Assembly: GCA_023150835.1 (NCBI GenBank)
Contig: JAKLKB010000013.1
Coordinates: 20,876 to 84,875 of the forward strand
From: Myxococcota bacterium
GTDB lineage: Bacteria; Myxococcota_C; UBA6777
DNA: 64,000 bases
Direction: 5' to 3'
In this document: positions 1 to 64,000 of the stretch, piece by piece
How positions within the stretch are numbered: the stretch's first letter is position 1
Layout: each line of letters starts with the position of its first letter
Notes under the pieces: generated by a model
Seen by the model: the letters and a program-made list of their open reading frames with translations, nothing else
Told to the model about the DNA's origin: nothing
Database searches by the model: none
Translations under genes and position numbers: made by a program

Positions 1-950
1 TCGGGATCAGCCAACAGCGCATCCGCGATGATCGGGATCGGGCGCTCCACCAACGGCAACATCACTTGTTTGCCCACCAGCGCCGCATACCCCTCAAGAC
101 GCGGTAGCTCCTCCGCGATGCGCTTGCGCAAAAGCTCCACGCGCTCCTCTTGCCCCGCTGCGATGGCCGCTTCCAGACGACGGTGCAGTTCTCCCGCAGG
201 ATCAGGATGCACCGCCACCGCCGTGTCACCCAACATCGTCTCAGGCCGCGTTGTGGCGATCTCGATAAATCGGCCCTGTTCGCCGATCACAGGGTAGCGA
301 AAAAACCAAAAGTGAGTTTTCACATTCTTGTACACAAGTTCATCGTTGGACAGCGCCGATTGAATCCCCACAGACCAGTTGATCAGACGCTTTCCGCGAT
401 ACACCAAGCCGTCACGAAACAGTTCAGAAAAAGCGTACTGAACGGCATGTGTAAATTCGGGCGACATCGTAAATTGCGTGCGTTCCCAATCCAACGAGGC
501 TCCGATCCGCCGAAGCTGCGACAAGATCCGCCCACCATAATGCTCTTTCCATTCCCAGATCCGCTCTAACATCTTGCGGCGACCGAGATCATGGCGCGTC
601 ACACGCTCATCTTCCCACAACCGGCGCTCGACCACCGCTTGCGTCGCAACCCCCGCATGATCCGTCCCCGGCATCCACAACGCCTCATACCCTTGCATCC
701 GCGCATGGCGGATCAAAAAATCCTGAATGCTGTTATTGAGCGCATGGCCCAAGTGCAACGCCCCCGTCACGTTCGGTAGCGGGATCATGATCGTGTACGG
801 CTTGCGCTGCTCGTTGACTTCGGCATGAAAAAAACCATTTTCTTCCCACCACTTGTACCATCCTTCTTCGATCATCGTTGGATCGAACGCTGGACTCTCA
901 CAAGGCGGCGGACACGCGGTGATCTCCCTCGCTGCGGGCTTCTCGAACAT
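1..950 (-). CDS. valS: Valine--tRNA ligase, N-terminal part (cut by window edge)
   Basis: This enzyme charges tRNA-Val with valine in the cytoplasm. The frame opens at ATG 950 and runs off the left edge, so about 316 N-terminal residues are visible. I translated it by hand. It starts MFEKPAAREI, and the class I HIGH motif appears as HLGH at about residues 66-69, preceded by PLPNVTG. Further on come MPGTDHAGVATQ and, in the editing-domain region, TTRPETMLGDTAVAVHP, all diagnostic of ValRS. The KMSKS loop and C-terminal coiled coil lie outside the window. No downstream neighbour can be seen; upstream is an intergenic repeat. Identification is very secure. Confidence 0.96.
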   Translation of the reverse strand, partial: MFEKPAAREITACPPPCESPAFDPTMIEEGWYKWWEENGFFHAEVNEQRKPYTIMIPLPNVTGALHLGHALNNSIQDFLIRHARMQGYEALWMPGTDHAGVATQAVVERRLWEDERVTRHDLGRRKMLERIWEWKEHYGGRILSQLRRIGASLDWERTQFTMSPEFTHAVQYAFSELFRDGLVYRGKRLINWSVGIQSALSNDELVYKNVKTHFWFFRYPVIGEQGRFIEIATTRPETMLGDTAVAVHPDPAGELHRRLEAAIAAGQEERVELLRKRIAEELPRLEGYAALVGKQVMLPLVERPIPIIADALLADP

Positions 951-1233
951 CGGCTTACTTACTCCTTGCGCTTTTCTCGCGCTTTTCCCATCTCGGCCAA
1001 AAAAACAAGGCGCGTACTATACCCAAACCAACCCACCCAAGCAAAAGGTCTTTCAAAGAGGACTTATACAGTTCTTCATAAACCCCCGTGTTCGCGCCAC
1101 TTCAAGCGACAGCGCCGTTGGTTTGAAAAGCAGTGCTCGTTTCGCCAAACACGGGGTCAAGGGGCGAACGTCCCTTGTGGGGTGTGGGGCAAAGCCCCAC
1201 CCAATCAAAACAAACCCCGCTGCGTTCTCCCTA
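951..1233. repeat. Intergenic GC-rich dispersed repeat, family A copy 1
   Basis: This gap between valS and the next minus-strand gene holds a repeat, best seen at 1141-1203. It reads CACGGGGTCAAGGGGCGAA, then TCCCTTGTGGGG, then GGGGCAAAGCCCC. Close relatives occur at 13405-13472 (same orientation) and 53852-53914 (inverted). The upstream part, from about 1059 (AGAGGACTTATACAGTT), resembles sequences at 53822 and 53998. The repeat is non-coding and contains the short inverted repeat GGGGC/GCCCC, so it can fold. Confidence 0.6.
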
Positions 1234-1959
1234 TCAAAGAGAAGTGTCTTTGTCCGCTGTCGCGCTGTGGCTTTGCTTGCGATAGGGGCGACGAGCCCCG
1301 TAAAACAAGCAACGACGGTGAAACCAACGGCGGCTTTTCATCCAGCCTTTGCGAAAGGTGGCGAGTACATCGACCACAAGGTACGCAGGCGGCGTCTTGC
1401 TGTCATTCTGACGACCGAGTGCAGCGTTGGGGTCGTTGTCCATGATCCCTTTGGCGCGATCTAGCAAACCTGTCCCTGTACCCGACCCTGTCGCAAGACT
1501 GCGCAGCGTCAACTCGGGCGGAACGGCATCTTGCACACTACACCCCGGCACTCGCTCGATTCCCACCTTGTAAGCGTTGTCATGCCCTTGCCAAGACGTT
1601 CCTTGTGTATAACTCGATGGCAGCGCAACTTCCTCGGTCGTTCCGACCCCCACGTACACCGCAACCTCTCGCGGAGCGTCCTTGATCTTGGCGATCTCGC
1701 GGCGGATCCGCGTCCGCACCGCCTCTGCCTCCAATGCCGCGTACTGTTGGCTGTCCATCGCTTCCGCGATCGCCCGATCCACCGCTGGCACCCAAAAACT
1801 CCGCTCCATCATCAAGTATCCCTGAAATGCCCCCACCCCCATCCCCAACACTACCAGCAACAAGACGATCTTTCCCATCCCACCGCCTTGACCACTGTTA
1901 TCCGCCATCGCTGCGGAACGCCCTTGTGCTGCCCGCTGACTTGACATCCCATACGCCAT
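1234..1959 (-). CDS. Hypothetical single-helix membrane protein
   Basis: I do not recognise this 241-residue protein. I chose ATG 1959 because a GGAG ribosome site lies 9-10 bases upstream; a longer frame reaching 2367 overlaps the divergent gene and looks spurious. A short Ser/Gln/Gly-rich N-terminus is followed by one strong membrane segment at about residues 29-50 (IVLLLVVLGMGVGAFQGYLM). A charged, probably helical stretch and a soluble domain come next, so a type II membrane protein with an extracytoplasmic domain is likely. The last 20 or so residues are Arg-rich and lie next to the intergenic repeat, so the true end may have been altered by repeat insertion. A perfect 22-bp direct repeat sits directly upstream. 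Confidence 0.6.
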   Translation of the reverse strand: MAYGMSSQRAAQGRSAAMADNSGQGGGMGKIVLLLVVLGMGVGAFQGYLMMERSFWVPAVDRAIAEAMDSQQYAALEAEAVRTRIRREIAKIKDAPREVAVYVGVGTTEEVALPSSYTQGTSWQGHDNAYKVGIERVPGCSVQDAVPPELTLRSLATGSGTGTGLLDRAKGIMDNDPNAALGRQNDSKTPPAYLVVDVLATFRKGWMKSRRWFHRRCLFYGARRPYRKQSHSATADKDTSL

Positions 1960-1973
1960 CGTTCTTGCTCCTT

Positions 1974-2020
1974 CGCAAACATACAGAGTTGACACACACG
2001 CAAACATACAGAGTTGACAC
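1974..2020. promoter_or_regulatory. Perfect 22-bp direct repeat upstream of the membrane protein gene
   Basis: The 22 bases at 1974-1995 recur exactly at 1999-2020 (period 25; core ATACAGAGTTGACAC). The pair lies between divergently oriented genes, 15 bases before the start at 1959. Position and near two-turn helical spacing suggest a protein-binding site, but no known operator is recognised. Each copy also carries TTGACA on the plus strand, so it may double as a -35 element. Confidence 0.4.
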
Positions 2021-2130
2021 GCGACCCCGAAACAAGCAAACACTATACACCACATTTCCCCCCACAGCGCGATCCCCACGCCCACACAAAGGATCGGATC
2101 GCTCTCCCTCCCAGAAAGGATCCCAAGCTC

Positions 2131-2586
2131 TTGACCAAAACCCTTCATGAACACATCGCTGATCCCAACATCCGAAAAGCCGTCATCCGCGACTGCGTTG
2201 TCGTCCTCGAAGAAGAAGTCAACAAAAAAGGCGGGCTCAGCGGGCTTGTCGTCAAAGGCGGCTTCAAAGTCATCAAAGGTGTCGGTAGTGGCACGCTTGA
2301 ACGCTTGATCGATTGGCTGCTCGACGAGTTTGTCGACGCCATGGAACCCTTTTACCAACAATTCCAACAGATCGACGAAGCCGCCCGCCCCACCTTTGCT
2401 CGCTTTGTCGAAGACCGCACAGACGCCGTCGCCAACGCCTTAATCGGCGTCACCGATCAACGGCGACAGCGCGCCAAAAACAAACTTCTGATCGGTGCCT
2501 ACGACAAACTCCGCCCCCAAGCCCTCCAACACGTCCGCGAAGGCGTCCCCTCCGTCGGTCGGCTCCTTCACAAATACATCGTTTAA
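2131..2586 (+). CDS. Small conserved hypothetical protein (DUF6918-like)
   Basis: This is a 151-residue soluble protein of unknown function. I chose TTG 2131, which has an AGAAAGGA ribosome site about 10 bases upstream; reading further upstream gives unnatural composition. The N-terminal half carries the pattern VVVLEEEVNKKGGLSG, then VVKGGFKVIKGV, then LLDEFVDAMEPF. From memory this matches the small family with the signature EVxxKxGLSGxxVKxxYxxVK (DUF6918); I could not verify that assignment. The rest is predicted helical with a basic C-terminus and has no signal peptide or membrane segment. It is divergent from the membrane protein gene and followed by a tandem repeat array. Confidence 0.6.
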   Translation: MTKTLHEHIADPNIRKAVIRDCVVVLEEEVNKKGGLSGLVVKGGFKVIKGVGSGTLERLIDWLLDEFVDAMEPFYQQFQQIDEAARPTFARFVEDRTDAVANALIGVTDQRRQRAKNKLLIGAYDKLRPQALQHVREGVPSVGRLLHKYIV

Positions 2587-2644
2587 CCCGCTGCTTCTCG
2601 CTTTTCACAAAAGCTAGGACTCAGACGAAATCCGCCCGTTGCGT

Positions 2645-2816
2645 GATCGTAAAACGTAGGGGCAGCCCCCTGTGGCTGCCCAACCACAGGGCAGTTCCAG
2701 CGGATCGCAAAACGTAGGGGCAGCCCCCTGTGGGCCCAACCACAGGGCAGTTCCAGCGGATCGCAAAACGTAGGGGCAGCTCCCTGTGGATGCCCAACCA
2801 CAGGGCAGATCCAGCG
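2645..2816. repeat. Three tandem copies of dispersed repeat family B (about 57 bp each)
   Basis: Three consecutive units start at 2645, 2703 and 2759. Each begins GATCG(C/T)AAAACGTAGGGG, continues CAGCCCC...CTGTGG and ends CCACAGGGCAG(T/A)TCCAGCG, so each unit is imperfectly palindromic. Related copies lie at 60496-60545, 60578-60650 and, inverted, 63767-63792. It fills most of the 300-base gap between 2586 and 2888, and I see no gene there. Confidence 0.85.
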
Positions 2817-2887
2817 GATCGCCCCTACCCTTCGATCACACTTCTCTTGGATATCGTATGACGCAGCAAAGCATCACCAGACCGCCA

Positions 2888-3373
2888 TCAATCGGCAGAT
2901 TCGGAGTCTCTTCGTCGATTTCTGGCTTCTTCGTTGGCTTTTTGTGCGGCTTCGATCAGTTCGCGGGTCGGCATCAAGATCACCAAGCAAAAGATCCCCG
3001 CCCCCATAAAGCTGTAAGAGACCTGCAAAGAAGCCCCCATCATCGACAAGATGAAGCCATAAACACAGATCGACTCACACAACGCCAGACGGAGGATGAA
3101 CACCATAAACGGATGGGCGGACTTCATCAGCACCGGCAACGCAAACAAAGCCAACACACCCACCGCCACGCTCGCCGCAGCAAATGTCATGGTGAGCAGA
3201 CTCACCATCGCTGCGCTTTCTGTGGCGCGCTTTGCGATCTGTTCGGCAGTCATCTGTGCGCGCAGGATGTAAGCGATCAGCGCATACAAAAATCCCGATC
3301 CGACCATCGCCCCCCACAACACATAAAAAATCAACCCGGGATTTCCGCCTTGTGGTTGTGTCTGTCTTGTCAT
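2888..3373 (-). CDS. Four-helix membrane protein, resembles ATP synthase c-like proteins
   Basis: This is a 161-residue integral membrane protein with four predicted helices at about residues 13-38, 55-82, 88-112 and 116-134 and a charged cytoplasmic tail. The start is ATG 3373 with AAGGAT upstream. The third helix reads LRLALCESICVYGFILS, with a Glu at position 100 inside the membrane followed by a Tyr-Gly-Phe motif. This recalls the proton-carrying helix of F/V-type c subunits, but the ATP synthase hairpin architecture and operon are absent, so I do not assign that function. It lies 25 bases downstream of the DUF4476 gene on the same strand, so the two may be co-transcribed. Confidence 0.7.
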   Translation of the reverse strand: MTRQTQPQGGNPGLIFYVLWGAMVGSGFLYALIAYILRAQMTAEQIAKRATESAAMVSLLTMTFAAASVAVGVLALFALPVLMKSAHPFMVFILRLALCESICVYGFILSMMGASLQVSYSFMGAGIFCLVILMPTRELIEAAQKANEEARNRRRDSESAD

Positions 3374-3398
3374 GGTTCTTTATCCTTTTGGAAACGGG

Positions 3399-4403
3399 CT
3401 AGTTGCAGATCTGCATCACGCGATCTTTGCTGCCTTGAAAGCTGAATTCGTTGGCGATGATGTAGGTGTTTCCGCGATCCACGAGGCCTTGGCAAAAGTA
3501 GCCAACCACTTGCAGTTTGCTGCTATCGAAGCTAAACACCCGAACGATCGCACCCACTTGGGCTGCACGCATCGGTCGCAGCGCATAACGCGAAAGATTG
3601 CGGGCGGCGTCGATCTTGCTCTTGTCAAAGGAAAACACCCGAATAAAGCGGCGGATCGAACGCCACGTCAGCACTTCATTTCGAGAGCGAAGCCCCGCAA
3701 GCCAACTCCCCAACATCCGCATCCGCGCATCATCGAAGCTTTGGTTGCTCAACGCTGCCGCAAAACTGCGGGCTTGGGATTCGGGTACAACCGAGATCTG
3801 CGGCACAGGCGGCGGTTGCACAACCACCACAGGAGGAGGAAGTTCTTGACCCGAAGGAGGAGGTTCTTGACCGGAGGGAGGAGGAACGGGGGATCCGCTC
3901 GGTGCGGGCATATCGTCATCGGATGTGTTTGCGCCTGCGGGCGGGCTACCGGGCGGAAAATCGATCGGCATGGACCCGCAACGCAAGGTGGTGATGTCTT
4001 GTTGCAGCGCGATAAAGGCTTGTTGCGGTGTGCGTGTGAAGCGGTTGAACCACAAACCATCACGGATTCCACCCACTTGCACCGCAAGGCGCTTTTTGCC
4101 GTACTCACCGGGATTACAGAAGCGTGCGAGTGGGATGCTGCGTGCGAATTTGCGTCGCATCATCGGAAAGATCCGGCGTTGTTGCCAACCCGTAGGGGTC
4201 CGAATCCACACGCGCACCATAAAGCGGCCACCGCGCATACTCATCCGACGCCATACACGCCTTTTCACACGGATATTCATCATCACTTGCCCATCCATCG
4301 GCGTCAACACCACGTTGATCGCCTGAGCTTGCGCGCTGTGTTCGACGCCAAGCATCGCCATCCACAACGCACCGCACAGCACCAGTCCTTTGAATAAACG
4401 CAT
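3399..4403 (-). CDS. Secreted protein with DUF4476 C-terminal domain
   Basis: This 334-residue protein has a signal peptide at about residues 1-27 (hydrophobic core, then SAQA). It is followed by a basic N-terminal domain, a Pro-rich linker at about 150-205 (repeated PPPSGQE) and a C-terminal domain. The C-terminal domain contains three recurrences of the pattern FSFDKSK, FSFDSSK and FSFQGSK, the hallmark of DUF4476, a domain of unknown function found in Myxococcota and Bacteroidota. The start ATG 4403 has AAAGGAGA upstream. It probably acts in the periplasm or outside the cell. The function is not known. Confidence 0.8.
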   Translation of the reverse strand: MRLFKGLVLCGALWMAMLGVEHSAQAQAINVVLTPMDGQVMMNIRVKRRVWRRMSMRGGRFMVRVWIRTPTGWQQRRIFPMMRRKFARSIPLARFCNPGEYGKKRLAVQVGGIRDGLWFNRFTRTPQQAFIALQQDITTLRCGSMPIDFPPGSPPAGANTSDDDMPAPSGSPVPPPSGQEPPPSGQELPPPVVVVQPPPVPQISVVPESQARSFAAALSNQSFDDARMRMLGSWLAGLRSRNEVLTWRSIRRFIRVFSFDKSKIDAARNLSRYALRPMRAAQVGAIVRVFSFDSSKLQVVGYFCQGLVDRGNTYIIANEFSFQGSKDRVMQICN

Positions 4404-4509
4404 CGAATCTTTCTCCTTTGTCTGTTTTTTGAAGGCTGTTTTTCTGAAAAACTGCGGGCTTCTCTGAGAGCAGGTTCGGCGGTCGTAGACGAACGACTAC
4501 CCGCTCTAT

Positions 4510-6177
4510 TCAATCTTTGCGCTCAAGCCAAAGACTCCAAAGAACCAAAAAACCCAAGAGGCTGCCCAACGCATAACCACCAAACGAGAACCACGACAAA
4601 CCCAACAAGGCAGGCGTGCCAGAGTCCGCATTCATCGTCGCGATCAGCAAAAACACAAAGGACATCGCAACCATCAACTTGCGCCCATTTTGCCTGCGGT
4701 ACTCGCGCAAAAAAGCCTCGAACTGGACGTTATCGATCCCGAACTTGATCCGCCCATTTTCCACGCCCATCAAGATCTGTTGAGCGGTAACGGGGAATTG
4801 TTTAAGCAGACGAAGAAGCTGTGTAGACTGCCGAAAAAGCTGGTTGGTGATCGATTCAAAGCTGTATCGTTCTTTGACAACCGCCCGAACATAGGGCTCG
4901 ATCGCAGCGATCAGATCCATGTCGGGGTCCATCTGTTTGCCCACTCCTTCGACCGTGATCAGCGCCTTGAACATCATCGTATAATCGGGGGGAACCGCCA
5001 TGCGATGCCGCATCGCACCTTCCAAGATATCCTGCAACAACCCGCCAAACTCGATATCGGACATCCGCGCCCCCACAAGGTGCTTGTCCATCACCAACAT
5101 CACATCCGAAACAAATCGATCATAATCCACAGGCGCACGTTTTCGACCGATCTCGTACAGCACTTCGGCCACCCCTTCGTAATCGCGCCTGATCACCGCC
5201 AACAACAGATCGATGATGTAATCTTTCATCCGAGGCGTCAGCCGCCCAACCAAACCAAAGTCGATCAACGCCACAGACAGATCTTCTTCGATCAAGATGT
5301 TCCCGGGATGTAGATCCCCATGAAAAAATCCATACACAAAGATCATCTCACACACCACACGAAGTGTATTCTTGACGATCTGTACCCGATCTCCTAGAGA
5401 CTCCGTGATCTTCGAACCTTTGATCCGCTCCATCACAAGGATGCTTTTGTTCGACAAGGCGGGATAAGGGCGTGGGATATGCACCCCTTCGGCGTCTGCA
5501 AAGTTTTGGCGAAAGCGGTTGATGTTGCGTAGCTCGTGTGTAAAGTCGATCTCTTTTAAGATCTCTTTCTCGAACTCTTCGATCATCCCCACAGGATCGA
5601 ACAATTCGATGTCTGCAAAGATCTGTGTGGCTTGCTTTGCCAAGAACTTCATCAGCGAAAGATCGCTGGTCATCGACTCCCGCGCCCCCGGGCGAGCCAC
5701 TTTGACCACCACTTCGGTATCATCGGGCAGATACGCGATATGCACTTGTGCGATCGAAGCCGAAGCAAGGGGCTTTTCCTCAAAACGCAAAAACACTTCT
5801 TGGATCGGCTTTCCCAAAGACTCCTCGACTTGGATCTTGATCACCTCGAACGGAAGGGGCGCTGCGCTTGCTTGCAGGCGCTTAAACTCCACGATGTACT
5901 CTTCGGGGACGATATCTGCCCGTGTACTCAGGATCTGCCCCAACTTGATAAACGTCGGCCCCAACTCTTGGATCGCCATGCACAGACGTTGGGGCGTCGA
6001 CATCCCTTGATCGGGCTTGGCTTCTCCCACCAAGATCCGCCCGACGATATTTTCTTGCAGGTTCATCCGCGTCACCAGTTCGCCAAAACCATGACGCACC
6101 AGCACCGTGATGATCTGTCGCAAACGGCCAACATCTTGCCACGCTTGCCCGATATTCGCATACCGCAATGGGTTCAT
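4510..6177 (-). CDS. ubiB: ABC1/UbiB family atypical protein kinase-like protein
   Basis: This is a 555-residue member of the ABC1/AarF/UbiB family, ATPases that support quinone biosynthesis and lipid homeostasis at the membrane. Family motifs are present in order. The KxGQ region is FIKLGQILSTRADIVPEEY at about residue 80, and the Ala-rich loop replacing the glycine loop is PLASASIAQVH. The catalytic segment is HGDLHPGNIL and the metal-binding segment LIDFGLVGRL. Two membrane helices end the protein. Length and C-terminal helices match UbiB. I prefer ATG 6177, with GGGAGG 7 bases upstream, over TTG 6180. No ubiquinone or menaquinone gene is nearby, so the exact quinone pathway is open. Confidence 0.88.
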   Translation of the reverse strand: MNPLRYANIGQAWQDVGRLRQIITVLVRHGFGELVTRMNLQENIVGRILVGEAKPDQGMSTPQRLCMAIQELGPTFIKLGQILSTRADIVPEEYIVEFKRLQASAAPLPFEVIKIQVEESLGKPIQEVFLRFEEKPLASASIAQVHIAYLPDDTEVVVKVARPGARESMTSDLSLMKFLAKQATQIFADIELFDPVGMIEEFEKEILKEIDFTHELRNINRFRQNFADAEGVHIPRPYPALSNKSILVMERIKGSKITESLGDRVQIVKNTLRVVCEMIFVYGFFHGDLHPGNILIEEDLSVALIDFGLVGRLTPRMKDYIIDLLLAVIRRDYEGVAEVLYEIGRKRAPVDYDRFVSDVMLVMDKHLVGARMSDIEFGGLLQDILEGAMRHRMAVPPDYTMMFKALITVEGVGKQMDPDMDLIAAIEPYVRAVVKERYSFESITNQLFRQSTQLLRLLKQFPVTAQQILMGVENGRIKFGIDNVQFEAFLREYRRQNGRKLMVAMSFVFLLIATMNADSGTPALLGLSWFSFGGYALGSLLGFLVLWSLWLERKD

Positions 6178-6337
6178 CAAAAAGCCTCCCTCGGCTCAAA
6201 TAGACAGGTCACGACTCGCTTTTTTATCGTCCAGCTCGAAAAAGACGGTGACTTGCGAAAGAGTTGTTGCACAAGCAACCGCATCATACAAACATCCGAC
6301 AATCACCACAAACCTTTCCTTCACAAAAGGAACCTTT

Positions 6338-6913
6338 ATGCCCTTATACCGCTCGCTTTGCAACGCGCCCATTCCGCTCGGGCGTTTTTTTTGTTGGTTC
6401 GGAGTGTCGGCGCTGATCGTGATGGCAGGAGTGCAAGCCACACACGCGCAAAGTACCCGTCCCACCGCACAAAAAGAACGAGATTCCATGCTTTTGCGCC
6501 ATCGCATCGAGATGGGCGCACAAGTCGACTTTTCTCGCGACGCACGCGCCCCTTTTGGGGCGGGACTGCGCGTGGGTTATCAATATCGGATGCTTGCGCA
6601 GATCCACCTTGGCGCGTGGGTGCATTGGGCGTATCACGGCGTTGCGCAAGAGGCGCGGGCTGCGCTTGGTCTACATCTGCTCCTTGATCTGTTGCCGATC
6701 ATGCCCTTTCTTCAACTCAGCTTTGGCTTGCAAACCCGCCTCACGCCGATCGGCCTATTCTTTACACCGGACGTTCATGCGGCTCTCGGTGTCGAGATCC
6801 CGATCAGTACGCGCTGGCGTCTTGGTGCAGCCTTCCACTTTTACCTCCCCACTTCCCCCGAATCTTTCCCCACAACACAAAGCTTGCTTCTCCATGCGGC
6901 ATGGGTATGGTAG
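6338..6913 (+). CDS. Outer-membrane beta-barrel-like protein
   Basis: This 191-residue exported protein has a signal peptide of about 38 residues ending THAQ. The remainder alternates polar and aromatic/hydrophobic residues in short stretches bounded by Gly and Arg, ends in Trp-Val-Trp, and is typical of a small outer-membrane barrel. The start ATG 6338 is preceded by AAAAGGAA. The next gene, 60 bases on, encodes a protein of the same general type, so they may form a unit. No specific family is recognised. Confidence 0.7.
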   Translation: MPLYRSLCNAPIPLGRFFCWFGVSALIVMAGVQATHAQSTRPTAQKERDSMLLRHRIEMGAQVDFSRDARAPFGAGLRVGYQYRMLAQIHLGAWVHWAYHGVAQEARAALGLHLLLDLLPIMPFLQLSFGLQTRLTPIGLFFTPDVHAALGVEIPISTRWRLGAAFHFYLPTSPESFPTTQSLLLHAAWVW

Positions 6914-6972
6914 ACTCCAATCGTTTTGTATCCCTGAGGCCGCAACCTCACTTGTAGAGAAAGGAGCTTGGG

Positions 6973-7617
6973 ATGATCCACATCCTTCGCTGTATCCGTC
7001 AAATTGCTTTGTTTGGTTTGCTTCTTTCGGGCGCTTCCCTTGCCTTGCCTTCCCAAGCCCACGCACAATTCAAACACCACGGGTTGGGCATCATCGCAGG
7101 AACGCGCTACACCTTTAACGTCGAAGGCGATCCCAACTCTCCAAACGCGCTCGCCAAGCGTGGCTACGGCGTCAGCATCGCCTACTTCAATTTCGGCCTC
7201 GAATACCAATACCGCTTCCTCAACAACTGGCTCGTGGGTGTCGATGCCCATATCTCTTTCCATAGCTGCAACGCTGGAAATCCCCCTGTCTCCAAAGGCG
7301 GCTCTGCGGTCTGCGAACGCGCCGTCTCGACGCCGATTATGTTCGCCGCCATGACCGAGATCCGCTATCTTTTCCTGACCGACGAGTTCCGTCCCTACGT
7401 CGGTTTGGGGATCGGCGTCTGGCAATCGCTGGCTTTTGTCGAAGAAGGTCTGACTTCTTTTGGCGGCGTTGTGACGGTCGGATTTGAATACTTTGTCAAA
7501 GAAGAGATCTCGATCGGTTTGCGCATCCGAAACGGACTCCAACTGCTCATCGGAGCCCAAAATATCACGCCCTTTTATACCCTGTCTGGCGGCTTTGTTT
7601 TTAACGCCTACTTCTAG
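6973..7617 (+). CDS. Outer-membrane beta-barrel protein
   Basis: This is a 214-residue protein with a signal peptide (residues about 1-31, cleavage after SQAHA) and an OmpW/OmpA-barrel-like body: GLGIIAGTRYTF, YFNFGLEYQYRF, YVGLGIGVWQSLAF, and a C-terminal strand ending NAYF, the aromatic C-terminal signature of outer-membrane proteins. Two Cys in the middle could form a disulfide. A strong AAAGGAG site precedes ATG 6973. The imperfect inverted repeat TGAGG/CCTCA at 6934-6950 sits in its leader. The function is unknown. Confidence 0.75.
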   Translation: MIHILRCIRQIALFGLLLSGASLALPSQAHAQFKHHGLGIIAGTRYTFNVEGDPNSPNALAKRGYGVSIAYFNFGLEYQYRFLNNWLVGVDAHISFHSCNAGNPPVSKGGSAVCERAVSTPIMFAAMTEIRYLFLTDEFRPYVGLGIGVWQSLAFVEEGLTSFGGVVTVGFEYFVKEEISIGLRIRNGLQLLIGAQNITPFYTLSGGFVFNAYF

Positions 7618-7793
7618 CACCACACCTCAATGCCTACCTCTCACGTCACCCTGCGCTGACTCCCCTGCTTTCTCCTGTCTGATCCGCCTTTTCCTTCGTT
7701 TCTCTTGCTCACGAAAATCCTTTGACGGCGGGTGACTCTTCTGTTAAGAAGCGGGCCACACGCCCCAAGGCCCCCGCACAAGGAGATATCATC

Positions 7794-8342
7794 GTGTCGA
7801 TCTTCAAAGACTCTCCCTTCGAGATCCTGCTCACCCAAGAACAAATCCATACCCGCATCCAAGAACTCGGTGCGCAGATCACCCAAGACTACCAAGACAA
7901 AGATCTCGTCTTGGTCGGCGTCTTGCGTGGAAGTTACCTCTTCCTCGCCGATCTCTCCCGTCACATCGATCTGCCTTTGATCGTCGACTTTCTTGCGGTC
8001 TCTTCGTACGGCACACGCACCCAAAGCTCGGGGGTCGTTCGCCTGACCAGCGACCTCTCGACCTCCATCGTCGACAAAGATGTCCTCATCGTCGAAGATA
8101 TCATCGACACAGGCTTGACCATGAACTACTTGGTCGAAAATCTCCAAACACGAAAACCCCGTTCTATCCGCGTCTGCTCGCTCCTCGATAAACCTGCCCG
8201 CAACATCCAGCCCGTCACAGTTCACTACCTCGGCTTCGAGATCCCCGACAAATTTGTCGTCGGATACGGACTCGATTATATGGGACGTTATCGAAACCTC
8301 CCTTACATCGGCTTTCTTAGTCACCCTCCCGTCGAAGACTAA
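7794..8342 (+). CDS. hpt: Hypoxanthine phosphoribosyltransferase
   Basis: This purine salvage enzyme transfers ribose 5-phosphate from PRPP to hypoxanthine or guanine. I chose GTG 7794 because AAGGAG lies 9 bases upstream and the resulting 182 residues match the family length; the frame is open to 7722 but the extra residues are unlike the family. The PRPP-binding loop is VLIVEDIIDTGLTM. The N-terminal VLVGVLRGSYLFLADL and the flexible-loop region SSYG are typical, as is the C-terminal VVGYGLDYMGRYRNLPYIG. It is convergent with the giant gene that ends at 8411. Confidence 0.93.
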   Translation: MSIFKDSPFEILLTQEQIHTRIQELGAQITQDYQDKDLVLVGVLRGSYLFLADLSRHIDLPLIVDFLAVSSYGTRTQSSGVVRLTSDLSTSIVDKDVLIVEDIIDTGLTMNYLVENLQTRKPRSIRVCSLLDKPARNIQPVTVHYLGFEIPDKFVVGYGLDYMGRYRNLPYIGFLSHPPVED

Positions 8343-8410
8343 TCCCTCCCTCCCGCGAACTTCTTCCTAGACATACTCTCTCGATCGGGCGCAGCCCGCC
8401 CCTTGCTGCT

Positions 8411-11400
8411 TTATCTTCGGGGTGATCGGCGTTTGAAGGATCGCTTGCGTGTGGGTGGTTTGCTCACCTGCGCAGGCCCTCTTGTGTTTGCAGGCTCGCT
8501 CAGGGTGTGGAGGCTGGTATCGCGAAGTGCCGCGATCACCGCAGCATGCGAAAACTGACCCTGAGGGCGCAGGCTGACATGGTGAAGTCCTCGCCCTGCT
8601 GTCAACGCAAAGGGCGGTGCTTGCTGGAGCCTTGCCATCAGAGGCAGCGCTTCGCGTCCTGCCACCAACGCGCAAAGCTCGATCAGACGGCGCAAACGAG
8701 ATAGCTTCTTGAAGAGATCGCTCGCTCGTTCTCGAACATCTGCAGCACTTCGTGGGCGCTCTCCCTGTTTGCGTGTTGTGGTGTAGACCAGTAGTTCTCG
8801 TTCTAGCAAAGCGAGCAAAGCAGGCGCGATCGCCGCGTTTCTTTGTGCGCGCAACGCGAAAAACACGGTGCTTTCGTCAGCCCCTGCCTTTTCCAAAAGC
8901 TCCAACAGCACATACGCGGCCTCGGGCCGCTCAAAACGGCCCAACGCATAGATCGCTGCATTCCGAACATAAGAATGCTCGCCCGAACGCGCCCATCGTG
9001 CAAACCTCGGAAGATCGACGGGATTTTGAAATATTTGAAGCGCCCGAACAAACCCTGACAACGAAGCACGCGCACGTAAACTTTTGTGCATCTCAGCGTG
9101 CGGCTTCTTTTTACAGAACTTTTCGTACAAGCTTGGGTTGTCGATACCTCGGTAGATATTCAAGACCTGCAAGAAATGTTGGCGAGAAGACGTCGTGTTG
9201 ATGCGCGCCAGCGCGTTGAGAAAAGAAGCATAAGGGACATACTGCTTGTTCGGGGTACACAACAGCTTTTCCATGCTGTGGACCTCGATCTCTGTGGATT
9301 GAAAACGCCCAACATACCAAGTGAGTTGGCGCTCCAGATCTTCGGACCACACAGGCGTCGAAAGCAAGCGCGCAAGGGTCCGATAGGCTTCTTGCGAGCT
9401 AAACGCCCCCAAAGCTTGGCAGACATAGCGCGCAAACATTACCCGCAGCCCTTTCGGCCAACCTGCGAACGGCTCGTTTGGCGAACCCATCGCTTTTTGC
9501 AAAGCTTCCCAAACCAAAGAAAAATACTTGTTGTCGTGTGTGTAAGAGAGCGCCAACGCTGCAAACAGCCTTGTATCAACGGAAGACGTCGGATCGCGCA
9601 AAACCCCTTTGATCAAGGGGATGCTTCTATCCGCATCAAAACGCGCAAGCGTGCGGGCCAGTCGATCTTTTTGAGAGAACTCCCGCAAACCTTTGTAGTA
9701 TGCAGGCCGCAAAGCATGAAGCTTTTTGGAGTACTCTTTGTCTTTTCTTCGCTCACTGTAGCGCATCTCTTGCATCGCATAATAGGGCTTAATCTTGTCC
9801 AAATGGATGGGTTTGCGCAAGAACTCCAGCAAAAGCTGGGCAGCTTCTTTGGTATTGATCAAGTTAAAATAAGACAGCAACGGTTGCCAATATTCGCTAT
9901 CCTTGCCCAAAAGTAGCGTCTTGTAGATCGGCAAAGCCCGTTCTGCATGACCGCGTGTCAACAGGATATACATCGCACGATAGCGCAACATCTGCCAATC
10001 TGTGCCCAAAAAGCGCGGATCGTTTTCTTGTAGGGCGGCTTGCACAAGAACCTCGACCGCCTCTGGTGTGCCCACCTGACTGAGCGCGTAATACGCCCAA
10101 ACCACCGACCTTCTCAATCGATAGGGTACGCGGCGAGGCGAGGAGATTTTTTCAAGGCGATGCGGTTCTGTTTTTGCGCGCAAACCGCCTTGCGGAGGCT
10201 GTGCGGGGCTGTCTGTTGCGCGGGTGTCTGCGACAGGAACGGCCTTGGGAAAAGCATGACGGCTGGCTTGCTTGTCGGCGGGAGTGCGCAAACGCCGCAG
10301 CCATCGTTGGATCGCGGAGACATAGATATCACTTGGCGCGTAGCGCGCAAGCACCAAAAGCCGATCGTCGTCCTCGGCGTCTTCGTCGAGTCCTTGGAGA
10401 ACCCACGCTTGAACACCCGGTGTCGAGAGGCTGCGTAAGGCGTATTCAACGGTAGAACGGAACAATGCGATGCGTTTGTGCTTCATCAAAGCAAACAGGA
10501 TCGATTCGAGGCGCTTGATATGCCCCTGCTGCACCTCGCCATTGTTCACAGCAAGCGCAGCATAGGGCAACAAGTACAGATAGGGATGCACCCAATCCTC
10601 GTTTTTCTGACGCTGTGCAAGCACCTTTTCGATGGCGTCATAGTCTTCTAACCAAGCCCCCACAAGACGCGACATCTCAGACTGGATCCCCGCAAAAAAG
10701 CTGATCATCTTGCGTTCTTGCTGCACCAACAGCCGCTTTTGCTCGGCAAAAGGCAAGCGTGCGATCTGATAAGAAGCCCCTAACAACCGAAAGCTTTGAT
10801 CCACAAACCCCACATCTCCGACCGACAGCACACGCAAGACGCCGTTGTCCACCATCTCACGCAACAGCTTGCTTGACTGTTGCAGATCAAGCCGAGCCAA
10901 CAGCGCGATCTGTTCGAGTGCATCATCTCGCCGCACAGTCGGCGTTCTCTGGCGCAAGCTCAAAAAAGCCAATGCAGACAAAACCTTCATTTTCAGCGTC
11001 ATCTCAAAGGCCCCATGATCCAGCATATTACGAACCAGTCGATCGTAGATCACGCCGAGATTACGGGGAGCATGCCCCACCAACAAATAATACTGAACGC
11101 ACAAAGACAAGATCAAAGGGTGGCTGATATTTTGGCTCAAATAACCATTGTTCATCAGTTCCCGAAAAAAGCGCGCAGAGGTTTGTTTGTACAAAAACTC
11201 CCTTGCGACGCGGCTTTCATACGATTGTTGCTTGAGGCGCACAAAACGCGGTGCAAGCGACTCGATCACGGCGAGGCTGCGTTCTTTGTATACGGCTAAA
11301 ATCGTACGACTTTTTCCATAACGCTCTGCGAACTCTACAACCTTCGGCAGGAGATTGGCGGGACTGCCGGCCTGTTCGATCTGCGTAAAGTAGAAGGTGG

Positions 11401-13234
11401 CGGCTCCTTGTTGGAAAAGCTTCTCCAGTCCCTCAAACCGAAACAACGGCTCACGTTCGCCATTGTATCCCGTGATGTCGCGTGCGGCCTCTTGGATCGT
11501 TTGCTCGATCGATTCATTTTTGAGCTTTGAAAGATCGATGGCGATCGCCAAGCGCCCGGCTTGGGTGTCTTTGAGCATCTCTCGGGCAACAAGCACCTGC
11601 AACAAAGTCGAACTGCTTACAAGCAAGGCGATCTGCGACTTCTGCTTGTGTTCTGCCAACGGGCGCAACTGACGTGAGGACTCCAGCTCGTCTTTGGTCT
11701 TTGGGCTTGTAGCTCCGCTGCTTCCTCCCGATGCAGCGGCACTTCCGCCACCTGTGGATGCCGTCGCGTCCGCCTTCTTACCGCTGCCTTCGCTCTTTTT
11801 GCCTGCCGAAGCATCCGTCTCTTGGTTGGCTTGTTCCTCACTTTGTTCTAATGAAACGTAGATATCAGGAAACCTGCCCATGCTATCGAGCAGAGGATGG
11901 GCCTCCAACCGTGCGCGCAAGCGCTGGCGATAGAGCCTTGGGATCACCTGTTCGGCGCGCAGTGTTTGGACTTGATCTTCGGTGCCTTTGCGCAGATGCG
12001 CGAGATACGTTCCGATGTACGGAAAAGAAAGCCTTCCTTCTTTCGGGACTTCGGCCTTTTTGATCTCTGCCATCCCCTTATCGAGAGCAGCTTCCGCGTT
12101 GAGGACCGCTTTGGGAGAGGGATTTGGTGGACTCAAGGCCAAGCGAGCCACGACCACCTTTCTTCGTACAGTATCGAGCTTGTCGTTGTATTGATCGTAG
12201 TCTCGATAGTTTAGAAAGCTGATGATCAAAAAGATCAAAAACACCACCCCGAGGATGCTGCGCAAAGAAACTTGCGGCAGCTTTTCGAGCAGCCCCGAAA
12301 ACAGGTTGGCTCCCGGGACAAAGACCAAGATCGGCTTGAGATCGATCGACCGGTTAAGGATCGCATTCAATCCGCCCGGCAGTCCGACGATTTCGGCATC
12401 ATGGAGCGAAGTCGGCTCGATACCGCGCTGTTGGGCGATGGCATCCAAAACATCACCGACATCATCCGCGACGATCCGCACAAATGTCTGATGGTGCTGC
12501 GTCAGCCATTGCAGCGATGTTTGTGCGGTCGGTAGTTCTTCGATGACTTCGTCGTAATGGCGATCTTCGATCCAAACCACCGGCATCTCGGGCTTTGTGA
12601 CCACAAGCTTCATCAAGCCATTCATCATATCACTTGGATACGGGTGTTGGCCCGCCACGATTACCCCGTCCGTGGTGTCAAGCATGGCTTGGAGACGCTG
12701 CTTGACAAACATGGCTTCTCGGTTTCGCCGATCTTCTCGATCTTGAAAGATCAGGTCGTCCCACTCTTTGACAAGCTGTAGTCCATTTCCCGACCATGCG
12801 GGCTTTTCAAGCGAAACGACTTCGTAGGCGACGTGTTGTTGATCGAAGGCTTGTTCAAGCAGATCATCGGGCGCGCTGCTGACCACCCCCGCAAACATCC
12901 CGCTGCGCGCCAGATCCGCAAGCCGGATGATGCTTCGTTGTGGACGCAGGTTGTTTGTGTAATTGCGAAACCACTTGATCTGCTCTTGAAGTTGATCGGC
13001 CACAAACCCCAACGGCGCTTTGCCCGAACGCAAGGCTTGTTCCACACTGTCGGCGACTTCGCGACTTTGCGTCCGAAAGATATGGTAGCGCACCAGATCC
13101 GCGACACTCGGCGACCAAGAAGTCCGTTGAAAAGGCAACGGTACACCGCTCGTTGCACCAAGATGAGAGCCTGCGATCAACAACCACCGCTTTTTTGCAT
13201 CCTCGAAAACAGACAACGATCCCTGCCAAGACAT
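8411..13234 (-). CDS. Giant SIR2-like / transmembrane / NACHT-like / helical-repeat protein with degenerate active sites
   Basis: This is a 1607-residue protein; ATG 13234 has GGGAGG about 9 bases upstream. Residues about 15-260 fit the SIR2-like fold of defence proteins: LLIAGSHLGATSGVP where active members have GAGxS...G.P, SSAPDDLLEQAF where they have TTNxDxLLE, and GVIVAGQHPYPSD where they have a GYSxxD segment. One membrane helix lies at about 325-342. A Ser/Gly/Ala-rich linker (475-510) leads to a STAND/NACHT-like region at about 530-760 with LLVSSSTLLQVLVAREML at the P-loop position (no GxGKS/T), AIAIDLSKLK, a Walker-B-like ATFYFTQIEQ lacking acidic DD, and HPLILSLC. The C-terminal 800 residues are helical repeats resembling HEAT units. 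The layout resembles NLR-like defence proteins, but key catalytic residues are replaced, so it may be a sensor or scaffold. Domain calls are by eye. Confidence 0.75.
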   Translation of the reverse strand: MSWQGSLSVFEDAKKRWLLIAGSHLGATSGVPLPFQRTSWSPSVADLVRYHIFRTQSREVADSVEQALRSGKAPLGFVADQLQEQIKWFRNYTNNLRPQRSIIRLADLARSGMFAGVVSSAPDDLLEQAFDQQHVAYEVVSLEKPAWSGNGLQLVKEWDDLIFQDREDRRNREAMFVKQRLQAMLDTTDGVIVAGQHPYPSDMMNGLMKLVVTKPEMPVVWIEDRHYDEVIEELPTAQTSLQWLTQHHQTFVRIVADDVGDVLDAIAQQRGIEPTSLHDAEIVGLPGGLNAILNRSIDLKPILVFVPGANLFSGLLEKLPQVSLRSILGVVFLIFLIISFLNYRDYDQYNDKLDTVRRKVVVARLALSPPNPSPKAVLNAEAALDKGMAEIKKAEVPKEGRLSFPYIGTYLAHLRKGTEDQVQTLRAEQVIPRLYRQRLRARLEAHPLLDSMGRFPDIYVSLEQSEEQANQETDASAGKKSEGSGKKADATASTGGGSAAASGGSSGATSPKTKDELESSRQLRPLAEHKQKSQIALLVSSSTLLQVLVAREMLKDTQAGRLAIAIDLSKLKNESIEQTIQEAARDITGYNGEREPLFRFEGLEKLFQQGAATFYFTQIEQAGSPANLLPKVVEFAERYGKSRTILAVYKERSLAVIESLAPRFVRLKQQSYESRVAREFLYKQTSARFFRELMNNGYLSQNISHPLILSLCVQYYLLVGHAPRNLGVIYDRLVRNMLDHGAFEMTLKMKVLSALAFLSLRQRTPTVRRDDALEQIALLARLDLQQSSKLLREMVDNGVLRVLSVGDVGFVDQSFRLLGASYQIARLPFAEQKRLLVQQERKMISFFAGIQSEMSRLVGAWLEDYDAIEKVLAQRQKNEDWVHPYLYLLPYAALAVNNGEVQQGHIKRLESILFALMKHKRIALFRSTVEYALRSLSTPGVQAWVLQGLDEDAEDDDRLLVLARYAPSDIYVSAIQRWLRRLRTPADKQASRHAFPKAVPVADTRATDSPAQPPQGGLRAKTEPHRLEKISSPRRVPYRLRRSVVWAYYALSQVGTPEAVEVLVQAALQENDPRFLGTDWQMLRYRAMYILLTRGHAERALPIYKTLLLGKDSEYWQPLLSYFNLINTKEAAQLLLEFLRKPIHLDKIKPYYAMQEMRYSERRKDKEYSKKLHALRPAYYKGLREFSQKDRLARTLARFDADRSIPLIKGVLRDPTSSVDTRLFAALALSYTHDNKYFSLVWEALQKAMGSPNEPFAGWPKGLRVMFARYVCQALGAFSSQEAYRTLARLLSTPVWSEDLERQLTWYVGRFQSTEIEVHSMEKLLCTPNKQYVPYASFLNALARINTTSSRQHFLQVLNIYRGIDNPSLYEKFCKKKPHAEMHKSLRARASLSGFVRALQIFQNPVDLPRFARWARSGEHSYVRNAAIYALGRFERPEAAYVLLELLEKAGADESTVFFALRAQRNAAIAPALLALLERELLVYTTTRKQGERPRSAADVRERASDLFKKLSRLRRLIELCALVAGREALPLMARLQQAPPFALTAGRGLHHVSLRPQGQFSHAAVIAALRDTSLHTLSEPANTRGPAQVSKPPTRKRSFKRRSPRR

Positions 13235-13404
13235 ACGACAACCTCCCTCTTGATGGCCTATTTGGCCTTGTTGCCTTCTTTTGGGACTCTTGCTCCCTTT
13301 GGACGACCGGGGCGACTTGGATCGAAGTAACGCGGTGAACAAAAAACCCTGTGTTCGCGGACGTTCAAGCGACGGTTCCGTTGGATTGGAATCTCTCTGC
13401 TCTC

Positions 13405-13472
13405 TTCGCCCCTCACGGGATCAAGGGGCGAAATTCCCTTGTGGGGCGTGGAGCAAAGCCCCAAACCATCCA
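13405..13472 (+). repeat. Dispersed repeat family A copy 2
   Basis: TCACGGGATCAAGGGGCGAA is followed by TTCCCTTGTGGGGCGTGG and AGCAAAGCCCC. It matches 1141-1203 in the same orientation and 53852-53914 inverted. The 268-base gap between the giant gene and the acyl-CoA dehydrogenase is otherwise without recognisable features. The similar lead-in (GTGTTCGCG...TTCAAGCGAC...CCGTTGG) also occurs near 1089-1122, so the repeat unit is about 130 bp long. Confidence 0.65.
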
Positions 13473-13502
13473 ACCGTATCGATCCGAGGGCATCCGAAAA
13501 GT

Positions 13503-14651
13503 TTAACTTCTCTCGGGTGCGTTTTTCCACCATGCTTCGGCGAGGGCGTATTGTTGGGCGCTTGCGCCGCCCCACCGTGTGCGCAACGTTTGAGCATCCC
13601 GATAATGGCGTTCGACAGGAAACTCACGAATAAAGCCGTATCCTCCGTGTATCTGGATCGCTTCTTGGCCGATCCAAACGGCAGCTTCGCCCGCAAAAAG
13701 CCGTGCGGCTCGCCCAAGCACCGAGACTTCTTCCCATGCGCCGCGTTGCCACGCCTCGGCGGCCTGATCAACCAAAAGCTGCGCAGCGTCCGCCTTCATC
13801 GCCATATCCGCCAGTTTCCACTGGATCGCTTGAAACCCACTGATCGCCTGTCCAAACTGATGGCGTTGTTGCGCATATCGGATCGATTGGGCCAGTGCTG
13901 CTTGGGCGACACCGACTTGCAAAGCGGCGATCGCGATCCGACCGCTTGCCCACGGATCAAACGAAGCCAAGTCGCCCGTGAGTCGGGCAGTTTCAGGAAT
14001 CATGCTCTCTGGAACAACAAGGTGCGCGACCTCCGCCCCCCGCAAACCCAGTTTCCCCTCGATCACACGGGCTTCGACCCGCTCGCGCAACGCTCCCTCT
14101 AGCACAAAGTATTGCGGCTTCCCTGCCCTATCCACCGCGCTTAACAACAACAGCGATGCGGACTTGCCCAAAGTGACAAACCGCGCTTCTCCTTGCAGTT
14201 GCCACGCCTCTCCCACGCGCTCAGCGCGCAACAAGCCACCCCATCGGCCCGCAGGATCGGCTTCTTTCGCAAAGACTTCTCCGCCACACGCCATCCACGC
14301 ACCGTTTGCCAAAGCGCCCAACCACCGGTCTTTTTGCGTCTCGTCTGCCGCAGCGCATAGCAGCGGAACGCACCAAGCATTCTGTAACGCCGCAACCACC
14401 GCCAAAGAAGCATCGACCGCAGCCACCTCCATCAAGACCCGACAGCACGTCACAGCGTCCATCTCCGAACCACCGTAAGCTTCGGGGATACGCATCGCAA
14501 GCAAGCCATACGAACCCAACGCCTCGATCCCTTTGGAAGCAAGACCTTCTGCGTGTTCTGCAACAGCCGCCAACGGAGCCATCTCTTTTTTTGCAAAATC
14601 CCGTACTTGTTCAATAATTAAGCTTGCGTCTGCATTCAAATCGAATCGCAA
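13503..14651 (-). CDS. Acyl-CoA dehydrogenase family protein, catalytic Glu not found
   Basis: This is a 382-residue FAD flavoprotein of the acyl-CoA dehydrogenase family, normally oxidising acyl-CoA to enoyl-CoA. The start is TTG 14651 with an ideal GAGGAGGTG 5-6 bases upstream. Family segments are present: N-terminal helices (LRAMRIPEAYGGSEMD-like region), RIAIAALQVGVAQAAL, YAQQRHQFGQAISGFQAIQWKLADM, and IQIHGGYGFIREFPVERHYRDAQ. After RDA the usual Tyr-Glu-Gly-Thr with the catalytic base is Trp-Gly-Gly-Ala, and the alternative Glu position of the isovaleryl type also looks non-acidic. It may therefore be inactive or catalyse something different. It lies upstream of the giant gene and downstream of sctV, all on the minus strand. 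Confidence 0.85.
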   Translation of the reverse strand: MRFDLNADASLIIEQVRDFAKKEMAPLAAVAEHAEGLASKGIEALGSYGLLAMRIPEAYGGSEMDAVTCCRVLMEVAAVDASLAVVAALQNAWCVPLLCAAADETQKDRWLGALANGAWMACGGEVFAKEADPAGRWGGLLRAERVGEAWQLQGEARFVTLGKSASLLLLSAVDRAGKPQYFVLEGALRERVEARVIEGKLGLRGAEVAHLVVPESMIPETARLTGDLASFDPWASGRIAIAALQVGVAQAALAQSIRYAQQRHQFGQAISGFQAIQWKLADMAMKADAAQLLVDQAAEAWQRGAWEEVSVLGRAARLFAGEAAVWIGQEAIQIHGGYGFIREFPVERHYRDAQTLRTRWGGASAQQYALAEAWWKNAPERS

Positions 14652-14776
14652 AAAACACCTCCTCAGCCCAACAACGGGCCTCCCATCGGCTTTTTCAGCA
14701 CAACAGCAACGCAAAGACGGCGTGAGAAACAGCGAACGCCGATCGAGCGCCGCGATCTGGGGTCACATCGGTTCGA

Positions 14777-16948
14777 TTAGCGACGGACACTGATGCGTGC
14801 GACGGGTTGGATATTCATATCAGGGTTGAGTTCTTGGAAAGAAAGAACGGCAAGATAGGGGAATTCGAGTTTGACCAGCTGGCGGAAGTAACGGCGGATC
14901 TCGACGTTGGTCAAGATGACGGGCTGTTGGGCAGTTGCAGGGAGGTCACCGATCTCAACGCGCACAGCGTCGAGGATATCTTGTGCGATCTCGGGTTCAA
15001 GGGCGAGATAGTTCCCCGACGAGGTGATCTGGATCGAGTCCTTGATGGCTTGTTCGATTTGTGGATCAAGCAGATACACGACGAGGGTATTGCCGCCTTT
15101 GGAGTATTTGTAGGTGATGTAGCGTTTCATCGACATCCGAACATACTCGGTCAACATGACGGGATCTTTTTCGACCTGCGCCCATTCGGCGAGGGCTTCC
15201 ATGATCGCCTTGAGGTTGACGATCGAGATCTCTTCTTCGACAAGTCGTCGGCAAACATCCGTAAACTGTTGCAAGGACAAGACTTTGGGGACGACTTCTT
15301 TGATCAACGCGGGGAAGGCTTGTTCGAGTTTGTCGAGCGAAGATTGGACTTCTTGGATACCGACGAACTCGTAAGCAAAGCGGCGCAGGACGCTAGAAAG
15401 ATGCAGGATCATGTATCCCGGGGTGTCCCACGTGGTGTAGCCCGATTGTTCGACCAGTTCCTTTTTCTCGGCAGGGATCCAACAAGCATCCATCCCGTTG
15501 GCGGGGTTGACGGTGGGTTCTCCTGCGACGTTCATAATCGCCAAACGGTCGGCACTTTCGTTGACAAGAACTTTTCCAAGCGGGACTTGGCCGACAGCGA
15601 CGGGGACTTCGTTGAGTTTGAGGATGTAGGTGTCATCGGGTAGATGAGAGCAAAAGCCGCGAACACGGACCCCGGGGAAAGTGACCCCAAGCTCGTAAAA
15701 GAGGCCCTCTTTCATCAAGGGGAGCATATCGTTGAGGAAGCGATCGCCCGATTCGGTGGCGGAGTCGACGTAAGGTGTGAGCGCGTTGGAGACTTCCATT
15801 GCGATCGGTGTGACGATCGGGACAAGCTCTTGGGGTTCGCGCTCTTTTTTCTTTTTCTTTTTGTCGGCGCTTGGGGCAGGACGAGCTTCGGGGGGAAGCT
15901 CTGCGGAGGGGGTTTCTTCGGCCTCGGCTCCACCGCCTCCGACGGACTTGACTTCGCGGACTTTTTTCAAGCTGTACGCCAAGAAGCCAACACCTGCGGC
16001 CAAGATAATAAAGGGTAATTTTGGCAGACCGGGAACCAGAGCAAGCAAGACCAGCAAGATGCTGATGATAAAGTAGGGTTTGTGGTTGGCGAGAAGCTGT
16101 TGGCCGATATCCGAACCAAGGTTCGATCCTTCCGTTTCAGGAGCGACCCGCGTGACGATGATCCCCGCAGAAACGGAGATCAAGATCGAAGGGATCGAAG
16201 ACACCAGACCGTCTCCGATCGTCAACATCGCAAACTTTGAAGCAGCCTCTCCAGCGGTCAGACCCATCATCATTACGCCGATGACGATCCCTGCGAGGAC
16301 GTTGATCGCGGTGATGATGATCCCTGCGATGGCATCGCCTTTGACGAACTTCATCGCACCGTCCATTGCGCCAAAGAGTTGAGACTCACGCTCAAGATCA
16401 CGACGACGGCGACGGCCTTCGTCCATATCGATCGCTCCTGCCCGCATATCCGCATCGATCGACATCTGCTTTCCCGGCATCGCGTCGAGCGTAAAACGTG
16501 CCGCGACCTCGGATACCCGCTCGGAACCTTTGGCGATAACGATAAAGTTAATCAACATCAAGATCAAAAAGACGATCGCTCCAACGACCATATTCCCGGC
16601 CACAACGAAGTTTCCAAAGGAAGTGATCACCTCGCCCGCGTCTGCATACAGCAAGATCAAGCGCGTTGAAGACACGTTGAGTCCGAGGCGAAACAACGTT
16701 GTGACTAACAAGATCGACGGATACGCCGACAGATGCAGCGCTGACGGCATATAGATCGCGATCAGCACCAAGGTCAGCGAGATCGCAAAGTTGACGGTCA
16801 ACAAGATATCCATAATGAACGTCGGGAGGGGGATGATCATCAACGCCACAACCAACACGATGATGCTCGCAAGACCGATATCTGCGTAACGCGTCAAGGT
16901 GTTGGTCCAAGTCCCCTCCATCAGTTGGGTCTTAAAGTCTTTCGCCAC
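14777..16948 (-). CDS. sctV: Type III secretion export-gate protein SctV (FHIPEP family)
   Basis: SctV forms the nonameric export gate of the injectisome in the inner membrane; FlhA is the flagellar counterpart. The protein has 723 residues. I prefer GTG 16948, with GAGGA six bases upstream, over ATG 16981, which lacks a ribosome site. Eight or so membrane helices lie in residues 20-320. The family block LFRLGLNVSSTRLILL, INFIVIAKGSERVSEVAARF and TLDAMPGKQMSIDAD is nearly textbook, followed by GAMDGAMKFVKGDAIAGIII. A Lys-rich linker leads into the cytosolic ring domain from about 390. The SIDAD wording and absence of flagellar genes favour SctV over FlhA. The SycD-like chaperone gene lies upstream on the same strand. 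Confidence 0.85.
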   Translation of the reverse strand: MAKDFKTQLMEGTWTNTLTRYADIGLASIIVLVVALMIIPLPTFIMDILLTVNFAISLTLVLIAIYMPSALHLSAYPSILLVTTLFRLGLNVSSTRLILLYADAGEVITSFGNFVVAGNMVVGAIVFLILMLINFIVIAKGSERVSEVAARFTLDAMPGKQMSIDADMRAGAIDMDEGRRRRRDLERESQLFGAMDGAMKFVKGDAIAGIIITAINVLAGIVIGVMMMGLTAGEAASKFAMLTIGDGLVSSIPSILISVSAGIIVTRVAPETEGSNLGSDIGQQLLANHKPYFIISILLVLLALVPGLPKLPFIILAAGVGFLAYSLKKVREVKSVGGGGAEAEETPSAELPPEARPAPSADKKKKKKEREPQELVPIVTPIAMEVSNALTPYVDSATESGDRFLNDMLPLMKEGLFYELGVTFPGVRVRGFCSHLPDDTYILKLNEVPVAVGQVPLGKVLVNESADRLAIMNVAGEPTVNPANGMDACWIPAEKKELVEQSGYTTWDTPGYMILHLSSVLRRFAYEFVGIQEVQSSLDKLEQAFPALIKEVVPKVLSLQQFTDVCRRLVEEEISIVNLKAIMEALAEWAQVEKDPVMLTEYVRMSMKRYITYKYSKGGNTLVVYLLDPQIEQAIKDSIQITSSGNYLALEPEIAQDILDAVRVEIGDLPATAQQPVILTNVEIRRYFRQLVKLEFPYLAVLSFQELNPDMNIQPVARISVRR

Positions 16949-17385
16949 GTCGATCCTCGTTTGCTTGGGTGTCTTGCGCATCTGTCAGCACGACAAACAC
17001 GCCCATATCGACACGGTTATCCGAATAGAGTGAGGTGGTTTTGTGTTGGGTATCGGCTCTCTCAACGCGCACGCCTTGCCAGATATCCGCGCACGAAGCA
17101 AAACGTTTTGCGCCAAACGACGGGCGTTTTGACCACGCCCAACACAAAGAAACCGATTCGCGCACCACTATACACCAACTTCTCCCAAACGAAAATAGCT
17201 TCTTTTTGGGGAAAGAATGGGTGTGTTGAAGAAAGCAGAAAAGGAAGAAAAAAAGCAGAGCGAACAAGGCGAGAAAAGAGCGGAGGATGATCCGATGATC
17301 TCGCCGAAAGGCAAGAAGAAAAAAGAAAGCGGAGGATGATCCGATGATCTCACCGGAAGGCAAGAAGAGGAAAGAGAGCGGAGGA
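16949..17385. other. Intergenic region between sctV and the TPR chaperone gene, partly repeated
   Basis: The 437 bases contain no convincing gene. The left two thirds are featureless. The part from 17281 repeats the 3' end of the adjacent TPR gene in 49-bp units (see separate entry). The minus strand here is pyrimidine-rich (runs of TTTTTCTTC around 17230-17280), which could serve as Rho-type or weak termination sequence; no stable hairpin with a T-run was seen. Confidence 0.5.
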
Positions 17386-17405
17386 TTATTCGATGATCTC
17401 GCCGC
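17281..17405 (-). repeat. 49-bp tandem repeat copying the 3' end of the TPR chaperone gene
   Basis: Units begin with CGGAGGAT at 17281, 17330 and 17379, an exact 49-base period. The third unit spans the stop codon of the TPR gene (its last codons encode Gly-Glu-Ile-Ile-Glu). The first two are near copies lying beyond the stop, with CGATGATCTC present in all three. Confidence 0.85.
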
Positions 17406-18000
17406 GAGCTTGGGCTTCGCGAACTTTGGCTTCGATTTCTTTAAGGACTTCGAAGGTGACCATCGAGAGGGCGCGGGCGCGTTGTGCAGCGGGATCGGGG
17501 GTGGGTTTTTCGCCCTTGGCTTTTTGGGCGTTCATTTTTTCTTCGTCGTGGGTGATGGCGGTGCGGAAGTCTTCGGCAGCTTCGAGGACTTGGCCTTTGC
17601 GCAAGCGGATCTCGCCACGGTTGACCATCGCGCAGATATCTTTCGCGTCCGTTTTCAGGGCGGTGTTGAACTCTTCGAGAGCTTCGTCATACTTTTCTTG
17701 GGCTTCAAGGATCGAACCCAAGGCGGTGTGGTAGTAGGCGACGTTGGGGTTCAAGGCGACAAGACCTTCGAAGATGGTCGCGGCTTCGGTGTACTTCCCT
17801 TGGTTGTAGAAGAAGTAGCCTTGGTTGGCCCATGCCAAGAGGACATCATCGGAAAGGTTGAAGAAATCTTGGAACGTCACATCACCGTTGATGAGTGCCT
17901 CCAGCTGTTCCTCGGAGATGGAAGATTCTCCGCCGGATTTGCTGGATGCGGTGGGTGGAGCGGGGATTTCCTCGGGTAAACCTTTTTTCTTTTGGGTCAA
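17386..18000 (-). CDS. SycD/LcrH-like TPR protein, probable T3SS chaperone
   Basis: This is a 204-residue protein. TTG 18000 is chosen because GGAGGTG lies 5 bases upstream. A disordered Pro/Ser/Gly-rich N-terminus (to about residue 28) precedes three TPR-like repeats at about 52-155. NQGYFFYNQGKYTEAATIFE, VAYYHTALGSILEAQEKYDE and ICAMVNRGEIRLRKGQVLEA are laid out as in class II translocator chaperones (SycD/LcrH/IpgC), including the LS-x-D start of the first helix. Adjacency to sctV supports a T3SS role, but no translocator gene is visible and general TPR function cannot be excluded. The C-terminal 45 residues are charged and helical. The gene's 3' end is duplicated downstream. Confidence 0.75.
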   Translation of the reverse strand: MTQKKKGLPEEIPAPPTASSKSGGESSISEEQLEALINGDVTFQDFFNLSDDVLLAWANQGYFFYNQGKYTEAATIFEGLVALNPNVAYYHTALGSILEAQEKYDEALEEFNTALKTDAKDICAMVNRGEIRLRKGQVLEAAEDFRTAITHDEEKMNAQKAKGEKPTPDPAAQRARALSMVTFEVLKEIEAKVREAQARGEIIE

Positions 18001-18508
18001 GAGACACCTCCGTAGGGATTGAATTGCCTTTTCTCTAACACGGGCGACATGTTGTGCGCGAAAGCAACCGACGAAACAATCGGAACCAACAGAAACCCAC
18101 AAGCGAACATCCCGCAAGGTGCGGGCCTTCCTGTCGTGGGTTTGTCACAGGCTTCGTATTGGCTTCGTATCGACAACCTCTTCTTTCATACCTTTCTGAA
18201 AAAAGAAGTCAAGCACGTTGTGTATGCGTATGTGTGCGTTTGTTGTGGGTTCGTACCTGTTTGGATCTTGTGGATTATCCGCAAGGATCAAGGCAGCGGT
18301 GGGCTTGGCAAAAAACAACAGCGATCCGTCCAAAACCGTTTGTGTCTCGGCGTGGGCATAGCGAAACGCACGCACCCATCCGCCTTGTCCACGAAGAGAA
18401 GAACCACCACAGCGAAAACATCCTACTCACTTTTCTTTGTGCGCGTCAAGCGAAGATTTTCATCAACCCCCCCCGTCCTATCAAAGCAAGATCGAGGGGT
18501 ATCGCACT
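18001..18508. other. 508-base gene-free region upstream of the TPR chaperone gene
   Basis: I see no credible gene. The only structured element is the nested inverted repeat at 18093-18143. A short minus-strand frame at 18145-18375 has no ribosome site and an implausible composition. The region should contain the promoter of the TPR gene and the end of the lipoprotein transcript. Confidence 0.5.
18093..18143 (-). promoter_or_regulatory. Nested inverted repeat, possible RNA structure or terminator
   Basis: A perfect outer stem AAACCCAC (18093-18100) / GTGGGTTT (18136-18143) encloses an inner stem CCCGC (18111-18115) / GCGGG (18121-18125). On the minus strand it lies about 93 bases upstream of the TPR chaperone start. 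It could be a terminator of the preceding lipoprotein gene or a leader structure of the chaperone gene. No known riboswitch consensus is recognised. Confidence 0.45.
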
Positions 18509-18889
18509 TCAAGAAGATATCTTTGGGAAGCATCCTCGGCGCTGTGAAATGGGCGGTTTGGGTTTTTCATCGTCGGGGAGGATGCACTTGTATCCTTCGC
18601 GGCAATCGTCTTCGGCCCAACACCGGGCCAAACAGCGCTGCAACAAGATCGGCGCAACGGGCCCATCCGGGATGCTTTCGATCCGCACGCAAAAGCTGCG
18701 TGTTGGGCAAGGCAAGGCCGCCGAGCAAGCCATCGTGCAGTATCCTTCGGGCGCTCCGAGATCGCAGAACATCCCCGCTTGGCAGACGGTGTTTTCCGTA
18801 CAAGACGCACCGATATCTCTGATCTCGGCCAAACATCCGCCCAAGATCACACACAGCACACCGATCCAACACACAACGCGCAACCACAT
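18509..18889 (-). CDS. Small Cys-rich lipoprotein
   Basis: This is a 126-residue lipoprotein. The signal peptide (MWLRVVCWIGVLCVILGGC) ends in the lipobox LGGC at residues 16-19. The mature part has about ten Cys in a spacing (TENTVCQAGMFCDLG, CTMACSAALPCPTRSFC, RCLARCWAEDDCREGYKC) like the EGF/Dickkopf-type modules common in myxobacterial surface lipoproteins. The start ATG 18889 has GGGATGGGAAG before it. The gene is divergent from the TPR/AgmX lipoprotein gene at 19187 across about 300 bases with no clear promoter boxes. Confidence 0.75.
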   Translation of the reverse strand: MWLRVVCWIGVLCVILGGCLAEIRDIGASCTENTVCQAGMFCDLGAPEGYCTMACSAALPCPTRSFCVRIESIPDGPVAPILLQRCLARCWAEDDCREGYKCILPDDEKPKPPISQRRGCFPKISS

Positions 18890-19186
18890 CTTCCCATCCC
18901 GCTATTTCGCTTTCATTCCTCGACCCACGAGAACACACGCAACCGATCGGCCCCATGATCATCCGCAGTGTGTACAACAGACCCAACCACAAAGGAATAG
19001 ACTCTTGGGTGGCGGCGTCACTCATCCAAAAAACGAAAGGGCGTTCATTTGACTGCACAACCCCCAACGTCCGCTGTGTCGCTGAAAAAACCCTTGTTCT
19101 CTTGCTCGATGTTCGTTAGATTGAGGCCGCACACAGCCGTCCGTTCTCGCCCAAACGTCCTATACGGACAGGAGGCCCCTATCACT

Positions 19187-20668
19187 ATGTTGCAAAAAAG
19201 AATTCTTGTGCTGTTCGCCTTTTGCTCGCTGATTGTGACTGGTCTTGCTTGCGAAACCACCGATAAAAACACGAAAGACAACAAAGAAGCCCAAAACAAC
19301 GAAACTGCGATCGTAGAGGGCCGCAAACAGATCCAAAAACAGATCAACGATGGCAAACGCTACGACGCGATCAAACTGTTTCAAGATCAATCGACGCGCT
19401 CCCCCGACTCCGAAGTTGCGCATTATCTTCATGGCTACGCGCTCAAAGATCCGCAAAAAAAATGGAAAGCCTTTGATCGCTGTTTGCGTGTCAATCCCAA
19501 CCAATTTTGGTGCATGATCGGACGCGGCGAGATCTACGCCTTTTGGCGTGTTGCGGACCGCGCCACCGAAGACTTTGAAAATGCCCGAAAACTCCGCCCT
19601 CAACACCCCGACCCCTTGGTTGGGCTTGCCAACCTCGCAGAGTACCAACGCAAAGATGCCGAAGCCATCGCGCTTTATCAACAGGTTCTGGCAAAATCTC
19701 CCAACCACCCCGAAGCGCTGCTCGGCTTGGCACGCATCCATTACCGCAGCGGACAGTGGGCCGAAGCGATATCGTGGTTTAACAAGCGTCTTGATATCGA
19801 ACCCAAACACTTCGAATCCCTCGAACTGCTCGCCGATATCTATTACAACAAAACCAAACAATACGCCGCAGCTGTTCCGATCCTCGAAAAAGCCCTTGAT
19901 ATCCGCCCTCAACATCAAAAAATGCATATGTTTCTCGCCGACGCCTACGAACGCACCAACGAAGAAGACAAAGCCCTCGAAGTCTACGAGCGTGCAAGCA
20001 AACTCCCGCAAGTCTTTTTTCTCACCTTTTATCGGCTGGGTGTCTTGCGAGCCAAAAAGAACAAACGCGAAGGAGGCATCGAAGCTCTCGAAGTGGCCGT
20101 CAAACAACGCTCCGATCACGAACCCAGTTTGACGCTCCTTGCGCAGCTTTATATGCAAACCCAAAAACCTGAAAAAGCGCTCCCGCTGCTTCGGCGTCTC
20201 ACTCGGATTAATGGGCAAAATCCAACCTACCGAGCCGAACTTGCCCAAGCCTACGCGCAAAAAGAAGACTACGCCAACGCCCTCAAAGAGTACCAAGAGC
20301 TGATGCAGCTCAGCCCCGAAAACACCCAGTACCGCTCCTCTTTGCGCAACCTCCTTGAAAAGCTCGGACTGAACGACGCCACCTACACCGCAAAAACCAC
20401 CTCGGCGGTGATGGACAAAGGCAAGCGCACCATCCTTCGATGTTACCGAAACCGCCTGAAAGCCAACAAAAACCTTCGCGGCGATATCGAGGCTCTCTTG
20501 ATCGTCTCTGCCAACGGGAAAGTCGAAAAAGTCACCCTCGGCGAAGTCAGCAAGCCCCTCGAAGACAAGATCGTCCAAGCCTGCGTACAGTGGACCTTTC
20601 TACTCGCTCGCTTCCCCCAGATCACCCGCCGCGTTCGCCTCCGCTACCCCATCTCTTTCCGCCCCTGA
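19187..20668 (+). CDS. TPR lipoprotein with AgmX/PglI-like C-terminal domain
   Basis: This is a 493-residue protein starting at ATG 19187 with GGAGG upstream. The signal peptide ends in a lipobox-like TGLAC. About ten TPR units fill residues 60-395 (for example GLANLAEYQRKDAEAIALYQ and ALLGLARIHYRSGQWAEAI). The C-terminal 90 residues, ILRCYRNRLKANKNLRGDIE followed by LIVSANGKVEKVTLGEVSKP and IVQACVQWTF, match the AgmX/PglI C-terminal fold, a TonB-C-like module of gliding and envelope proteins in Myxococcota. The role is probably as an envelope scaffold. It ends 35 bases before the convergent lipoprotein gene. Confidence 0.85.
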   Translation: MLQKRILVLFAFCSLIVTGLACETTDKNTKDNKEAQNNETAIVEGRKQIQKQINDGKRYDAIKLFQDQSTRSPDSEVAHYLHGYALKDPQKKWKAFDRCLRVNPNQFWCMIGRGEIYAFWRVADRATEDFENARKLRPQHPDPLVGLANLAEYQRKDAEAIALYQQVLAKSPNHPEALLGLARIHYRSGQWAEAISWFNKRLDIEPKHFESLELLADIYYNKTKQYAAAVPILEKALDIRPQHQKMHMFLADAYERTNEEDKALEVYERASKLPQVFFLTFYRLGVLRAKKNKREGGIEALEVAVKQRSDHEPSLTLLAQLYMQTQKPEKALPLLRRLTRINGQNPTYRAELAQAYAQKEDYANALKEYQELMQLSPENTQYRSSLRNLLEKLGLNDATYTAKTTSAVMDKGKRTILRCYRNRLKANKNLRGDIEALLIVSANGKVEKVTLGEVSKPLEDKIVQACVQWTFLLARFPQITRRVRLRYPISFRP

Positions 20669-20703
20669 TCTCCCCCGACTCACCGCACAAAACACCGATA
20701 AGC

Positions 20704-22767
20704 TTATTTTTTCCAAGTACGGATATCGATATTGTTGTCGTTGGCGCGGAGGTTCACTTTGTAGTTGGAGATGTAAGAGATATCGTTGTCGATGACTTGA
20801 TCGGCAAAGAAGCCAAAGGCCCCACGATAGGGCGTATCCTCACCTGCGAGCTTTTCCTTTTTCCACTGATTGTCGCCTTCACGGATGGCGATCTTGAGGG
20901 CTTGGGTGGTGGCGTCTTGGTAGACGATGCGGGGTTCGCCTTGGCTATCGACGGCCAACGAACAATCCGCAAGCATCCGCTTGTCTCCGCCGTTGGGATC
21001 GAGCAAACCGTCGTCGACGAGTTCTTCTTTTTCGACTTTGAGATCTTTGCCGAGGCGCATGTAATGGACTTCGGTGTCGGTGGCGTTGATGTAAGCGATG
21101 TGGATGCGCCCCGTTGTATCGACCATGACGGAGGGGAATTGCCCTTCGTTGCGCTTGCCTTTGGAAAGAACGGTGGGTGTAAAGGGTACGCTGGCGGATT
21201 CTTGTTTGGCGAGTTTGAGCAGGCCCTTGAGGTTGTCGTAGTAAGCGACGATCACACCGCCCCCTTCGATGGACGCGATGGAGGGGAAGAGACCAACGCC
21301 CGGAGGCAAGGGCGGATTGGGATCAGCATCGATCGTTTTGAGGCAGATATCATTCCAGCAGATCTCGCCTTTGGCCGCGCAAGGCGTTTTGCATTTGCTG
21401 GCATCGGCGGTGGGAGCGCGACAAACAGCTTGGCCGCCGTCGTTCACACAGACTTCTTTTTTTGCAGCGTCACATTTTCCAGAACAAGAGGGCAGTTTGG
21501 CGCTGTCAGCATCGGCGATCAACCAGTCGGCATCGGCCTTGGGAGCGGGGACTTTTCCACGCGCCACGCGGAGGACGCTATCGCCCGCAGTATCGGTCTT
21601 TACGAAGTAAGCGATGGCAGGGACACCGTTGGAGTCAAGCGTAATCGACGTAAAGCGACCCACCCCTTTTCCGTTGTTGTCCACGACGTGGAGGGACCAC
21701 GTGCCATTTTCTTTGCGTGCGTATTTGAGTGTCCCGTTGGTCTCGTCGTAGTACGAGATGTGAAGCGTACCGCCCGTTCCAACGGCCAACGAGGTATGTT
21801 TGCCGACATCATCGCCCGGATCGCCGATCCCGCCACGAGGACCATCGACGGCACCTTTGACGGTGCCGTTGGCAGGCACTCCGTCGACAAACTCCCAAGT
21901 AAACGAACCATCGGCTTTTCGAGTGCCAACAACCAGATCTCCGTAAGTCTTGTTGTAGCCGCTGATCACCACCTGACCGCTCACCAGACCGATCTCCGAG
22001 AAAAGGCCGTTTTCGCCCAATTCAAGGGCTGGTTTTTTCACGCACCGACAATCGGGTCCCGTGATCTTGCAGCTTGATGGATCGACTTTAAACTGCGTAG
22101 GATCGGGCTTATCGAAGCCCTTTTCACAGGTCAGCGTTTCGCAAGGCGCGGGGTTGTTGACGCACTGATCTTGCTGCGCGTTGCAGCACTTCCCTTCGCC
22201 ACAATCGGCACCACCGCAAGGTAGCTGGCACTTACATTGACCGCTCACGCAGCTTGGTTGGATGCCTTCGTTACAGGTGATGGGCTGGATACAAGTGTTT
22301 TTGCCACCTGCACGGCAGTCTTCGTCGACGACACAACGGCGGAAGTTGCACTTTTTGCCGGTGCCGTTGCCAAAGTCACAGCAGATCTTTTCGCCTGTGC
22401 AATCCTTGTCTGCGGTGCATCCGTCCGAGGGTTTGGGGACGCAAGTTCCCAAGATCACGTCGCAGATCTCGTTGGGTCCGCACTCTGAATCTTTTGTGCA
22501 ACGAGAGGGCTTGCATTGACCGCCTTTACAAACAAGGCCGGTCGGACAATCTTTGTCTTCTTTACAGATATCGGTGGTTGGTTTACAGACGCCTTGGCCG
22601 CTAGACTTGTCGCAATAACAACGGTTTGCGTTGCACTTTTCGCCAACGCACTCCGCATCATCAACGCAAGAGAAGACGCCCACATCCCCGCAATTGCATC
22701 CTTCGGTATAAAAAGCAAAAGGCAAAAAAAGGAACAACAAAAACACTCTCGACGAGCGTCTCAACAT
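20704..22767 (-). CDS. Large Cys-rich surface lipoprotein with beta-propeller-like body
   Basis: This is a 687-residue protein. ATG 22767 fits best, with AAGGAGG six bases upstream. The hydrophobic signal ends TEGC, a possible lipobox. Residues about 25-250 are packed with Cys in repeating units of the form C..D.DC..G..C..G.C, like Dickkopf/EGF modules. From about 270 to the end, repeats such as HISYYDETNGTLKYARKENG, IAYFVKTDTAGDSVLRVARG and IAYINATDTEVHYMRLGKD resemble blades of a beta-propeller. A second Cys cluster (about 410-470) interrupts the propeller. It is likely anchored in the outer membrane and exposed. Binding partners are unknown. Confidence 0.8.
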   Translation of the reverse strand: MLRRSSRVFLLFLFLPFAFYTEGCNCGDVGVFSCVDDAECVGEKCNANRCYCDKSSGQGVCKPTTDICKEDKDCPTGLVCKGGQCKPSRCTKDSECGPNEICDVILGTCVPKPSDGCTADKDCTGEKICCDFGNGTGKKCNFRRCVVDEDCRAGGKNTCIQPITCNEGIQPSCVSGQCKCQLPCGGADCGEGKCCNAQQDQCVNNPAPCETLTCEKGFDKPDPTQFKVDPSSCKITGPDCRCVKKPALELGENGLFSEIGLVSGQVVISGYNKTYGDLVVGTRKADGSFTWEFVDGVPANGTVKGAVDGPRGGIGDPGDDVGKHTSLAVGTGGTLHISYYDETNGTLKYARKENGTWSLHVVDNNGKGVGRFTSITLDSNGVPAIAYFVKTDTAGDSVLRVARGKVPAPKADADWLIADADSAKLPSCSGKCDAAKKEVCVNDGGQAVCRAPTADASKCKTPCAAKGEICWNDICLKTIDADPNPPLPPGVGLFPSIASIEGGGVIVAYYDNLKGLLKLAKQESASVPFTPTVLSKGKRNEGQFPSVMVDTTGRIHIAYINATDTEVHYMRLGKDLKVEKEELVDDGLLDPNGGDKRMLADCSLAVDSQGEPRIVYQDATTQALKIAIREGDNQWKKEKLAGEDTPYRGAFGFFADQVIDNDISYISNYKVNLRANDNNIDIRTWKK

Positions 22768-23041
22768 GGACATCCTCCTTGGGTCGATCCCATCCAAACA
22801 AGCGAAGTGTTTTGTGATGCCGAGGTGAGGCCCCAAATAACAGTATCGGATCAGCCCGATTCATCGAAACCACCACACGCCACCGCGCAGGCAACATACA
22901 TCTGTTTGGTGGTAGCAGATGACCACCCTCCTGTCAACTACAGCTATCGGCAAGACAAACGATGTAATGTCAACGATATCGCGCTTTTCTTCACACTCCA
23001 CAGACACGCCGCCCACCTTGTACCCCTCACGCGGCAGAAGT

Positions 23042-24154
23042 TCACACCATCGGACTTGCGGGGCGCGCATCCCTCACCCACGCCTCCCATCGCTGCGAAG
23101 GCATCCGCCAAAAGATCCACAACCCCAAAGCCCCTGTGACGATCGCAAGAAATTGTCCCGGCGTATAACCCGCATAACGGGCCTCATCGACACGCAGGAC
23201 GTCCATCGCAAAACGAACCGGGGCATACGCCACCATCCAAAACCCCAGAGACGCCCCGATCCTTCGGTGTAGATCGCGACTGCTTCGAAAGTTGATCCAC
23301 ACCAACACCCCCAACAAGAGGGCTTCTAAGACGCCCAAATCGTATCTCGGATGCGTCCGAAATTGCGCATTTTCCGCCCAAAAGACATGGATTTGCTCGA
23401 TCTGGGCGTGGGTGGCGTCTTCCCAAAATCGCACCGGCCAATGCAGCGTCAAGCCCTTGAGCAACCACCCCAAAAATGGATGCGCAACAAACGCCATCAT
23501 CCCCGCACCAACGACCACAAAAAAACTTGAAACGCTCCAAAAAGGTTGTTCTTCCCATCGGCTCCACAAAAAAGCCAGCCACACCCCCACAAACAACACG
23601 GCCAACCAAAACCTCCACGAATCCAACGGCAAGATCTCGACCAACACCGCCGTCTGATCGGTGGGATAGAAGATCCCAACATCGCCCAGATGTTGTGGCT
23701 TTCCCGGGAACCAAACCCCCGGATGATCATGCGCGATCGCACACCCCAACCGCCCTAAAAAAAAGGCCGGCAAAAATCCGTAAGACATCACCTCCAAATA
23801 CGGAAACAACGGAGCCCCCCGCCAACGCAAGTACACAACGATCACCAACAGCCCCCCCAAAAATCCCCCAAACGAAGAGATCCCCATCCAAGGCGCAAAC
23901 AAACGCAGCGGATTTTCCAAGACTTTCTCAGGAAAGTACAACAGATCCGAAAACACATGCGACAGAAAAAAGCCACCCACCACCGCCCAAAAGATCGTAT
24001 CGATCGTCAAGTTGGCGTCCAACCCCACCGCTTCCGCACGCTGGCGCGCCAAACGCGCCCCCCACACCACCCCCAACGCGATCAAGATCCCAAACACTTG
24101 CACCGAAAAAAAGTTCCCAAACTTGTAGACGGGAACATGAAGATAAGGCAACAT
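23042..24154 (-). CDS. lgt: Prolipoprotein diacylglyceryl transferase, long variant
   Basis: Lgt transfers diacylglycerol from phosphatidylglycerol to the lipobox Cys of prelipoproteins in the inner membrane. The protein has 370 residues from ATG 24154 (TGGAG upstream), longer than the usual 260-290. Multiple membrane helices are clear. The Lgt signature GRxGNFxNxExxG appears as GRLGCAIAHDHPG, a variant I associate with Myxococcota. The N-terminal VQVFGILIALGVVWGARLARQRAEA and the C-terminal YAPVRFAMDVLRVDEARYAGYTPGQF are typical. The extra length lies between the signature and the C-terminal block (about residues 170-290). It fits the many lipoproteins in this window. Confidence 0.88.
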   Translation of the reverse strand: MLPYLHVPVYKFGNFFSVQVFGILIALGVVWGARLARQRAEAVGLDANLTIDTIFWAVVGGFFLSHVFSDLLYFPEKVLENPLRLFAPWMGISSFGGFLGGLLVIVVYLRWRGAPLFPYLEVMSYGFLPAFFLGRLGCAIAHDHPGVWFPGKPQHLGDVGIFYPTDQTAVLVEILPLDSWRFWLAVLFVGVWLAFLWSRWEEQPFWSVSSFFVVVGAGMMAFVAHPFLGWLLKGLTLHWPVRFWEDATHAQIEQIHVFWAENAQFRTHPRYDLGVLEALLLGVLVWINFRSSRDLHRRIGASLGFWMVAYAPVRFAMDVLRVDEARYAGYTPGQFLAIVTGALGLWIFWRMPSQRWEAWVRDARPASPMV

Positions 24155-24217
24155 AACCACTCCAGACGTAAATCGCCGAACCATCGGCCAAAAGGACGAA
24201 AAGAAAGTTTTCCTGCG

Positions 24218-25717
24218 ATGCAACGGTACTATTACATGATCCAGCGCGACGGGCGCTATGCCCTCGGCCAAACGCACCGAATTCACGCCTTGATCACCGA
24301 CCCCCACACCCCAGAAGACCACCCCGAACGCCTGTGGCTGATGGCCGATAAAGCCCTTTCTTCCTCCGAGCAGGCCTACCTCGAACGCCTGTTGGAGATG
24401 GCCGAAGATACGCCTTTTGGCCCCACGCTCGCTGTGTCTGAAACAGAAGCCAAGCGCATCTTGGATGCCTTACAAAAAAAATCCCTTCAAGACAAAGCCG
24501 ACACGCCCGACGCTCCCGATCATACGGTCCCTCCCACCACACCACCCAAAACAGCGAGGCATCCGTCCCATCCCATCGAGCAGTCCACAAAACACACCCA
24601 TTCGCACCATCCCATCGAGCAATCCGCAAAACACACCCATTCGCACCATCCCATCGAGCAATCCGCAAAACACACCCATTCGCACCATCCCATCGAGCAA
24701 TCCGCAAAACACACCCACTCGCACCATCCCATCGAGCAATCCGCCGAAACGACCGCGCCACGTCAGATATCCTTCCTTGATGCCAAAGCACAGATCACCC
24801 TTCCAACAGCCCCCTCAGGAGGATCACGCCGTCATCCGCGCATCGACGCTTGGCCCGATCCTGCTCAATCGGCCCTTCGTCCAACGCATCCGACGTTATC
24901 TTCTTCCGACGAACCTCTGACAGGAGGGCAAGAGATCGCCTCGAACCGTCCCCTTGCTCAGCGGCAAGGGCTTCTTCAACAAAGTCTGTTTGGTCGATGG
25001 CAACAGGGAGATATCCTGTCTTTGCACACAGAAACAAATGGGGATCTGCTTCTTCGCTTGATGGATGTCGACGCCCTCCAACGCCTGTTGCGGCTCCGAG
25101 ATGCGTTTCATCAACAAGAATCGACCGTCTCCGCGCTTTTCTCTCCCGTTGACTTGCTGCTTGCGGCGGTGCAAAACAAGCCACCGTACCCGATGCAGCC
25201 GAACCAAGCCTACTTTGTGTATCAGCCGATCCACCTGTATCGTCGGCTCTTTGGCTCGTGGCTCCCCGACGACAGCGCGCACGAAGTCCACGCCTTTTTC
25301 AACGAACAGATCGACGCAGAAGAATGCTTTCTCTGTCTCGGTCGCCCCTTTCAAAGCCGAAGAACCCACGCGCAGCGCGGCGAGATGGGAACGTATCGAG
25401 GTGAAGTCGTGCGATCTTGGGTGATCCCACTCCTCCAAGATCCGTCCACAGACCTCTTTGAAAAACTCTTGCGCGACGCCCAAATCCGCTGCCCAATTTA
25501 TGACCAAAACCTCGGCCATTTGGGAGAGATGGAATTTTACTTTCGATTGCTCCAACAACTTGGCCTCCATCCCGACCACATCCTCGAAGAGATCGAAGAT
25601 ATCATCCCGATTGATAGCCTTTGCCGGCTACTGGAGGTGGATCGCCCTCCGCTCACCCCTGACCGCGAGTCAGATGATCTGCCACCCTTCGCCCGTGATC
25701 AAGACGACGACTTCTGA
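24218..25717 (+). CDS. Hypothetical protein with His-rich 13-residue tandem repeat
   Basis: I do not recognise this 499-residue protein. ATG 24218 is chosen because the sequence from MQRYYYMIQRDGRYALGQTH onward is protein-like; no strong ribosome site is seen. Residues 1-95 form a small folded domain. Residues 118-176 are four full copies plus part of a fifth of HPIEQSAKHTHSH. A disordered stretch runs to about 240. The C-terminal 250 residues form a soluble domain with four clustered Cys (EECFLCLG, then IRCPIYD and LCRLLEV) and acidic helices near the end. The His repeat could bind metal. It is divergent from lgt and ends about 240 bases before dnaK. Confidence 0.7.
   Translation: MQRYYYMIQRDGRYALGQTHRIHALITDPHTPEDHPERLWLMADKALSSSEQAYLERLLEMAEDTPFGPTLAVSETEAKRILDALQKKSLQDKADTPDAPDHTVPPTTPPKTARHPSHPIEQSTKHTHSHHPIEQSAKHTHSHHPIEQSAKHTHSHHPIEQSAKHTHSHHPIEQSAETTAPRQISFLDAKAQITLPTAPSGGSRRHPRIDAWPDPAQSALRPTHPTLSSSDEPLTGGQEIASNRPLAQRQGLLQQSLFGRWQQGDILSLHTETNGDLLLRLMDVDALQRLLRLRDAFHQQESTVSALFSPVDLLLAAVQNKPPYPMQPNQAYFVYQPIHLYRRLFGSWLPDDSAHEVHAFFNEQIDAEECFLCLGRPFQSRRTHAQRGEMGTYRGEVVRSWVIPLLQDPSTDLFEKLLRDAQIRCPIYDQNLGHLGEMEFYFRLLQQLGLHPDHILEEIEDIIPIDSLCRLLEVDRPPLTPDRESDDLPPFARDQDDDF
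24569..24742 (+). repeat. 39-bp in-frame tandem repeat
   Basis: Four complete units and a partial fifth with period 39 encode HPIEQSAKHTHSH inside the gene at 24218. Copies are nearly identical at the DNA level (CATCCCATCGAGCAATCCGC), implying recent expansion. Confidence 0.95.
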
Positions 25718-25810
25718 TGCGGCTGTTTTTTCTTCACGAAAACGTAAGAGCCTTCTATCTATTTATTCTATAATATGTTTTTTTGCTTCGATTCGTGCGC
25801 GCATGATTTC

Positions 25811-25838
25811 TTGACAAGGGGAGGGTGGTGGTTATGTT
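25811..25838 (+). promoter_or_regulatory. Putative sigma-70-type promoter of dnaK
   Basis: TTGACA at 25811-25816 and TATGTT at 25833-25838 are separated by 16 bases, 118 bases before the dnaK start. A TATAAT lies further up at 25769-25774 but lacks a good -35. No CIRCE inverted repeat or clear heat-shock sigma consensus was found. The gap between 25717 and 25956 holds nothing else. Confidence 0.5.
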
Positions 25839-25955
25839 CTGTCTCGCATTAGGACATGAAACCTGCCAAATAAGGCGATCTACCCGCATTATCTGGACTG
25901 ATTGCACCGCGAAAACCTCTCGACAGGCACACTTGCGGCTAGAGGAGATTTTTTT

Positions 25956-27836
25956 ATGGGTAAAGTGATTGGTATCGATCTAGGAACCACCAACTCCGTT
26001 GTAGCGGTCATGGAAGGCAGCGAGCCCAAAGTGATCGTCAACCAAGAAGGCTCACGCACCACCCCCTCTGTGGTGGCCTTTACAGATACAGGAGAACGCC
26101 TCGTTGGCCAAGTCGCCAAGCGCCAGGCGATTACCAACCCCGAACGCACCATCTACTCGATCAAACGCTTCATGGGCAACCGCTTCAACGAAGTGACCGA
26201 CGAGATCAAACGCGTCCCCTACAAAGTGGTCCGAGGCAACAACGAAGACGCCCGCGTCAACATCGACGGAAAACAACACTCGCCGCCCGAGATCAGCGCA
26301 GTCATCCTCCAAAAACTCAAACAAGCCGCCGAAGATTACCTCAGTGAAGCCGTCACCAAGGCCGTGATCACCGTCCCTGCTTACTTCAACGACTCACAAC
26401 GCCAAGCCACCAAAGATGCCGGCCAGATCGCAGGACTCGAAGTCCTACGGATCGTCAACGAACCCACCGCCGCCGCGATGGCTTACAGCCTTCAAGAGAA
26501 AAAAGAACACAAGATCGCCGTGTATGACTTTGGCGGTGGTACCTTCGATATCTCTATCCTCGAGGTCGGCGATAGCGTGATCCAAGTCCTCTCCACCAAC
26601 GGCGACACACACCTCGGTGGCGATAGCATCGACGAAGAGATCATTGAGTATCTGATCAAAGAATTCAAACGCGACAGTGGTATCGATGTCACAGGCGACA
26701 AGATGGTGTTGCAGCGCCTCAAAGAAGCCGCTGAAAAGGCCAAGATTGAACTCTCCAGCGCCATGGAAACGGAGATCAATCTGCCCTTTTTGACCGCCGA
26801 TCAAAAAGGCCCCAAGCACCTCCAGATGAAGCTCACCCGCCCCAAACTTGAGCAACTGATGGACGACCTGATCACCAAAACCAAAGCCCCCTGCATCCAA
26901 GCTCTCAAAGACGCCAAGCTTTCGGCCTCGGAAGTCGACGAAGTAATCCTCGTCGGTGGATCGACCCGTATCCCCGCCGTTCAAGCACTCGTCAAACAAA
27001 TCTTCGGAAAAGATCCCCACAAAGGCGTCAACCCCGACGAAGTCGTCGCCCTCGGTGCTGCCGTCCAAGCCGGTATCCTCGCAGGCGACGTCAAAGACCT
27101 ACTCCTGCTCGATGTCACCCCCCTCTCGCTCGGGATCGAAACCCTTGGCGGCGTCTTTACCAAGCTGATCGAACGCAACACCACGATACCCACCCGCAAG
27201 TCCGACACCTTCTCCACCGCAGCAGACGGCCAAACCTCCGTCGAGATCCACGTCCTCCAAGGCGAACGCGAACTCGCCAAACACAACCGCACCCTCGCTC
27301 GCTTCCACCTCGAAGGCATCCCGCCAGCCCCTCGCGGCATTCCCCAGATCGAAGTGACCTTTGATATCGACGCCAACGGTATCCTCCATGTCTCCGCTGT
27401 CGACAAAGCCACCAGCAAAAAACAAAACGTCCGTGTCGAATCGTCTTCGACGCTTTCCGATGACGACATCAAACGCATGGTCAATGAGTCTGAACGCTTC
27501 GCCGAAGAAGACAAAAAACGCCGCGAAGTGATCGAAGTCAAAAACGCGGCAGACACCATGCTCTACCGCACCGAAAAAATGCTCAAAGAAAGCAGCGACA
27601 AGATCGCCGCCCCCAAAAAAGTGGCTCTCGAATCCAAGCTCGAAAAACTCCGTCAACTCAAAGATTCGAGCGAAGATCTACAAGAGATCAAATCCTTGAT
27701 GGAAGAGATCGAAAAAGAAACCTACGCCATCGCCGAAGATCTGTACAAAAATGCCAGCGACAACGGCGCAGCATCGGGCGGTTCAGCAGGTGGCGATGAC
27801 GATGTCATCGACGCCGAATACGAAGACAAGAAATAA
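25956..27836 (+). CDS. dnaK: Chaperone protein DnaK (Hsp70)
   Basis: Hsp70 is the ATP-driven chaperone that refolds and protects proteins together with DnaJ and GrpE. It has 626 residues, a normal length; ATG 25956 follows AGAGGAG. The nucleotide-binding domain starts [20 protein letters not shown], with [17 protein letters not shown] and [14 protein letters not shown] further on. The linker [16 protein letters not shown] leads into the substrate-binding domain and the C-terminal lid, ending [12 protein letters not shown]. dnaJ and grpE are not in the window, so the gene appears monocistronic here. Confidence 0.98.
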
Positions 27837-27945
27837 ACCTACCTCCCCGCCTACTCCCTCTCGCGCTCTCTCATCTCTCCCCCTCTCATCTCTCCCCCTG
27901 CACAACACTCCCTTCAAAACAACACGATGACGCAACGAAAAAGGG

Positions 27946-27974
27946 TTGCTTCTAAGATCGTCCTTTGCTATAAG
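27946..27974 (+). promoter_or_regulatory. Putative promoter of the rimP operon
   Basis: TTGCTT (27946-27951) and TATAAG (27969-27974) have the ideal 17-base spacer. It is the best promoter match between dnaK and rimP. Confidence 0.55.
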
Positions 27975-28078
27975 TGTTCTGCCCTTTCGAGATAGAGCGC
28001 CTTTTGAACCCAAATCGCCCGATTCTTGGTCTTCAAAGGCCCCCGCTGAGGGCATCCAACGCAGCGCAGGTGTTTGGG

Positions 28079-28106
28079 AAAAGTGGGTCTTGTTGCCCGC
28101 TTTTTT
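28079..28106 (+). terminator. Intrinsic terminator or attenuator before rimP
   Basis: The stem AAAAGTGGG (28079-28087) / CCCGCTTTT (28096-28104), with one G-T wobble and an 8-base loop, runs into six T. It may end dnaK transcription. Because the best promoter lies upstream of it, it could instead attenuate the rimP-nusA-infB operon. Confidence 0.6.
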
Positions 28107-28242
28107 GTTTATGGGGCCTTCCGATCGTCTTTGTTCAAACCTGCGACACCCCTCCGCGTACAAGGAAACTCCCGACCCAAAGCGCAGACACCCCCCTCCA
28201 GACCCATGTCTCCGCTTGTCATCACAAAAGGCAGGATTCGAT

Positions 28243-28827
28243 ATGTGTGCAGCAACCCGTAACAGCGTCATCGAAGCCCTTTGGGCGCTTCTTGACCCTC
28301 TCATCGAAGGGGCGGGTTTTGAATTGTTGGAGATCGAATACGTCCGCGAAGGACAATGGATCCTCCGACTCTACGTCGACAAACCCGATCTCCCGATCCT
28401 CGAAGGTCTTGGCGTTGCTCCCGGGCAGGGCATCTCACTAGACGACTGCGCCAGCCTCAGCCGCCAAGTCTCCGCATTCTTGGATGTCGAAGAAGTCATC
28501 CCCCACGCCTACAACCTCGAAGTCTCTTCGCCCGGCATCCAACGCCCCCTGCGCAAAAAATCGGAATTTCAACGTTTCGCCAGTTGCCGAATCCGCCTCA
28601 AAAGCCTCGATCCGATACGCTCCGAAGATCCGAACTTTCCAACGCCCAGCCGCAACATGTACGGAGCCATCGTCGAGATCCATGACGATTATCTCGGCCT
28701 CGATATGGACGGACACCTCTTCCACATCCCTTGGCACCTGATCGCCAAAGCTCACCTCGATCCCGATATGGACGCGTGGCTTGCGCTGTCTTCCAAGACG
28801 CACATCGAAATTGAAACAGGAGAATAG
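28243..28827 (+). CDS. rimP: Ribosome maturation factor RimP
   Basis: RimP assists late assembly of the 30S subunit. It has 194 residues from ATG 28243 (AAAAGGCAGG upstream). The N-terminal alpha/beta domain shows LIEGAGFELLEIEYVREGQW, LRLYVDKPD and SLDDCASLSRQVSAFLDVEE. The family motif YNLEVSSPGIQRPLRK follows, and the C-terminal SH3-like domain ends in FHIPWHLIAKAHLDPD. A short insertion at residues about 125-140 separates the halves. It is the first gene of the operon; nusA starts 5 bases after its stop. Confidence 0.93.
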   Translation: MCAATRNSVIEALWALLDPLIEGAGFELLEIEYVREGQWILRLYVDKPDLPILEGLGVAPGQGISLDDCASLSRQVSAFLDVEEVIPHAYNLEVSSPGIQRPLRKKSEFQRFASCRIRLKSLDPIRSEDPNFPTPSRNMYGAIVEIHDDYLGLDMDGHLFHIPWHLIAKAHLDPDMDAWLALSSKTHIEIETGE

Positions 28828-28832
28828 AACGT

Positions 28833-30338
28833 ATGGCCGCAGATGACTTGCAGCTCAAAAAAGTGTTGGAAGCGATCGAACGCGAGAAAGGCATCGATCG
28901 CTCTGTCCTTATCGATACCATCGAGTCCGCCGTCTTGAAGGCTGCCCGCAAAAAACTTGGGATGAATCTCGATCTAGAAGCCCGCTACAACGAAGAAAAA
29001 GGCGAAGTCGAGGTCTTCCGTTGGTTGCGCGTCGTCTCCACCATCGAAGATCCCGACCGCGAGATCGAACTCGAAGAAGCTCGGCAAAAACTCGACCAAA
29101 ACTGCGATGTGGACGATGAACTCGGCGAAAAGATCGATACATCGGACTTTGGGCGCATCGCCGCACAAACCGCCAAACAAGAGATCATCCGCCGCGTTCG
29201 TGATGCCGAACGCGAGCTGGTCTACAACGAATACAAAGACCGCCGTGGAGAGATCGTCACAGGCGTACTCCGTCGCCACGAACGGCAAAACTGGATCATC
29301 GACCTTGGCCGCGCAGAAGCCCTGCTCACCAAAGAAGATCAGATCCCCAAAGAGACCAACGTCCGCATCGGCGACCGTATCCAAGCCTACATCAAAGACG
29401 TCAGAAACGAAGACAACAAACCCATCGTCACCCTCAGCCGCACAGACGAAGGTTTCTTGATCAAACTCTTTGAGATGGAAGTTCCCGAGATCTACGAAGG
29501 GATCGTCAAGATCGTCAGCGCTGCCCGCGATCCGGGCGTACGCGCCAAGATCGCTGTCACCTCACGCGACAACGACGTCGATCCTGTCGGTGCGTGCGTC
29601 GGCGTCAAAGGCGCTCGCGTTCAGTCTGTCGTCCAAGAACTGCGCGGCGAAAAGATCGATATCGTCCTCTACAGCGAAGATCCCGCCCGCTTTGTTTGCA
29701 ACGCCATCGCCCCCGCACAAGTCAGCCGCGTCATCATCGACGAAGATGTCCGATCGATGGAGTTGATCGTCCCCGACGATCAACTCTCCCTCGCTATCGG
29801 TCGAAAAGGCCAAAACGTTCGGCTCGCTTCAAAACTCACCAACTGGCGCATCGATATCCTTTCGGATCAAGACGTCCTCGCCGAGCAAGAACGCACCGTT
29901 AGCCTCATGCAAGAATGCGCCGGCGTCACCCGCGAGATGCTCTTGCCCTTGTTTAAACTCGGATACCGCTCCGCCCACGATATCGTCAAAGCCGATCAAC
30001 AAGACCTCGCGATCATCCCCGGCATCGGAACAGAAAACGCAACCTTACTCCAAGAAACCGCAACCAAAGTGGTACGCGAGATCGAAGCGCAACGCCGTAC
30101 GATCCGAAAGCCTTTGCGACCCACACCCAACACCGCCGCTGTCGAAGGCACCCCAGAAGCTCGCACAACGCCCTCATCCACCGATGAAAACCAAACCGAA
30201 CAGCCTTCGTCTGCATCCGTCGACGAAAACCACATCGAACAGCCTTCGTCTGCATCCGCCGACGACTCCTCAAACAAACCAAACCACCCCCCAGAACAAA
30301 GCGAAAACGCCCCTTCTGTGGACAAAGACAACTCCTAA
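28833..30338 (+). CDS. nusA: Transcription termination/antitermination factor NusA
   Basis: NusA binds RNA polymerase and modulates pausing, termination and antitermination. It has 501 residues. The N-terminal domain begins DDLQLKKVLEAIEREKGIDR. An S1 domain (about 135-200) contains EIVTGVLRRHERQNWIIDLG, and two KH domains follow (VRAKIAVTSRDNDVDPVGAC, LSLAIGRKGQNVRLASKL). A helix-hairpin-helix-like unit reads ADQQDLAIIPGIGTENATLL. The last 65 residues are disordered and contain a 14-residue repeat built around EQPSSAS. Such a tail is not part of canonical NusA. Confidence 0.97.
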   Translation: MAADDLQLKKVLEAIEREKGIDRSVLIDTIESAVLKAARKKLGMNLDLEARYNEEKGEVEVFRWLRVVSTIEDPDREIELEEARQKLDQNCDVDDELGEKIDTSDFGRIAAQTAKQEIIRRVRDAERELVYNEYKDRRGEIVTGVLRRHERQNWIIDLGRAEALLTKEDQIPKETNVRIGDRIQAYIKDVRNEDNKPIVTLSRTDEGFLIKLFEMEVPEIYEGIVKIVSAARDPGVRAKIAVTSRDNDVDPVGACVGVKGARVQSVVQELRGEKIDIVLYSEDPARFVCNAIAPAQVSRVIIDEDVRSMELIVPDDQLSLAIGRKGQNVRLASKLTNWRIDILSDQDVLAEQERTVSLMQECAGVTREMLLPLFKLGYRSAHDIVKADQQDLAIIPGIGTENATLLQETATKVVREIEAQRRTIRKPLRPTPNTAAVEGTPEARTTPSSTDENQTEQPSSASVDENHIEQPSSASADDSSNKPNHPPEQSENAPSVDKDNS

Positions 30339-30499
30339 CAAGAAAACGAAACAACACAAATCAACGAACGTTTCGAGGCCCAACAGCCCCGAAACACCCG
30401 ATGACTCCACAAACAGAGCCTTCTCACGCATACCCCCGTGGTGCTTGTTCTCACACAACCCACCGCCGAAAGAGGACTCCACTCTCAAAGGAGAAGAGA

Positions 30500-31219
30500 T
30501 TGACGGAAACGGCAAACCAAGAACCCGAAGAAACAGGCCCCCTACGCACTTGCGTAGCAACGCGGAAACGCCTTGCCCCCGAACAGATGTTGCGCCTTGT
30601 CCTTGATCCAAGCGGACAACGCGTCTATCTCGATTACCTGCACAAGCTCCCCGGACGCGGCGCTTATGTCTGCGCCGACCGTGACAGCTTGCGCAAAGCT
30701 GTCGAAAAAGGTGGCATCAAAAAAGCCTTCCGTGCGCCCGTTATCGCTGACGCAGACACCCTTCTCCGAGAAGCTGCCGAAGCTGCCAACCGTCACCTCT
30801 CTTCTTTGCTTGCTTTGGGGCTGCGCGCAGGAGCGATCGCTGCCGGCAACAGCCGCGTCGAACACACCCTGCGCCAAGGCTCCGCACTTCTCATGTTGAT
30901 CGCGATGGACGCTGCACCAAGCATCCTCACCAAGTTTTCTCGCTGGGCCGCACGCCTCTCCATCCCTTGCCTTCAAACCTTTCCCAAAGACGTTCTTGGC
31001 TCCCCTCTGCGACTCCCCTCCTGCTCCCTGTTGACCGTCACAGAGGCGGGCTTTGCAGAAATATTGCAACGCGAAGCCATACGCGCCCAAGGGTTCCTTC
31101 CCCCCATGCCACCTCCCGCAAAGGACCACACACAAAAGGAACACACCCAAGATCAAGATGCGGATGCGGATGCGTCACCCCTCCCCGACTCTCCGCCCCC
31201 AAACGATCACAAACCTTAG
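30500..31219 (+). CDS. YlxR (DUF448) domain fused to an L7Ae-like domain
   Basis: This is a 239-residue RNA-binding protein in the conserved slot between nusA and infB. TTG 30500 is chosen for its AAAGGAG site six bases upstream. Residues about 13-85 are YlxR: PLRTCVATRKRLAPEQMLRL and LPGRGAYVCADRD. Residues about 95-195 resemble ribosomal L7Ae/YlxQ: LLALGLRAGAIAAGNSRVEH, LLMLIAMDAAPSILTKF. In Firmicutes these are two genes (ylxR, ylxQ); here they are one. The last 45 residues are disordered with an Asp/Ala run. The gap 30339-30499 shows nothing notable. Confidence 0.9.
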   Translation: MTETANQEPEETGPLRTCVATRKRLAPEQMLRLVLDPSGQRVYLDYLHKLPGRGAYVCADRDSLRKAVEKGGIKKAFRAPVIADADTLLREAAEAANRHLSSLLALGLRAGAIAAGNSRVEHTLRQGSALLMLIAMDAAPSILTKFSRWAARLSIPCLQTFPKDVLGSPLRLPSCSLLTVTEAGFAEILQREAIRAQGFLPPMPPPAKDHTQKEHTQDQDADADASPLPDSPPPNDHKP

Positions 31220-31306
31220 CCGACCGTTCAAAACAAATGCGTTTGTTACTTACCGCTGCACTTTTGCTGTTGTGGATTAGATAAACTTTTCCGAGGAGCT
31301 TACTAG

Positions 31307-34300
31307 ATGGCCAAGATTCGCGTTCACCAAGTCGCCAAAGAACTGGGGATACCAAGCAAAGAGTTCATCGAGAAAGCCCAACAGTTGGGCTTTTCACACA
31401 TTAACTCTCACGCCAATACGTTGGAAAACAACGAGATCAAAGAACTCAAACTCAAACTCGGGCAAGGCAAAACTTCTGAACCTGTTGTTCGCCCCACCGT
31501 CTTGCGCAGACGTGCCCAAACCGCAGACCCCGAACAGGCCACCCCCAATATCCAAACCATCGTCACCCGACGAGAAGGCGAACAAGAGATCGTGATACAG
31601 CGCACGCGTTGGGAAATGCCCCAAACCATCGCCTCCCTCCCCACACAACTCTTGTCCCTCGATCTTGGCATCCGGCCTGATGCTCCGCCTCCCTTCGTCC
31701 CTCCCAATCTATCTTCAACACCACCCGAGATCGCAAATCCCGCCCCGATCTCCACGCACACTCTCCCCACCGAACATCCCCCACAAAAAGAAACCCCTAT
31801 AGCAGAAAAACCTACCAACGATCCTCCCCATGTATCCGATAAATCCAAAAAAGCGGAAACAATTTCTTCGCCCGCTCCTGTACAACACAAAACCGATCCT
31901 GTACTACTCGAACATCCTTCGCCAGAGCAGCCCAAACCGCGTGACCTTGCCAAGGCCCCCACCACCGCGACGACCGCAGATTCACCGGCCCACACCGAAG
32001 GAAAGATCCAAACCATAACCCTCGCGCAGGAACCTGTTGGTCCATCTGGAGAAGATGTGACTCGTCCCTCAAAAACGACTACACCGTCAACCTCTACCGA
32101 GGAGCCTACGCCTTCCCGTCAGATCGACGCCCCGAAGACTTCGTCTCCGCCTCACCAACCTGAGGAGCTCAAGATACCCCACATGGCCGAACCATCGTCC
32201 CAAACCACCCCCACCCCCACCCCGCCCCACCGCGTCGAAAAGGCTGGACCTCCCAAATCCCAATCCTCTGCGCACACGCCCCCCTCGCAAACACCCCCAC
32301 CTGCGGATCCACAAGCCCCACAACCTCCACCGTCTCGGCCACAACAGCCGTCACCTTCCTCCCGCTCCTCCCAACCCAACACACAGTCCAACTCTCGTTC
32401 GGCTCCTTCAACTCCGCACTCCGCGCAACACTCTCCCCAAAACCCGCGATCCAACCCACAACAAACCTCTCCCTCCACCCAAAGCTCCTCCGCCGCCAAC
32501 TCGCCCTATCCACAAAGTCGCAATGAGCGCCACTCACAAAGCCAAGGTGAGCGCCCTCAACAAAGCCAAGGTGAGCGCCACTCACAAAGCCAAGGTGAGC
32601 GCCACTCACAAAGCCAAGGTGAGCGCCACTCACAAGGCCAAGGTGAGCGCCCTCAACAAAGCCAAGGTGAGCGCCACTCACAAGGCCAAGGTGAGCGCCC
32701 TCAACAAAGCCAAGGTGAGCGCCACTCACAAAGCCAAGGTGAGCGCCCTCAACAAAGCCGACCCTACTCACAAGGCCCTTCGCAAGGTCAAGGTGAGCGC
32801 CCTCAACAAAGCCGACCCTACCCACAAGGCCCTTCACAAGGCCAAGGTGAGCGCCCTCAACAAAGCCGAACCTACTCGCAAGGCCCTTCACAAGGACAAG
32901 GTGAGCGCCCCCAACAAAGCCGGCCCTACTCACAAGGCCCTTCACAAGGCCAAGGTGAGCGCCCCCAACAGAGCCGACCCTACTCACAAGGCCCTTCACA
33001 AGGCCAAGGCGAGCGCCCTCAACAGAGCCGACCCTACTCACAAGGCCAAGATGATCGCCCTCAACAAGGGTACGACGCTTATCCCAGACGACCTCGCGCC
33101 CCTGAGATCCCCATCCTCGATCCGATCCCCACGGACGCCTTTGGCTTTGGCGAAGACCTTCGCGGTTCTCGCAAACAAAGCAAACGCCACAACCGCAGCA
33201 CACCCAACAGCAGCCCGACCAACGACGAGTTTGGTCGCGGAAAACGACCGACCAAAAACGCCCCTGCTCCTTCGCAACTTCTCAAGCCCAAAAAGGCCAA
33301 AGACCGCAAGCTCGCCAAACAGCGAGGCCCACAACAGCCCATCACCGCACCCATGTCCGAACGAAAGCGCGTGATCAAAGTCGACGAAGCGATCTCCGTG
33401 AGCGAACTGGCCCATCGCATGGGTGTCAAAGCAACTGAGTTGATCATGAAGCTCCTCAAACAAGGACTCATGGCCACCATCAACCAAGCCTTGACCATCG
33501 AAGAAGCCACCCGCCTCGCAAAAGACTTTGACTACGACGTCCAAGACGTTGGCTTTGAAGAAGAAGCCATCCTACACCAACGCGAAGAAACCGATAGCTC
33601 CGACGAACTTTTCCCTCGTTCTCCTGTCGTCACTGTCATGGGACACGTCGACCACGGAAAAACTTCGCTGCTCGATAGCATCCGCAAGGCTCGCGTTGTC
33701 GATCAAGAAGCCGGTGGGATCACCCAACACATCGGGGCCTACGCCGTAGAACGCAACGGACACAAGATCGTCTTCCTCGATACGCCCGGACACGAGGCAT
33801 TTACCGCGATGCGAGCGCGTGGCGCGCAAATCACCGATATCGTCATCCTCGTCGTCGCTGCCGATGACGGGATCATGCCGCAAACGGTCGAAGCTATCCG
33901 ACACGCCCAATCTGCGGGCGTCCCCATCGTCGTCGCGATCAACAAGATCGACAAACCAAGCGCCGATCCCAAACGTGTTCGCTACGAACTCACTCAGTAC
34001 GACCTCTTGGATGAAACCTTCGGTGGAAGCGTCCAAATGGCTGAAGTCAGCGCGATGACAGGCGCAGGCATCGACGAACTCCTTGAGCGCGTCCTACTCG
34101 AAGCCGAGATCCTCGAACTCCGCGCCAACCCAAACAAACGCGCCAAAGGAACCGTGTTGGAGTCCCGCATCGAAAAAGGACGCGGACCCGTCTCGACTTT
34201 CCTCGTCCAAGAAGGAACCTTGCGCAGCGGCGATGCCGTCGTTGTCGGCCCGCACTACGGTCGCGTCCGTGCGATGTTCGACGACAGCAACCGCCCCCTT

Positions 34301-35116
34301 AAAGAAGCCGGCCCCGCCATGCCCGTCCGTGTACTCGGACTCTCCGGCCTCCCCGACCCCGGCGAATCCTTCGATTGCGTAGCGGACGAAAAAGCCGCCA
34401 AACAAGTCGCAGAACACCGCCAAGAACAAACCCGACGCATCGAACAAGCAGGCGCTGTTCGACGCACTTCTTTTGGCGATCTCTTTGGCGAAGAGAAAAA
34501 AGAACTCAACATCATCCTCAAAGCCGATATGCAAGGCTCCCTTGAAGCCTTGCGCGAAAGTCTGCTCAAGATCCAACACGTCGAGATCGAACTCGCGATC
34601 CCCCTCGCTGCTGTCGGTGGTATCACCGAAAACGACGTCAACTTGGCAGCCACCACCAACGCTGTGATCATCGGCTTCCAAGTCCGGCCCGACGCCAAAG
34701 CACAAAAGCTCGCAGAAACCGAAGGCGTCGAGATCCGTATCTACCGCGTGATCTACGACCTGCTCAACGATGTCAAAGCCGCGATGGAAAAACAACTCGC
34801 CCCCACCATCCAAGAAAAACCCATCGGACAAGCCGAGATCCGCAACGTCTTTGCTATCTCCAAAGTCGGAAAGATCGCAGGTTGCTACGTCACCGAAGGC
34901 AAACTCACCCGCAACGGCTTGATCCGACTCTACCGCAACGATATCCAGATCTACGAAGGCAAGATCAGCGGACTCAAGCGCTTCAAAAACGATGCGCGTG
35001 ATGTCGCCCAAGGCTACGAGTGTGGTGTCCAGATCGACGGCTACCAAGATATCCGCGAAGGCGACACCATCGAGTGCTACGAACTGGAAGAGATCGAGAC
35101 CAAACTGGAGAGCTAA
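31307..35116 (+). CDS. infB: Translation initiation factor IF-2 with giant repeat linker
   Basis: IF-2 is the GTPase that positions initiator tRNA on the 30S subunit and promotes subunit joining. At 1269 residues it is among the longest forms. An N-terminal IF2_N helix bundle ([20 protein letters not shown]) is followed by a 600-residue disordered linker. That linker is Pro/Ser/Thr-rich to about 405, then made of SQGERHSQ units and of 18-residue units carrying [13 protein letters not shown]. The second IF2_N domain starts at about 690, and the G domain follows with [12 protein letters not shown] (about 780), DTPGHEAFT and NKID. Domains II-IV are normal. The start is ATG 31307 with GAGG upstream. 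Confidence 0.97.
32524..33063 (+). repeat. In-frame tandem repeats in the IF-2 linker (24-bp and 54-bp units)
   Basis: First come about ten 24-bp units (AGCCAAGGTGAGCGCCACTC type) encoding SQGERHSQ or SQGERPQQ. About six 54-bp units follow, encoding [18 protein letters not shown] variants. High DNA identity between copies points to recent slippage expansion without frame loss. Confidence 0.93.
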
Positions 35117-35118
35117 TC

Positions 35119-35670
35119 GTGGTTGTCGGGGTCTGTCGCCTCAGTCTCTACCTCCAAGGTGTCCGCTCGCTCAAAGGCAAACGACAGATCGTGCGGCGCA
35201 TCGTCGAACGCGTCCGAAATCGCTTTCAGATCGCGATCGCCGAAGTCGCCGACCAAGATATGCACCAGCGCGCAACCCTTGGCATCGCCCTTGTTGGGAA
35301 TCAACACACCCACATCCAAATACGCCTATCTTCCGTCCTCCAAGCCATCGAGTCCCTCCAACTCGGGATCCTTCTTCAACCCCAAATCGAGATCGCCCAC
35401 TACGGCGAAGACTTCGGCCACTCCGAAAACTACGCCTCCATCCTCTCCCTTTCTTCCTCCTCGTCACACGACGAAAATCACAAGGAGTACGGGCAGCAGG
35501 GCGCTCTCGATGACAGCGGGGATCTCGAAGAAGATCCCCTGTGGGATATCGAGGCCGAAGAAGCCGCGCTCCAACGCGGTGAAGATGAAGACGAAGACGA
35601 AAACGAAGAAGACGACGCCATCCCGCCCGCTTGGCGGGACTTCGTCAAAGAAAGAGATCACAAACCATGA
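35119..35670 (+). CDS. DUF503 family protein with acidic C-terminal tail
   Basis: This is a 183-residue protein starting at GTG 35119, two bases after the infB stop. The DUF503 (YlxP) core occupies residues 1-95: GVCRLSLYLQGVRSLKGKRQ, IAEVADQDMHQRATLGIALV, LSSVLQAIESL. This small ferredoxin-fold protein is conserved beside rbfA, and the context implies a role in ribosome assembly. The extra 85 residues are strongly acidic (runs of Glu/Asp at about 130-170), unlike typical family members of about 95 residues. It overlaps rbfA by ATGA. Confidence 0.9.
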   Translation: MVVGVCRLSLYLQGVRSLKGKRQIVRRIVERVRNRFQIAIAEVADQDMHQRATLGIALVGNQHTHIQIRLSSVLQAIESLQLGILLQPQIEIAHYGEDFGHSENYASILSLSSSSSHDENHKEYGQQGALDDSGDLEEDPLWDIEAEEAALQRGEDEDEDENEEDDAIPPAWRDFVKERDHKP

Positions 35671-36062
35671 GTGCCCACCGCACCGACCGCCTCGCCCAAC
35701 AATTCCGCCAAGAGATCAGCGACATGCTCCAACGCAACGAGATCAAAGATCACCGTCTTGGCTTTGTCACCGTCTCAGGTGTGCGCGTGAGCAAAGACAT
35801 CAGCCAAGCCCTTGTCTTTGTCAGCGTCTTTGGTAGCCCCCAAGAAGCCAAAGACAGCATCGCCGCTCTCCAACACGCCCAAGGTTTCATCCGACACGAA
35901 CTCGCGCAACGCCTCCGCATCCGACGCACGCCTGCGATCCTCTTTCAACTCGACCACTCCATCGAAGAAGGGCATCGCATCAATCAACTGATCCAACAAC
36001 TCCCCGAGTTCCAGTCCCCCACACAAACCGATGCTCCACCCGATGAGGACGGCAGCGTATGA
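35667..36062 (+). CDS. rbfA: Ribosome-binding factor A
   Basis: RbfA is a KH-like protein needed for 16S rRNA 5' maturation and cold growth. It has 131 residues. ATG 35667 overlaps the DUF503 stop by four bases (ATGA), indicating translational coupling. The typical sequence HRTDRLAQQFRQEISDMLQR is followed by RLGFVTVSGVRVSKDISQAL, FIRHELAQRLRIRRTPAILF and the C-terminal FQLDHSIEEGHRINQLIQQL. It overlaps nrnA by another ATGA. Confidence 0.95.
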   Translation: MSAHRTDRLAQQFRQEISDMLQRNEIKDHRLGFVTVSGVRVSKDISQALVFVSVFGSPQEAKDSIAALQHAQGFIRHELAQRLRIRRTPAILFQLDHSIEEGHRINQLIQQLPEFQSPTQTDAPPDEDGSV

Positions 36063-37054
36063 GCCTAGACAACACCCTTCACCTCGATCACCTCTGGTCC
36101 CAGATCACCACAACCATCCACGCCGCCCAACGCCTCTTGATCGCAGCACATCGTGGGCCGGATGGCGATGCGGTCGGCTCCGCCCTCGGCCTTTATGCGA
36201 CCCTCCAAGCTCTCGGAAAAGACGTCACCCTCTACGATAGCGCCCCCTACCCCGAGCGTTTCGACTTTCTCCCCAACCTCCACGCCCTCACCACTTCGCT
36301 TGATCCTCACGCCCATTTTGATGCCACCATCCTTTGCGATTGCGGCGAACTTGCCCGCGCACCCGAAGGTTTCCCTTCCCGCGAACGCCTCGGAACCTTC
36401 ATCGTTCTCGATCACCACATCACCTCCGGACTCGAAGGCGATATCAACCTCAACAACCCCAATTCTCCTGCAACGGGGCTGTTGATCCTCGAACTCGCCC
36501 AGCGCCTCCATGTCCCCCTTCTTCCCGCCATCGCCAAATCCGTATACTGCGCTCTGCTCTCCGATACGGGCGGCTTTCGCTACCAAAAAACCAGCCCCGC
36601 CGCACTCCGCGCAGCAGCCGAACTCCTCGAAGCCGGCGTCGATCCTTGGGAGGTCTCTTCTGGACTCTTCGAGTCGAATCCGATCGAACGCCAGCGTCTG
36701 CTCGCTCTCTGCCTCCATACCCTCGATCTCCGAAACAACGGCCTGATCGCGTTCCTCCACGTCACCGAAGAGATGTTCCACCAAACCAACAGCGACGCAA
36801 GCATGACCGACGGTTTTGTCAACTTTGGCCGAGGCATCAAAGGGGTCGAAGTCGCCGCCTTCTTGCGCCCCCAACCACAAGGCTGGAAAGTCAGCTTGCG
36901 CTCGCGTGGCCGTGTCAACGTCTCAGGTGTCGCAAGTCACTTCGGCGGTGGAGGGCATCAACAAGCCGCTGGCACCGTCATCCAAGGCGATCTCGAACAA
37001 GTCAAACAAGCGATCCTTCTCTCGCTCCTCCCACAACTGCAAGCCCTCACTTGA
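36059..37054 (+). CDS. nrnA: DHH-family phosphoesterase (NrnA-like nanoRNase/pAp phosphatase)
   Basis: This is a 331-residue enzyme that by family degrades short oligoribonucleotides and/or 3'-phosphoadenosine 5'-phosphate, using manganese. Motifs: LIAAHRGPDGDAVGSALGLY, TILCDCGE, the name-giving FIVLDHHIT, an ALLSDTGGFRYQKTSP block, and the DHHA1 domain ending VASHFGGGGHQQAAGTVI. ATG 36059 overlaps the rbfA stop. Its place between rbfA and truB is the standard arrangement. Confidence 0.93.
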   Translation: MSLDNTLHLDHLWSQITTTIHAAQRLLIAAHRGPDGDAVGSALGLYATLQALGKDVTLYDSAPYPERFDFLPNLHALTTSLDPHAHFDATILCDCGELARAPEGFPSRERLGTFIVLDHHITSGLEGDINLNNPNSPATGLLILELAQRLHVPLLPAIAKSVYCALLSDTGGFRYQKTSPAALRAAAELLEAGVDPWEVSSGLFESNPIERQRLLALCLHTLDLRNNGLIAFLHVTEEMFHQTNSDASMTDGFVNFGRGIKGVEVAAFLRPQPQGWKVSLRSRGRVNVSGVASHFGGGGHQQAAGTVIQGDLEQVKQAILLSLLPQLQALT

Positions 37055-37177
37055 TCTCCACACAAAAACTCCACCTCTCGACAACGCCCACCCCACCGCA
37101 AAAATCATCACAACACAAACCCTCATCCCGCCGCGAAAATCATCACCACAACCCCTCACCCCAACACGGAACATCTC

Positions 37178-38092
37178 ATGGACGGCCTACTTCTTCTTGA
37201 CAAACCCCAAGGTCTCACTTCCATGCAAGCGCTCGCTCGCATCAAAAAGCTTCTTCGCGCAAAAAAAGCCGGACACACGGGAACCTTGGACCCTCTCGCC
37301 ACGGGGATTTTGCCGATCTGCCTTGGTCAAGCAACACGCCTCGCCCAATTCTTACTCGCAAGTGACAAACGCTATGAGGCCGAGATACTCCTTGGGATCG
37401 AGACGGATACGCTCGACAGCGAAGGGGCGATCACCCACCAATCGCCCCTTCCCACCGACCTCTCCGAAGAAAAGATCCAACACGCTCTCCAAGGCTTTTG
37501 TGGCCCCCAAGAACAAGCTCCTCCCGCCTACTCCGCGCTCAAGATCCAAGGGCAACGCGCTTACGATCTCGCTCGTGCAGGCCAAGACATCGAACTTTCC
37601 CCCCGCCCCATCGAGATCTTCTCGATCCAGCTTCTCTCCATCGATCTCCCGCACGTCCGCTTTTCTTGCCACGTCTCCAAAGGCACCTATATCCGATCGA
37701 TGGCACGCGATATCGGGCAATCTCTCGGGTGTGGCGCTCATCTAACCGCTCTGCGCCGCACGCAAACAGGCCGATTCTCCGTCGAACAAGCGCTCACCCT
37801 CCCCGCCATCCAACAAGATCCGCTCGCCGCGATCGCATCGATCCTCCCCATCGACGCGATGCTGATCGAGCTTCCAGCCCTCCAACTTTTTGACGAAGAA
37901 GCCAAACGCCTACGCCAAGGACTCTTAACTCGCGCCTTCCAAGAGCGCGTCCCTCCGCCTTCTCACAACGAGCCTCTCCCTTACCGTGCGCTCGACCCAC
38001 AACAACACACCCTTGCTTTGCTCCAACCCACCCCCTGCGGATGGACGATCTTGCGCGTTCTTGATCCATCCTCGACCACAAACACCCCCTAA
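37178..38092 (+). CDS. truB: tRNA pseudouridine(55) synthase TruB
   Basis: TruB converts U55 of elongator tRNAs to pseudouridine. It has 304 residues. The N-terminal GLLLLDKPQGLTSMQALARI is followed by AGHTGTLDPLATGILPICLG, in which the Asp of TLDP is the catalytic nucleophile. Further motifs are PPAYSALKIQGQRAYDLARA and VSKGTYIRSMARDIGQSLG. It closes the operon. The 123-base gap before it contains two similar AAAATCATCAC stretches but no clear promoter. It ends 28 bases from a convergent kinase gene. Confidence 0.96.
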   Translation: MDGLLLLDKPQGLTSMQALARIKKLLRAKKAGHTGTLDPLATGILPICLGQATRLAQFLLASDKRYEAEILLGIETDTLDSEGAITHQSPLPTDLSEEKIQHALQGFCGPQEQAPPAYSALKIQGQRAYDLARAGQDIELSPRPIEIFSIQLLSIDLPHVRFSCHVSKGTYIRSMARDIGQSLGCGAHLTALRRTQTGRFSVEQALTLPAIQQDPLAAIASILPIDAMLIELPALQLFDEEAKRLRQGLLTRAFQERVPPPSHNEPLPYRALDPQQHTLALLQPTPCGWTILRVLDPSSTTNTP

Positions 38093-38120
38093 CCACCCTC
38101 CCATCGACTTCTTCGAAAGT

Positions 38121-40916
38121 TCACTCAGACGCCCGTTCGCGTTGGCGCGAAGCCAAGGATTGCGCCTGCAAAAACGCTCGGGTCGCCTCGTCATTCTTCT
38201 TTTGCGCTTTAAGGATGTAGGCCAATTGATGAAACAACGACGGATCTTGAGGCGCAAGCGCGATCGCTTCTTTGAGCACTTTTTCGGCGCGGATGTAGTT
38301 CCCCTGCTGCCCGAGGGCTGTACCCAAATTGAAGTACGGAGAAACATCCAACGGATCGAGCTGGATCGCTTTCAAAAAAGCCTCCTCAGCTTCTCGATAA
38401 CGTCGTTGCCGACCCAAGATGATCCCGAGTTCGTTGTGATACACCGACTTGTTTGGGGAAAGCTGGATCGCCTTTAAGAAAGCCTCTTCGGTTTCGAGCA
38501 AGCGATCCTGTTTGCCAAGCGCAAGACCAAGGTTGTAATACGATCCCGCTCGCTGAGGTTGAAGCCGGATGCTCTCTCGAAACACTTCTTCGGCCTCTCG
38601 ATAGCGGGCCTGCTTGCCGAGAATGATGCCTAAATGAAAGTAGGGGGCCGGATCGCTTGGGTTTTTGCGAACAGCTTCGCGAAAAACAGCCTCCGCTTCG
38701 GGCAGTTTCCCAGAAGCCACCAACCCCATCCCACGCTCTTTAAAACGTTGCGTCTCGATCGACAACGGTTCCTCGGGCCTTTCGACCTCCTGTGAAAGTA
38801 CTGCGATCGCGGTAGAAGAGGCGCTGCGTCGGCCATTTTGGACGGAAGGTAGCCCGCCGCCCGTCCCTCCCGACGTCGGCGAAAAACTGGGCAATGGATG
38901 AGCGCTCGAAGATGCCCGATTACCCGTATTTTGCGCAGTTCCTGAAGACGCCCGACTGCCCGAATTCGTAGCATCCGACGAAAGCGCCCGACTGCCCGAA
39001 TTCGTAGCATCCGACGACGGCACCCGACCACCCGTATTCGGAGCAGCCCCCGCAGACGCCCGATGATTCGAATTCAACGCCCCCCCCGCAGAAGGTGGAT
39101 GGGCCGGCGCTTGTCCAGAGGCCGAAAGAACGGGCAACACGGACGAAGAAGCGGCTGCAGCTTGTTGACCTTCGGGCGTTGGCAAAAAATGAAACGGGAT
39201 CTCATCCGAATTATCGTGCTCGTTGGATGCCCTCGCAGAGGCGGGGGCGTCCGAGGGAGCATGCTCTGGCGCAAGAGGCTTTGCGTCATCAAAAACAGGC
39301 GGCGAAGGCCGAAAGATCGTCTCATCGTCGTCTTGCGGCTCGTTGCGCAACATCGCCGCCAACGGATGACCCGCAAAGGGGTCCATCTGCAAACGCAAAG
39401 ACGCCAGCAAATCCTCTTCTTCGACGACTTGCGTTTCCTCCGAGCGAGAGGCAGACAATCGCCGCTGAAGCCCTCGACGCTCCGCCGAAGTATCCTCTTG
39501 GGGAACCATCCGAACGGCTGTCTCTTCGGTGGTTTGGAGGGGAATCGACTGATAGCGCACCCTTGTCTTGTCTTCGTTTTCGTCTGCGTCATCAAGCGCC
39601 AACGCCGCTTCGACAGGATCTCCCTCTGCCTGCCACGGATCGAGATCCAAGTTCGTTTGCAAAGGTTGACTCAAGCGCCGCTGCCACGAAGATGTCACCG
39701 CATAATCGCGCACCACCGTCTGATCTTCGGCTCCCGCATCCATAAACAGCACAGCGGTATCCTCTTCGTCTTCGGGCTGCAAGGCGATCTCAGGAACCAC
39801 CCAAGGCAAGGCACGCCCCGCCTCCCCAAACACCGAATCTTCCGCGTGTCTTGGCCGAAGCCGCGACGACACCGCTTCGCCGATCTCTGCCGACGAAATC
39901 GCCCGCGCCTCTTGTCCGCCTGAAACATCGACCGCAACAGAACGATTTCCCTGCTCCATCAAGGCCGAGGCATCGACATGAATCAAAGAGGCTTCATCCG
40001 AATCCTGCGAAACTTGCGAAAGCGCCGAAAGATCCGGCACAGATCCAAGCTGCTGCTCGATCGGCATATCTCGCAACGCCACGCACTCCAAAAAAGCGGC
40101 CTTGAGATCTTCCCACACCTCAAGAGCGCTTGCATAACGCGCTGCGGGTTCTTTCGCCAACAAGCGACTGACGCATGCTTGCAGACTTGGACTACAACGA
40201 CGATCCGGGATATCGGGCGGGGGTTGGTGCAGGTGCATCTCCATCAACGCAAATCGCGAGGGTGCATGAAACGGTGGGCGCCCCGCCAACATCTCAAACA
40301 AGATAATCCCAAACGAGTAAAGGTCCGTCCGATGGTCCAGATCGGGATCTCCCTTGATCTGCTCGGGGGACATATAGTACGGCGTCCCCAACGAAAACCC
40401 CGGTCGTGTCAAGTTCATCAACGAAGAATCGTTTTCCATGTGATTTTTGGCGATCCCAAAATCAAACAGCTTGACCTGCGGGTTTTTGTCGCTGTCTTTG
40501 GTCACCATTACGTTGGACGGCTTGAGATCGCGGTGGATAAAGTGCCGTGTGTGGATAAAGTCCAGCGCAGAACACAACTGCTCGCAAACATCGCGGATAT
40601 ACCCCAGCGATAGCGGAAAATCTTGCTCGATGGCTTGCTTGAGCGTACGCCCCTCGACGTACTCCATCACGCAGTACGACAACCCATGCTCGTCCTGCCC
40701 AAAATCCAAAACGTGTACAATGTTGGGATGCTGTAAACGCGCAAGACTCCGTGCTTCCGAACGTAAGCGCGCAGACTCCCCTCCCCGCGTCAAGATCTTG
40801 ATCGCGACCGTCTTGCCCAACGTCGCGTGTTCGGCTTCATACACTTGGCTGAATCCGCCCTCTCCCACTTTTCGTTTCAGCAGATAACGATTGTCTAACA
40901 ACGACTGCTTTTTCAT
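38121..40916 (-). CDS. Ser/Thr protein kinase with C-terminal TPR array
   Basis: This is a 931-residue cytoplasmic kinase. I chose ATG 40916; GTG 40961 is an alternative. The kinase domain (about 10-280) is complete: VGEGGFSQVYEAEH glycine loop, AIKIL with the catalytic Lys, HRDLKPSNVMV, KLFDFGIAK, and GTPYYMSPEQI. A 430-residue disordered acidic/Ser-rich linker contains repeats of the type ATNSGSRA. Six TPRs of 34 residues (about 735-925) follow, for example YFHLGIILGKQARYREAEEV and YNLGLALGKQDRLLETEEAF. It is probably a scaffold kinase recruiting partners through the TPRs. No membrane helix is present. Confidence 0.93.
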   Translation of the reverse strand: MKKQSLLDNRYLLKRKVGEGGFSQVYEAEHATLGKTVAIKILTRGGESARLRSEARSLARLQHPNIVHVLDFGQDEHGLSYCVMEYVEGRTLKQAIEQDFPLSLGYIRDVCEQLCSALDFIHTRHFIHRDLKPSNVMVTKDSDKNPQVKLFDFGIAKNHMENDSSLMNLTRPGFSLGTPYYMSPEQIKGDPDLDHRTDLYSFGIILFEMLAGRPPFHAPSRFALMEMHLHQPPPDIPDRRCSPSLQACVSRLLAKEPAARYASALEVWEDLKAAFLECVALRDMPIEQQLGSVPDLSALSQVSQDSDEASLIHVDASALMEQGNRSVAVDVSGGQEARAISSAEIGEAVSSRLRPRHAEDSVFGEAGRALPWVVPEIALQPEDEEDTAVLFMDAGAEDQTVVRDYAVTSSWQRRLSQPLQTNLDLDPWQAEGDPVEAALALDDADENEDKTRVRYQSIPLQTTEETAVRMVPQEDTSAERRGLQRRLSASRSEETQVVEEEDLLASLRLQMDPFAGHPLAAMLRNEPQDDDETIFRPSPPVFDDAKPLAPEHAPSDAPASARASNEHDNSDEIPFHFLPTPEGQQAAAASSSVLPVLSASGQAPAHPPSAGGALNSNHRASAGAAPNTGGRVPSSDATNSGSRALSSDATNSGSRASSGTAQNTGNRASSSAHPLPSFSPTSGGTGGGLPSVQNGRRSASSTAIAVLSQEVERPEEPLSIETQRFKERGMGLVASGKLPEAEAVFREAVRKNPSDPAPYFHLGIILGKQARYREAEEVFRESIRLQPQRAGSYYNLGLALGKQDRLLETEEAFLKAIQLSPNKSVYHNELGIILGRQRRYREAEEAFLKAIQLDPLDVSPYFNLGTALGQQGNYIRAEKVLKEAIALAPQDPSLFHQLAYILKAQKKNDEATRAFLQAQSLASRQRERASE

Positions 40917-41218
40917 CCAAAAAAAAACCTTGCTCCAAAAAAACGACCTCTTGCGCTTCACAAGCGGCGTCTACATTAGCAAGAGAACGATCATTGCGTC
41001 AACACAAGACAGCGCGTTTCACTCGGACACGACACACGCCCCTACGCCCTTCCTACCGAAAACACGGGCCGGATTGCCATCGACGATCCCCACCTCCCCA
41101 TCCCTCACCGAAACCTCTTCAACCTGTCGGCGTAGATATCCTTCATGCTTCTGAGCAGCCGATGTCGATATCCTTCCACGCTCCGCGTTGCCAACGCCAA
41201 AACAACGCATACCTTCGA
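40917..41218. other. Intergenic region with duplicated MATE gene end
   Basis: The 302 bases between the kinase gene start and the MATE gene stop have no credible gene. The left part should hold the kinase promoter on the minus strand. The right part contains repeats of the MATE gene 3' end (41161-41206 and a weaker copy near 41133-41153). Confidence 0.5.
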
Positions 41219-41270
41219 TCAACCGATGTGGATATCCTTCCACGCTCCGCGTTGCCAACGCCAAAACAAC
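41161..41270 (-). repeat. 64-bp-spaced duplication of the MATE gene 3' end
   Basis: 46 bases at 41161-41206 match 41225-41270 with one difference (GATGTCGATATCC versus GATGTGGATATCC). The right copy includes the last codons of the MATE gene; the left copy lies beyond its stop. Confidence 0.9.
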
Positions 41271-42805
41271 AACACCCCCACCAACAAGATATACAACACC
41301 GCCCCCCACCAAGCCCCGATTACTCCCCCCCCCATCCATCGCCCCAACAAGTAGACCAGCGGTACAAAAAAGCCCCAACTGGCCGCGATCATCAGCCACA
41401 TCGGATACGTTGTATCTCCCGCGCCGCGCAATGCACCCGTTGCAGCCATGCCCAAAGCATCGAAGATCTGAAACAACCCTGCCATCAAAAACAGCGTCGT
41501 TCCAAGCTCTACAACACTTGGCTCTCGGTTAAACAACAACATCACCTCCCGACCAAACACCGCAAAGATCAACGCCATCACGCCCATATACAACATCGCC
41601 AGTTTGATCGCCGAAAATCCGCTGCGTTCTGCATCTTCTTTTCTTCTTGCGCCGATGTATTGGCCCACAAGCGTTGTCGCAGCAATAGAGATCGCAACAC
41701 CCGGCATAAACGAAAGGTGCAGCATCTGAAGCACGATGTGATGCGCCGCCAAAGCCTTCTCTCCAAAATGCGCAACAAACGCCGTAAACACCGTCCACGA
41801 ACCCGTTTCCAACACCCACTGCACACCAATCGGCAGACCCACCGCACTCAAACGGCCCAGCTCTCGCCCTTGAAAAGACCACGCACGAGTCCGATAACGC
41901 CTATGTACCCGAGGACTCCAATAAACCCACAAGTACAACATCAACCCCAACATCTGCGCGAGGTTGGTTGCGTGCGCCGCACCTGCCGCACCCATCGCAG
42001 GGATCGCTCCCCATCCAAAGATGAAGACGTAGTTAAAAGGCACGTTCAAAAATACGATCAAAAAAGAAACGTACATCGGTGTGCGCGTGTCGCCTGTACC
42101 GCGCAAAAACGACACCACCGAAAAACTCGCGCAAGCCAAGATCCCGCCCCACAAACGCACCGAACTGTACGCCATCGCGGGCTCCGCAAGCGACGCCTTG
42201 GTCCCTGCCATCGAAAGCATCCACGGTAGCAAGGGCTGGAATGTCAACAGCAAAAGACCCGATCCCACCGCGATCATCAGACCGTAGTTGGCGTAACGCC
42301 CTGCTTCATGAAAGGACCGCTCGCTGTCTTTTGGATCAGCGCCTTCTTGTTGGGCGGATTCTTTGCCCTCACCTTCTTTTTGCGAAACAAACGTCGACAC
42401 GCCGTTGATCACGCCAAAGAAAAACGAAAACAACACCCACACCAACATATTACCTAAACCGACCGCTCCTTGCGCCGCCGTAGAGACATACCCCATAAAC
42501 CACGTGTCGACGATCCCCAACAAAGATTGCGCCATCATTGAAAGCACCACAGGATACGCCAACACAACGATCTCTCGAAACCCTCCAGCTTCCGCACTCT
42601 CCATCGAGGCGGAGGACGCTTTTTTGGGCGAACTTCCGCCGCCGCTTGGTGGAGCGCCGCCTTGTCTGCCTTCAGACGAGGACTCTACGATGCTTGTCTC
42701 GACGGGCAAAGAAGATGATCTTGGAAGCTCGTCGTGCGGAACAGGCGGATGTTCCTGAAAAAAACGCTTTGAATTACGCCGTTCACGCGGCGATGATGTA
42801 AGCAC
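41219..42805 (-). CDS. MATE family multidrug/Na+ efflux transporter
   Basis: This is a 528-residue inner-membrane exporter with about 12 helices in two homologous halves: AYPVVLSMMAQSLLGIVDTW and AVGLGNMLVWVLFSFFFGV in the first, GLPIGVQWVLETGSWTVFTA in the second, and TLVGQYIGARRKEDAERSGF near the inter-repeat region. MATE proteins extrude cationic drugs or metabolites using Na+ or H+ gradients. GTG 42805 is preferred for its GGGAGG site. The first 75 residues are a disordered cytoplasmic extension rich in Ser/Pro/Glu. A charged insertion (EGEGKESAQQEG) lies in an early loop. The substrate is unknown. Confidence 0.9.
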   Translation of the reverse strand: MLTSSPRERRNSKRFFQEHPPVPHDELPRSSSLPVETSIVESSSEGRQGGAPPSGGGSSPKKASSASMESAEAGGFREIVVLAYPVVLSMMAQSLLGIVDTWFMGYVSTAAQGAVGLGNMLVWVLFSFFFGVINGVSTFVSQKEGEGKESAQQEGADPKDSERSFHEAGRYANYGLMIAVGSGLLLLTFQPLLPWMLSMAGTKASLAEPAMAYSSVRLWGGILACASFSVVSFLRGTGDTRTPMYVSFLIVFLNVPFNYVFIFGWGAIPAMGAAGAAHATNLAQMLGLMLYLWVYWSPRVHRRYRTRAWSFQGRELGRLSAVGLPIGVQWVLETGSWTVFTAFVAHFGEKALAAHHIVLQMLHLSFMPGVAISIAATTLVGQYIGARRKEDAERSGFSAIKLAMLYMGVMALIFAVFGREVMLLFNREPSVVELGTTLFLMAGLFQIFDALGMAATGALRGAGDTTYPMWLMIAASWGFFVPLVYLLGRWMGGGVIGAWWGAVLYILLVGVLLFWRWQRGAWKDIHIG

Positions 42806-43013
42806 GACAACCTCCCATACGATCTGCCGCACGCCCAAGCCCACACCAACGTATGCGCCCGTCCTACGGCAACCAACAAAAAACAACCCTGCAAATCTTG
42901 AAGATATCCGATGCGTTCATGCTCCCCCAAACACCCGACCTCTCCTCCTCAGAAACCTGCTTCGCCCCAACGCGGCGGCCTACGAGAAACGGCTCTCCAA
43001 TAAAAATAGTTCT

Positions 43014-44219
43014 TTAGTGCGTGCTTCGGTATTCTTGGATCGCCTCACCCAAAAGGCGCATCGCTCGCTGCAACGCTTCTTCTTTTAATACATAAGCGAT
43101 GCGGATCTCGTTGCGCCCCAAACCCGGCGAAGCATAAAAACCTGCCGCAGGAGCCACCATCACCGTCTCGCCGTCACGCGAAAAGTCCGTCAACAACCAA
43201 CGGGCGAAATCCTCGGTGTCATGGATCGGTAGCCGAGGGATGGTGTAAAAAGCCCCTTCTGGGCGGCCTGCCAGAACGTCTGGCATGGCTTGTAAGGCTT
43301 GAAATACCACATCGCGGCGTTTTCGATACACCTCCACCATGCCATGCAAAAAACTGGCAGGCAGATGATGGGCCGCTGTGGCGATGTATTGTTCGATTTG
43401 AGGAGCAGAAAGACGCGCTTGCGACATCCGCAGCACCGCGTCCATCACTTCTTTATTGCGGCTCATCAGACAACCCACACGCGCTCCGCACATACTGAAA
43501 CGCTTGGATACGCTGTCCACAACGATCGCTTGCTCTTCCAATCCGTGAATGTTCAAGACGGAGGCATAGGCATCGGGTTCAGGTTCAAAGACAAATTCTC
43601 GATACACTTCATCCGATATCCACCACAAACCGCGCTCTCGTACGATCTGCGCCACGCGATCCATCTCTTCGCGTGTGTACACCACACCCGTCGGATTACC
43701 CGGATTGCACAACATGATCGCACGCGTTCGCGGCGTCAGGCACGCCTCGATCGCTTTTTTGTCAGGCAAATGAAAGCCCTGTTCGACTGTGGTCGTCAAC
43801 GGAAGGATCTTCACACCCGCCATACACGCAAAACCGATGTAGTTGGTATAAAACGGCTCCGGCACAAGGATCTCATCGCCTTCGTTGAGTGTCGCAAGCA
43901 TCGCAAACAAGATCGCTTCGCTCCCGCCCTTGGTCACGTTGATCTGCCAAGGCTCCACATGGATCCCTTCCCGCGCATAAAAAGACCGCAGCGACGCAAG
44001 GTAAGAAGCCGAACCCTGCGAATGCGTGTACGCCACGATCCGCTCCCCAAAGTTCCGCAACGCCTCCAATACAGGCGTTGGCGTCTCGATATCAGGCTGG
44101 CCGATATTCAGATGATAAACATGAATTCCCCGTGCCTTCGCTTGTTCGGCATACGGCACCAACTTTCGGATCGGAGACGCAGGCATCTCGCCCGCACGCT
44201 TTGACAAAGACAGTTGCAC
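43014..44219 (-). CDS. Class I/II pyridoxal-phosphate aminotransferase (aspartate aminotransferase-like)
   Basis: This 401-residue PLP enzyme resembles the aspartate/aromatic aminotransferase fold. GTG 44219 gives the family-like start LSLSKRAGEMPASPIRKLVP and has GAGGTG just upstream; ATG 44264 would add 15 residues. Motifs: NIGQPDIETP, NVTKGGSEAILFAMLA, MLCNPGNPTGVVY, ISDEVYREFVF, and the PLP-binding Lys in DSVSKRFSMCGARVG. The C-terminal RNEIRIAYVL carries the carboxylate-binding Arg. The substrate cannot be decided from sequence alone. It is divergent from rnc. Confidence 0.92.
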   Translation of the reverse strand: MQLSLSKRAGEMPASPIRKLVPYAEQAKARGIHVYHLNIGQPDIETPTPVLEALRNFGERIVAYTHSQGSASYLASLRSFYAREGIHVEPWQINVTKGGSEAILFAMLATLNEGDEILVPEPFYTNYIGFACMAGVKILPLTTTVEQGFHLPDKKAIEACLTPRTRAIMLCNPGNPTGVVYTREEMDRVAQIVRERGLWWISDEVYREFVFEPEPDAYASVLNIHGLEEQAIVVDSVSKRFSMCGARVGCLMSRNKEVMDAVLRMSQARLSAPQIEQYIATAAHHLPASFLHGMVEVYRKRRDVVFQALQAMPDVLAGRPEGAFYTIPRLPIHDTEDFARWLLTDFSRDGETVMVAPAAGFYASPGLGRNEIRIAYVLKEEALQRAMRLLGEAIQEYRSTH

Positions 44220-44478
44220 TTCGCACCTCACTTTCACGACAATCAGGCCCCTTGCCTCTCCCATAGAAGCCTTCCGCCGTCAAGACCACACCAAAGGATA
44301 TCGCCTTTCTCTTGAACCGCAACCCTTTTCCGCCTACATTGCTCCACGTCACTCGACCGCAACACAACACGCGCCGAGTCGACTCACGAAACACAGCACA
44401 CACAACACGCGCCACAGCAACACGCAACACCCGGCTGACCCTAGCCAAATCATCTCCACGACACAAAGGATCGCTATC

Positions 44479-45564
44479 TTGCAGCCACCACAACCCACCC
44501 GCCTCCCCCTCGATCCCTCTGACTCTTCTCTTGAACGCACCCCGCACACGTCTTCCCCTACTTCCCCTCAACCTCCTTCTCCCAAAAAACAAAAACGCTC
44601 GCGCACCCAAAGCGCCCATGCAACCGCCACAACCAACTCAGCAGAAATCGAAGATATCCTCCAGTACCGCTTTCGTGATCCCCGATGGCTTCAACAAGCC
44701 TTGACTCATCGCTCTTTTTGCCACGAAGATCACCAAAAACCTGTCCCTTCCTACGAACGGCTCGAATTTCTCGGCGATGCAGTCCTTCAGTTGGCGATCA
44801 GCAGCGCTCTTTGGGAACACGATCCCTCTATGCCAGAAGGCGGATTGACTGCCTTTCGCGCTTCGCTCGTCAAACGCGAAACCCTCGCAGCGATCGCACG
44901 AAAGCACGAATTAGGCCGATTTCTCCGCCTTGGACGCGGTGAACAACGGCGCGGCGGCGCATTGCGCGAATCGATCCTCGCCGACTCCGTTGAATCTCTG
45001 CTTGGAGCCATCTACGTGGATGGCGGATTCACCGAAGCCCTGCGCGTTTGCAACCGACTCTTCGCCGAAAGCCTCGCAGAACTCGACTCGTCCAAACTCA
45101 CCCTCTATAAAAATCAACTCCAAGAATGGGCTGCATACCAACAACTCCCCGCCCCACAATACTGCTTCCTTCGGATGGAAGGCCCCGAACACACTCCCAC
45201 GTTCTTTATGGAAGCCGTCATCGAACCCGATTATCGGGCAACAGGACAAGGCAGCACCAAAAAAGATGCCTCCCAACACGCCGCACAACTTCTCCTTGCC
45301 CAACTCCAACAAGACCCCGCCACTACCCCCTCCCCAACAAATACGGTACCTGCTCCAACTTCCCTTCCAAAAGAATCCTCTCCGCCCCCTCACACAAAAA
45401 GCAAGCCCTCTCCCTCCCTCCAATCGCGCCCGCCCAAAACCACCACACCTCCGCGATCTCGACCACCCTCTCCAAAGCCTCGAACTCCCGCTCAAAAGAC
45501 CTCTTTTCAACACACGCCCAAAACATCTGTTCCCAAACAACGGCCTTCTCGCAAACACAAATAA
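44479..45564 (+). CDS. rnc: Ribonuclease III with long terminal extensions
   Basis: RNase III cleaves double-stranded RNA in rRNA processing and mRNA turnover. TTG 44479 with AAAGGA upstream gives 361 residues against about 225 usual. The catalytic domain (about 55-205) contains LTHRSFCHED, the signature ERLEFLGDAVLQLAI, and ADSVESLLGAIYVDGGF. The dsRNA-binding domain (about 213-280) ends GSTKKDASQHAAQLLLAQL. The N-terminal 55 residues are Pro/Ser-rich. The C-terminal 80 are Pro/Ser/Lys/Arg-rich and basic, possibly extra RNA-binding tails. Confidence 0.95.
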   Translation: MQPPQPTRLPLDPSDSSLERTPHTSSPTSPQPPSPKKQKRSRTQSAHATATTNSAEIEDILQYRFRDPRWLQQALTHRSFCHEDHQKPVPSYERLEFLGDAVLQLAISSALWEHDPSMPEGGLTAFRASLVKRETLAAIARKHELGRFLRLGRGEQRRGGALRESILADSVESLLGAIYVDGGFTEALRVCNRLFAESLAELDSSKLTLYKNQLQEWAAYQQLPAPQYCFLRMEGPEHTPTFFMEAVIEPDYRATGQGSTKKDASQHAAQLLLAQLQQDPATTPSPTNTVPAPTSLPKESSPPPHTKSKPSPSLQSRPPKTTTPPRSRPPSPKPRTPAQKTSFQHTPKTSVPKQRPSRKHK

Positions 45565-45601
45565 CCACTTGTCCATACCACCACTCGAAAGGAGAGCTCC
45601 C

Positions 45602-46369
45602 GTGGCACAACCCACACCAAGGCGCTTTACACGTGACCCCAAAAAACCGACGTCCACTCTCATGCGCATCCTCGGCAGCCCCAAAACCACTCTTGTCCTC
45701 GGGCTACTCGCCTTCACAAGCATCCTATTCTACAAGCACTTTATCCTTTCTAAGGATATCGGTACACCCAAAAAAACGGTCCAAGATATCATCCATGAAA
45801 AATCCCTCTTTGACCCCAAAAAAGAACTCGGACGCGCACGCGATGGAGGTATGCTTCTCACCGCAGAGTCCGTAGACACGGGCGATCTCTTGATCCGCCA
45901 ACACGACGGGCGATTGGAGATCGCTGTCGTTGCGAGAAAAAATGCCGACTTCTTTGTCTTGCGCCCTGCTTCACCCATCGCTCCCCTGATGACGTGGCTC
46001 CGCCAAGGCGACGGATACTTCGCACTTTGCCGACTCCCCCCCACGCCTCGACCCAAGCTCCTGCGCCTACTCGCCACCCTCCAAGATCTCTCTGAAAAAA
46101 ACCCACTTCCCCCACTCCCCACCCCACCCCCAACCTCCCAACCTTCCACCTCCCAACCTTCCGCCTCTCAACCCTCCCAAACCAGCGCCTCCACCACGCC
46201 GCTGTCTGTTCATGGCCTCCGCAATCTCTGGATACTCCAAGCTTTCCGACAACAGCAGATCAAACTCCCCACCCACTCTCTGCCCCCACACCAAGAACAA
46301 CTCGCCCTTCAACGCATCCTTCAACGTAGCCTCTACAACGACCTGAGAATCCCGCCACCAAGCCCCTAA
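45602..46369 (+). CDS. Hypothetical single-pass membrane protein
   Basis: This 255-residue protein starts at GTG 45602 behind AAAGGAG, 37 bases after rnc. A basic N-terminus precedes one membrane helix at about 29-46 (TTLVLGLLAFTSILFYKHF). The outside domain (about 60-170) includes LLTAESVDTGDLLIRQHDGR. A Pro/Ser/Gln-rich repeat (SQPSTSQPSASQPSQ, about 177-192) precedes a short helical end. The family is not recognised. It may be co-transcribed with rnc. Confidence 0.65.
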   Translation: MAQPTPRRFTRDPKKPTSTLMRILGSPKTTLVLGLLAFTSILFYKHFILSKDIGTPKKTVQDIIHEKSLFDPKKELGRARDGGMLLTAESVDTGDLLIRQHDGRLEIAVVARKNADFFVLRPASPIAPLMTWLRQGDGYFALCRLPPTPRPKLLRLLATLQDLSEKNPLPPLPTPPPTSQPSTSQPSASQPSQTSASTTPLSVHGLRNLWILQAFRQQQIKLPTHSLPPHQEQLALQRILQRSLYNDLRIPPPSP

Positions 46370-46556
46370 CAAAACGCCGCGTACACCGACTCGTTCGCGT
46401 AAAAGGCGGATGGATGTATCCTCACCACCGCGCCCCAAACAGAACAACACACACGCTAGACATCTGCCTTTGATTCGCTATATTGCGCAGATCGTCTTTT
46501 TCGGCTCGCTCGCAGCCCAACCATCATCGCCCTCTTCAACCATAGGAGATCAGATC

Positions 46557-46862
46557 GTGGCGAACCTCAAAGATACCCTACTCAACCAAGGACTCCAGAT
46601 CGGTATGTCCGCCGTACAAAAAGTTCTCAATAGCCCCCTTGGGCCCGCGATGATGCGTTCCATCGGCGAGATCCTCAAGATCAAACAAAACCTCGAAGAA
46701 GCCCGTGAGCGCTTGCTCGAACGCCTCCAGATCGCCTCCTACCAAGAACAAGCCGAACTGCGGCGTACCATCACAACCCTCGAAAAGAAACTCGAACGCA
46801 TGGAACGCCGTATGCGCGAGATGCAAAAACAAAACAAAGATCACAACGACGCCCAAGGCTGA
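46557..46862 (+). CDS. Small coiled-coil protein
   Basis: This 101-residue protein has GTG 46557 with TAGGAG upstream; an upstream extension to 46410 has poor composition. Residues 1-40 are amphipathic (NQGLQIGMSAVQKVLNSPLG) and 41-90 form a highly charged coiled coil (EEARERLLERLQ, LEKKLERMERRMREMQK). The organisation resembles phasin-like or UbiK/BMFP-type small membrane-associated proteins, but no family is assigned. Confidence 0.65.
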   Translation: MANLKDTLLNQGLQIGMSAVQKVLNSPLGPAMMRSIGEILKIKQNLEEARERLLERLQIASYQEQAELRRTITTLEKKLERMERRMREMQKQNKDHNDAQG

Positions 46863-46924
46863 TCCAACACACCCTACCCGCCGACGCCCTGACACCCCCA
46901 CCCACCGACGCCCTCACCACCGTT

Positions 46925-48244
46925 CTAGCCACCAAACAATCGAAACCGAAAACCAATATCGACACGCGCTTGCCAATATCCCGCCGTCGCGAGCGCTTCG
47001 TCCCCTCGCCAAAACGTAAAACCACTCGGATACAACGCCCCCGACAACCAGACAAACACCGACCAACGCTCAGAAGGCGCATAATCCAAACGCAACCCCA
47101 TCCCTCCTCCCCCGCGCAACCGCCACAACAGCCGATCGCGAAACGCAACCCGCAACACATCCATCAACGTAAACAAACGCAACTCCCCTGAAAAAGGGCC
47201 TTCCCACAAACGCACACCCACTCCCACCATCGGCTGGATCTGCAAACCCATCCCCTCCGATAATCCGAGCCATCCGCACACACCACCACCCACAAATCCC
47301 AACCAACGCCCCCGCCCAACCGAGAAGACCAGAGATCCGCCCACTCCCACCGCAGGGAAAACTCCAAAAACGCCCATCCCTCCGAACTCTAAGCTACCCC
47401 ACCAAAGCGCGCCACCTTGCTGTGGCTCCAACCAAGGCCGAAGCAACGTTGCACCACCCACATCGACCTGCTCCGCCATCCATCGACGCATCGGTTTTGG
47501 CGGTCGCAACATCGGCAGAATGGGCCGTCGCAACATGGGTGGCTCTCTCCGTACCATCGGACGCGTTGTCGCCAACGCTAGACGCGGGCGCGTTGTCGCC
47601 CCCACAACTTCCCCCCGAACCCGAGGGAAACTCCGTCGAAACGCAGGCTTCGTGGTCGGGATCACACGCGGTATGACCGCGACCCTCCGTCCCTTCGGCT
47701 CTTTTGAAAAGCGCACAACCCCCCGCCCATTCGGCGGAGTGCGCTCTCTCGCCTTCGGCACGATCGGCACATCCTGCACCACCTTCCGTTTCGACGGTGC
47801 CTTGGGCAAAACGGACCGATAGCTGTCCAAAAAAGCTTGTGCAAACAACAACACCGAACGCACACGCGGACCACTCTCGCGATAATGCTCTGGCACTTGA
47901 TACACCCGCTGGATCTTGCGCCAGCGAAAAGTCAGATGCCCTTCGCTTTGGATCTGCAAGCGGATCGTTGCAGCGTCGATCCCTGCAACCAATAAAAAAC
48001 CACGCGACGACAACAGCCGCCGCAATCGCTCACCGCCCTCCTCCCCCAAATAGGCTGACTCTCCTTCCAGAAACAGGAAATAACGATCGTCTTCTTGAAC
48101 GTGCTTTCCCCACGCCCACCCCAAGCATACGCCCCAGACCACCCACCCCAAGCATACGCTCCAAACAAACCACCACTTTTTGGGCGCGCTTCTCCCACAA
48201 TGCTCTACAAACACTTCGACCTCTCGGGCGCTTTGCTGCTCCAT
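46925..48244 (-). CDS. Hypothetical membrane-anchored protein with barrel-like C-terminus
   Basis: This is a 439-residue protein from ATG 48244 (AGAGGG upstream). One membrane segment lies at about 25-45 (WWFVWSVCLGWVVWGVCLG). A globular region follows (RYFLFLEGESAYLGEEGGER). Residues about 155-270 are Arg/Pro-rich and disordered with repeated RPxxLRRP-like segments. The last 150 residues are Gly/aromatic-rich alternating strands ending RVDIGFRFRLFGG, like an outer-membrane barrel. A membrane helix plus a barrel is unusual, so the helix may be a long signal peptide. The function is unknown. A 23-codon frame (48345 down to 48274) precedes it. Confidence 0.6.
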   Translation of the reverse strand: MEQQSAREVEVFVEHCGRSAPKKWWFVWSVCLGWVVWGVCLGWAWGKHVQEDDRYFLFLEGESAYLGEEGGERLRRLLSSRGFLLVAGIDAATIRLQIQSEGHLTFRWRKIQRVYQVPEHYRESGPRVRSVLLFAQAFLDSYRSVLPKAPSKRKVVQDVPIVPKARERTPPNGRGVVRFSKEPKGRRVAVIPRVIPTTKPAFRRSFPRVRGEVVGATTRPRLALATTRPMVRREPPMLRRPILPMLRPPKPMRRWMAEQVDVGGATLLRPWLEPQQGGALWWGSLEFGGMGVFGVFPAVGVGGSLVFSVGRGRWLGFVGGGVCGWLGLSEGMGLQIQPMVGVGVRLWEGPFSGELRLFTLMDVLRVAFRDRLLWRLRGGGGMGLRLDYAPSERWSVFVWLSGALYPSGFTFWRGDEALATAGYWQARVDIGFRFRLFGG

Positions 48245-48427
48245 ACGCCCTCTCTTCACCACCGCGCAAGATCTTCTGCTTGATCTTGTACAACGCCTCG
48301 ACGCAAGATGCCTCCGCACGCCTTCATAACACACCCCCTCTTGCTCCGCCAATAGTTCGCTTGTCCAGTAATCGCCCCCCTCCCAACCCACCCACCCTCT
48401 CGATCAAACCCACCCACTCAACACCCC

Positions 48428-48468
48428 AAAAACAACAAAGCGACGAAAAGACCGAATCTTTCGCCGCT
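48428..48468 (-). terminator. Intrinsic terminator on the minus strand
   Basis: On the minus strand, AGCGGCGAAAGA (48468 downward) pairs with TCTTTTCGTCGCT across a short loop (one mismatch and one bulge) and is followed by TTGTTGTTTTT. It lies 39 bases after the stop of the gene ending at 48507, which it should terminate. Confidence 0.75.
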
Positions 48469-48506
48469 TTCAACCTCGATTGAAACAGAGGGCCTTCCGC
48501 ACCACC

Positions 48507-49172
48507 CTAGAAGGCAAACCGCATCACAGAAGCACTGTTTTGGAAGGAGCGATCCCCACCGTCATCATAGGGCCTTGCAGGAGCCCGATAGCTTGGCTGC
48601 GCCCGATAAGCCCGTTCGGCCCGACTGTTCACGCTGCTGACATGCACAACCACCATCACGATCCCTGTGATCCAACCCGCCAAACTCAACAGCGCTCCCA
48701 ATCCACCGAAGATCAGCGCTCCCAATCCACCACCGACCAACTGCAACGCCAACGTGATCGTTCCGCCCACATAATCGCCCGCCACCCAAGAACCGATCGC
48801 AAACGGCAAAAAGATATTCAACAACAACGGCCCTGCCAGTTCAATGCGTTTCGGCCCCGGCACAGTTTGTTGCTCGTGGCGGAGATCTTGGCCGCCCCGA
48901 TCGTATCCGCTGTGATCACCTCCGCGATCTTCGCGATGATAGCGATCCGTCCCCCCATCATCTCCGCGAAAACCACGACCATCACTTACCCAACGACCCG
49001 ACAACAGGCCGATTGCATTTGAATTCGCTTTCCCCATCACCCCTCGACGACTCGCTTTCTCCCACACCTCGGCTTTTCCCAACCCAGCCTTTCCAGCAGC
49101 CCATCCATCCACCGCCACTCCCAAAACAACGGTCATCACTAGCCCTTGCAACATCGATTTCTTTGCGTTCAT
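48507..49172 (-). CDS. Exported membrane protein with P13-like motif
   Basis: This is a 221-residue protein from ATG 49172, with AGGAGAAGG upstream. The signal peptide ends at about residue 25. The next 80 residues are Gly/Asp/Arg/His-rich and disordered. Residues about 112-190 hold three hydrophobic segments with LNIFLPFAIGSWVAGDYVGG, resembling the PFGIGSxxxGD pattern of the P13 family of small membrane proteins known from Borrelia and found in many Gram-negatives. The C-terminal 40 residues are polar with Arg/Tyr. The function is unknown; membrane or envelope location is inferred. Confidence 0.7.
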   Translation of the reverse strand: MNAKKSMLQGLVMTVVLGVAVDGWAAGKAGLGKAEVWEKASRRGVMGKANSNAIGLLSGRWVSDGRGFRGDDGGTDRYHREDRGGDHSGYDRGGQDLRHEQQTVPGPKRIELAGPLLLNIFLPFAIGSWVAGDYVGGTITLALQLVGGGLGALIFGGLGALLSLAGWITGIVMVVVHVSSVNSRAERAYRAQPSYRAPARPYDDGGDRSFQNSASVMRFAF

Positions 49173-49443
49173 GATCCTTCTCCTATTTGCGCTTCTTTGC
49201 GCTTTGCTTTGTTTTTCGCTCACAACTGTTTTTTGACTGGACATCTTGTGCAGTCGCAGCCCCCTAGAGCGAAGACAATGCCAAGCACCAAGCTCTCCCC
49301 TAACCCCCTCATCCCATCCATGTTTTTTCTCTCGCCCCCTCAAAAGATCACCGTTGCGGATCTTCTCTGACTGTCCGGCTTTTGCGCATCGCGTTCAGAT
49401 CATGAACACATCTGTCTCCCACACGCCCTTCTGAAAACGTCCA

Positions 49444-49977
49444 TCACATGGCTGATCGCGCTTCAAATAGCCTTCGATAGGCATCATACAACACCACCGA
49501 AACGGCATTTGCGATGTTGATCGAACGCACAGTATCCGGCAGGATCGGCAGATGGCACATCTGCGCATCAAACCGTGTATGCACCTCGGGCCGAAACCCC
49601 GAAGACTCACTCCCAAAAACAAACGCATCCCCGGGTTCGATCGCGATATCCCAAAATGACCGCGCTGTCCGCGTCGATAAAAACCAGCACCGCTCAGGCC
49701 GAAGTCGCGGGCCAATCACCGCGTCAAGATTCGGATACACCTGCGGATCAAGATGCTCCCAATAATCCAAACCCGCACGCCTCACACTTTTCTCATCCAA
49801 CGAAAAGCCCAACGGCTCGACCAAATGCAACGAAGATCCTGTTGCATAACACAAACGCCCGATATTCCCCGTGTTGGGAGGGATCTCTGGTTCCACCAGC
49901 ACCACATGAAATCCCGGTTGACAAAAAAATTCTGCCCGTCGCGCTGGGCGAAAGACTTGATCTCGATCCGATCTCAT
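49444..49977 (-). CDS. trmL: tRNA (cytidine(34)-2'-O)-methyltransferase TrmL
   Basis: This SPOUT-class enzyme 2'-O-methylates the wobble base of tRNA-Leu using SAM. It has 177 residues. Motif 1 is VVLVEPEIPPNTGNIGRLCY, motif 2 FVFGSESSGF and motif 3 LPILPDTVRSINIANAVSVV, forming the trefoil knot. ATG 49977 has AGGAG about ten bases upstream. The first 20 residues are not conserved, so a later start is possible. The gap 49173-49443 between it and the P13-like gene shows nothing notable. Confidence 0.94.
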   Translation of the reverse strand: MRSDRDQVFRPARRAEFFCQPGFHVVLVEPEIPPNTGNIGRLCYATGSSLHLVEPLGFSLDEKSVRRAGLDYWEHLDPQVYPNLDAVIGPRLRPERCWFLSTRTARSFWDIAIEPGDAFVFGSESSGFRPEVHTRFDAQMCHLPILPDTVRSINIANAVSVVLYDAYRRLFEARSAM

Positions 49978-50315
49978 CCAACCACACTCCTGTTTGTGAA
50001 CCCAACTTCTTCCTCTGCTCGATCATCCCACACAGAACCATCCAGAGCGGCCTCCACGCCTTCTGCCACTCCCCATCCATCAAACCGCTGCACCCACAGA
50101 GCGATGGTTCTCCAACCATCGGTCAAACCGAGCGTTTCGATATCTTTCTCAAAAGCGTCTCTTGTCCAAAAACAGATTTCGTTTATCTTGGACTTCTCAG
50201 CGCCCCAAACAGTCATGCTTTGTATGCGGGTCCAAACAAGACCAAGCGCCCTTCGCATCAGCCCCACCGCAACAACAAAGCATGCCTTCCAAGAAAGGTC
50301 TCGGATGCCCCTCAA
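49974..50315 (-). CDS. Possible small upstream gene overlapping trmL (uncertain)
   Basis: An open frame of 113 codons on the minus strand ends with TGA overlapping the trmL start as ATGA, the pattern of coupled genes. The C-terminal 70 residues (DAFEKDIETLGLTDGWRTIA, VEAALDGSVWDDRAEEEVGF) have protein-like composition. However, there is no good ribosome site, it overlaps the divergent kinase start by 11 bases, and no family is recognised. If it is not a gene, positions 49978-50304 are the shared promoter region. Confidence 0.28.
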   Translation of the reverse strand: MRGIRDLSWKACFVVAVGLMRRALGLVWTRIQSMTVWGAEKSKINEICFWTRDAFEKDIETLGLTDGWRTIALWVQRFDGWGVAEGVEAALDGSVWDDRAEEEVGFTNRSVVG

Positions 50316-52071
50316 GCTTACACCCGGAGAACAGATCGCGCGTGGCCGTTACATCCTGCGCCGCTACGTCTCTCGGGGCGCACACGCCGAGCTTTGGGAA
50401 GCCGAACAAACGGGATCCGAAGGCTTTCGGCGTCAAGTCGCCCTCAAGATCGTCGGAAACCGCGAAGGTCTCTCCGACCCCGCCCGTGATAGCCTTTTGC
50501 GCGAAGGACGCCTCGCCGCACGCCTCAACCATCCCAACATCATCCAACTCTACGACGTCGGACAAGAAGAACGCTTTGTCTACATCGCCATGGAATTCAT
50601 CCACGGTGCTGATCTCCGCCAATGTCTCCGCGCTCACCTCGATCAATACCAAAAAGCCGTACCTTGGTACATTGTCGCTCGCATCGGCTCTTTGATCGCC
50701 CGTGGACTCGAACACGCCCACAACCAAGCCGACGAAGACGGCACACCTTTGCGGATCGTTCACCGCGACGTCAAGCCCAGCAATATCCTGCTCTCTCACA
50801 ACGGCCTGATCAAACTCATCGATTTTGGCATCGCCAAAAGCCTCACCCTCTCCAACAACCGCTCCGTCGAATTCAAAGGCACCGTCGCCTACGTCTCCCC
50901 CGAACAGATCCGCAGCGAAGAACTCGACCACCGCAGCGACTTGTTTTCCTTCGGCGTCCTCCTCTACGAGATGCTCTCTGGAAAACGCCCCTTTGATGTC
51001 GGCGAAGGCGGCTTTGGTGCCGCGATGATCGCCACACTTGAACGTCAACCACCGCGACTCATCACCTTTCTCCCCGATATACCGCCCGAGATGGATCAAC
51101 TCATCTACACCATGCTCTCCAAAGATCGCAGCCTCCGACCCCACTCCGACCGCGAAGTTTATACCACCTTTGAAAATCTCCTCCGACAACACAAACTCGT
51201 CCTCGAACAAGAACACCTCGCCGCCTTTTACGACGACTTGCTCGGTGAAGACGATGCCACCGTCTACAACGTCCGCAGCGTCGAAGCCGCACAAGCCCTG
51301 CGTGCCATGCTCTCTCCACCCCCCTCCACTCCCACCGCCTTCAACCCTCCCCCCTCCACTCCCACCGCCTTCAACCCTCCCCCCTCCACTCCCACCGCCT
51401 TCAACCCTCCCCCCTCCACTCCCACCGCCTTCAACCCTCCCCCCTCCGCAACAACCAACACCTACCTCAAACGAAAGCTTCAAGATCCTCCGATATCTCC
51501 GCCCCCCTACCAAACCAACGATGACTCCCCCTCCGCACACCGCAGCGACACACCCAACGAATACTCCAGCGATGACGACGACGCAGGCGACGTCACGACC
51601 ACCCGATACGAACCCCTCTCCGAAGATATCCCTGTCTTCTCTTCCTCTCCACCCGAAAACCGCCTTCCCTTCGCTTCCTCAACATGGGAACCAAACAGCA
51701 TGACTCTTCGTGCCAAAGGTACTCCCCAAAGCGCCGTCCCTGTCGCCCTCGGCAAACGACAACGCACCCTCACCGACGACGCCAAACATCCCTACGCTGA
51801 AGATCTCGCCATCAATACACCCACCTCCCATCTCGAACCACGCTCACAAAAATCACCCCTGCCCGCTTCTCTCCCCTTCCCTTCGCTTGCTCCTCTCCAA
51901 CCTCTCCACTCACAACGCACCCTCTCTCCCCCTCAACACCTACCACCCGCTCAAACCGCTCCCTCCGCTCAAACCAACCAAGGCCCACAAGCCAAGATCT
52001 GGCCCTACCTCACGGGTGCGTTGATCTTGCTTGCCGCCTTCTTGTTCTCGTTCTTTTTCTTCCGTCGATAG
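50305..52071 (+). CDS. Membrane-anchored Ser/Thr protein kinase
   Basis: This is a 588-residue protein; ATG 50305 has GAAAGG upstream. The kinase domain (about 15-290) has a degenerate glycine loop VSRGAHAELWEAEQ, VALKIV with the catalytic Lys, HRDVKPSNILL, KLIDFGIAK, and SPEQIRSEELDHRSDLFSFG. A disordered cytoplasmic linker (about 335-565) contains four copies of PPPSTPTAFN and acidic patches. A single C-terminal membrane helix (WPYLTGALILLAAFLFSFFF) ends in two Arg, so the kinase faces the cytoplasm with almost nothing outside. It is probably regulated by partners rather than an external sensor domain. Confidence 0.92.
   Translation: MPLKLTPGEQIARGRYILRRYVSRGAHAELWEAEQTGSEGFRRQVALKIVGNREGLSDPARDSLLREGRLAARLNHPNIIQLYDVGQEERFVYIAMEFIHGADLRQCLRAHLDQYQKAVPWYIVARIGSLIARGLEHAHNQADEDGTPLRIVHRDVKPSNILLSHNGLIKLIDFGIAKSLTLSNNRSVEFKGTVAYVSPEQIRSEELDHRSDLFSFGVLLYEMLSGKRPFDVGEGGFGAAMIATLERQPPRLITFLPDIPPEMDQLIYTMLSKDRSLRPHSDREVYTTFENLLRQHKLVLEQEHLAAFYDDLLGEDDATVYNVRSVEAAQALRAMLSPPPSTPTAFNPPPSTPTAFNPPPSTPTAFNPPPSTPTAFNPPPSATTNTYLKRKLQDPPISPPPYQTNDDSPSAHRSDTPNEYSSDDDDAGDVTTTRYEPLSEDIPVFSSSPPENRLPFASSTWEPNSMTLRAKGTPQSAVPVALGKRQRTLTDDAKHPYAEDLAINTPTSHLEPRSQKSPLPASLPFPSLAPLQPLHSQRTLSPPQHLPPAQTAPSAQTNQGPQAKIWPYLTGALILLAAFLFSFFFFRR
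51318..51447 (+). repeat. 30-bp in-frame tandem repeat in the kinase linker
   Basis: Four near-identical 30-base units (CCCTCCACTCCCACCGCCTT...) encode PPPSTPTAFN. The copies are almost perfect. Confidence 0.93.
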
Positions 52072-52157
52072 GGCACCGTGTGGCCTTTTTTCTCTATCGC
52101 CCCCTTCAATAGGTCATTTTCGACGTTCTTCTGAGGCTGCGTGATCAAAGATCAGCA

Positions 52158-53777
52158 CTAAAAACTCAAGCGAAAGCGCAAGAAGACCTGATCGAGATCT
52201 TGAAATAGCGCCAACGTCGTTCCTTTGTTTCCGCGACCAACGACACCCCCAAGAGTGATCAACCCCGAATCAAAAGGCCGAAATTGCAGTTCTGCGTTGA
52301 CCAAAAACGCCAAACCTACACTCGATCCGTCGCCTTTGTCGCCCGATGTCGGCGTCGCATCCAGCTCTCCCCCCAAGGTGATCTGCAACATCAAACGATC
52401 TCGCCAAAACGGTTGACGTATCACCAAAAAGGCGAAGTGATGGAGCTTATCGAGAGCTTGTTCGTTAAAGAAGCCGAACAGGTATTGCAAGTTAAAGTAA
52501 AACCCGCCCGGAAAGGTGTATTCCAAACCTACAGTCACTTTCGGATACGGTGTGCTCGGAAACGAATCGGGACACGCTTTCTTTTCTCCCGCCTTCGGAG
52601 CAGGGCAAAACGGTTCTTTGCTCAACGGATTCAAGCGCTTTGACTGCTCAGGATCGTTCGCCACAAGGTTTGGCGCGATGCTCTGCGTGATCTCCAACGC
52701 AAAGCTCTGATGCGGAAGAAACAAACCTACCTCCGCCCACACACCCACAGGCCCCAAAGAAGTCGAAAAATCGAAGCCGATCACATGCACCCTCGGAAAC
52801 ACCAACTGCACATCCACATCCGTTGTCACGTTGATATCGCCCGTCACCGGGTCGGTTTTCCCCAGTTTCGTCGCCGTCAAATTGGAAGACGAAGGGATCG
52901 GCACATACAAACGCCCCCAAAAATAACTTAGCGCAAAACTCACCTTGTCAAAGACAAAAGATAACTTTCCAGCGGCTTGCATATTCTCGATGTTGAAGTC
53001 GACTTGCTGGACTTTTTCGCTCGAATTGACTTTTTCCAGTTTGAATCCCTTCGGAACCAACGAGTTAAAATCAAAGTCGATCGTCGCAACATCCCGAAAC
53101 AGCGAGATCGGCAACACCGCAGGAACATAATAGGGCTGCGCCACCAACGTCAGCGTGACATGCTCACCCATGTAAAACGACGCCTTGATCGCGGGCGTCG
53201 GCAAGCGCTCCTGAAAATCCAGCGGATTCTCCAAGTTAAACGGATTGAGGTTGTCCGTTGGGTTAAAGGCCAACGCCTTGCCCCATGCGATGCGTTGTTG
53301 GCCCACACGCAGATCGAACCACTCCGTCAGTTCCAAAAAGTCGATATACATCTCATACAGGCGCACGCTCAACGGCAAGACCTGACCGTAGTCTTGCAGA
53401 TCGTTGGACACCGTCGCCCGCGAAAAATTGATATTGCGAAACTGAACCCGCGCAACACCCGAGAGATTCTTGCTCACCTTGGCCGAAAGATTCAAAAACA
53501 AGCTGTTGGCGTTGCGATAATCAAAATAACGGCCCAAGTTGCTCGAAGTCGTAGAACCCGGCAAGATCGAAGGCGTCGTCTCGGGCTTCAATCCCACAAA
53601 CAAGTTACTTTCGAGAGAACCGCTAAACAGCAGCTTGAGTTCCGCCGACGCCTGTTTGGGTCCAATCACCCCACCCAAGATCAAAAAAACAGCCACAATC
53701 CAAAAGAAACGTCCCCGATACAACGAGGATCTCAAACACAAAAAAGGCATAACGCTCGCTCGATCGCACGTGAACAT
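52158..53777 (-). CDS. Outer-membrane beta-barrel protein (DUF1302-like)
   Basis: This is a 539-residue exported protein from ATG 53777 (AGGAG upstream) with a signal peptide ending KQASA at about residue 45. Barrel-like strands include LESNLFVG, MYIDFLELTEWFDLRVGQQR, IAWGKALAFNPTDNLNPFNL and YFNLQYLFGFFNEQ; it ends FLRFRLSF. The segment VGQQRIAWGKALAFNPTDNLNPF is typical of DUF1302-type barrels that accompany MMPL exporters and LolA-like proteins. Third gene of the exporter set on the minus strand, it probably provides the outer-membrane exit. Confidence 0.82.
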   Translation of the reverse strand: MFTCDRASVMPFLCLRSSLYRGRFFWIVAVFLILGGVIGPKQASAELKLLFSGSLESNLFVGLKPETTPSILPGSTTSSNLGRYFDYRNANSLFLNLSAKVSKNLSGVARVQFRNINFSRATVSNDLQDYGQVLPLSVRLYEMYIDFLELTEWFDLRVGQQRIAWGKALAFNPTDNLNPFNLENPLDFQERLPTPAIKASFYMGEHVTLTLVAQPYYVPAVLPISLFRDVATIDFDFNSLVPKGFKLEKVNSSEKVQQVDFNIENMQAAGKLSFVFDKVSFALSYFWGRLYVPIPSSSNLTATKLGKTDPVTGDINVTTDVDVQLVFPRVHVIGFDFSTSLGPVGVWAEVGLFLPHQSFALEITQSIAPNLVANDPEQSKRLNPLSKEPFCPAPKAGEKKACPDSFPSTPYPKVTVGLEYTFPGGFYFNLQYLFGFFNEQALDKLHHFAFLVIRQPFWRDRLMLQITLGGELDATPTSGDKGDGSSVGLAFLVNAELQFRPFDSGLITLGGVVGRGNKGTTLALFQDLDQVFLRFRLSF

Positions 53778-53820
53778 CGAAAAGATCTCCTGATGTAGAA
53801 TTTGGAGTCGGTGGATACTC

Positions 53821-54090
53821 AGAGAGGACTTACGCAGTTGGAGGGTGTTTTTGGGGTTTCACTCCACGCCCCACAAGGGAGCCCGGCTCTATGAACCCCG
53901 TGTTTGGCGAAAAGATCATCGGTTTTCAAAACAATCACTCTGTTGCTTGAACGGGCGCGAACACGGCTTTTTTTGGCAACCGCGTAAGCCCTCTCAGAGA
54001 GGACCTACGCCGTTGAGATGGTTTGTGTGGGGCTTTGTCCCACTCCCCACAGGAAGGCGAAGCCCTCTTGGCTGCGCTGCGCAGAGGCTC
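53821..54090. repeat. Composite dispersed repeat region, including inverted family A copy
   Basis: This fills most of the 322-base gap between 53777 and 54100. Bases 53852-53914 are the inverted counterpart of the repeat at 1141-1203. AGAGAGGACTTACGCAGTTG (53821) and AGAGAGGACCTACGCCGTTG (53997) are direct repeats. A second palindromic block, GTGGGGCTTTGTCCCAC (about 54028), follows. I see no coding sequence. It separates the barrel gene from the lipoprotein-sorting gene. Confidence 0.65.
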
Positions 54091-54099
54091 CAAAAGCGC

Positions 54100-54882
54100 C
54101 TACAGTTCGAGATCACGCTTGAGATAACGCAGGCTAAACAGACGCGCACTCACACCTGTATTTAGCTGCATATCTTGGAGATCCAAGATCGTGCGATGTT
54201 GGCTTTTCATGTCTTTGACTTGGATCGTGGAGGGGATCGAGAAATCCCCGAACTTACGAAAACCAAGGCGCTCCATCCGCTTGTATTCTTGGTTTTGTGC
54301 ATCAAAGAAACGGATCTCTACGATCTGATGGTCATGTTTGCGCACCTTCATCTCAAAGCGCGTGTAAGACTTCGACATCCCCGCCTTCGGCTTCAACGTC
54401 ATCTGATAATGCTCCCCCTCCAACGTCGCTGAGATCACATCGTTTTCTTGGCCGTATTGGAGCGAACTCATATCATCAAACGAGAGATCCGTTCCCATAA
54501 ACGGCTGATTCTTGACGTGGGCTGCGATGCGACGGGTCTTTTGAAGCTGCGGCAAATACAAAAAGACGCTGGTTCCTCGGATCAAGACGCTGATCCCTGC
54601 CTCACTTGCGGGCGCTTTGAATTGGATCAGACGACTATCTGTTCCCTTTTGAAAAAAAATCGCCCGCCGCTCGCGCTTTTGGCCCGCTTTGTTGATCAAG
54701 GTGATCACCATCCGCGCCTTCATATCGCGGCCTTGCGCTTCGGCTTGATCCACCTTGTTTAACAATCCCGACCAATCCGCTTGCGGAAGGGCCTTTCCTC
54801 CCGCCTCCACCGTCCCACCAAAACCCCCAACCATCGCCAAAATAAACACTCCCCAACGAATGCCCAACCATCCATTTCGCAT
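54100..54882 (-). CDS. LolA-like outer membrane lipoprotein-sorting protein
   Basis: This is a 260-residue exported protein; ATG 54882 has AAGGAGG about ten bases upstream. The signal peptide ends near residue 27. The mature part matches the LolA-like family that accompanies MMPL exporters: DMKARMVITLINKAGQKRER, FFQKGTDSRLIQFKAPASEA, LYLPQLQKTRRIAAHVKNQP, FMGTDLSFDDMSSLQYGQE. It is expected to form a half-barrel that binds lipid in the periplasm. It sits between the MMPL gene (upstream) and the barrel gene (downstream). Confidence 0.87.
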   Translation of the reverse strand: MRNGWLGIRWGVFILAMVGGFGGTVEAGGKALPQADWSGLLNKVDQAEAQGRDMKARMVITLINKAGQKRERRAIFFQKGTDSRLIQFKAPASEAGISVLIRGTSVFLYLPQLQKTRRIAAHVKNQPFMGTDLSFDDMSSLQYGQENDVISATLEGEHYQMTLKPKAGMSKSYTRFEMKVRKHDHQIVEIRFFDAQNQEYKRMERLGFRKFGDFSIPSTIQVKDMKSQHRTILDLQDMQLNTGVSARLFSLRYLKRDLEL

Positions 54883-55009
54883 CGTACCCGGACCTCCTTA
54901 TCCATGATCAAAAGAACACGAAACGCGGTGTGGCGGCAAAAAGACAAGGCAAGGGCGCAAGAACTCTCCCTCGTTCCCCTTTCCTCCCCCACACGCACGA
55001 GATGAAAAA

Positions 55010-58000
55010 CTACATGATATCCGATGTTTCGCTGGTGATCCCCGCCTTTGCCCTTGGCCTGAGATCGGAGAACAACGTACCTATCCCCATCCACACGGCA
55101 AAAAACATACCCACCCCAAACATCCACCCCACCTCAAACAACACAGGGATCACCGAAAAACACAAAAACAACAGCGGCGTTAAAAACAAGATCGTCTGCT
55201 GCGTCAAAGCCGCCACAACGGGCGCGATCCGCACTCCCGACAACGGTAGCTCTCGCGCCAACGCCCGTCTCACCGCTCTCGACGCATACCGCAAACGCAC
55301 CCAACCAAAGATGCAAAACAACAACACTGTGAACCAAAGCAACAGCGTCACGCCATCCAAAGCGATCCCAAACCAACCCATCCACCCCATCAACACAAGC
55401 GCTGTCAACACCAACGGCCAGACCACCTTCCAAGCATCCACCCCTGATCGCCACAACAACCACACCAACAACCACACCCACAACACCATCCCCCCAAACA
55501 GCGGCCAGATCAGATCTCGCACCCGCTCGATCATCGGCAACCAAAAACGATGCAGCCCTGTGTGTGTCAACCGCACCACACCCGCCCCCCGATCCGTCCG
55601 AAACCAATGCGGATCTTGCACCACAAACAACTCCGCTTCCAACGCTCGCAACAACGCTGCTGCACGCTTCCCACCCGCTGCAAGGGCCTCTCCCAAGCCA
55701 CTACGCAAAAACTCGGGCTGCGCTTTCACTTCCCGCAACACCCGATCCACAAGCTGCTCCCGTTGAAACGCCCGCGATTGCGCAACCAACCTCTGCACCA
55801 CCGATGCCGTCGCATAGCGTATCCCGTCCTTATCCCGCGCAGCCTCAGTCCCCGCCAAAGCCCGCAGCATCGAGCTTTTGACTCGTTCCATCGTAATCCT
55901 TTGACCCTTCGGCAAAGCTGACACCCACCCCTCCAACACCTTCTCTTGTAACGCCCGTGGCAACTCGATATCACACCCCTCACTCTGCAAGTATCGCTGC
56001 AACAACATCCGCAAACGATACGACGATGGCACCGACCAGTCGGCTCTTTGGGCCTCTTGAATCGACGACAAAAACACCGCAACAAGACGCGCTTCGATAT
56101 CCGCATCCAGCGCTGGCCCCCCCAATCGCCGACTCCACAACGACACGCCTTCCGCCACCCATCGCGCCCGCTCTTGCACCAAGAGACGACGCTGTTCGAT
56201 CGACAACTTCTCCCACACCACAGACTCCACCTGTCGCGGGATCGCCTCCAAATACCCGTCGATCCGCGCACTCAGATCGAGATCGGACAACCGCCCCTCC
56301 AAACGCAACCGCGCTTGCAAGATCCCATCTCGCCCTTCCTTGCGCAACAATGTCGCCAACGCTGGCTGCCCTTCCAACAACACCCACAACGCTTCGATCT
56401 GTTTGCGCTCGTTTGGAATTCGCGGACTCCCCGTCATCACGCGATGCAAGTGCCGTATCAACCCCGCGATCGATTGAGGATGCGCGATCTGTGGATCCAC
56501 TTCCATTCGGCGACTTGCGCGCTCCATCCCTCGCAACACTGCTGGATGCCTCAAGTCCCCTTCCATCCGCACGATCAGCGGCGTCGCTCCCCCCAAATGC
56601 TCCCGCATCATCTTCTCCCCTTCCGCAAGAAGCCCATACGCAGGCAAGTATCCCACCAACTCTCGGCCCCACTGTATCCGCCAACATCCCATCCCCGCAA
56701 CACACACCACAGCGATCGTCACTCCCCACCACACCCGACGCCTCCGATACATCCACTGCGCAACACGATCCCCTCGAAGCATCCACTCAGCCCGCTCTTC
56801 TTCGCCCAAACCCGCCGGCTCCTCCAACAACACTTCCGATGGTCGGCTCGCTTCTCCCCGTCGCTCCGCGCTTGTACCCGGTGGCCTCGGCCACAACATC
56901 CACGCAAACAACGTCAACACACACAACGACAACAACCCCACCAAAGCTGCTTCCGCGATCAACCCCCATCCCCACACCGACCACAACAAACTCGCCCCCG
57001 CCATCACCACGCCCGCACTCAACAGCGCGACCCGCAACGACCGCACATATCGACGCGCTGCTTCATAATCTTCTCGGGATAGCCGCTCCGCCACCACGTA
57101 CTCCACCGACCACATCAGCCCCACCCAAAACCACAACAACGGCGCGATCACCCACGCAGGATGCCCTCCCCCAAATACCCACCACAACAACCCACCCAGC
57201 GACACCCCTGACGCCAACGACCACAACAACCACCACAACAACACCCGCCACGACCGCATCAAACACAACAACACAAACACAAACGTCGCCAACGCCATCG
57301 GATACAGCCAAGGAGACTCCCTCCAAAACGACCGCTGCATCAGCGTTTCGATCATCGGCTGACCGCCTAAACCAAACCGCGCTTCGGGTGCAAGCCCATG
57401 AATCTGATCCAAAACCCCCAACAACTCAACTGCAAACGCTTGACGCTTGGCTTGCTCCAACCCCTCCTTCAACACCGCGATCGTCACAGCGACCCGACCA
57501 TCGGGCGAAAACAACGTGCCTCGAAACAACGGATCCCGACCCATCAATTCGCGCAAACGCTTCGCAGCTTCGGGCGTGTACAACGACAACTTCTCGGGAA
57601 ACAGTTTGCGCACCACCATCGTCCGCTGTTCCACACTTATCGATAAGCTCGATGGCAAACTGATCACCCGCTGCACCGCTGCCATCTTGCCCAACGCCTT
57701 CGTCAACGCTTGATTCAACGCGATCAGATCCGCCGACAACACATCTTGCGAAACAGGCGACTGGATCGCGATCGTCACCAAACGATCCAATCCAAAATCC
57801 TGATTCACCCGCGCCATCGCTTGGATCTCGTCCCGCCATCGCTTCGGTATCCCTCCTTCCCCCAACCACACCACACTCTCCCCACCATTCCGCACACGGC
57901 GCGAAAACCACACACTCCCCGCTACCCCCACCACCGCCAAGATCCACAACACCTTCCATTGCCAACGCGCTACACGCGACGACGACGACAACTCCTGCTT

Positions 58001-58018
58001 TGATACACGCTGCTCCAA
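55010..58018 (-). CDS. MMPL/RND family exporter
   Basis: This is an inner-membrane proton-driven exporter of about 1002 residues. I chose TTG 58018, which has AAGGAG seven bases upstream; the frame is open to 58168. The first helix (VLWILAVVGVAGSVWFSRR) precedes a large periplasmic domain (VTIAIQSPVSQDVLSADLIA). A helix bundle with LYPMALATFVFVLLCLMRSW follows. The second half repeats the layout, with a periplasmic domain (EKMMREHLGGATPLIVRMEG) and a final bundle ending GIGTLFSDLRPRAKAG. The substrates of such MMPL proteins are usually lipids. With the LolA-like and barrel genes it forms an envelope-spanning line. Confidence 0.88.
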   Translation of the reverse strand: MEQRVSKQELSSSSRVARWQWKVLWILAVVGVAGSVWFSRRVRNGGESVVWLGEGGIPKRWRDEIQAMARVNQDFGLDRLVTIAIQSPVSQDVLSADLIALNQALTKALGKMAAVQRVISLPSSLSISVEQRTMVVRKLFPEKLSLYTPEAAKRLRELMGRDPLFRGTLFSPDGRVAVTIAVLKEGLEQAKRQAFAVELLGVLDQIHGLAPEARFGLGGQPMIETLMQRSFWRESPWLYPMALATFVFVLLCLMRSWRVLLWWLLWSLASGVSLGGLLWWVFGGGHPAWVIAPLLWFWVGLMWSVEYVVAERLSREDYEAARRYVRSLRVALLSAGVVMAGASLLWSVWGWGLIAEAALVGLLSLCVLTLFAWMLWPRPPGTSAERRGEASRPSEVLLEEPAGLGEEERAEWMLRGDRVAQWMYRRRRVWWGVTIAVVCVAGMGCWRIQWGRELVGYLPAYGLLAEGEKMMREHLGGATPLIVRMEGDLRHPAVLRGMERASRRMEVDPQIAHPQSIAGLIRHLHRVMTGSPRIPNERKQIEALWVLLEGQPALATLLRKEGRDGILQARLRLEGRLSDLDLSARIDGYLEAIPRQVESVVWEKLSIEQRRLLVQERARWVAEGVSLWSRRLGGPALDADIEARLVAVFLSSIQEAQRADWSVPSSYRLRMLLQRYLQSEGCDIELPRALQEKVLEGWVSALPKGQRITMERVKSSMLRALAGTEAARDKDGIRYATASVVQRLVAQSRAFQREQLVDRVLREVKAQPEFLRSGLGEALAAGGKRAAALLRALEAELFVVQDPHWFRTDRGAGVVRLTHTGLHRFWLPMIERVRDLIWPLFGGMVLWVWLLVWLLWRSGVDAWKVVWPLVLTALVLMGWMGWFGIALDGVTLLLWFTVLLFCIFGWVRLRYASRAVRRALARELPLSGVRIAPVVAALTQQTILFLTPLLFLCFSVIPVLFEVGWMFGVGMFFAVWMGIGTLFSDLRPRAKAGITSETSDIM

Positions 58019-58223
58019 CGCTCTCTCCTTCAACTTGCATCCTAAAATCTTTCCCATCACAGCGGCACATTCTATCGATCTCTTCCTCACCGTCAACACA
58101 CGGCCTTCCCCACCCACGATCCGCTCTCCCGTCTGAAAAATCTGCGCCGATCCTCTGTACAGAATCACTACTTTTGGCTATGTACACACAACAGAACGCT
58201 CACCCACGCACCCGCTACCCGCT

Positions 58224-60338
58224 TTGGATGCAGGGCAGGACACGCCTTTGCTCAAAGATCCACTCGTCCAGCAACAAACATGGAACGCCATCCTCTCACA
58301 ACCCGCTCCTTCGATCTCGCAAGAAGAACTCGAAGACTGCCAAGATGAAGCCTTGGACTGCTTGGAATACATCGACGAAAAGCTCGTCGAAATGGAAGGC
58401 GCACCACATAACGAGGCTCTTTGGCAGCGCATTCAAACCACCTATGCGCGGGTTCATGAACTCGGTTGGCTGCTGCGTTTGCGCCCCGGACTCGAACTGT
58501 TGCAGCGCATCCGAGCCTTTCTTGACTACATCCAAACCAAACAACTCGAACTCAAACTCGAAGATATCCGCCATCTCTTGCGTGCAGGCGGCGTCTTGCG
58601 CGAACTGATCCGCTTGCGCAACCTCCCCACACCTCCTCCCCCCTCTCCTGACGCCTTGCTGCTTTCGGCACCGCCCTCTAGCACCGATCTCGGCGAGCCA
58701 CTCGCCCGACACCCCACCCTCAAAAAACAACACCGCGAGATCCTCCAATGGTTTCGCCAACAGATCGAACAAGAAGAGATCGTCCAACGCATGCACGCAG
58801 GCGCAAGCGTCCCCGCACTCGGCGATCTGCTCGTCACCCAAGGCCTGATCTCTCCACCCATCCTCCGCCAAGTCATGGCCGAAAAACCCAAAGATGAACG
58901 CCTCGGTGAAAGCCTGATCAACGCAGGCAAGCTCTCCCCTGCCCAACTTCAAAAAACCCTCGATCTCCAAGAACGCTTCAAACGCCGAACCCACGGAACC
59001 TTCTCCCTCGACAACCAACAGATGCTCGAACTTCGCGGATGGATCGGCGAAATGGGCGCGATGCTTCATCAACTCCAACAACACACCCTCGAAGAACCCA
59101 CCCCACACACACACCCAAACGACGCCATCCCGCACGCCCACACACACTCAGACCACACCCCCTTAAACAGCCCCTCCGCCCCACACACCGACCCCTCCAC
59201 GCTCCATCCCTTCCACACCGAAGGCAAACAGATCGTCCAACACCTGCGCAAACTTCACAAACATCTCGCGCAACGCGTTCGATCGCTCTCCATGATCCCG
59301 CTCAGTCGGCTCTTTGCCCGCCTTCAACCCCACATCGAAGAACTCTCCGCTCGCTTTCAACACCCCCTCACGCTTTCTCTCGAAGACAACGCTTGTGAAG
59401 TCGAACTCTACCAACAAAGCTCCGTCGAGCAGATCCTCCGCGACCTCCTACGCAACGCCATCGAACACGGGATCGAAACCACCGAAGAACGCCAACGCGC
59501 CCACAAGCCTCCGATCGGAACGCTCCGTATACACGCCCACATCGCACAACGCGGCCCCAACGACCCGCACCGCCTGCTGATCCTCACCGTCGAAGACGAC
59601 GGACGCGGACTGGACTGGCCACGCCTCCAAGAAGAAGCCCGCCGACAAGGCTTTCTCCAACGAGACGATACACTCGATGAAAATCGCATCGTTCGCCTTT
59701 TGCTCGAAGAAAAACTTGCCCAAGGCGCACGCTCTCTTTCCGCAGGCATGGGCTTTGTGCAGATCAGCAAACATCTCCAGATCCTTGACGCCACCCTTCA
59801 CTACCACCGCCAAGAACTCGGTGGATGCGCCTTTTCCATCCACCTCCCCATCCCCACCACATACCTCTTTGGGTGCCACTTTTCTCGCTACGGCAGCCAC
59901 TTCTTCATCCCCGCCAGCACTGTCCGCGATATCATCCCCGCCCAAGAAGCCATCACTTCCTACCACACCAACGGACAACTCGCCCTCCATTGGTACGATG
60001 AACCTCTCCTTCCGATCGTCCGCCTCCCTTCCTTCCAACCCCATCGACCCCACAAAACCCCTCCCCACGCTTTTGTGCTCCCCCCCAACCAAGCCCTCCA
60101 ACAATCCGTCGGACACAGCTCCTATCTCGTCATGGAATCCACCGAAGGCTTGATCGCCCTCTACGTCGACACCATCCACGCCGATCAAATGGCCGAACTC
60201 GTCTTTGTCGGCAGCAGTTATCTCCAACACCCCGCGATCAGCGGTGGCGCTCGACTCACCAACGGCACCTACGCTTGGATCATCGACCCCGCCAAACTCT
60301 ATCTCTCCCATCTATCCGCCTCTTCCAATATGCCTTGA
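58224..60338 (+). CDS. CheA-like histidine kinase with degenerate HPt and MshEN-like insert
   Basis: This is a 704-residue cytoplasmic protein; the start is uncertain (TTG 58224 used, no clear ribosome site). Residues about 25-125 look like an HPt helix bundle with TTYARVHELGWLLRL at the phosphorylation site, lacking the usual Lys-Gly after His. At about 190-255 two LGxxLVxxGxIs-like units (LGDLLVTQGLISPPILRQVM, LGESLINAGKLSPAQLQKTL) resemble the N-terminal domain of type II secretion ATPases. A His-rich spacer follows. The CheA core has LRDLLRNAIEHGIETTEERQ (N box), LTVEDDGRGLDW and AGMGFVQISKHL. A CheW-like domain (TYLFGCHFSRYGSHFFIPAS) ends the protein. No receptor or CheY is nearby. Confidence 0.87.
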   Translation: MDAGQDTPLLKDPLVQQQTWNAILSQPAPSISQEELEDCQDEALDCLEYIDEKLVEMEGAPHNEALWQRIQTTYARVHELGWLLRLRPGLELLQRIRAFLDYIQTKQLELKLEDIRHLLRAGGVLRELIRLRNLPTPPPPSPDALLLSAPPSSTDLGEPLARHPTLKKQHREILQWFRQQIEQEEIVQRMHAGASVPALGDLLVTQGLISPPILRQVMAEKPKDERLGESLINAGKLSPAQLQKTLDLQERFKRRTHGTFSLDNQQMLELRGWIGEMGAMLHQLQQHTLEEPTPHTHPNDAIPHAHTHSDHTPLNSPSAPHTDPSTLHPFHTEGKQIVQHLRKLHKHLAQRVRSLSMIPLSRLFARLQPHIEELSARFQHPLTLSLEDNACEVELYQQSSVEQILRDLLRNAIEHGIETTEERQRAHKPPIGTLRIHAHIAQRGPNDPHRLLILTVEDDGRGLDWPRLQEEARRQGFLQRDDTLDENRIVRLLLEEKLAQGARSLSAGMGFVQISKHLQILDATLHYHRQELGGCAFSIHLPIPTTYLFGCHFSRYGSHFFIPASTVRDIIPAQEAITSYHTNGQLALHWYDEPLLPIVRLPSFQPHRPHKTPPHAFVLPPNQALQQSVGHSSYLVMESTEGLIALYVDTIHADQMAELVFVGSSYLQHPAISGGARLTNGTYAWIIDPAKLYLSHLSASSNMP

Positions 60339-60495
60339 CACACCAACTTCCCCCTTGTTAGAGTGCGCCTTCTTTTCGGGGCCATCGCACCCACCCATCC
60401 GCCCTGCTTTATCGGATACAACGGTCGCGATGACGTACGATAATTCGAGAGAACGATCACGAATTCCACGCCAAAGGATATACAACGTCCGTGGT

Positions 60496-60650
60496 GTCTT
60501 AGGATATCCGCCCGCTGCGTGATCGCAAAACGTAGGGGCAGCCCCTATAGATGGAACAATCGAGTCGCAGACATCCGGTCTTAGGATATCCGCCCGCTGC
60601 GTGATCGCAAAACGTAGGGGCAGCCCCCCGTGGCTGCCCTATTACAGGGC
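60496..60650 (+). repeat. Two copies of dispersed repeat family B
   Basis: A 50-base stretch at 60496-60545 recurs exactly at 60578-60627 (period 82; contains ATCCGCCCGCTGCGTGATCG and AAAACGTAGGGGCAGCCCC). The second copy continues with the palindromic half to about 60650. It is related to 2645-2816 and 63767-63792. Confidence 0.9.
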
Positions 60651-60798
60651 GTCTACGTACTATCCTTTGTTGTGTACATCACTCGGATTTCGTGTAAGTC
60701 CTCATCCTCTCCGAAAAACAAACTCGACCCTTTGGCTCTCGTCTCTCCACAAAGCAGCACCTCGATCAACGAAGTGCCTTCGATCCCTTTTCATTCCC

Positions 60799-60814
60799 CT
60801 CTGGATATCCAGAG
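60799..60814. promoter_or_regulatory. Perfect 16-bp palindrome before ileS
   Basis: CTCTGGATATCCAGAG is self-complementary and ends 20 bases before the ileS start. It could be an operator or an RNA hairpin close to the ribosome site. Its GATATC centre is a word common in this genome, so chance is not excluded. Confidence 0.3.
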
Positions 60815-60833
60815 CAGCACGCGGAGTTTCTTG

Positions 60834-63707
60834 ATGACGCAAGAAGATACAAAAGACAAAGATCCCTACAAAAAAACCCTCAACCTGCCGCAAACACGCT
60901 TTGCCATGCGCGCAAACCTCGTCCAAAACGAGCCACAGTTCCAGAAACGATGGGATAAAATCGAGATCTTCTCGCGCATCCGCAACCAGCACTCCCCCAA
61001 CGGACCCTTTGTCTTTCACGACGGCCCACCCTACGCCAACGGCTCGATCCATCTCGGACACCTCCTCAACAAAGTCCTCAAAGATCTCGTCGTCCGCTCC
61101 CGTAGCATGGCCGGATTCGAGGTTAACTTCGTCCCGGGCTGGGATTGTCACGGCCTCCCGATCGAACACAAAGTCGTCCAAGAACTCGGTGACAAGGCCC
61201 GTGAGATGGTCCCCCTTCAGATCCGTGGACGCTGCAAAACCTACGCAGAAAAATTCATCAAAGTCCAAGCCCAACAAATGCAACGCCTCGGAACACTCGG
61301 CGATTACAACCACCCCTACATCACGATGGACCCCACCTACGAAGGCGCTGTCCTCGAAGTCTTTGCCGATCTCGTCCAAGAAGGGCTCGTCTACCGCGCC
61401 CTCAAACCCGTCCACTGGTCCGTCGCCAACCAAACCGCCCTCGCCGAAGCTGAACTCGAATACGAAGATCGCCAAGATATCAGCATCTACGTCCTCTTTG
61501 CGATCACCGATCCCCACGCTCTCCCCTCCGAACTCCACGCCCCCACCGACACACCCGTCCATCTAATGATCTGGACCACAACCCCATGGACCCTCCCCGC
61601 AAACCTCGCTGTTGCCGTCGCTGCCAACGAACAATACGGACTTTACCGCTTTACTCAAAACGGCCAAACCCGATGCGCCGTGATCGGTTCTGCCCTCCAC
61701 GAAACCGTCCTCCAAAAAGGCGGTGCCACCGACATCTCCTGCCTTGGAACCGTCCAAGGTAGCGCGCTCGTCGACGCCAAACTCCGTTATCAACACCCCT
61801 TTGTCGATCGCACAAGCCCCGTCGTCAGCGCCGATTACGTCACTCTCACCGATGGAACGGGACTTGTTCACACCGCCCCCGGACATGGGGCCGAAGACTA
61901 CCAAACCGGCTTGCGCGAAGGACTCGATATCTACTGCCCTGTGCGCGCCGACGGAACCTACGATGAATCCGTCCCCTCATGGCTCCAAGGCAAAGATATC
62001 TGGAAAGCCAACTCCGGCATCGTCGAACACCTCCGAGAAAGCCACGCCCTCTTCCACGATCATCTCTTTTGGCACAGCTACCCGCACGATTGGCGCAGCA
62101 AAACCCCCACCATCTTCCGCGCCACCGACCAATGGTTTATCGGCGTCGATCGCGTCGCTCAAAGCAAACAAAAAACCTTGCGCGAACTCGCCCTTGAGGC
62201 CGCGAAAGAAACCATCCAATTTGTCCCAGAGTGGGGCGAAAACCGCTTGCGCGGGATGCTCGAAGCCCGACCCGACTGGTGCATCAGCCGCCAACGCGCA
62301 TGGGGACTCCCCATCCCCGCCTTTTACAACGCTCACGATGAACTCCTGTTGACCGCCGAAAGCGTCCGCGCTGTCGCTCGCACCCTCCGACAAAAAGGCT
62401 CCGACTTCTGGTTCAAAGCCAACTCCGCCGATCTGCTCGGTGATTACGATCCCAACCAAGATCCACAAGCTCCCCTTTGGGCCAAACAAGGCGGAAAATC
62501 CGCACTCTCCGCACTTCGCCTCTCCAACGATATCTTTGATGTCTGGTTCGAGTCGGGTTCTTCGTGGAATGCCGTCTTGCGCGAACGCAACATCGGCTAC
62601 CCCGCCGACCTCTACCTCGAAGGTTCCGATCAACATCGTGGCTGGTTCCAATTGTCCCTTCTCCCCGCCCTCGGCGCGACAGGACAGTCACCCTTCAAAA
62701 CCGTCCTCACTCACGGCTTTATGGTCGACGCCAAAGGCCGCAAAATGAGCAAGTCCGAAGGCAACACCATCGAAGTTGAAGACCTCCTCAAAGAACACGG
62801 GGCCGATGTCTGCCGCTGGTGGGTCAGCTCTCTCAACTACGCCAACGATATCAAAGTCGACCAAAAGTTCTTTCACGTCGCAAGCGAAGAGTACCGCAAG
62901 ATCCGAAACACCATCCGTTTCTTGCTCGCCAACCTCTACGACTTCGACCCCAACACCGATCGCTACACCCTCACCTCCGAAGATCGCCATAGCATCGACT
63001 TTTGGGCCCACAACGAACTCCAAAAACTCACCCACGAGATCCTCTCGGCCTACCAAGAACTCCAATTCAAACGTGTTCGAGAAGCTCTCTTCCTGTTCGC
63101 CAACGACACCATGAGCGCCATCTACATGGCCGCCACCAAAGATCGTCTCTACTGCGAAAAGCCCTCCTCACCGAAGCGACGACGCACCCAAACCGTCATG
63201 TACGATACCGCTGTCGCCATGATCCAACTCTCCGCACCGATCCTCGTCCACACCGCCGAAGAAGCATGGCTGTCCTTGCACAACCTCGATCCCAAAGACA
63301 GCGACGCAAGCGTTCACCTAACCCACTTCCCCACCGCCCAACCCGTCGATCACGCCCTATCCAACGACTGGCAAGCCCTCATGGACCTGCGCGAAAAGAT
63401 CCTCAAAGCCCTCGAAGAAGCCAAAGAAACCCCCGGCATCTCCTTTGCGATGGACGCTGGTATCCAAGCCACCGTCCCCGCCGAACTCTACGCCCAGATC
63501 TCTCCCTACGCCCCCGAGATGCCCGACCTCTGCAACGTCAGCCGTTTCGCCCTCCACATCGGCCCACAGATCCACATCCAAGTCGATGACCTCCGCCAAG
63601 AACCCCGCTGCGCCCGCTCTTGGAAACGCGACGGAACCGTCCAGACTCGCGGCGAAGACGGAGCCCCCCTCTCTCTCCGCGACGCCCAAGTCCTCGGCCT
63701 CCTCTAA
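60834..63707 (+). CDS. ileS: Isoleucine--tRNA ligase, zinc-site Cys largely lost
   Basis: This enzyme charges tRNA-Ile. It has 957 residues from ATG 60834 (CGGAG upstream); the upstream open frame reads through repeats and is not coding. Motifs: FHDGPPYANGSIHLGHLLNK with the HIGH variant HLGH, WDCHGLPIEHKVV, an editing domain (WTTTPWTLPANLAVAV), ARPDWCISRQRAWGLPIPAF, EGSDQHRGWFQ and KMSKSEGN. The extreme C-terminus, where bacterial IleRS has Cys-x2-Cys...Cys-x2-Cys for zinc, reads CARSWKRDG...LSLRDAQ, keeping only one Cys. Length and motifs are otherwise those of the standard bacterial type. Confidence 0.97.
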   Translation: MTQEDTKDKDPYKKTLNLPQTRFAMRANLVQNEPQFQKRWDKIEIFSRIRNQHSPNGPFVFHDGPPYANGSIHLGHLLNKVLKDLVVRSRSMAGFEVNFVPGWDCHGLPIEHKVVQELGDKAREMVPLQIRGRCKTYAEKFIKVQAQQMQRLGTLGDYNHPYITMDPTYEGAVLEVFADLVQEGLVYRALKPVHWSVANQTALAEAELEYEDRQDISIYVLFAITDPHALPSELHAPTDTPVHLMIWTTTPWTLPANLAVAVAANEQYGLYRFTQNGQTRCAVIGSALHETVLQKGGATDISCLGTVQGSALVDAKLRYQHPFVDRTSPVVSADYVTLTDGTGLVHTAPGHGAEDYQTGLREGLDIYCPVRADGTYDESVPSWLQGKDIWKANSGIVEHLRESHALFHDHLFWHSYPHDWRSKTPTIFRATDQWFIGVDRVAQSKQKTLRELALEAAKETIQFVPEWGENRLRGMLEARPDWCISRQRAWGLPIPAFYNAHDELLLTAESVRAVARTLRQKGSDFWFKANSADLLGDYDPNQDPQAPLWAKQGGKSALSALRLSNDIFDVWFESGSSWNAVLRERNIGYPADLYLEGSDQHRGWFQLSLLPALGATGQSPFKTVLTHGFMVDAKGRKMSKSEGNTIEVEDLLKEHGADVCRWWVSSLNYANDIKVDQKFFHVASEEYRKIRNTIRFLLANLYDFDPNTDRYTLTSEDRHSIDFWAHNELQKLTHEILSAYQELQFKRVREALFLFANDTMSAIYMAATKDRLYCEKPSSPKRRRTQTVMYDTAVAMIQLSAPILVHTAEEAWLSLHNLDPKDSDASVHLTHFPTAQPVDHALSNDWQALMDLREKILKALEEAKETPGISFAMDAGIQATVPAELYAQISPYAPEMPDLCNVSRFALHIGPQIHIQVDDLRQEPRCARSWKRDGTVQTRGEDGAPLSLRDAQVLGLL

Positions 63708-64000
63708 CTCTCTCCCTCGCTCCTGCCTTATACGATATCCGAGCGATGTGTGATCGCCCGATTCTTGGGCAGCCACAGGGGGCTGCCCCTACACCGTTAC
63801 GGTAACACTATGGGCGGATTTCGTATTACTTCTTCCGTTTTTTGGGGGCACTGCCCCCACCACTTGGACCAACTCAATCGATTCGTTTCGCTGACAACAC
63901 GACTCTTTTTTCCCTGCGTAACGAGGTTTCTGCTCCGGACTGTTCGCTTTGACGGCTGCTTTTTTCAAAGCAAACAGTTTCTACGAGTTCCGTCCGTGAA
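63708..64000. repeat. Repeat-rich end of window, inverted family B copy and hairpins
   Basis: GGGCAGCCACAGGGGGCTGC at 63767 onward is the inverted counterpart of the family B repeat. GGGGGCACTGCCCCC at about 63844 is a perfect small hairpin. GTTCGCTTTGA (63942-63952) pairs with TCAAAGCAAAC (63965-63975) with one mismatch across a T-rich loop. I see no gene. Any of these could end ileS transcription, though none has a downstream T-run. Confidence 0.6.

What the first reader, a model, noticed from the sequence alone, without database searches (positions are those of the whole stretch)
8411..13234. Giant SIR2-like / membrane / NACHT-like / repeat protein with all catalytic motifs eroded
By eye the protein follows the layout of NLR-like bacterial immune proteins: an N-terminal SIR2-like domain, a STAND/NACHT-like centre, and a long helical-repeat C-terminus. 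Three features are unusual. A transmembrane helix (about residue 325-342) separates effector and NTPase regions. The SIR2 motif GAGxS is replaced by GSHLG and TTNxD by SAPDD. The P-loop position reads LLVSSSTLLQ with no Lys, and the Walker B lacks acids. A conserved fold with lost chemistry suggests a membrane-bound sensor, decoy or scaffold, or a lineage-specific housekeeping protein derived from a defence gene.
Basis: partly seen in the sequence, partly recalled or inferred. Interest (0 to 1): 0.75.

Follow-up and report, generated by a model that had tools for sequence, protein, structure and literature searches.

The report
Membrane-anchored NLR-like protein, enzyme sites lost
A little-known bacterial lineage keeps, under strong selection, a giant membrane-anchored protein built like an immune receptor (SIR2-like domain, NACHT domain, HEAT repeats) in which both enzyme active sites are destroyed, so it probably works as a non-enzymatic receptor or scaffold.

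Summary
Observation confirmed. The ORF 8411-13234(-), 1607 aa, has the claimed layout. Residues 1-282 model as a sirtuin fold (best Foldseek E 4e-5; VIA Z 14.4) and match a SIR2 profile (P 5e-5). One transmembrane helix lies at about 322-343. Residues 530-825 match NACHT plus its helical and winged-helix parts (profile P 9e-6; NLRP14/NLRC4 folds). HEAT repeats and a very basic tail follow. No Pfam SIR2 or NACHT model fires.

In all four members found (91, 38 and 28% identical) the active sites are gone: SIR2 Asn to Ala/Thr, His to Glu, GAGxS lost, P-loop absent, first Walker-B Asp lost.

It is not decay. Between sister species dN/dS is 0.11, and the dead SIR2 (0.08) and NACHT (0.06) domains are more constrained than the HEAT array (0.14). 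No relative turned up outside three of the five genomes held for its phylum. Neighbours are core genes, not a defence island.

Most likely a non-enzymatic membrane-bound receptor/scaffold derived from a SIR2-NACHT immune protein. All five genomes also hold a second, unrelated giant membrane NACHT-like family without the P-loop lysine. Inactive STANDs are known; this is a new variant.

The parts
8411..13234 (-). Whole gene, 1607 aa, ATG start with GGGAGG ribosome-binding-like stretch upstream
   Evidence: ORF list and upstream sequence; orthologue with same start
12380..13234 (-). SIR2-like (sirtuin-fold) domain, residues 1-285, enzyme residues lost
   Evidence: AlphaFold model, Foldseek E 4.4e-5, VIA-align Z 14.4; hhalign to 20 SIR2_2 sequences P 4.8e-5; PADLOC PDC-S65 E 6e-4 at residues 105-143
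13139..13171 (-). Site of the GAGxSxxxGIP motif, reads GSHLGATSGVP; G22, G30, P32 kept, NAD-binding G and S lost
   Evidence: alignment of four members
12863..12880 (-). Site of TTNxD, reads SSAPDD; catalytic Asn is Ala or Thr, the Asp two residues on is kept
   Evidence: hhalign
12806..12808 (-). E143, invariant Glu at the probable place of the catalytic His (HG motif)
   Evidence: manual placement between aligned motifs, inference
12206..12271 (-). Transmembrane helix, residues 322-343
   Evidence: hydropathy in all four members
11900..12205 (-). Helical stalk after the membrane helix, residues 344-445
   Evidence: predicted helices 324-367, 374-393, 405-445
11675..11842 (-). Low-complexity Ser/Gly/Lys linker, residues 465-520, variable between members
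   Evidence: alignment, pLDDT under 50
11195..11647 (-). NACHT nucleotide-binding fold without nucleotide motifs, residues 530-680
   Evidence: hhalign to NACHT set P 8.7e-6
11600..11632 (-). P-loop site, reads IALLVSSSTLL: no GxxxxGK[ST], loop shortened
11372..11398 (-). Walker B site, reads TFYFTQIEQ: first Asp lost, second acid (E620) kept as E/D
10685..11194 (-). NACHT helical domain (PLILSL...APRNLGVIYDRLVRNML) and winged-helix domain, residues 681-850
   Evidence: hhalign runs to about residue 825; secondary structure
8735..10684 (-). HEAT-repeat array, residues 851-1500, strongly basic; invariant Cys pair C1326/C1374
   Evidence: Pfam HEAT_2 E 3e-15, 4 of 4 members; charge; Cys
8414..8512 (-). 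Polybasic C-terminal tail
   Evidence: last 60 residues net +11 to +19 in the four members

Best explanation
The gene encodes a membrane-anchored, non-enzymatic receptor/scaffold descended from a SIR2-NACHT-HEAT immune-type protein. Shown: the domain folds, the predicted membrane helix, loss of SIR2 and NTPase motifs in every member, and strong purifying selection on the dead domains. Inferred: the HEAT array binds a partner (its strong positive charge suggests an anionic surface such as nucleic acid or anionic membrane/envelope polymer); the NACHT-WHD module serves as an assembly or hinge platform without ATP; the change passes through the stalk and membrane helix to the pseudo-SIR2 domain, which docks or releases a partner instead of destroying NAD. 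Topology is inferred only: with no signal peptide and one helix, the usual outcome is SIR2-like domain in the cytoplasm and NACHT-HEAT part outside, which would also explain why ATP binding became dispensable.
For: Folds and profiles. All members dead at the same sites although 28-91% identical, so the loss predates the paralogue split in G003. dN/dS 0.082 SIR2-like, 0.059 NACHT, 0.137 HEAT; SIR2-like vs HEAT replacement rate p 0.002. TM in all four. Context is core chromosome: acyl-CoA dehydrogenase, SctV, HGPRT, UbiB, DnaK, NusA. Two cysteines, C1326 and C1374, are invariant while no other Cys position is shared by all members, compatible with a disulphide outside the cytoplasm. Avs5, a SIR2-STAND defence protein, needs the SIR2 Asn and Asp and the Walker A Gly/Lys (PMC12931631); here the Asn and the Walker A are absent and only the Asp remains.
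Against: No partner gene is linked: the two G003 copies sit in other contexts. Topology is not settled; a weaker hydrophobic stretch at 297-317 could make a re-entrant hairpin that keeps both ends inside, and a very basic domain (net +45 to +109) is more usual in the cytoplasm. Models are of moderate confidence (mean pLDDT 55 and 64) from four sequences. Residual ligand binding by either fold cannot be excluded.
Confidence: 0.5

Rival explanations
1. It is an anti-phage sensor like the inactive STAND (iSTAND) proteins: the dead NACHT/HEAT part binds invader nucleic acid and a separately encoded effector does the killing.
For: iSTANDs are proposed as nucleic-acid receptors in counter-invader systems (PMC8195603, PMC12839542). 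The NACHT-HEAT half is strongly basic. Distant similarity to defence SIR2.
Against: No MoxR, vWA, BREX or other defence gene among the annotated neighbours. Known iSTANDs evolve fast; this one is slow. Not found in the viral contigs or plasmids searched.
Confidence: 0.22
2. It is a helper or brake that forms mixed assemblies with an active NLR-like protein of the same cell.
For: Genomes of this phylum hold other NACHT/STAND proteins, some with intact P-loops.
Against: No SIR2_2 match in any of the five genomes and no close active paralogue, so there is no obvious active partner of matching architecture.
Confidence: 0.1
3. One or both domains keep a non-canonical activity or ligand.
For: The SIR2 Asp (D123) and a Walker-B-region acid are kept in all members; E143 is invariant. 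In Avs5 the HG motif can be NG (PMC12931631).
Against: Catalytic Asn and the second Gly and Ser of GAGxS are gone; the P-loop is absent and shortened.
Confidence: 0.12
4. It is a decaying immune gene with no function.
For: Active sites are lost.
Against: Intact frames of about 1530-1610 aa in four genes, dN/dS 0.11, dead domains most conserved.
Confidence: 0.02

Closest known systems
Avs5 / SIR2-STAND (AVAST type V)
   Same: N-terminal SIR2 domain, central STAND NTPase, C-terminal repeat domain
   Different: Avs5 needs SIR2 Asn/Asp and Walker A for immunity (PMC12931631); here Asn and Walker A are lost, a TM helix is present, and the annotated neighbours are not defence genes
bNACHT (bacterial NLR-related) proteins
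   Same: Effector-NACHT-sensor layout; TIR or Sir2 effectors are reported for NACHT proteins (PMC10952713, PMC12169576)
   Different: Both the NTPase and effector sites are dead; membrane helix between them
iSTAND / BrxB inactive STANDs
   Same: STAND/AAA+ fold with eroded Walker motifs, proposed sensor role
   Different: iSTANDs come with MoxR-vWA or BREX partners, often lack the C-terminal helical bundle and evolve fast (PMC7159879, PMC12839542); here NHD/WHD are kept, the domain is slow-evolving, and no partner was found
PDC-S65 (PADLOC phage defence candidate)
   Same: Weak local match to its SIR2 TTNxD region (E 6e-4), in one of four members
   Different: Only 39 residues match; catalytic Asn lost; the rest of this protein does not match it

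Membership tests
SIR2 NADase defence proteins | Sirtuin Rossmann fold | tested here: met
   Foldseek E 4.4e-5, Z 14.4, hhalign P 4.8e-5 with control comparisons at 0.2-0.7% probability
SIR2 NADase defence proteins | Catalytic Asn (TTNxD) and His (HG) | tested here: not met
   Asn is Ala/Thr and the probable His position is Glu in all four members; the Asp is kept
SIR2 NADase defence proteins | NAD hydrolysis | not testable with these tools
   needs an enzyme assay
NACHT/STAND NTPases (bNACHT, NLR) | NACHT fold with helical and winged-helix modules | tested here: met
   hhalign P 8.7e-6 over about 280 columns; NLRP14/NLRC4 among top folds
NACHT/STAND NTPases (bNACHT, NLR) | Walker A (GxxxxGK[ST]) and Walker B | tested here: not met
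   No P-loop; first Walker B Asp lost in all four, second acid kept
NACHT/STAND NTPases (bNACHT, NLR) | Pfam NACHT (PF05729) over its cut-off | tested here: not met
   No match at E 10 in any member
iSTAND ternary systems | STAND fold with eroded Walker motifs | tested here: met
iSTAND ternary systems | Adjacent MoxR AAA+ and vWA genes | tested here: not met
   No such Pfam match among the scanned neighbours in the window, L008 and L009
Anti-phage defence system | Located in a defence island or on mobile elements | tested here: not met
   Scanned neighbours are core genes; no relative in the viral contigs or plasmids searched
Anti-phage defence system | Protection against phage | not tested
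   needs an experiment

The most novel reading that the evidence does not exclude
This lineage has turned NLR-type immune proteins into core cell components: at least two unrelated giant, membrane-bound pseudo-NACHT families, kept by selection without nucleotide chemistry, with the sensor half of the SIR2 family lying outside the cytoplasm where there is no ATP.
Probability: 0.22. Interest if true: 0.8.

Novelty: new variant of a known kind. Interest (0 to 1): 0.56.

Why it matters
It is a case where both halves of an NLR-type protein, effector and switch, have lost their chemistry yet remain the best-conserved parts. That makes it a natural test of what NACHT and SIR2 folds do without ATP and NAD, and of whether immune receptors are domesticated for other membrane tasks in bacteria, as non-enzymatic TIR and STAND relatives are proposed to be elsewhere.

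Tried and rejected
Pfam, NCBIfam and PDB sequence searches give no SIR2 or NACHT hit, so homology rests on fold and profile comparison. A PDB flagellin hit and weak hits in G022 and G088 over the same stretch (about residues 58-136) were taken as helical noise. A first, mixed STAND set gave no NACHT match; a cleaner NACHT set, chosen after that failure, did. A linked UbiB-like kinase in G003 looked like conserved synteny but is a paralogue; the true UbiB orthologue lies elsewhere, and the UbiB-OMP-HGPRT block is conserved in the other genera without this gene. The gene beside that block in G004 and G002 was tested as a positional relative: it is a different giant NACHT-like protein with no significant similarity. 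Searches of viral contigs and plasmids gave no relative; 386 genomes gave none beyond the three genomes of its own phylum; the genome-contig scan found only the sister MAG. Foldseek also lists AAA+/ORC and importin folds for the second half; NACHT is preferred because of the hhalign match through NHD and WHD.

Full report
What is there. The ORF 8411-13234 on the minus strand encodes 1607 aa. A GGGAGG ribosome-binding-like stretch precedes the ATG. The genome is a fragmented assembly of 7.56 Mb; its sister assembly is labelled Myxococcota bacterium, and the collection holds only five genomes of the phylum.

Family. Four members were found: window; G001, same genus, 91%; G003 contig 109, 38%; G003 contig 101, 28%. 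Two genomes of a third genus lack it. Nothing else was found in 386 genomes (only weak, apparently spurious helical matches), viral contigs or plasmids; the genome-contig scan returned only the sister MAG. That the contig 101 copy is equally distant from the others (27-28%) suggests an old duplication, so the motif loss is older than the split.

N-terminal domain. No Pfam SIR2 match, but the model of residues 1-500, although of modest confidence (mean pLDDT 55), finds sirtuins and defence SIR2 proteins (SPARSA, SIR2-HerA) as its top matches (E from 4.4e-5; VIA Z about 14). Profile comparison with 20 SIR2_2 sequences aligns GSHLGATSGVP with GAGxSxxxGIP and SSAPDDLLEQA with TTNYDxLLExA (P 4.8e-5); unrelated profile pairs give at most 0.7% probability. 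A PADLOC SIR2-type candidate (PDC-S65) matches the same place in the window protein, but in only one of the four members.

Membrane and stalk. One strong hydrophobic helix at 322-340 in all members, followed by predicted long helices to 445 and a variable low-complexity linker.

NACHT-like part. The model of residues 501-1255 (mean pLDDT 64) finds NLRP14, NLRC4, Cdc6 and ORC, NLRP3 at Z about 10-11. hhalign with a NACHT set extends from the P-loop through the helical domain (PLILSL...APRNLGVIYDRLVRNML) and the winged helix (83%, P 8.7e-6). The NACHT set was picked from open frames with intact Walker motifs after a first, mixed STAND set had given nothing, so this P-value is for the better of two tries. 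The P-loop is shortened and has no GK; the first Walker B Asp is T, L or P; the second acid is E or D in all four.

HEAT part. HEAT_2 at E 3e-15, all members. This half is strongly basic, net +45 to +109, with a polybasic tail. C1326 and C1374 are the only cysteines shared by all four.

Selection. Window vs G001: dN/dS 0.11 overall; SIR2-like 0.082 (bootstrap 0.041-0.150), NACHT 0.059 (0.020-0.119), HEAT 0.137 (0.100-0.176). The bootstrap intervals overlap, but amino-acid replacement rates differ between SIR2-like and HEAT (p 0.002) and NACHT and HEAT (p 0.02). This argues strongly against decay. For scale, the neighbouring UbiB has 0.019 and the OMP 0.044, so the giant is constrained but not among the slowest.

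Context. Acyl-CoA dehydrogenase and SctV upstream; HGPRT, an outer-membrane barrel and UbiB downstream; TPR, DnaK and NusA further away. The HGPRT-OMP-UbiB block is conserved in all three genera, with this gene beside it only in the window's genus. No defence gene was recognised among the neighbours scanned.

Comparison. Avs5 has the same order of domains but needs its SIR2 and Walker A residues (PMC12931631). Inactive STANDs exist in MoxR-vWA and BREX systems as proposed sensors (PMC7159879, PMC8195603, PMC12839542), but they evolve fast and come with partner genes. No paper on a conserved doubly dead SIR2-NACHT protein was found in the searches made; that is not proof of absence.

Second family. 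In all five genomes of the phylum there is another giant (about 2,000-2,170 aa where complete) with several predicted TM segments at the N terminus, a NACHT-like domain with Walker B hhhhDGFHE intact but the P-loop Lys replaced by His (Leu in one), and TPR-like C-terminus. It shows no significant similarity to the window protein. Membrane-bound NACHT-like proteins with damaged P-loops therefore recur in this phylum.

Verdict. I commit to a non-enzymatic membrane receptor/scaffold (0.5), with an iSTAND-like phage sensor as main rival (0.22). The folds, predicted TM segment, motif losses and selection are shown; ligand, partner, topology and biological role are inferred.

Noticed in passing
L088:7866-13994 (G004:C80:57865-63990); relatives G003:C172, G001:C303, G000:C16, G002:C105 and C238: Second giant membrane NACHT-like family in all five genomes of the phylum: P-loop GxxGxGH[T] (Lys to His; GL[S] in G002), Walker B intact, several TM segments, TPR-like C-terminus; window-genus dN/dS 0.136.
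   Followed up: partly
L008:2538-7450 with 7589-12193: The distant G003 copy lies about 160 bases downstream of a bacteriophytochrome-type histidine kinase and a PAS hybrid kinase on the same strand, a possible signalling link.
   Followed up: no
window 4510-16981: UbiB, outer-membrane barrel and HGPRT form a block conserved across the phylum's three genera; the slot next to HGPRT holds different genes in each genus.
   Followed up: partly
window 14777-16981: SctV (type III secretion export gate) in this genome; a G003 orthologue is 81% identical, so a non-flagellar type III system may be shared.
   Followed up: no
L025, L044, L048: CHAT-like proteins with a C-terminal SIR2-like domain whose GAGxS motif, and in some the TTNxD, is also degenerate, in one unrelated genome (G064).
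   Followed up: no
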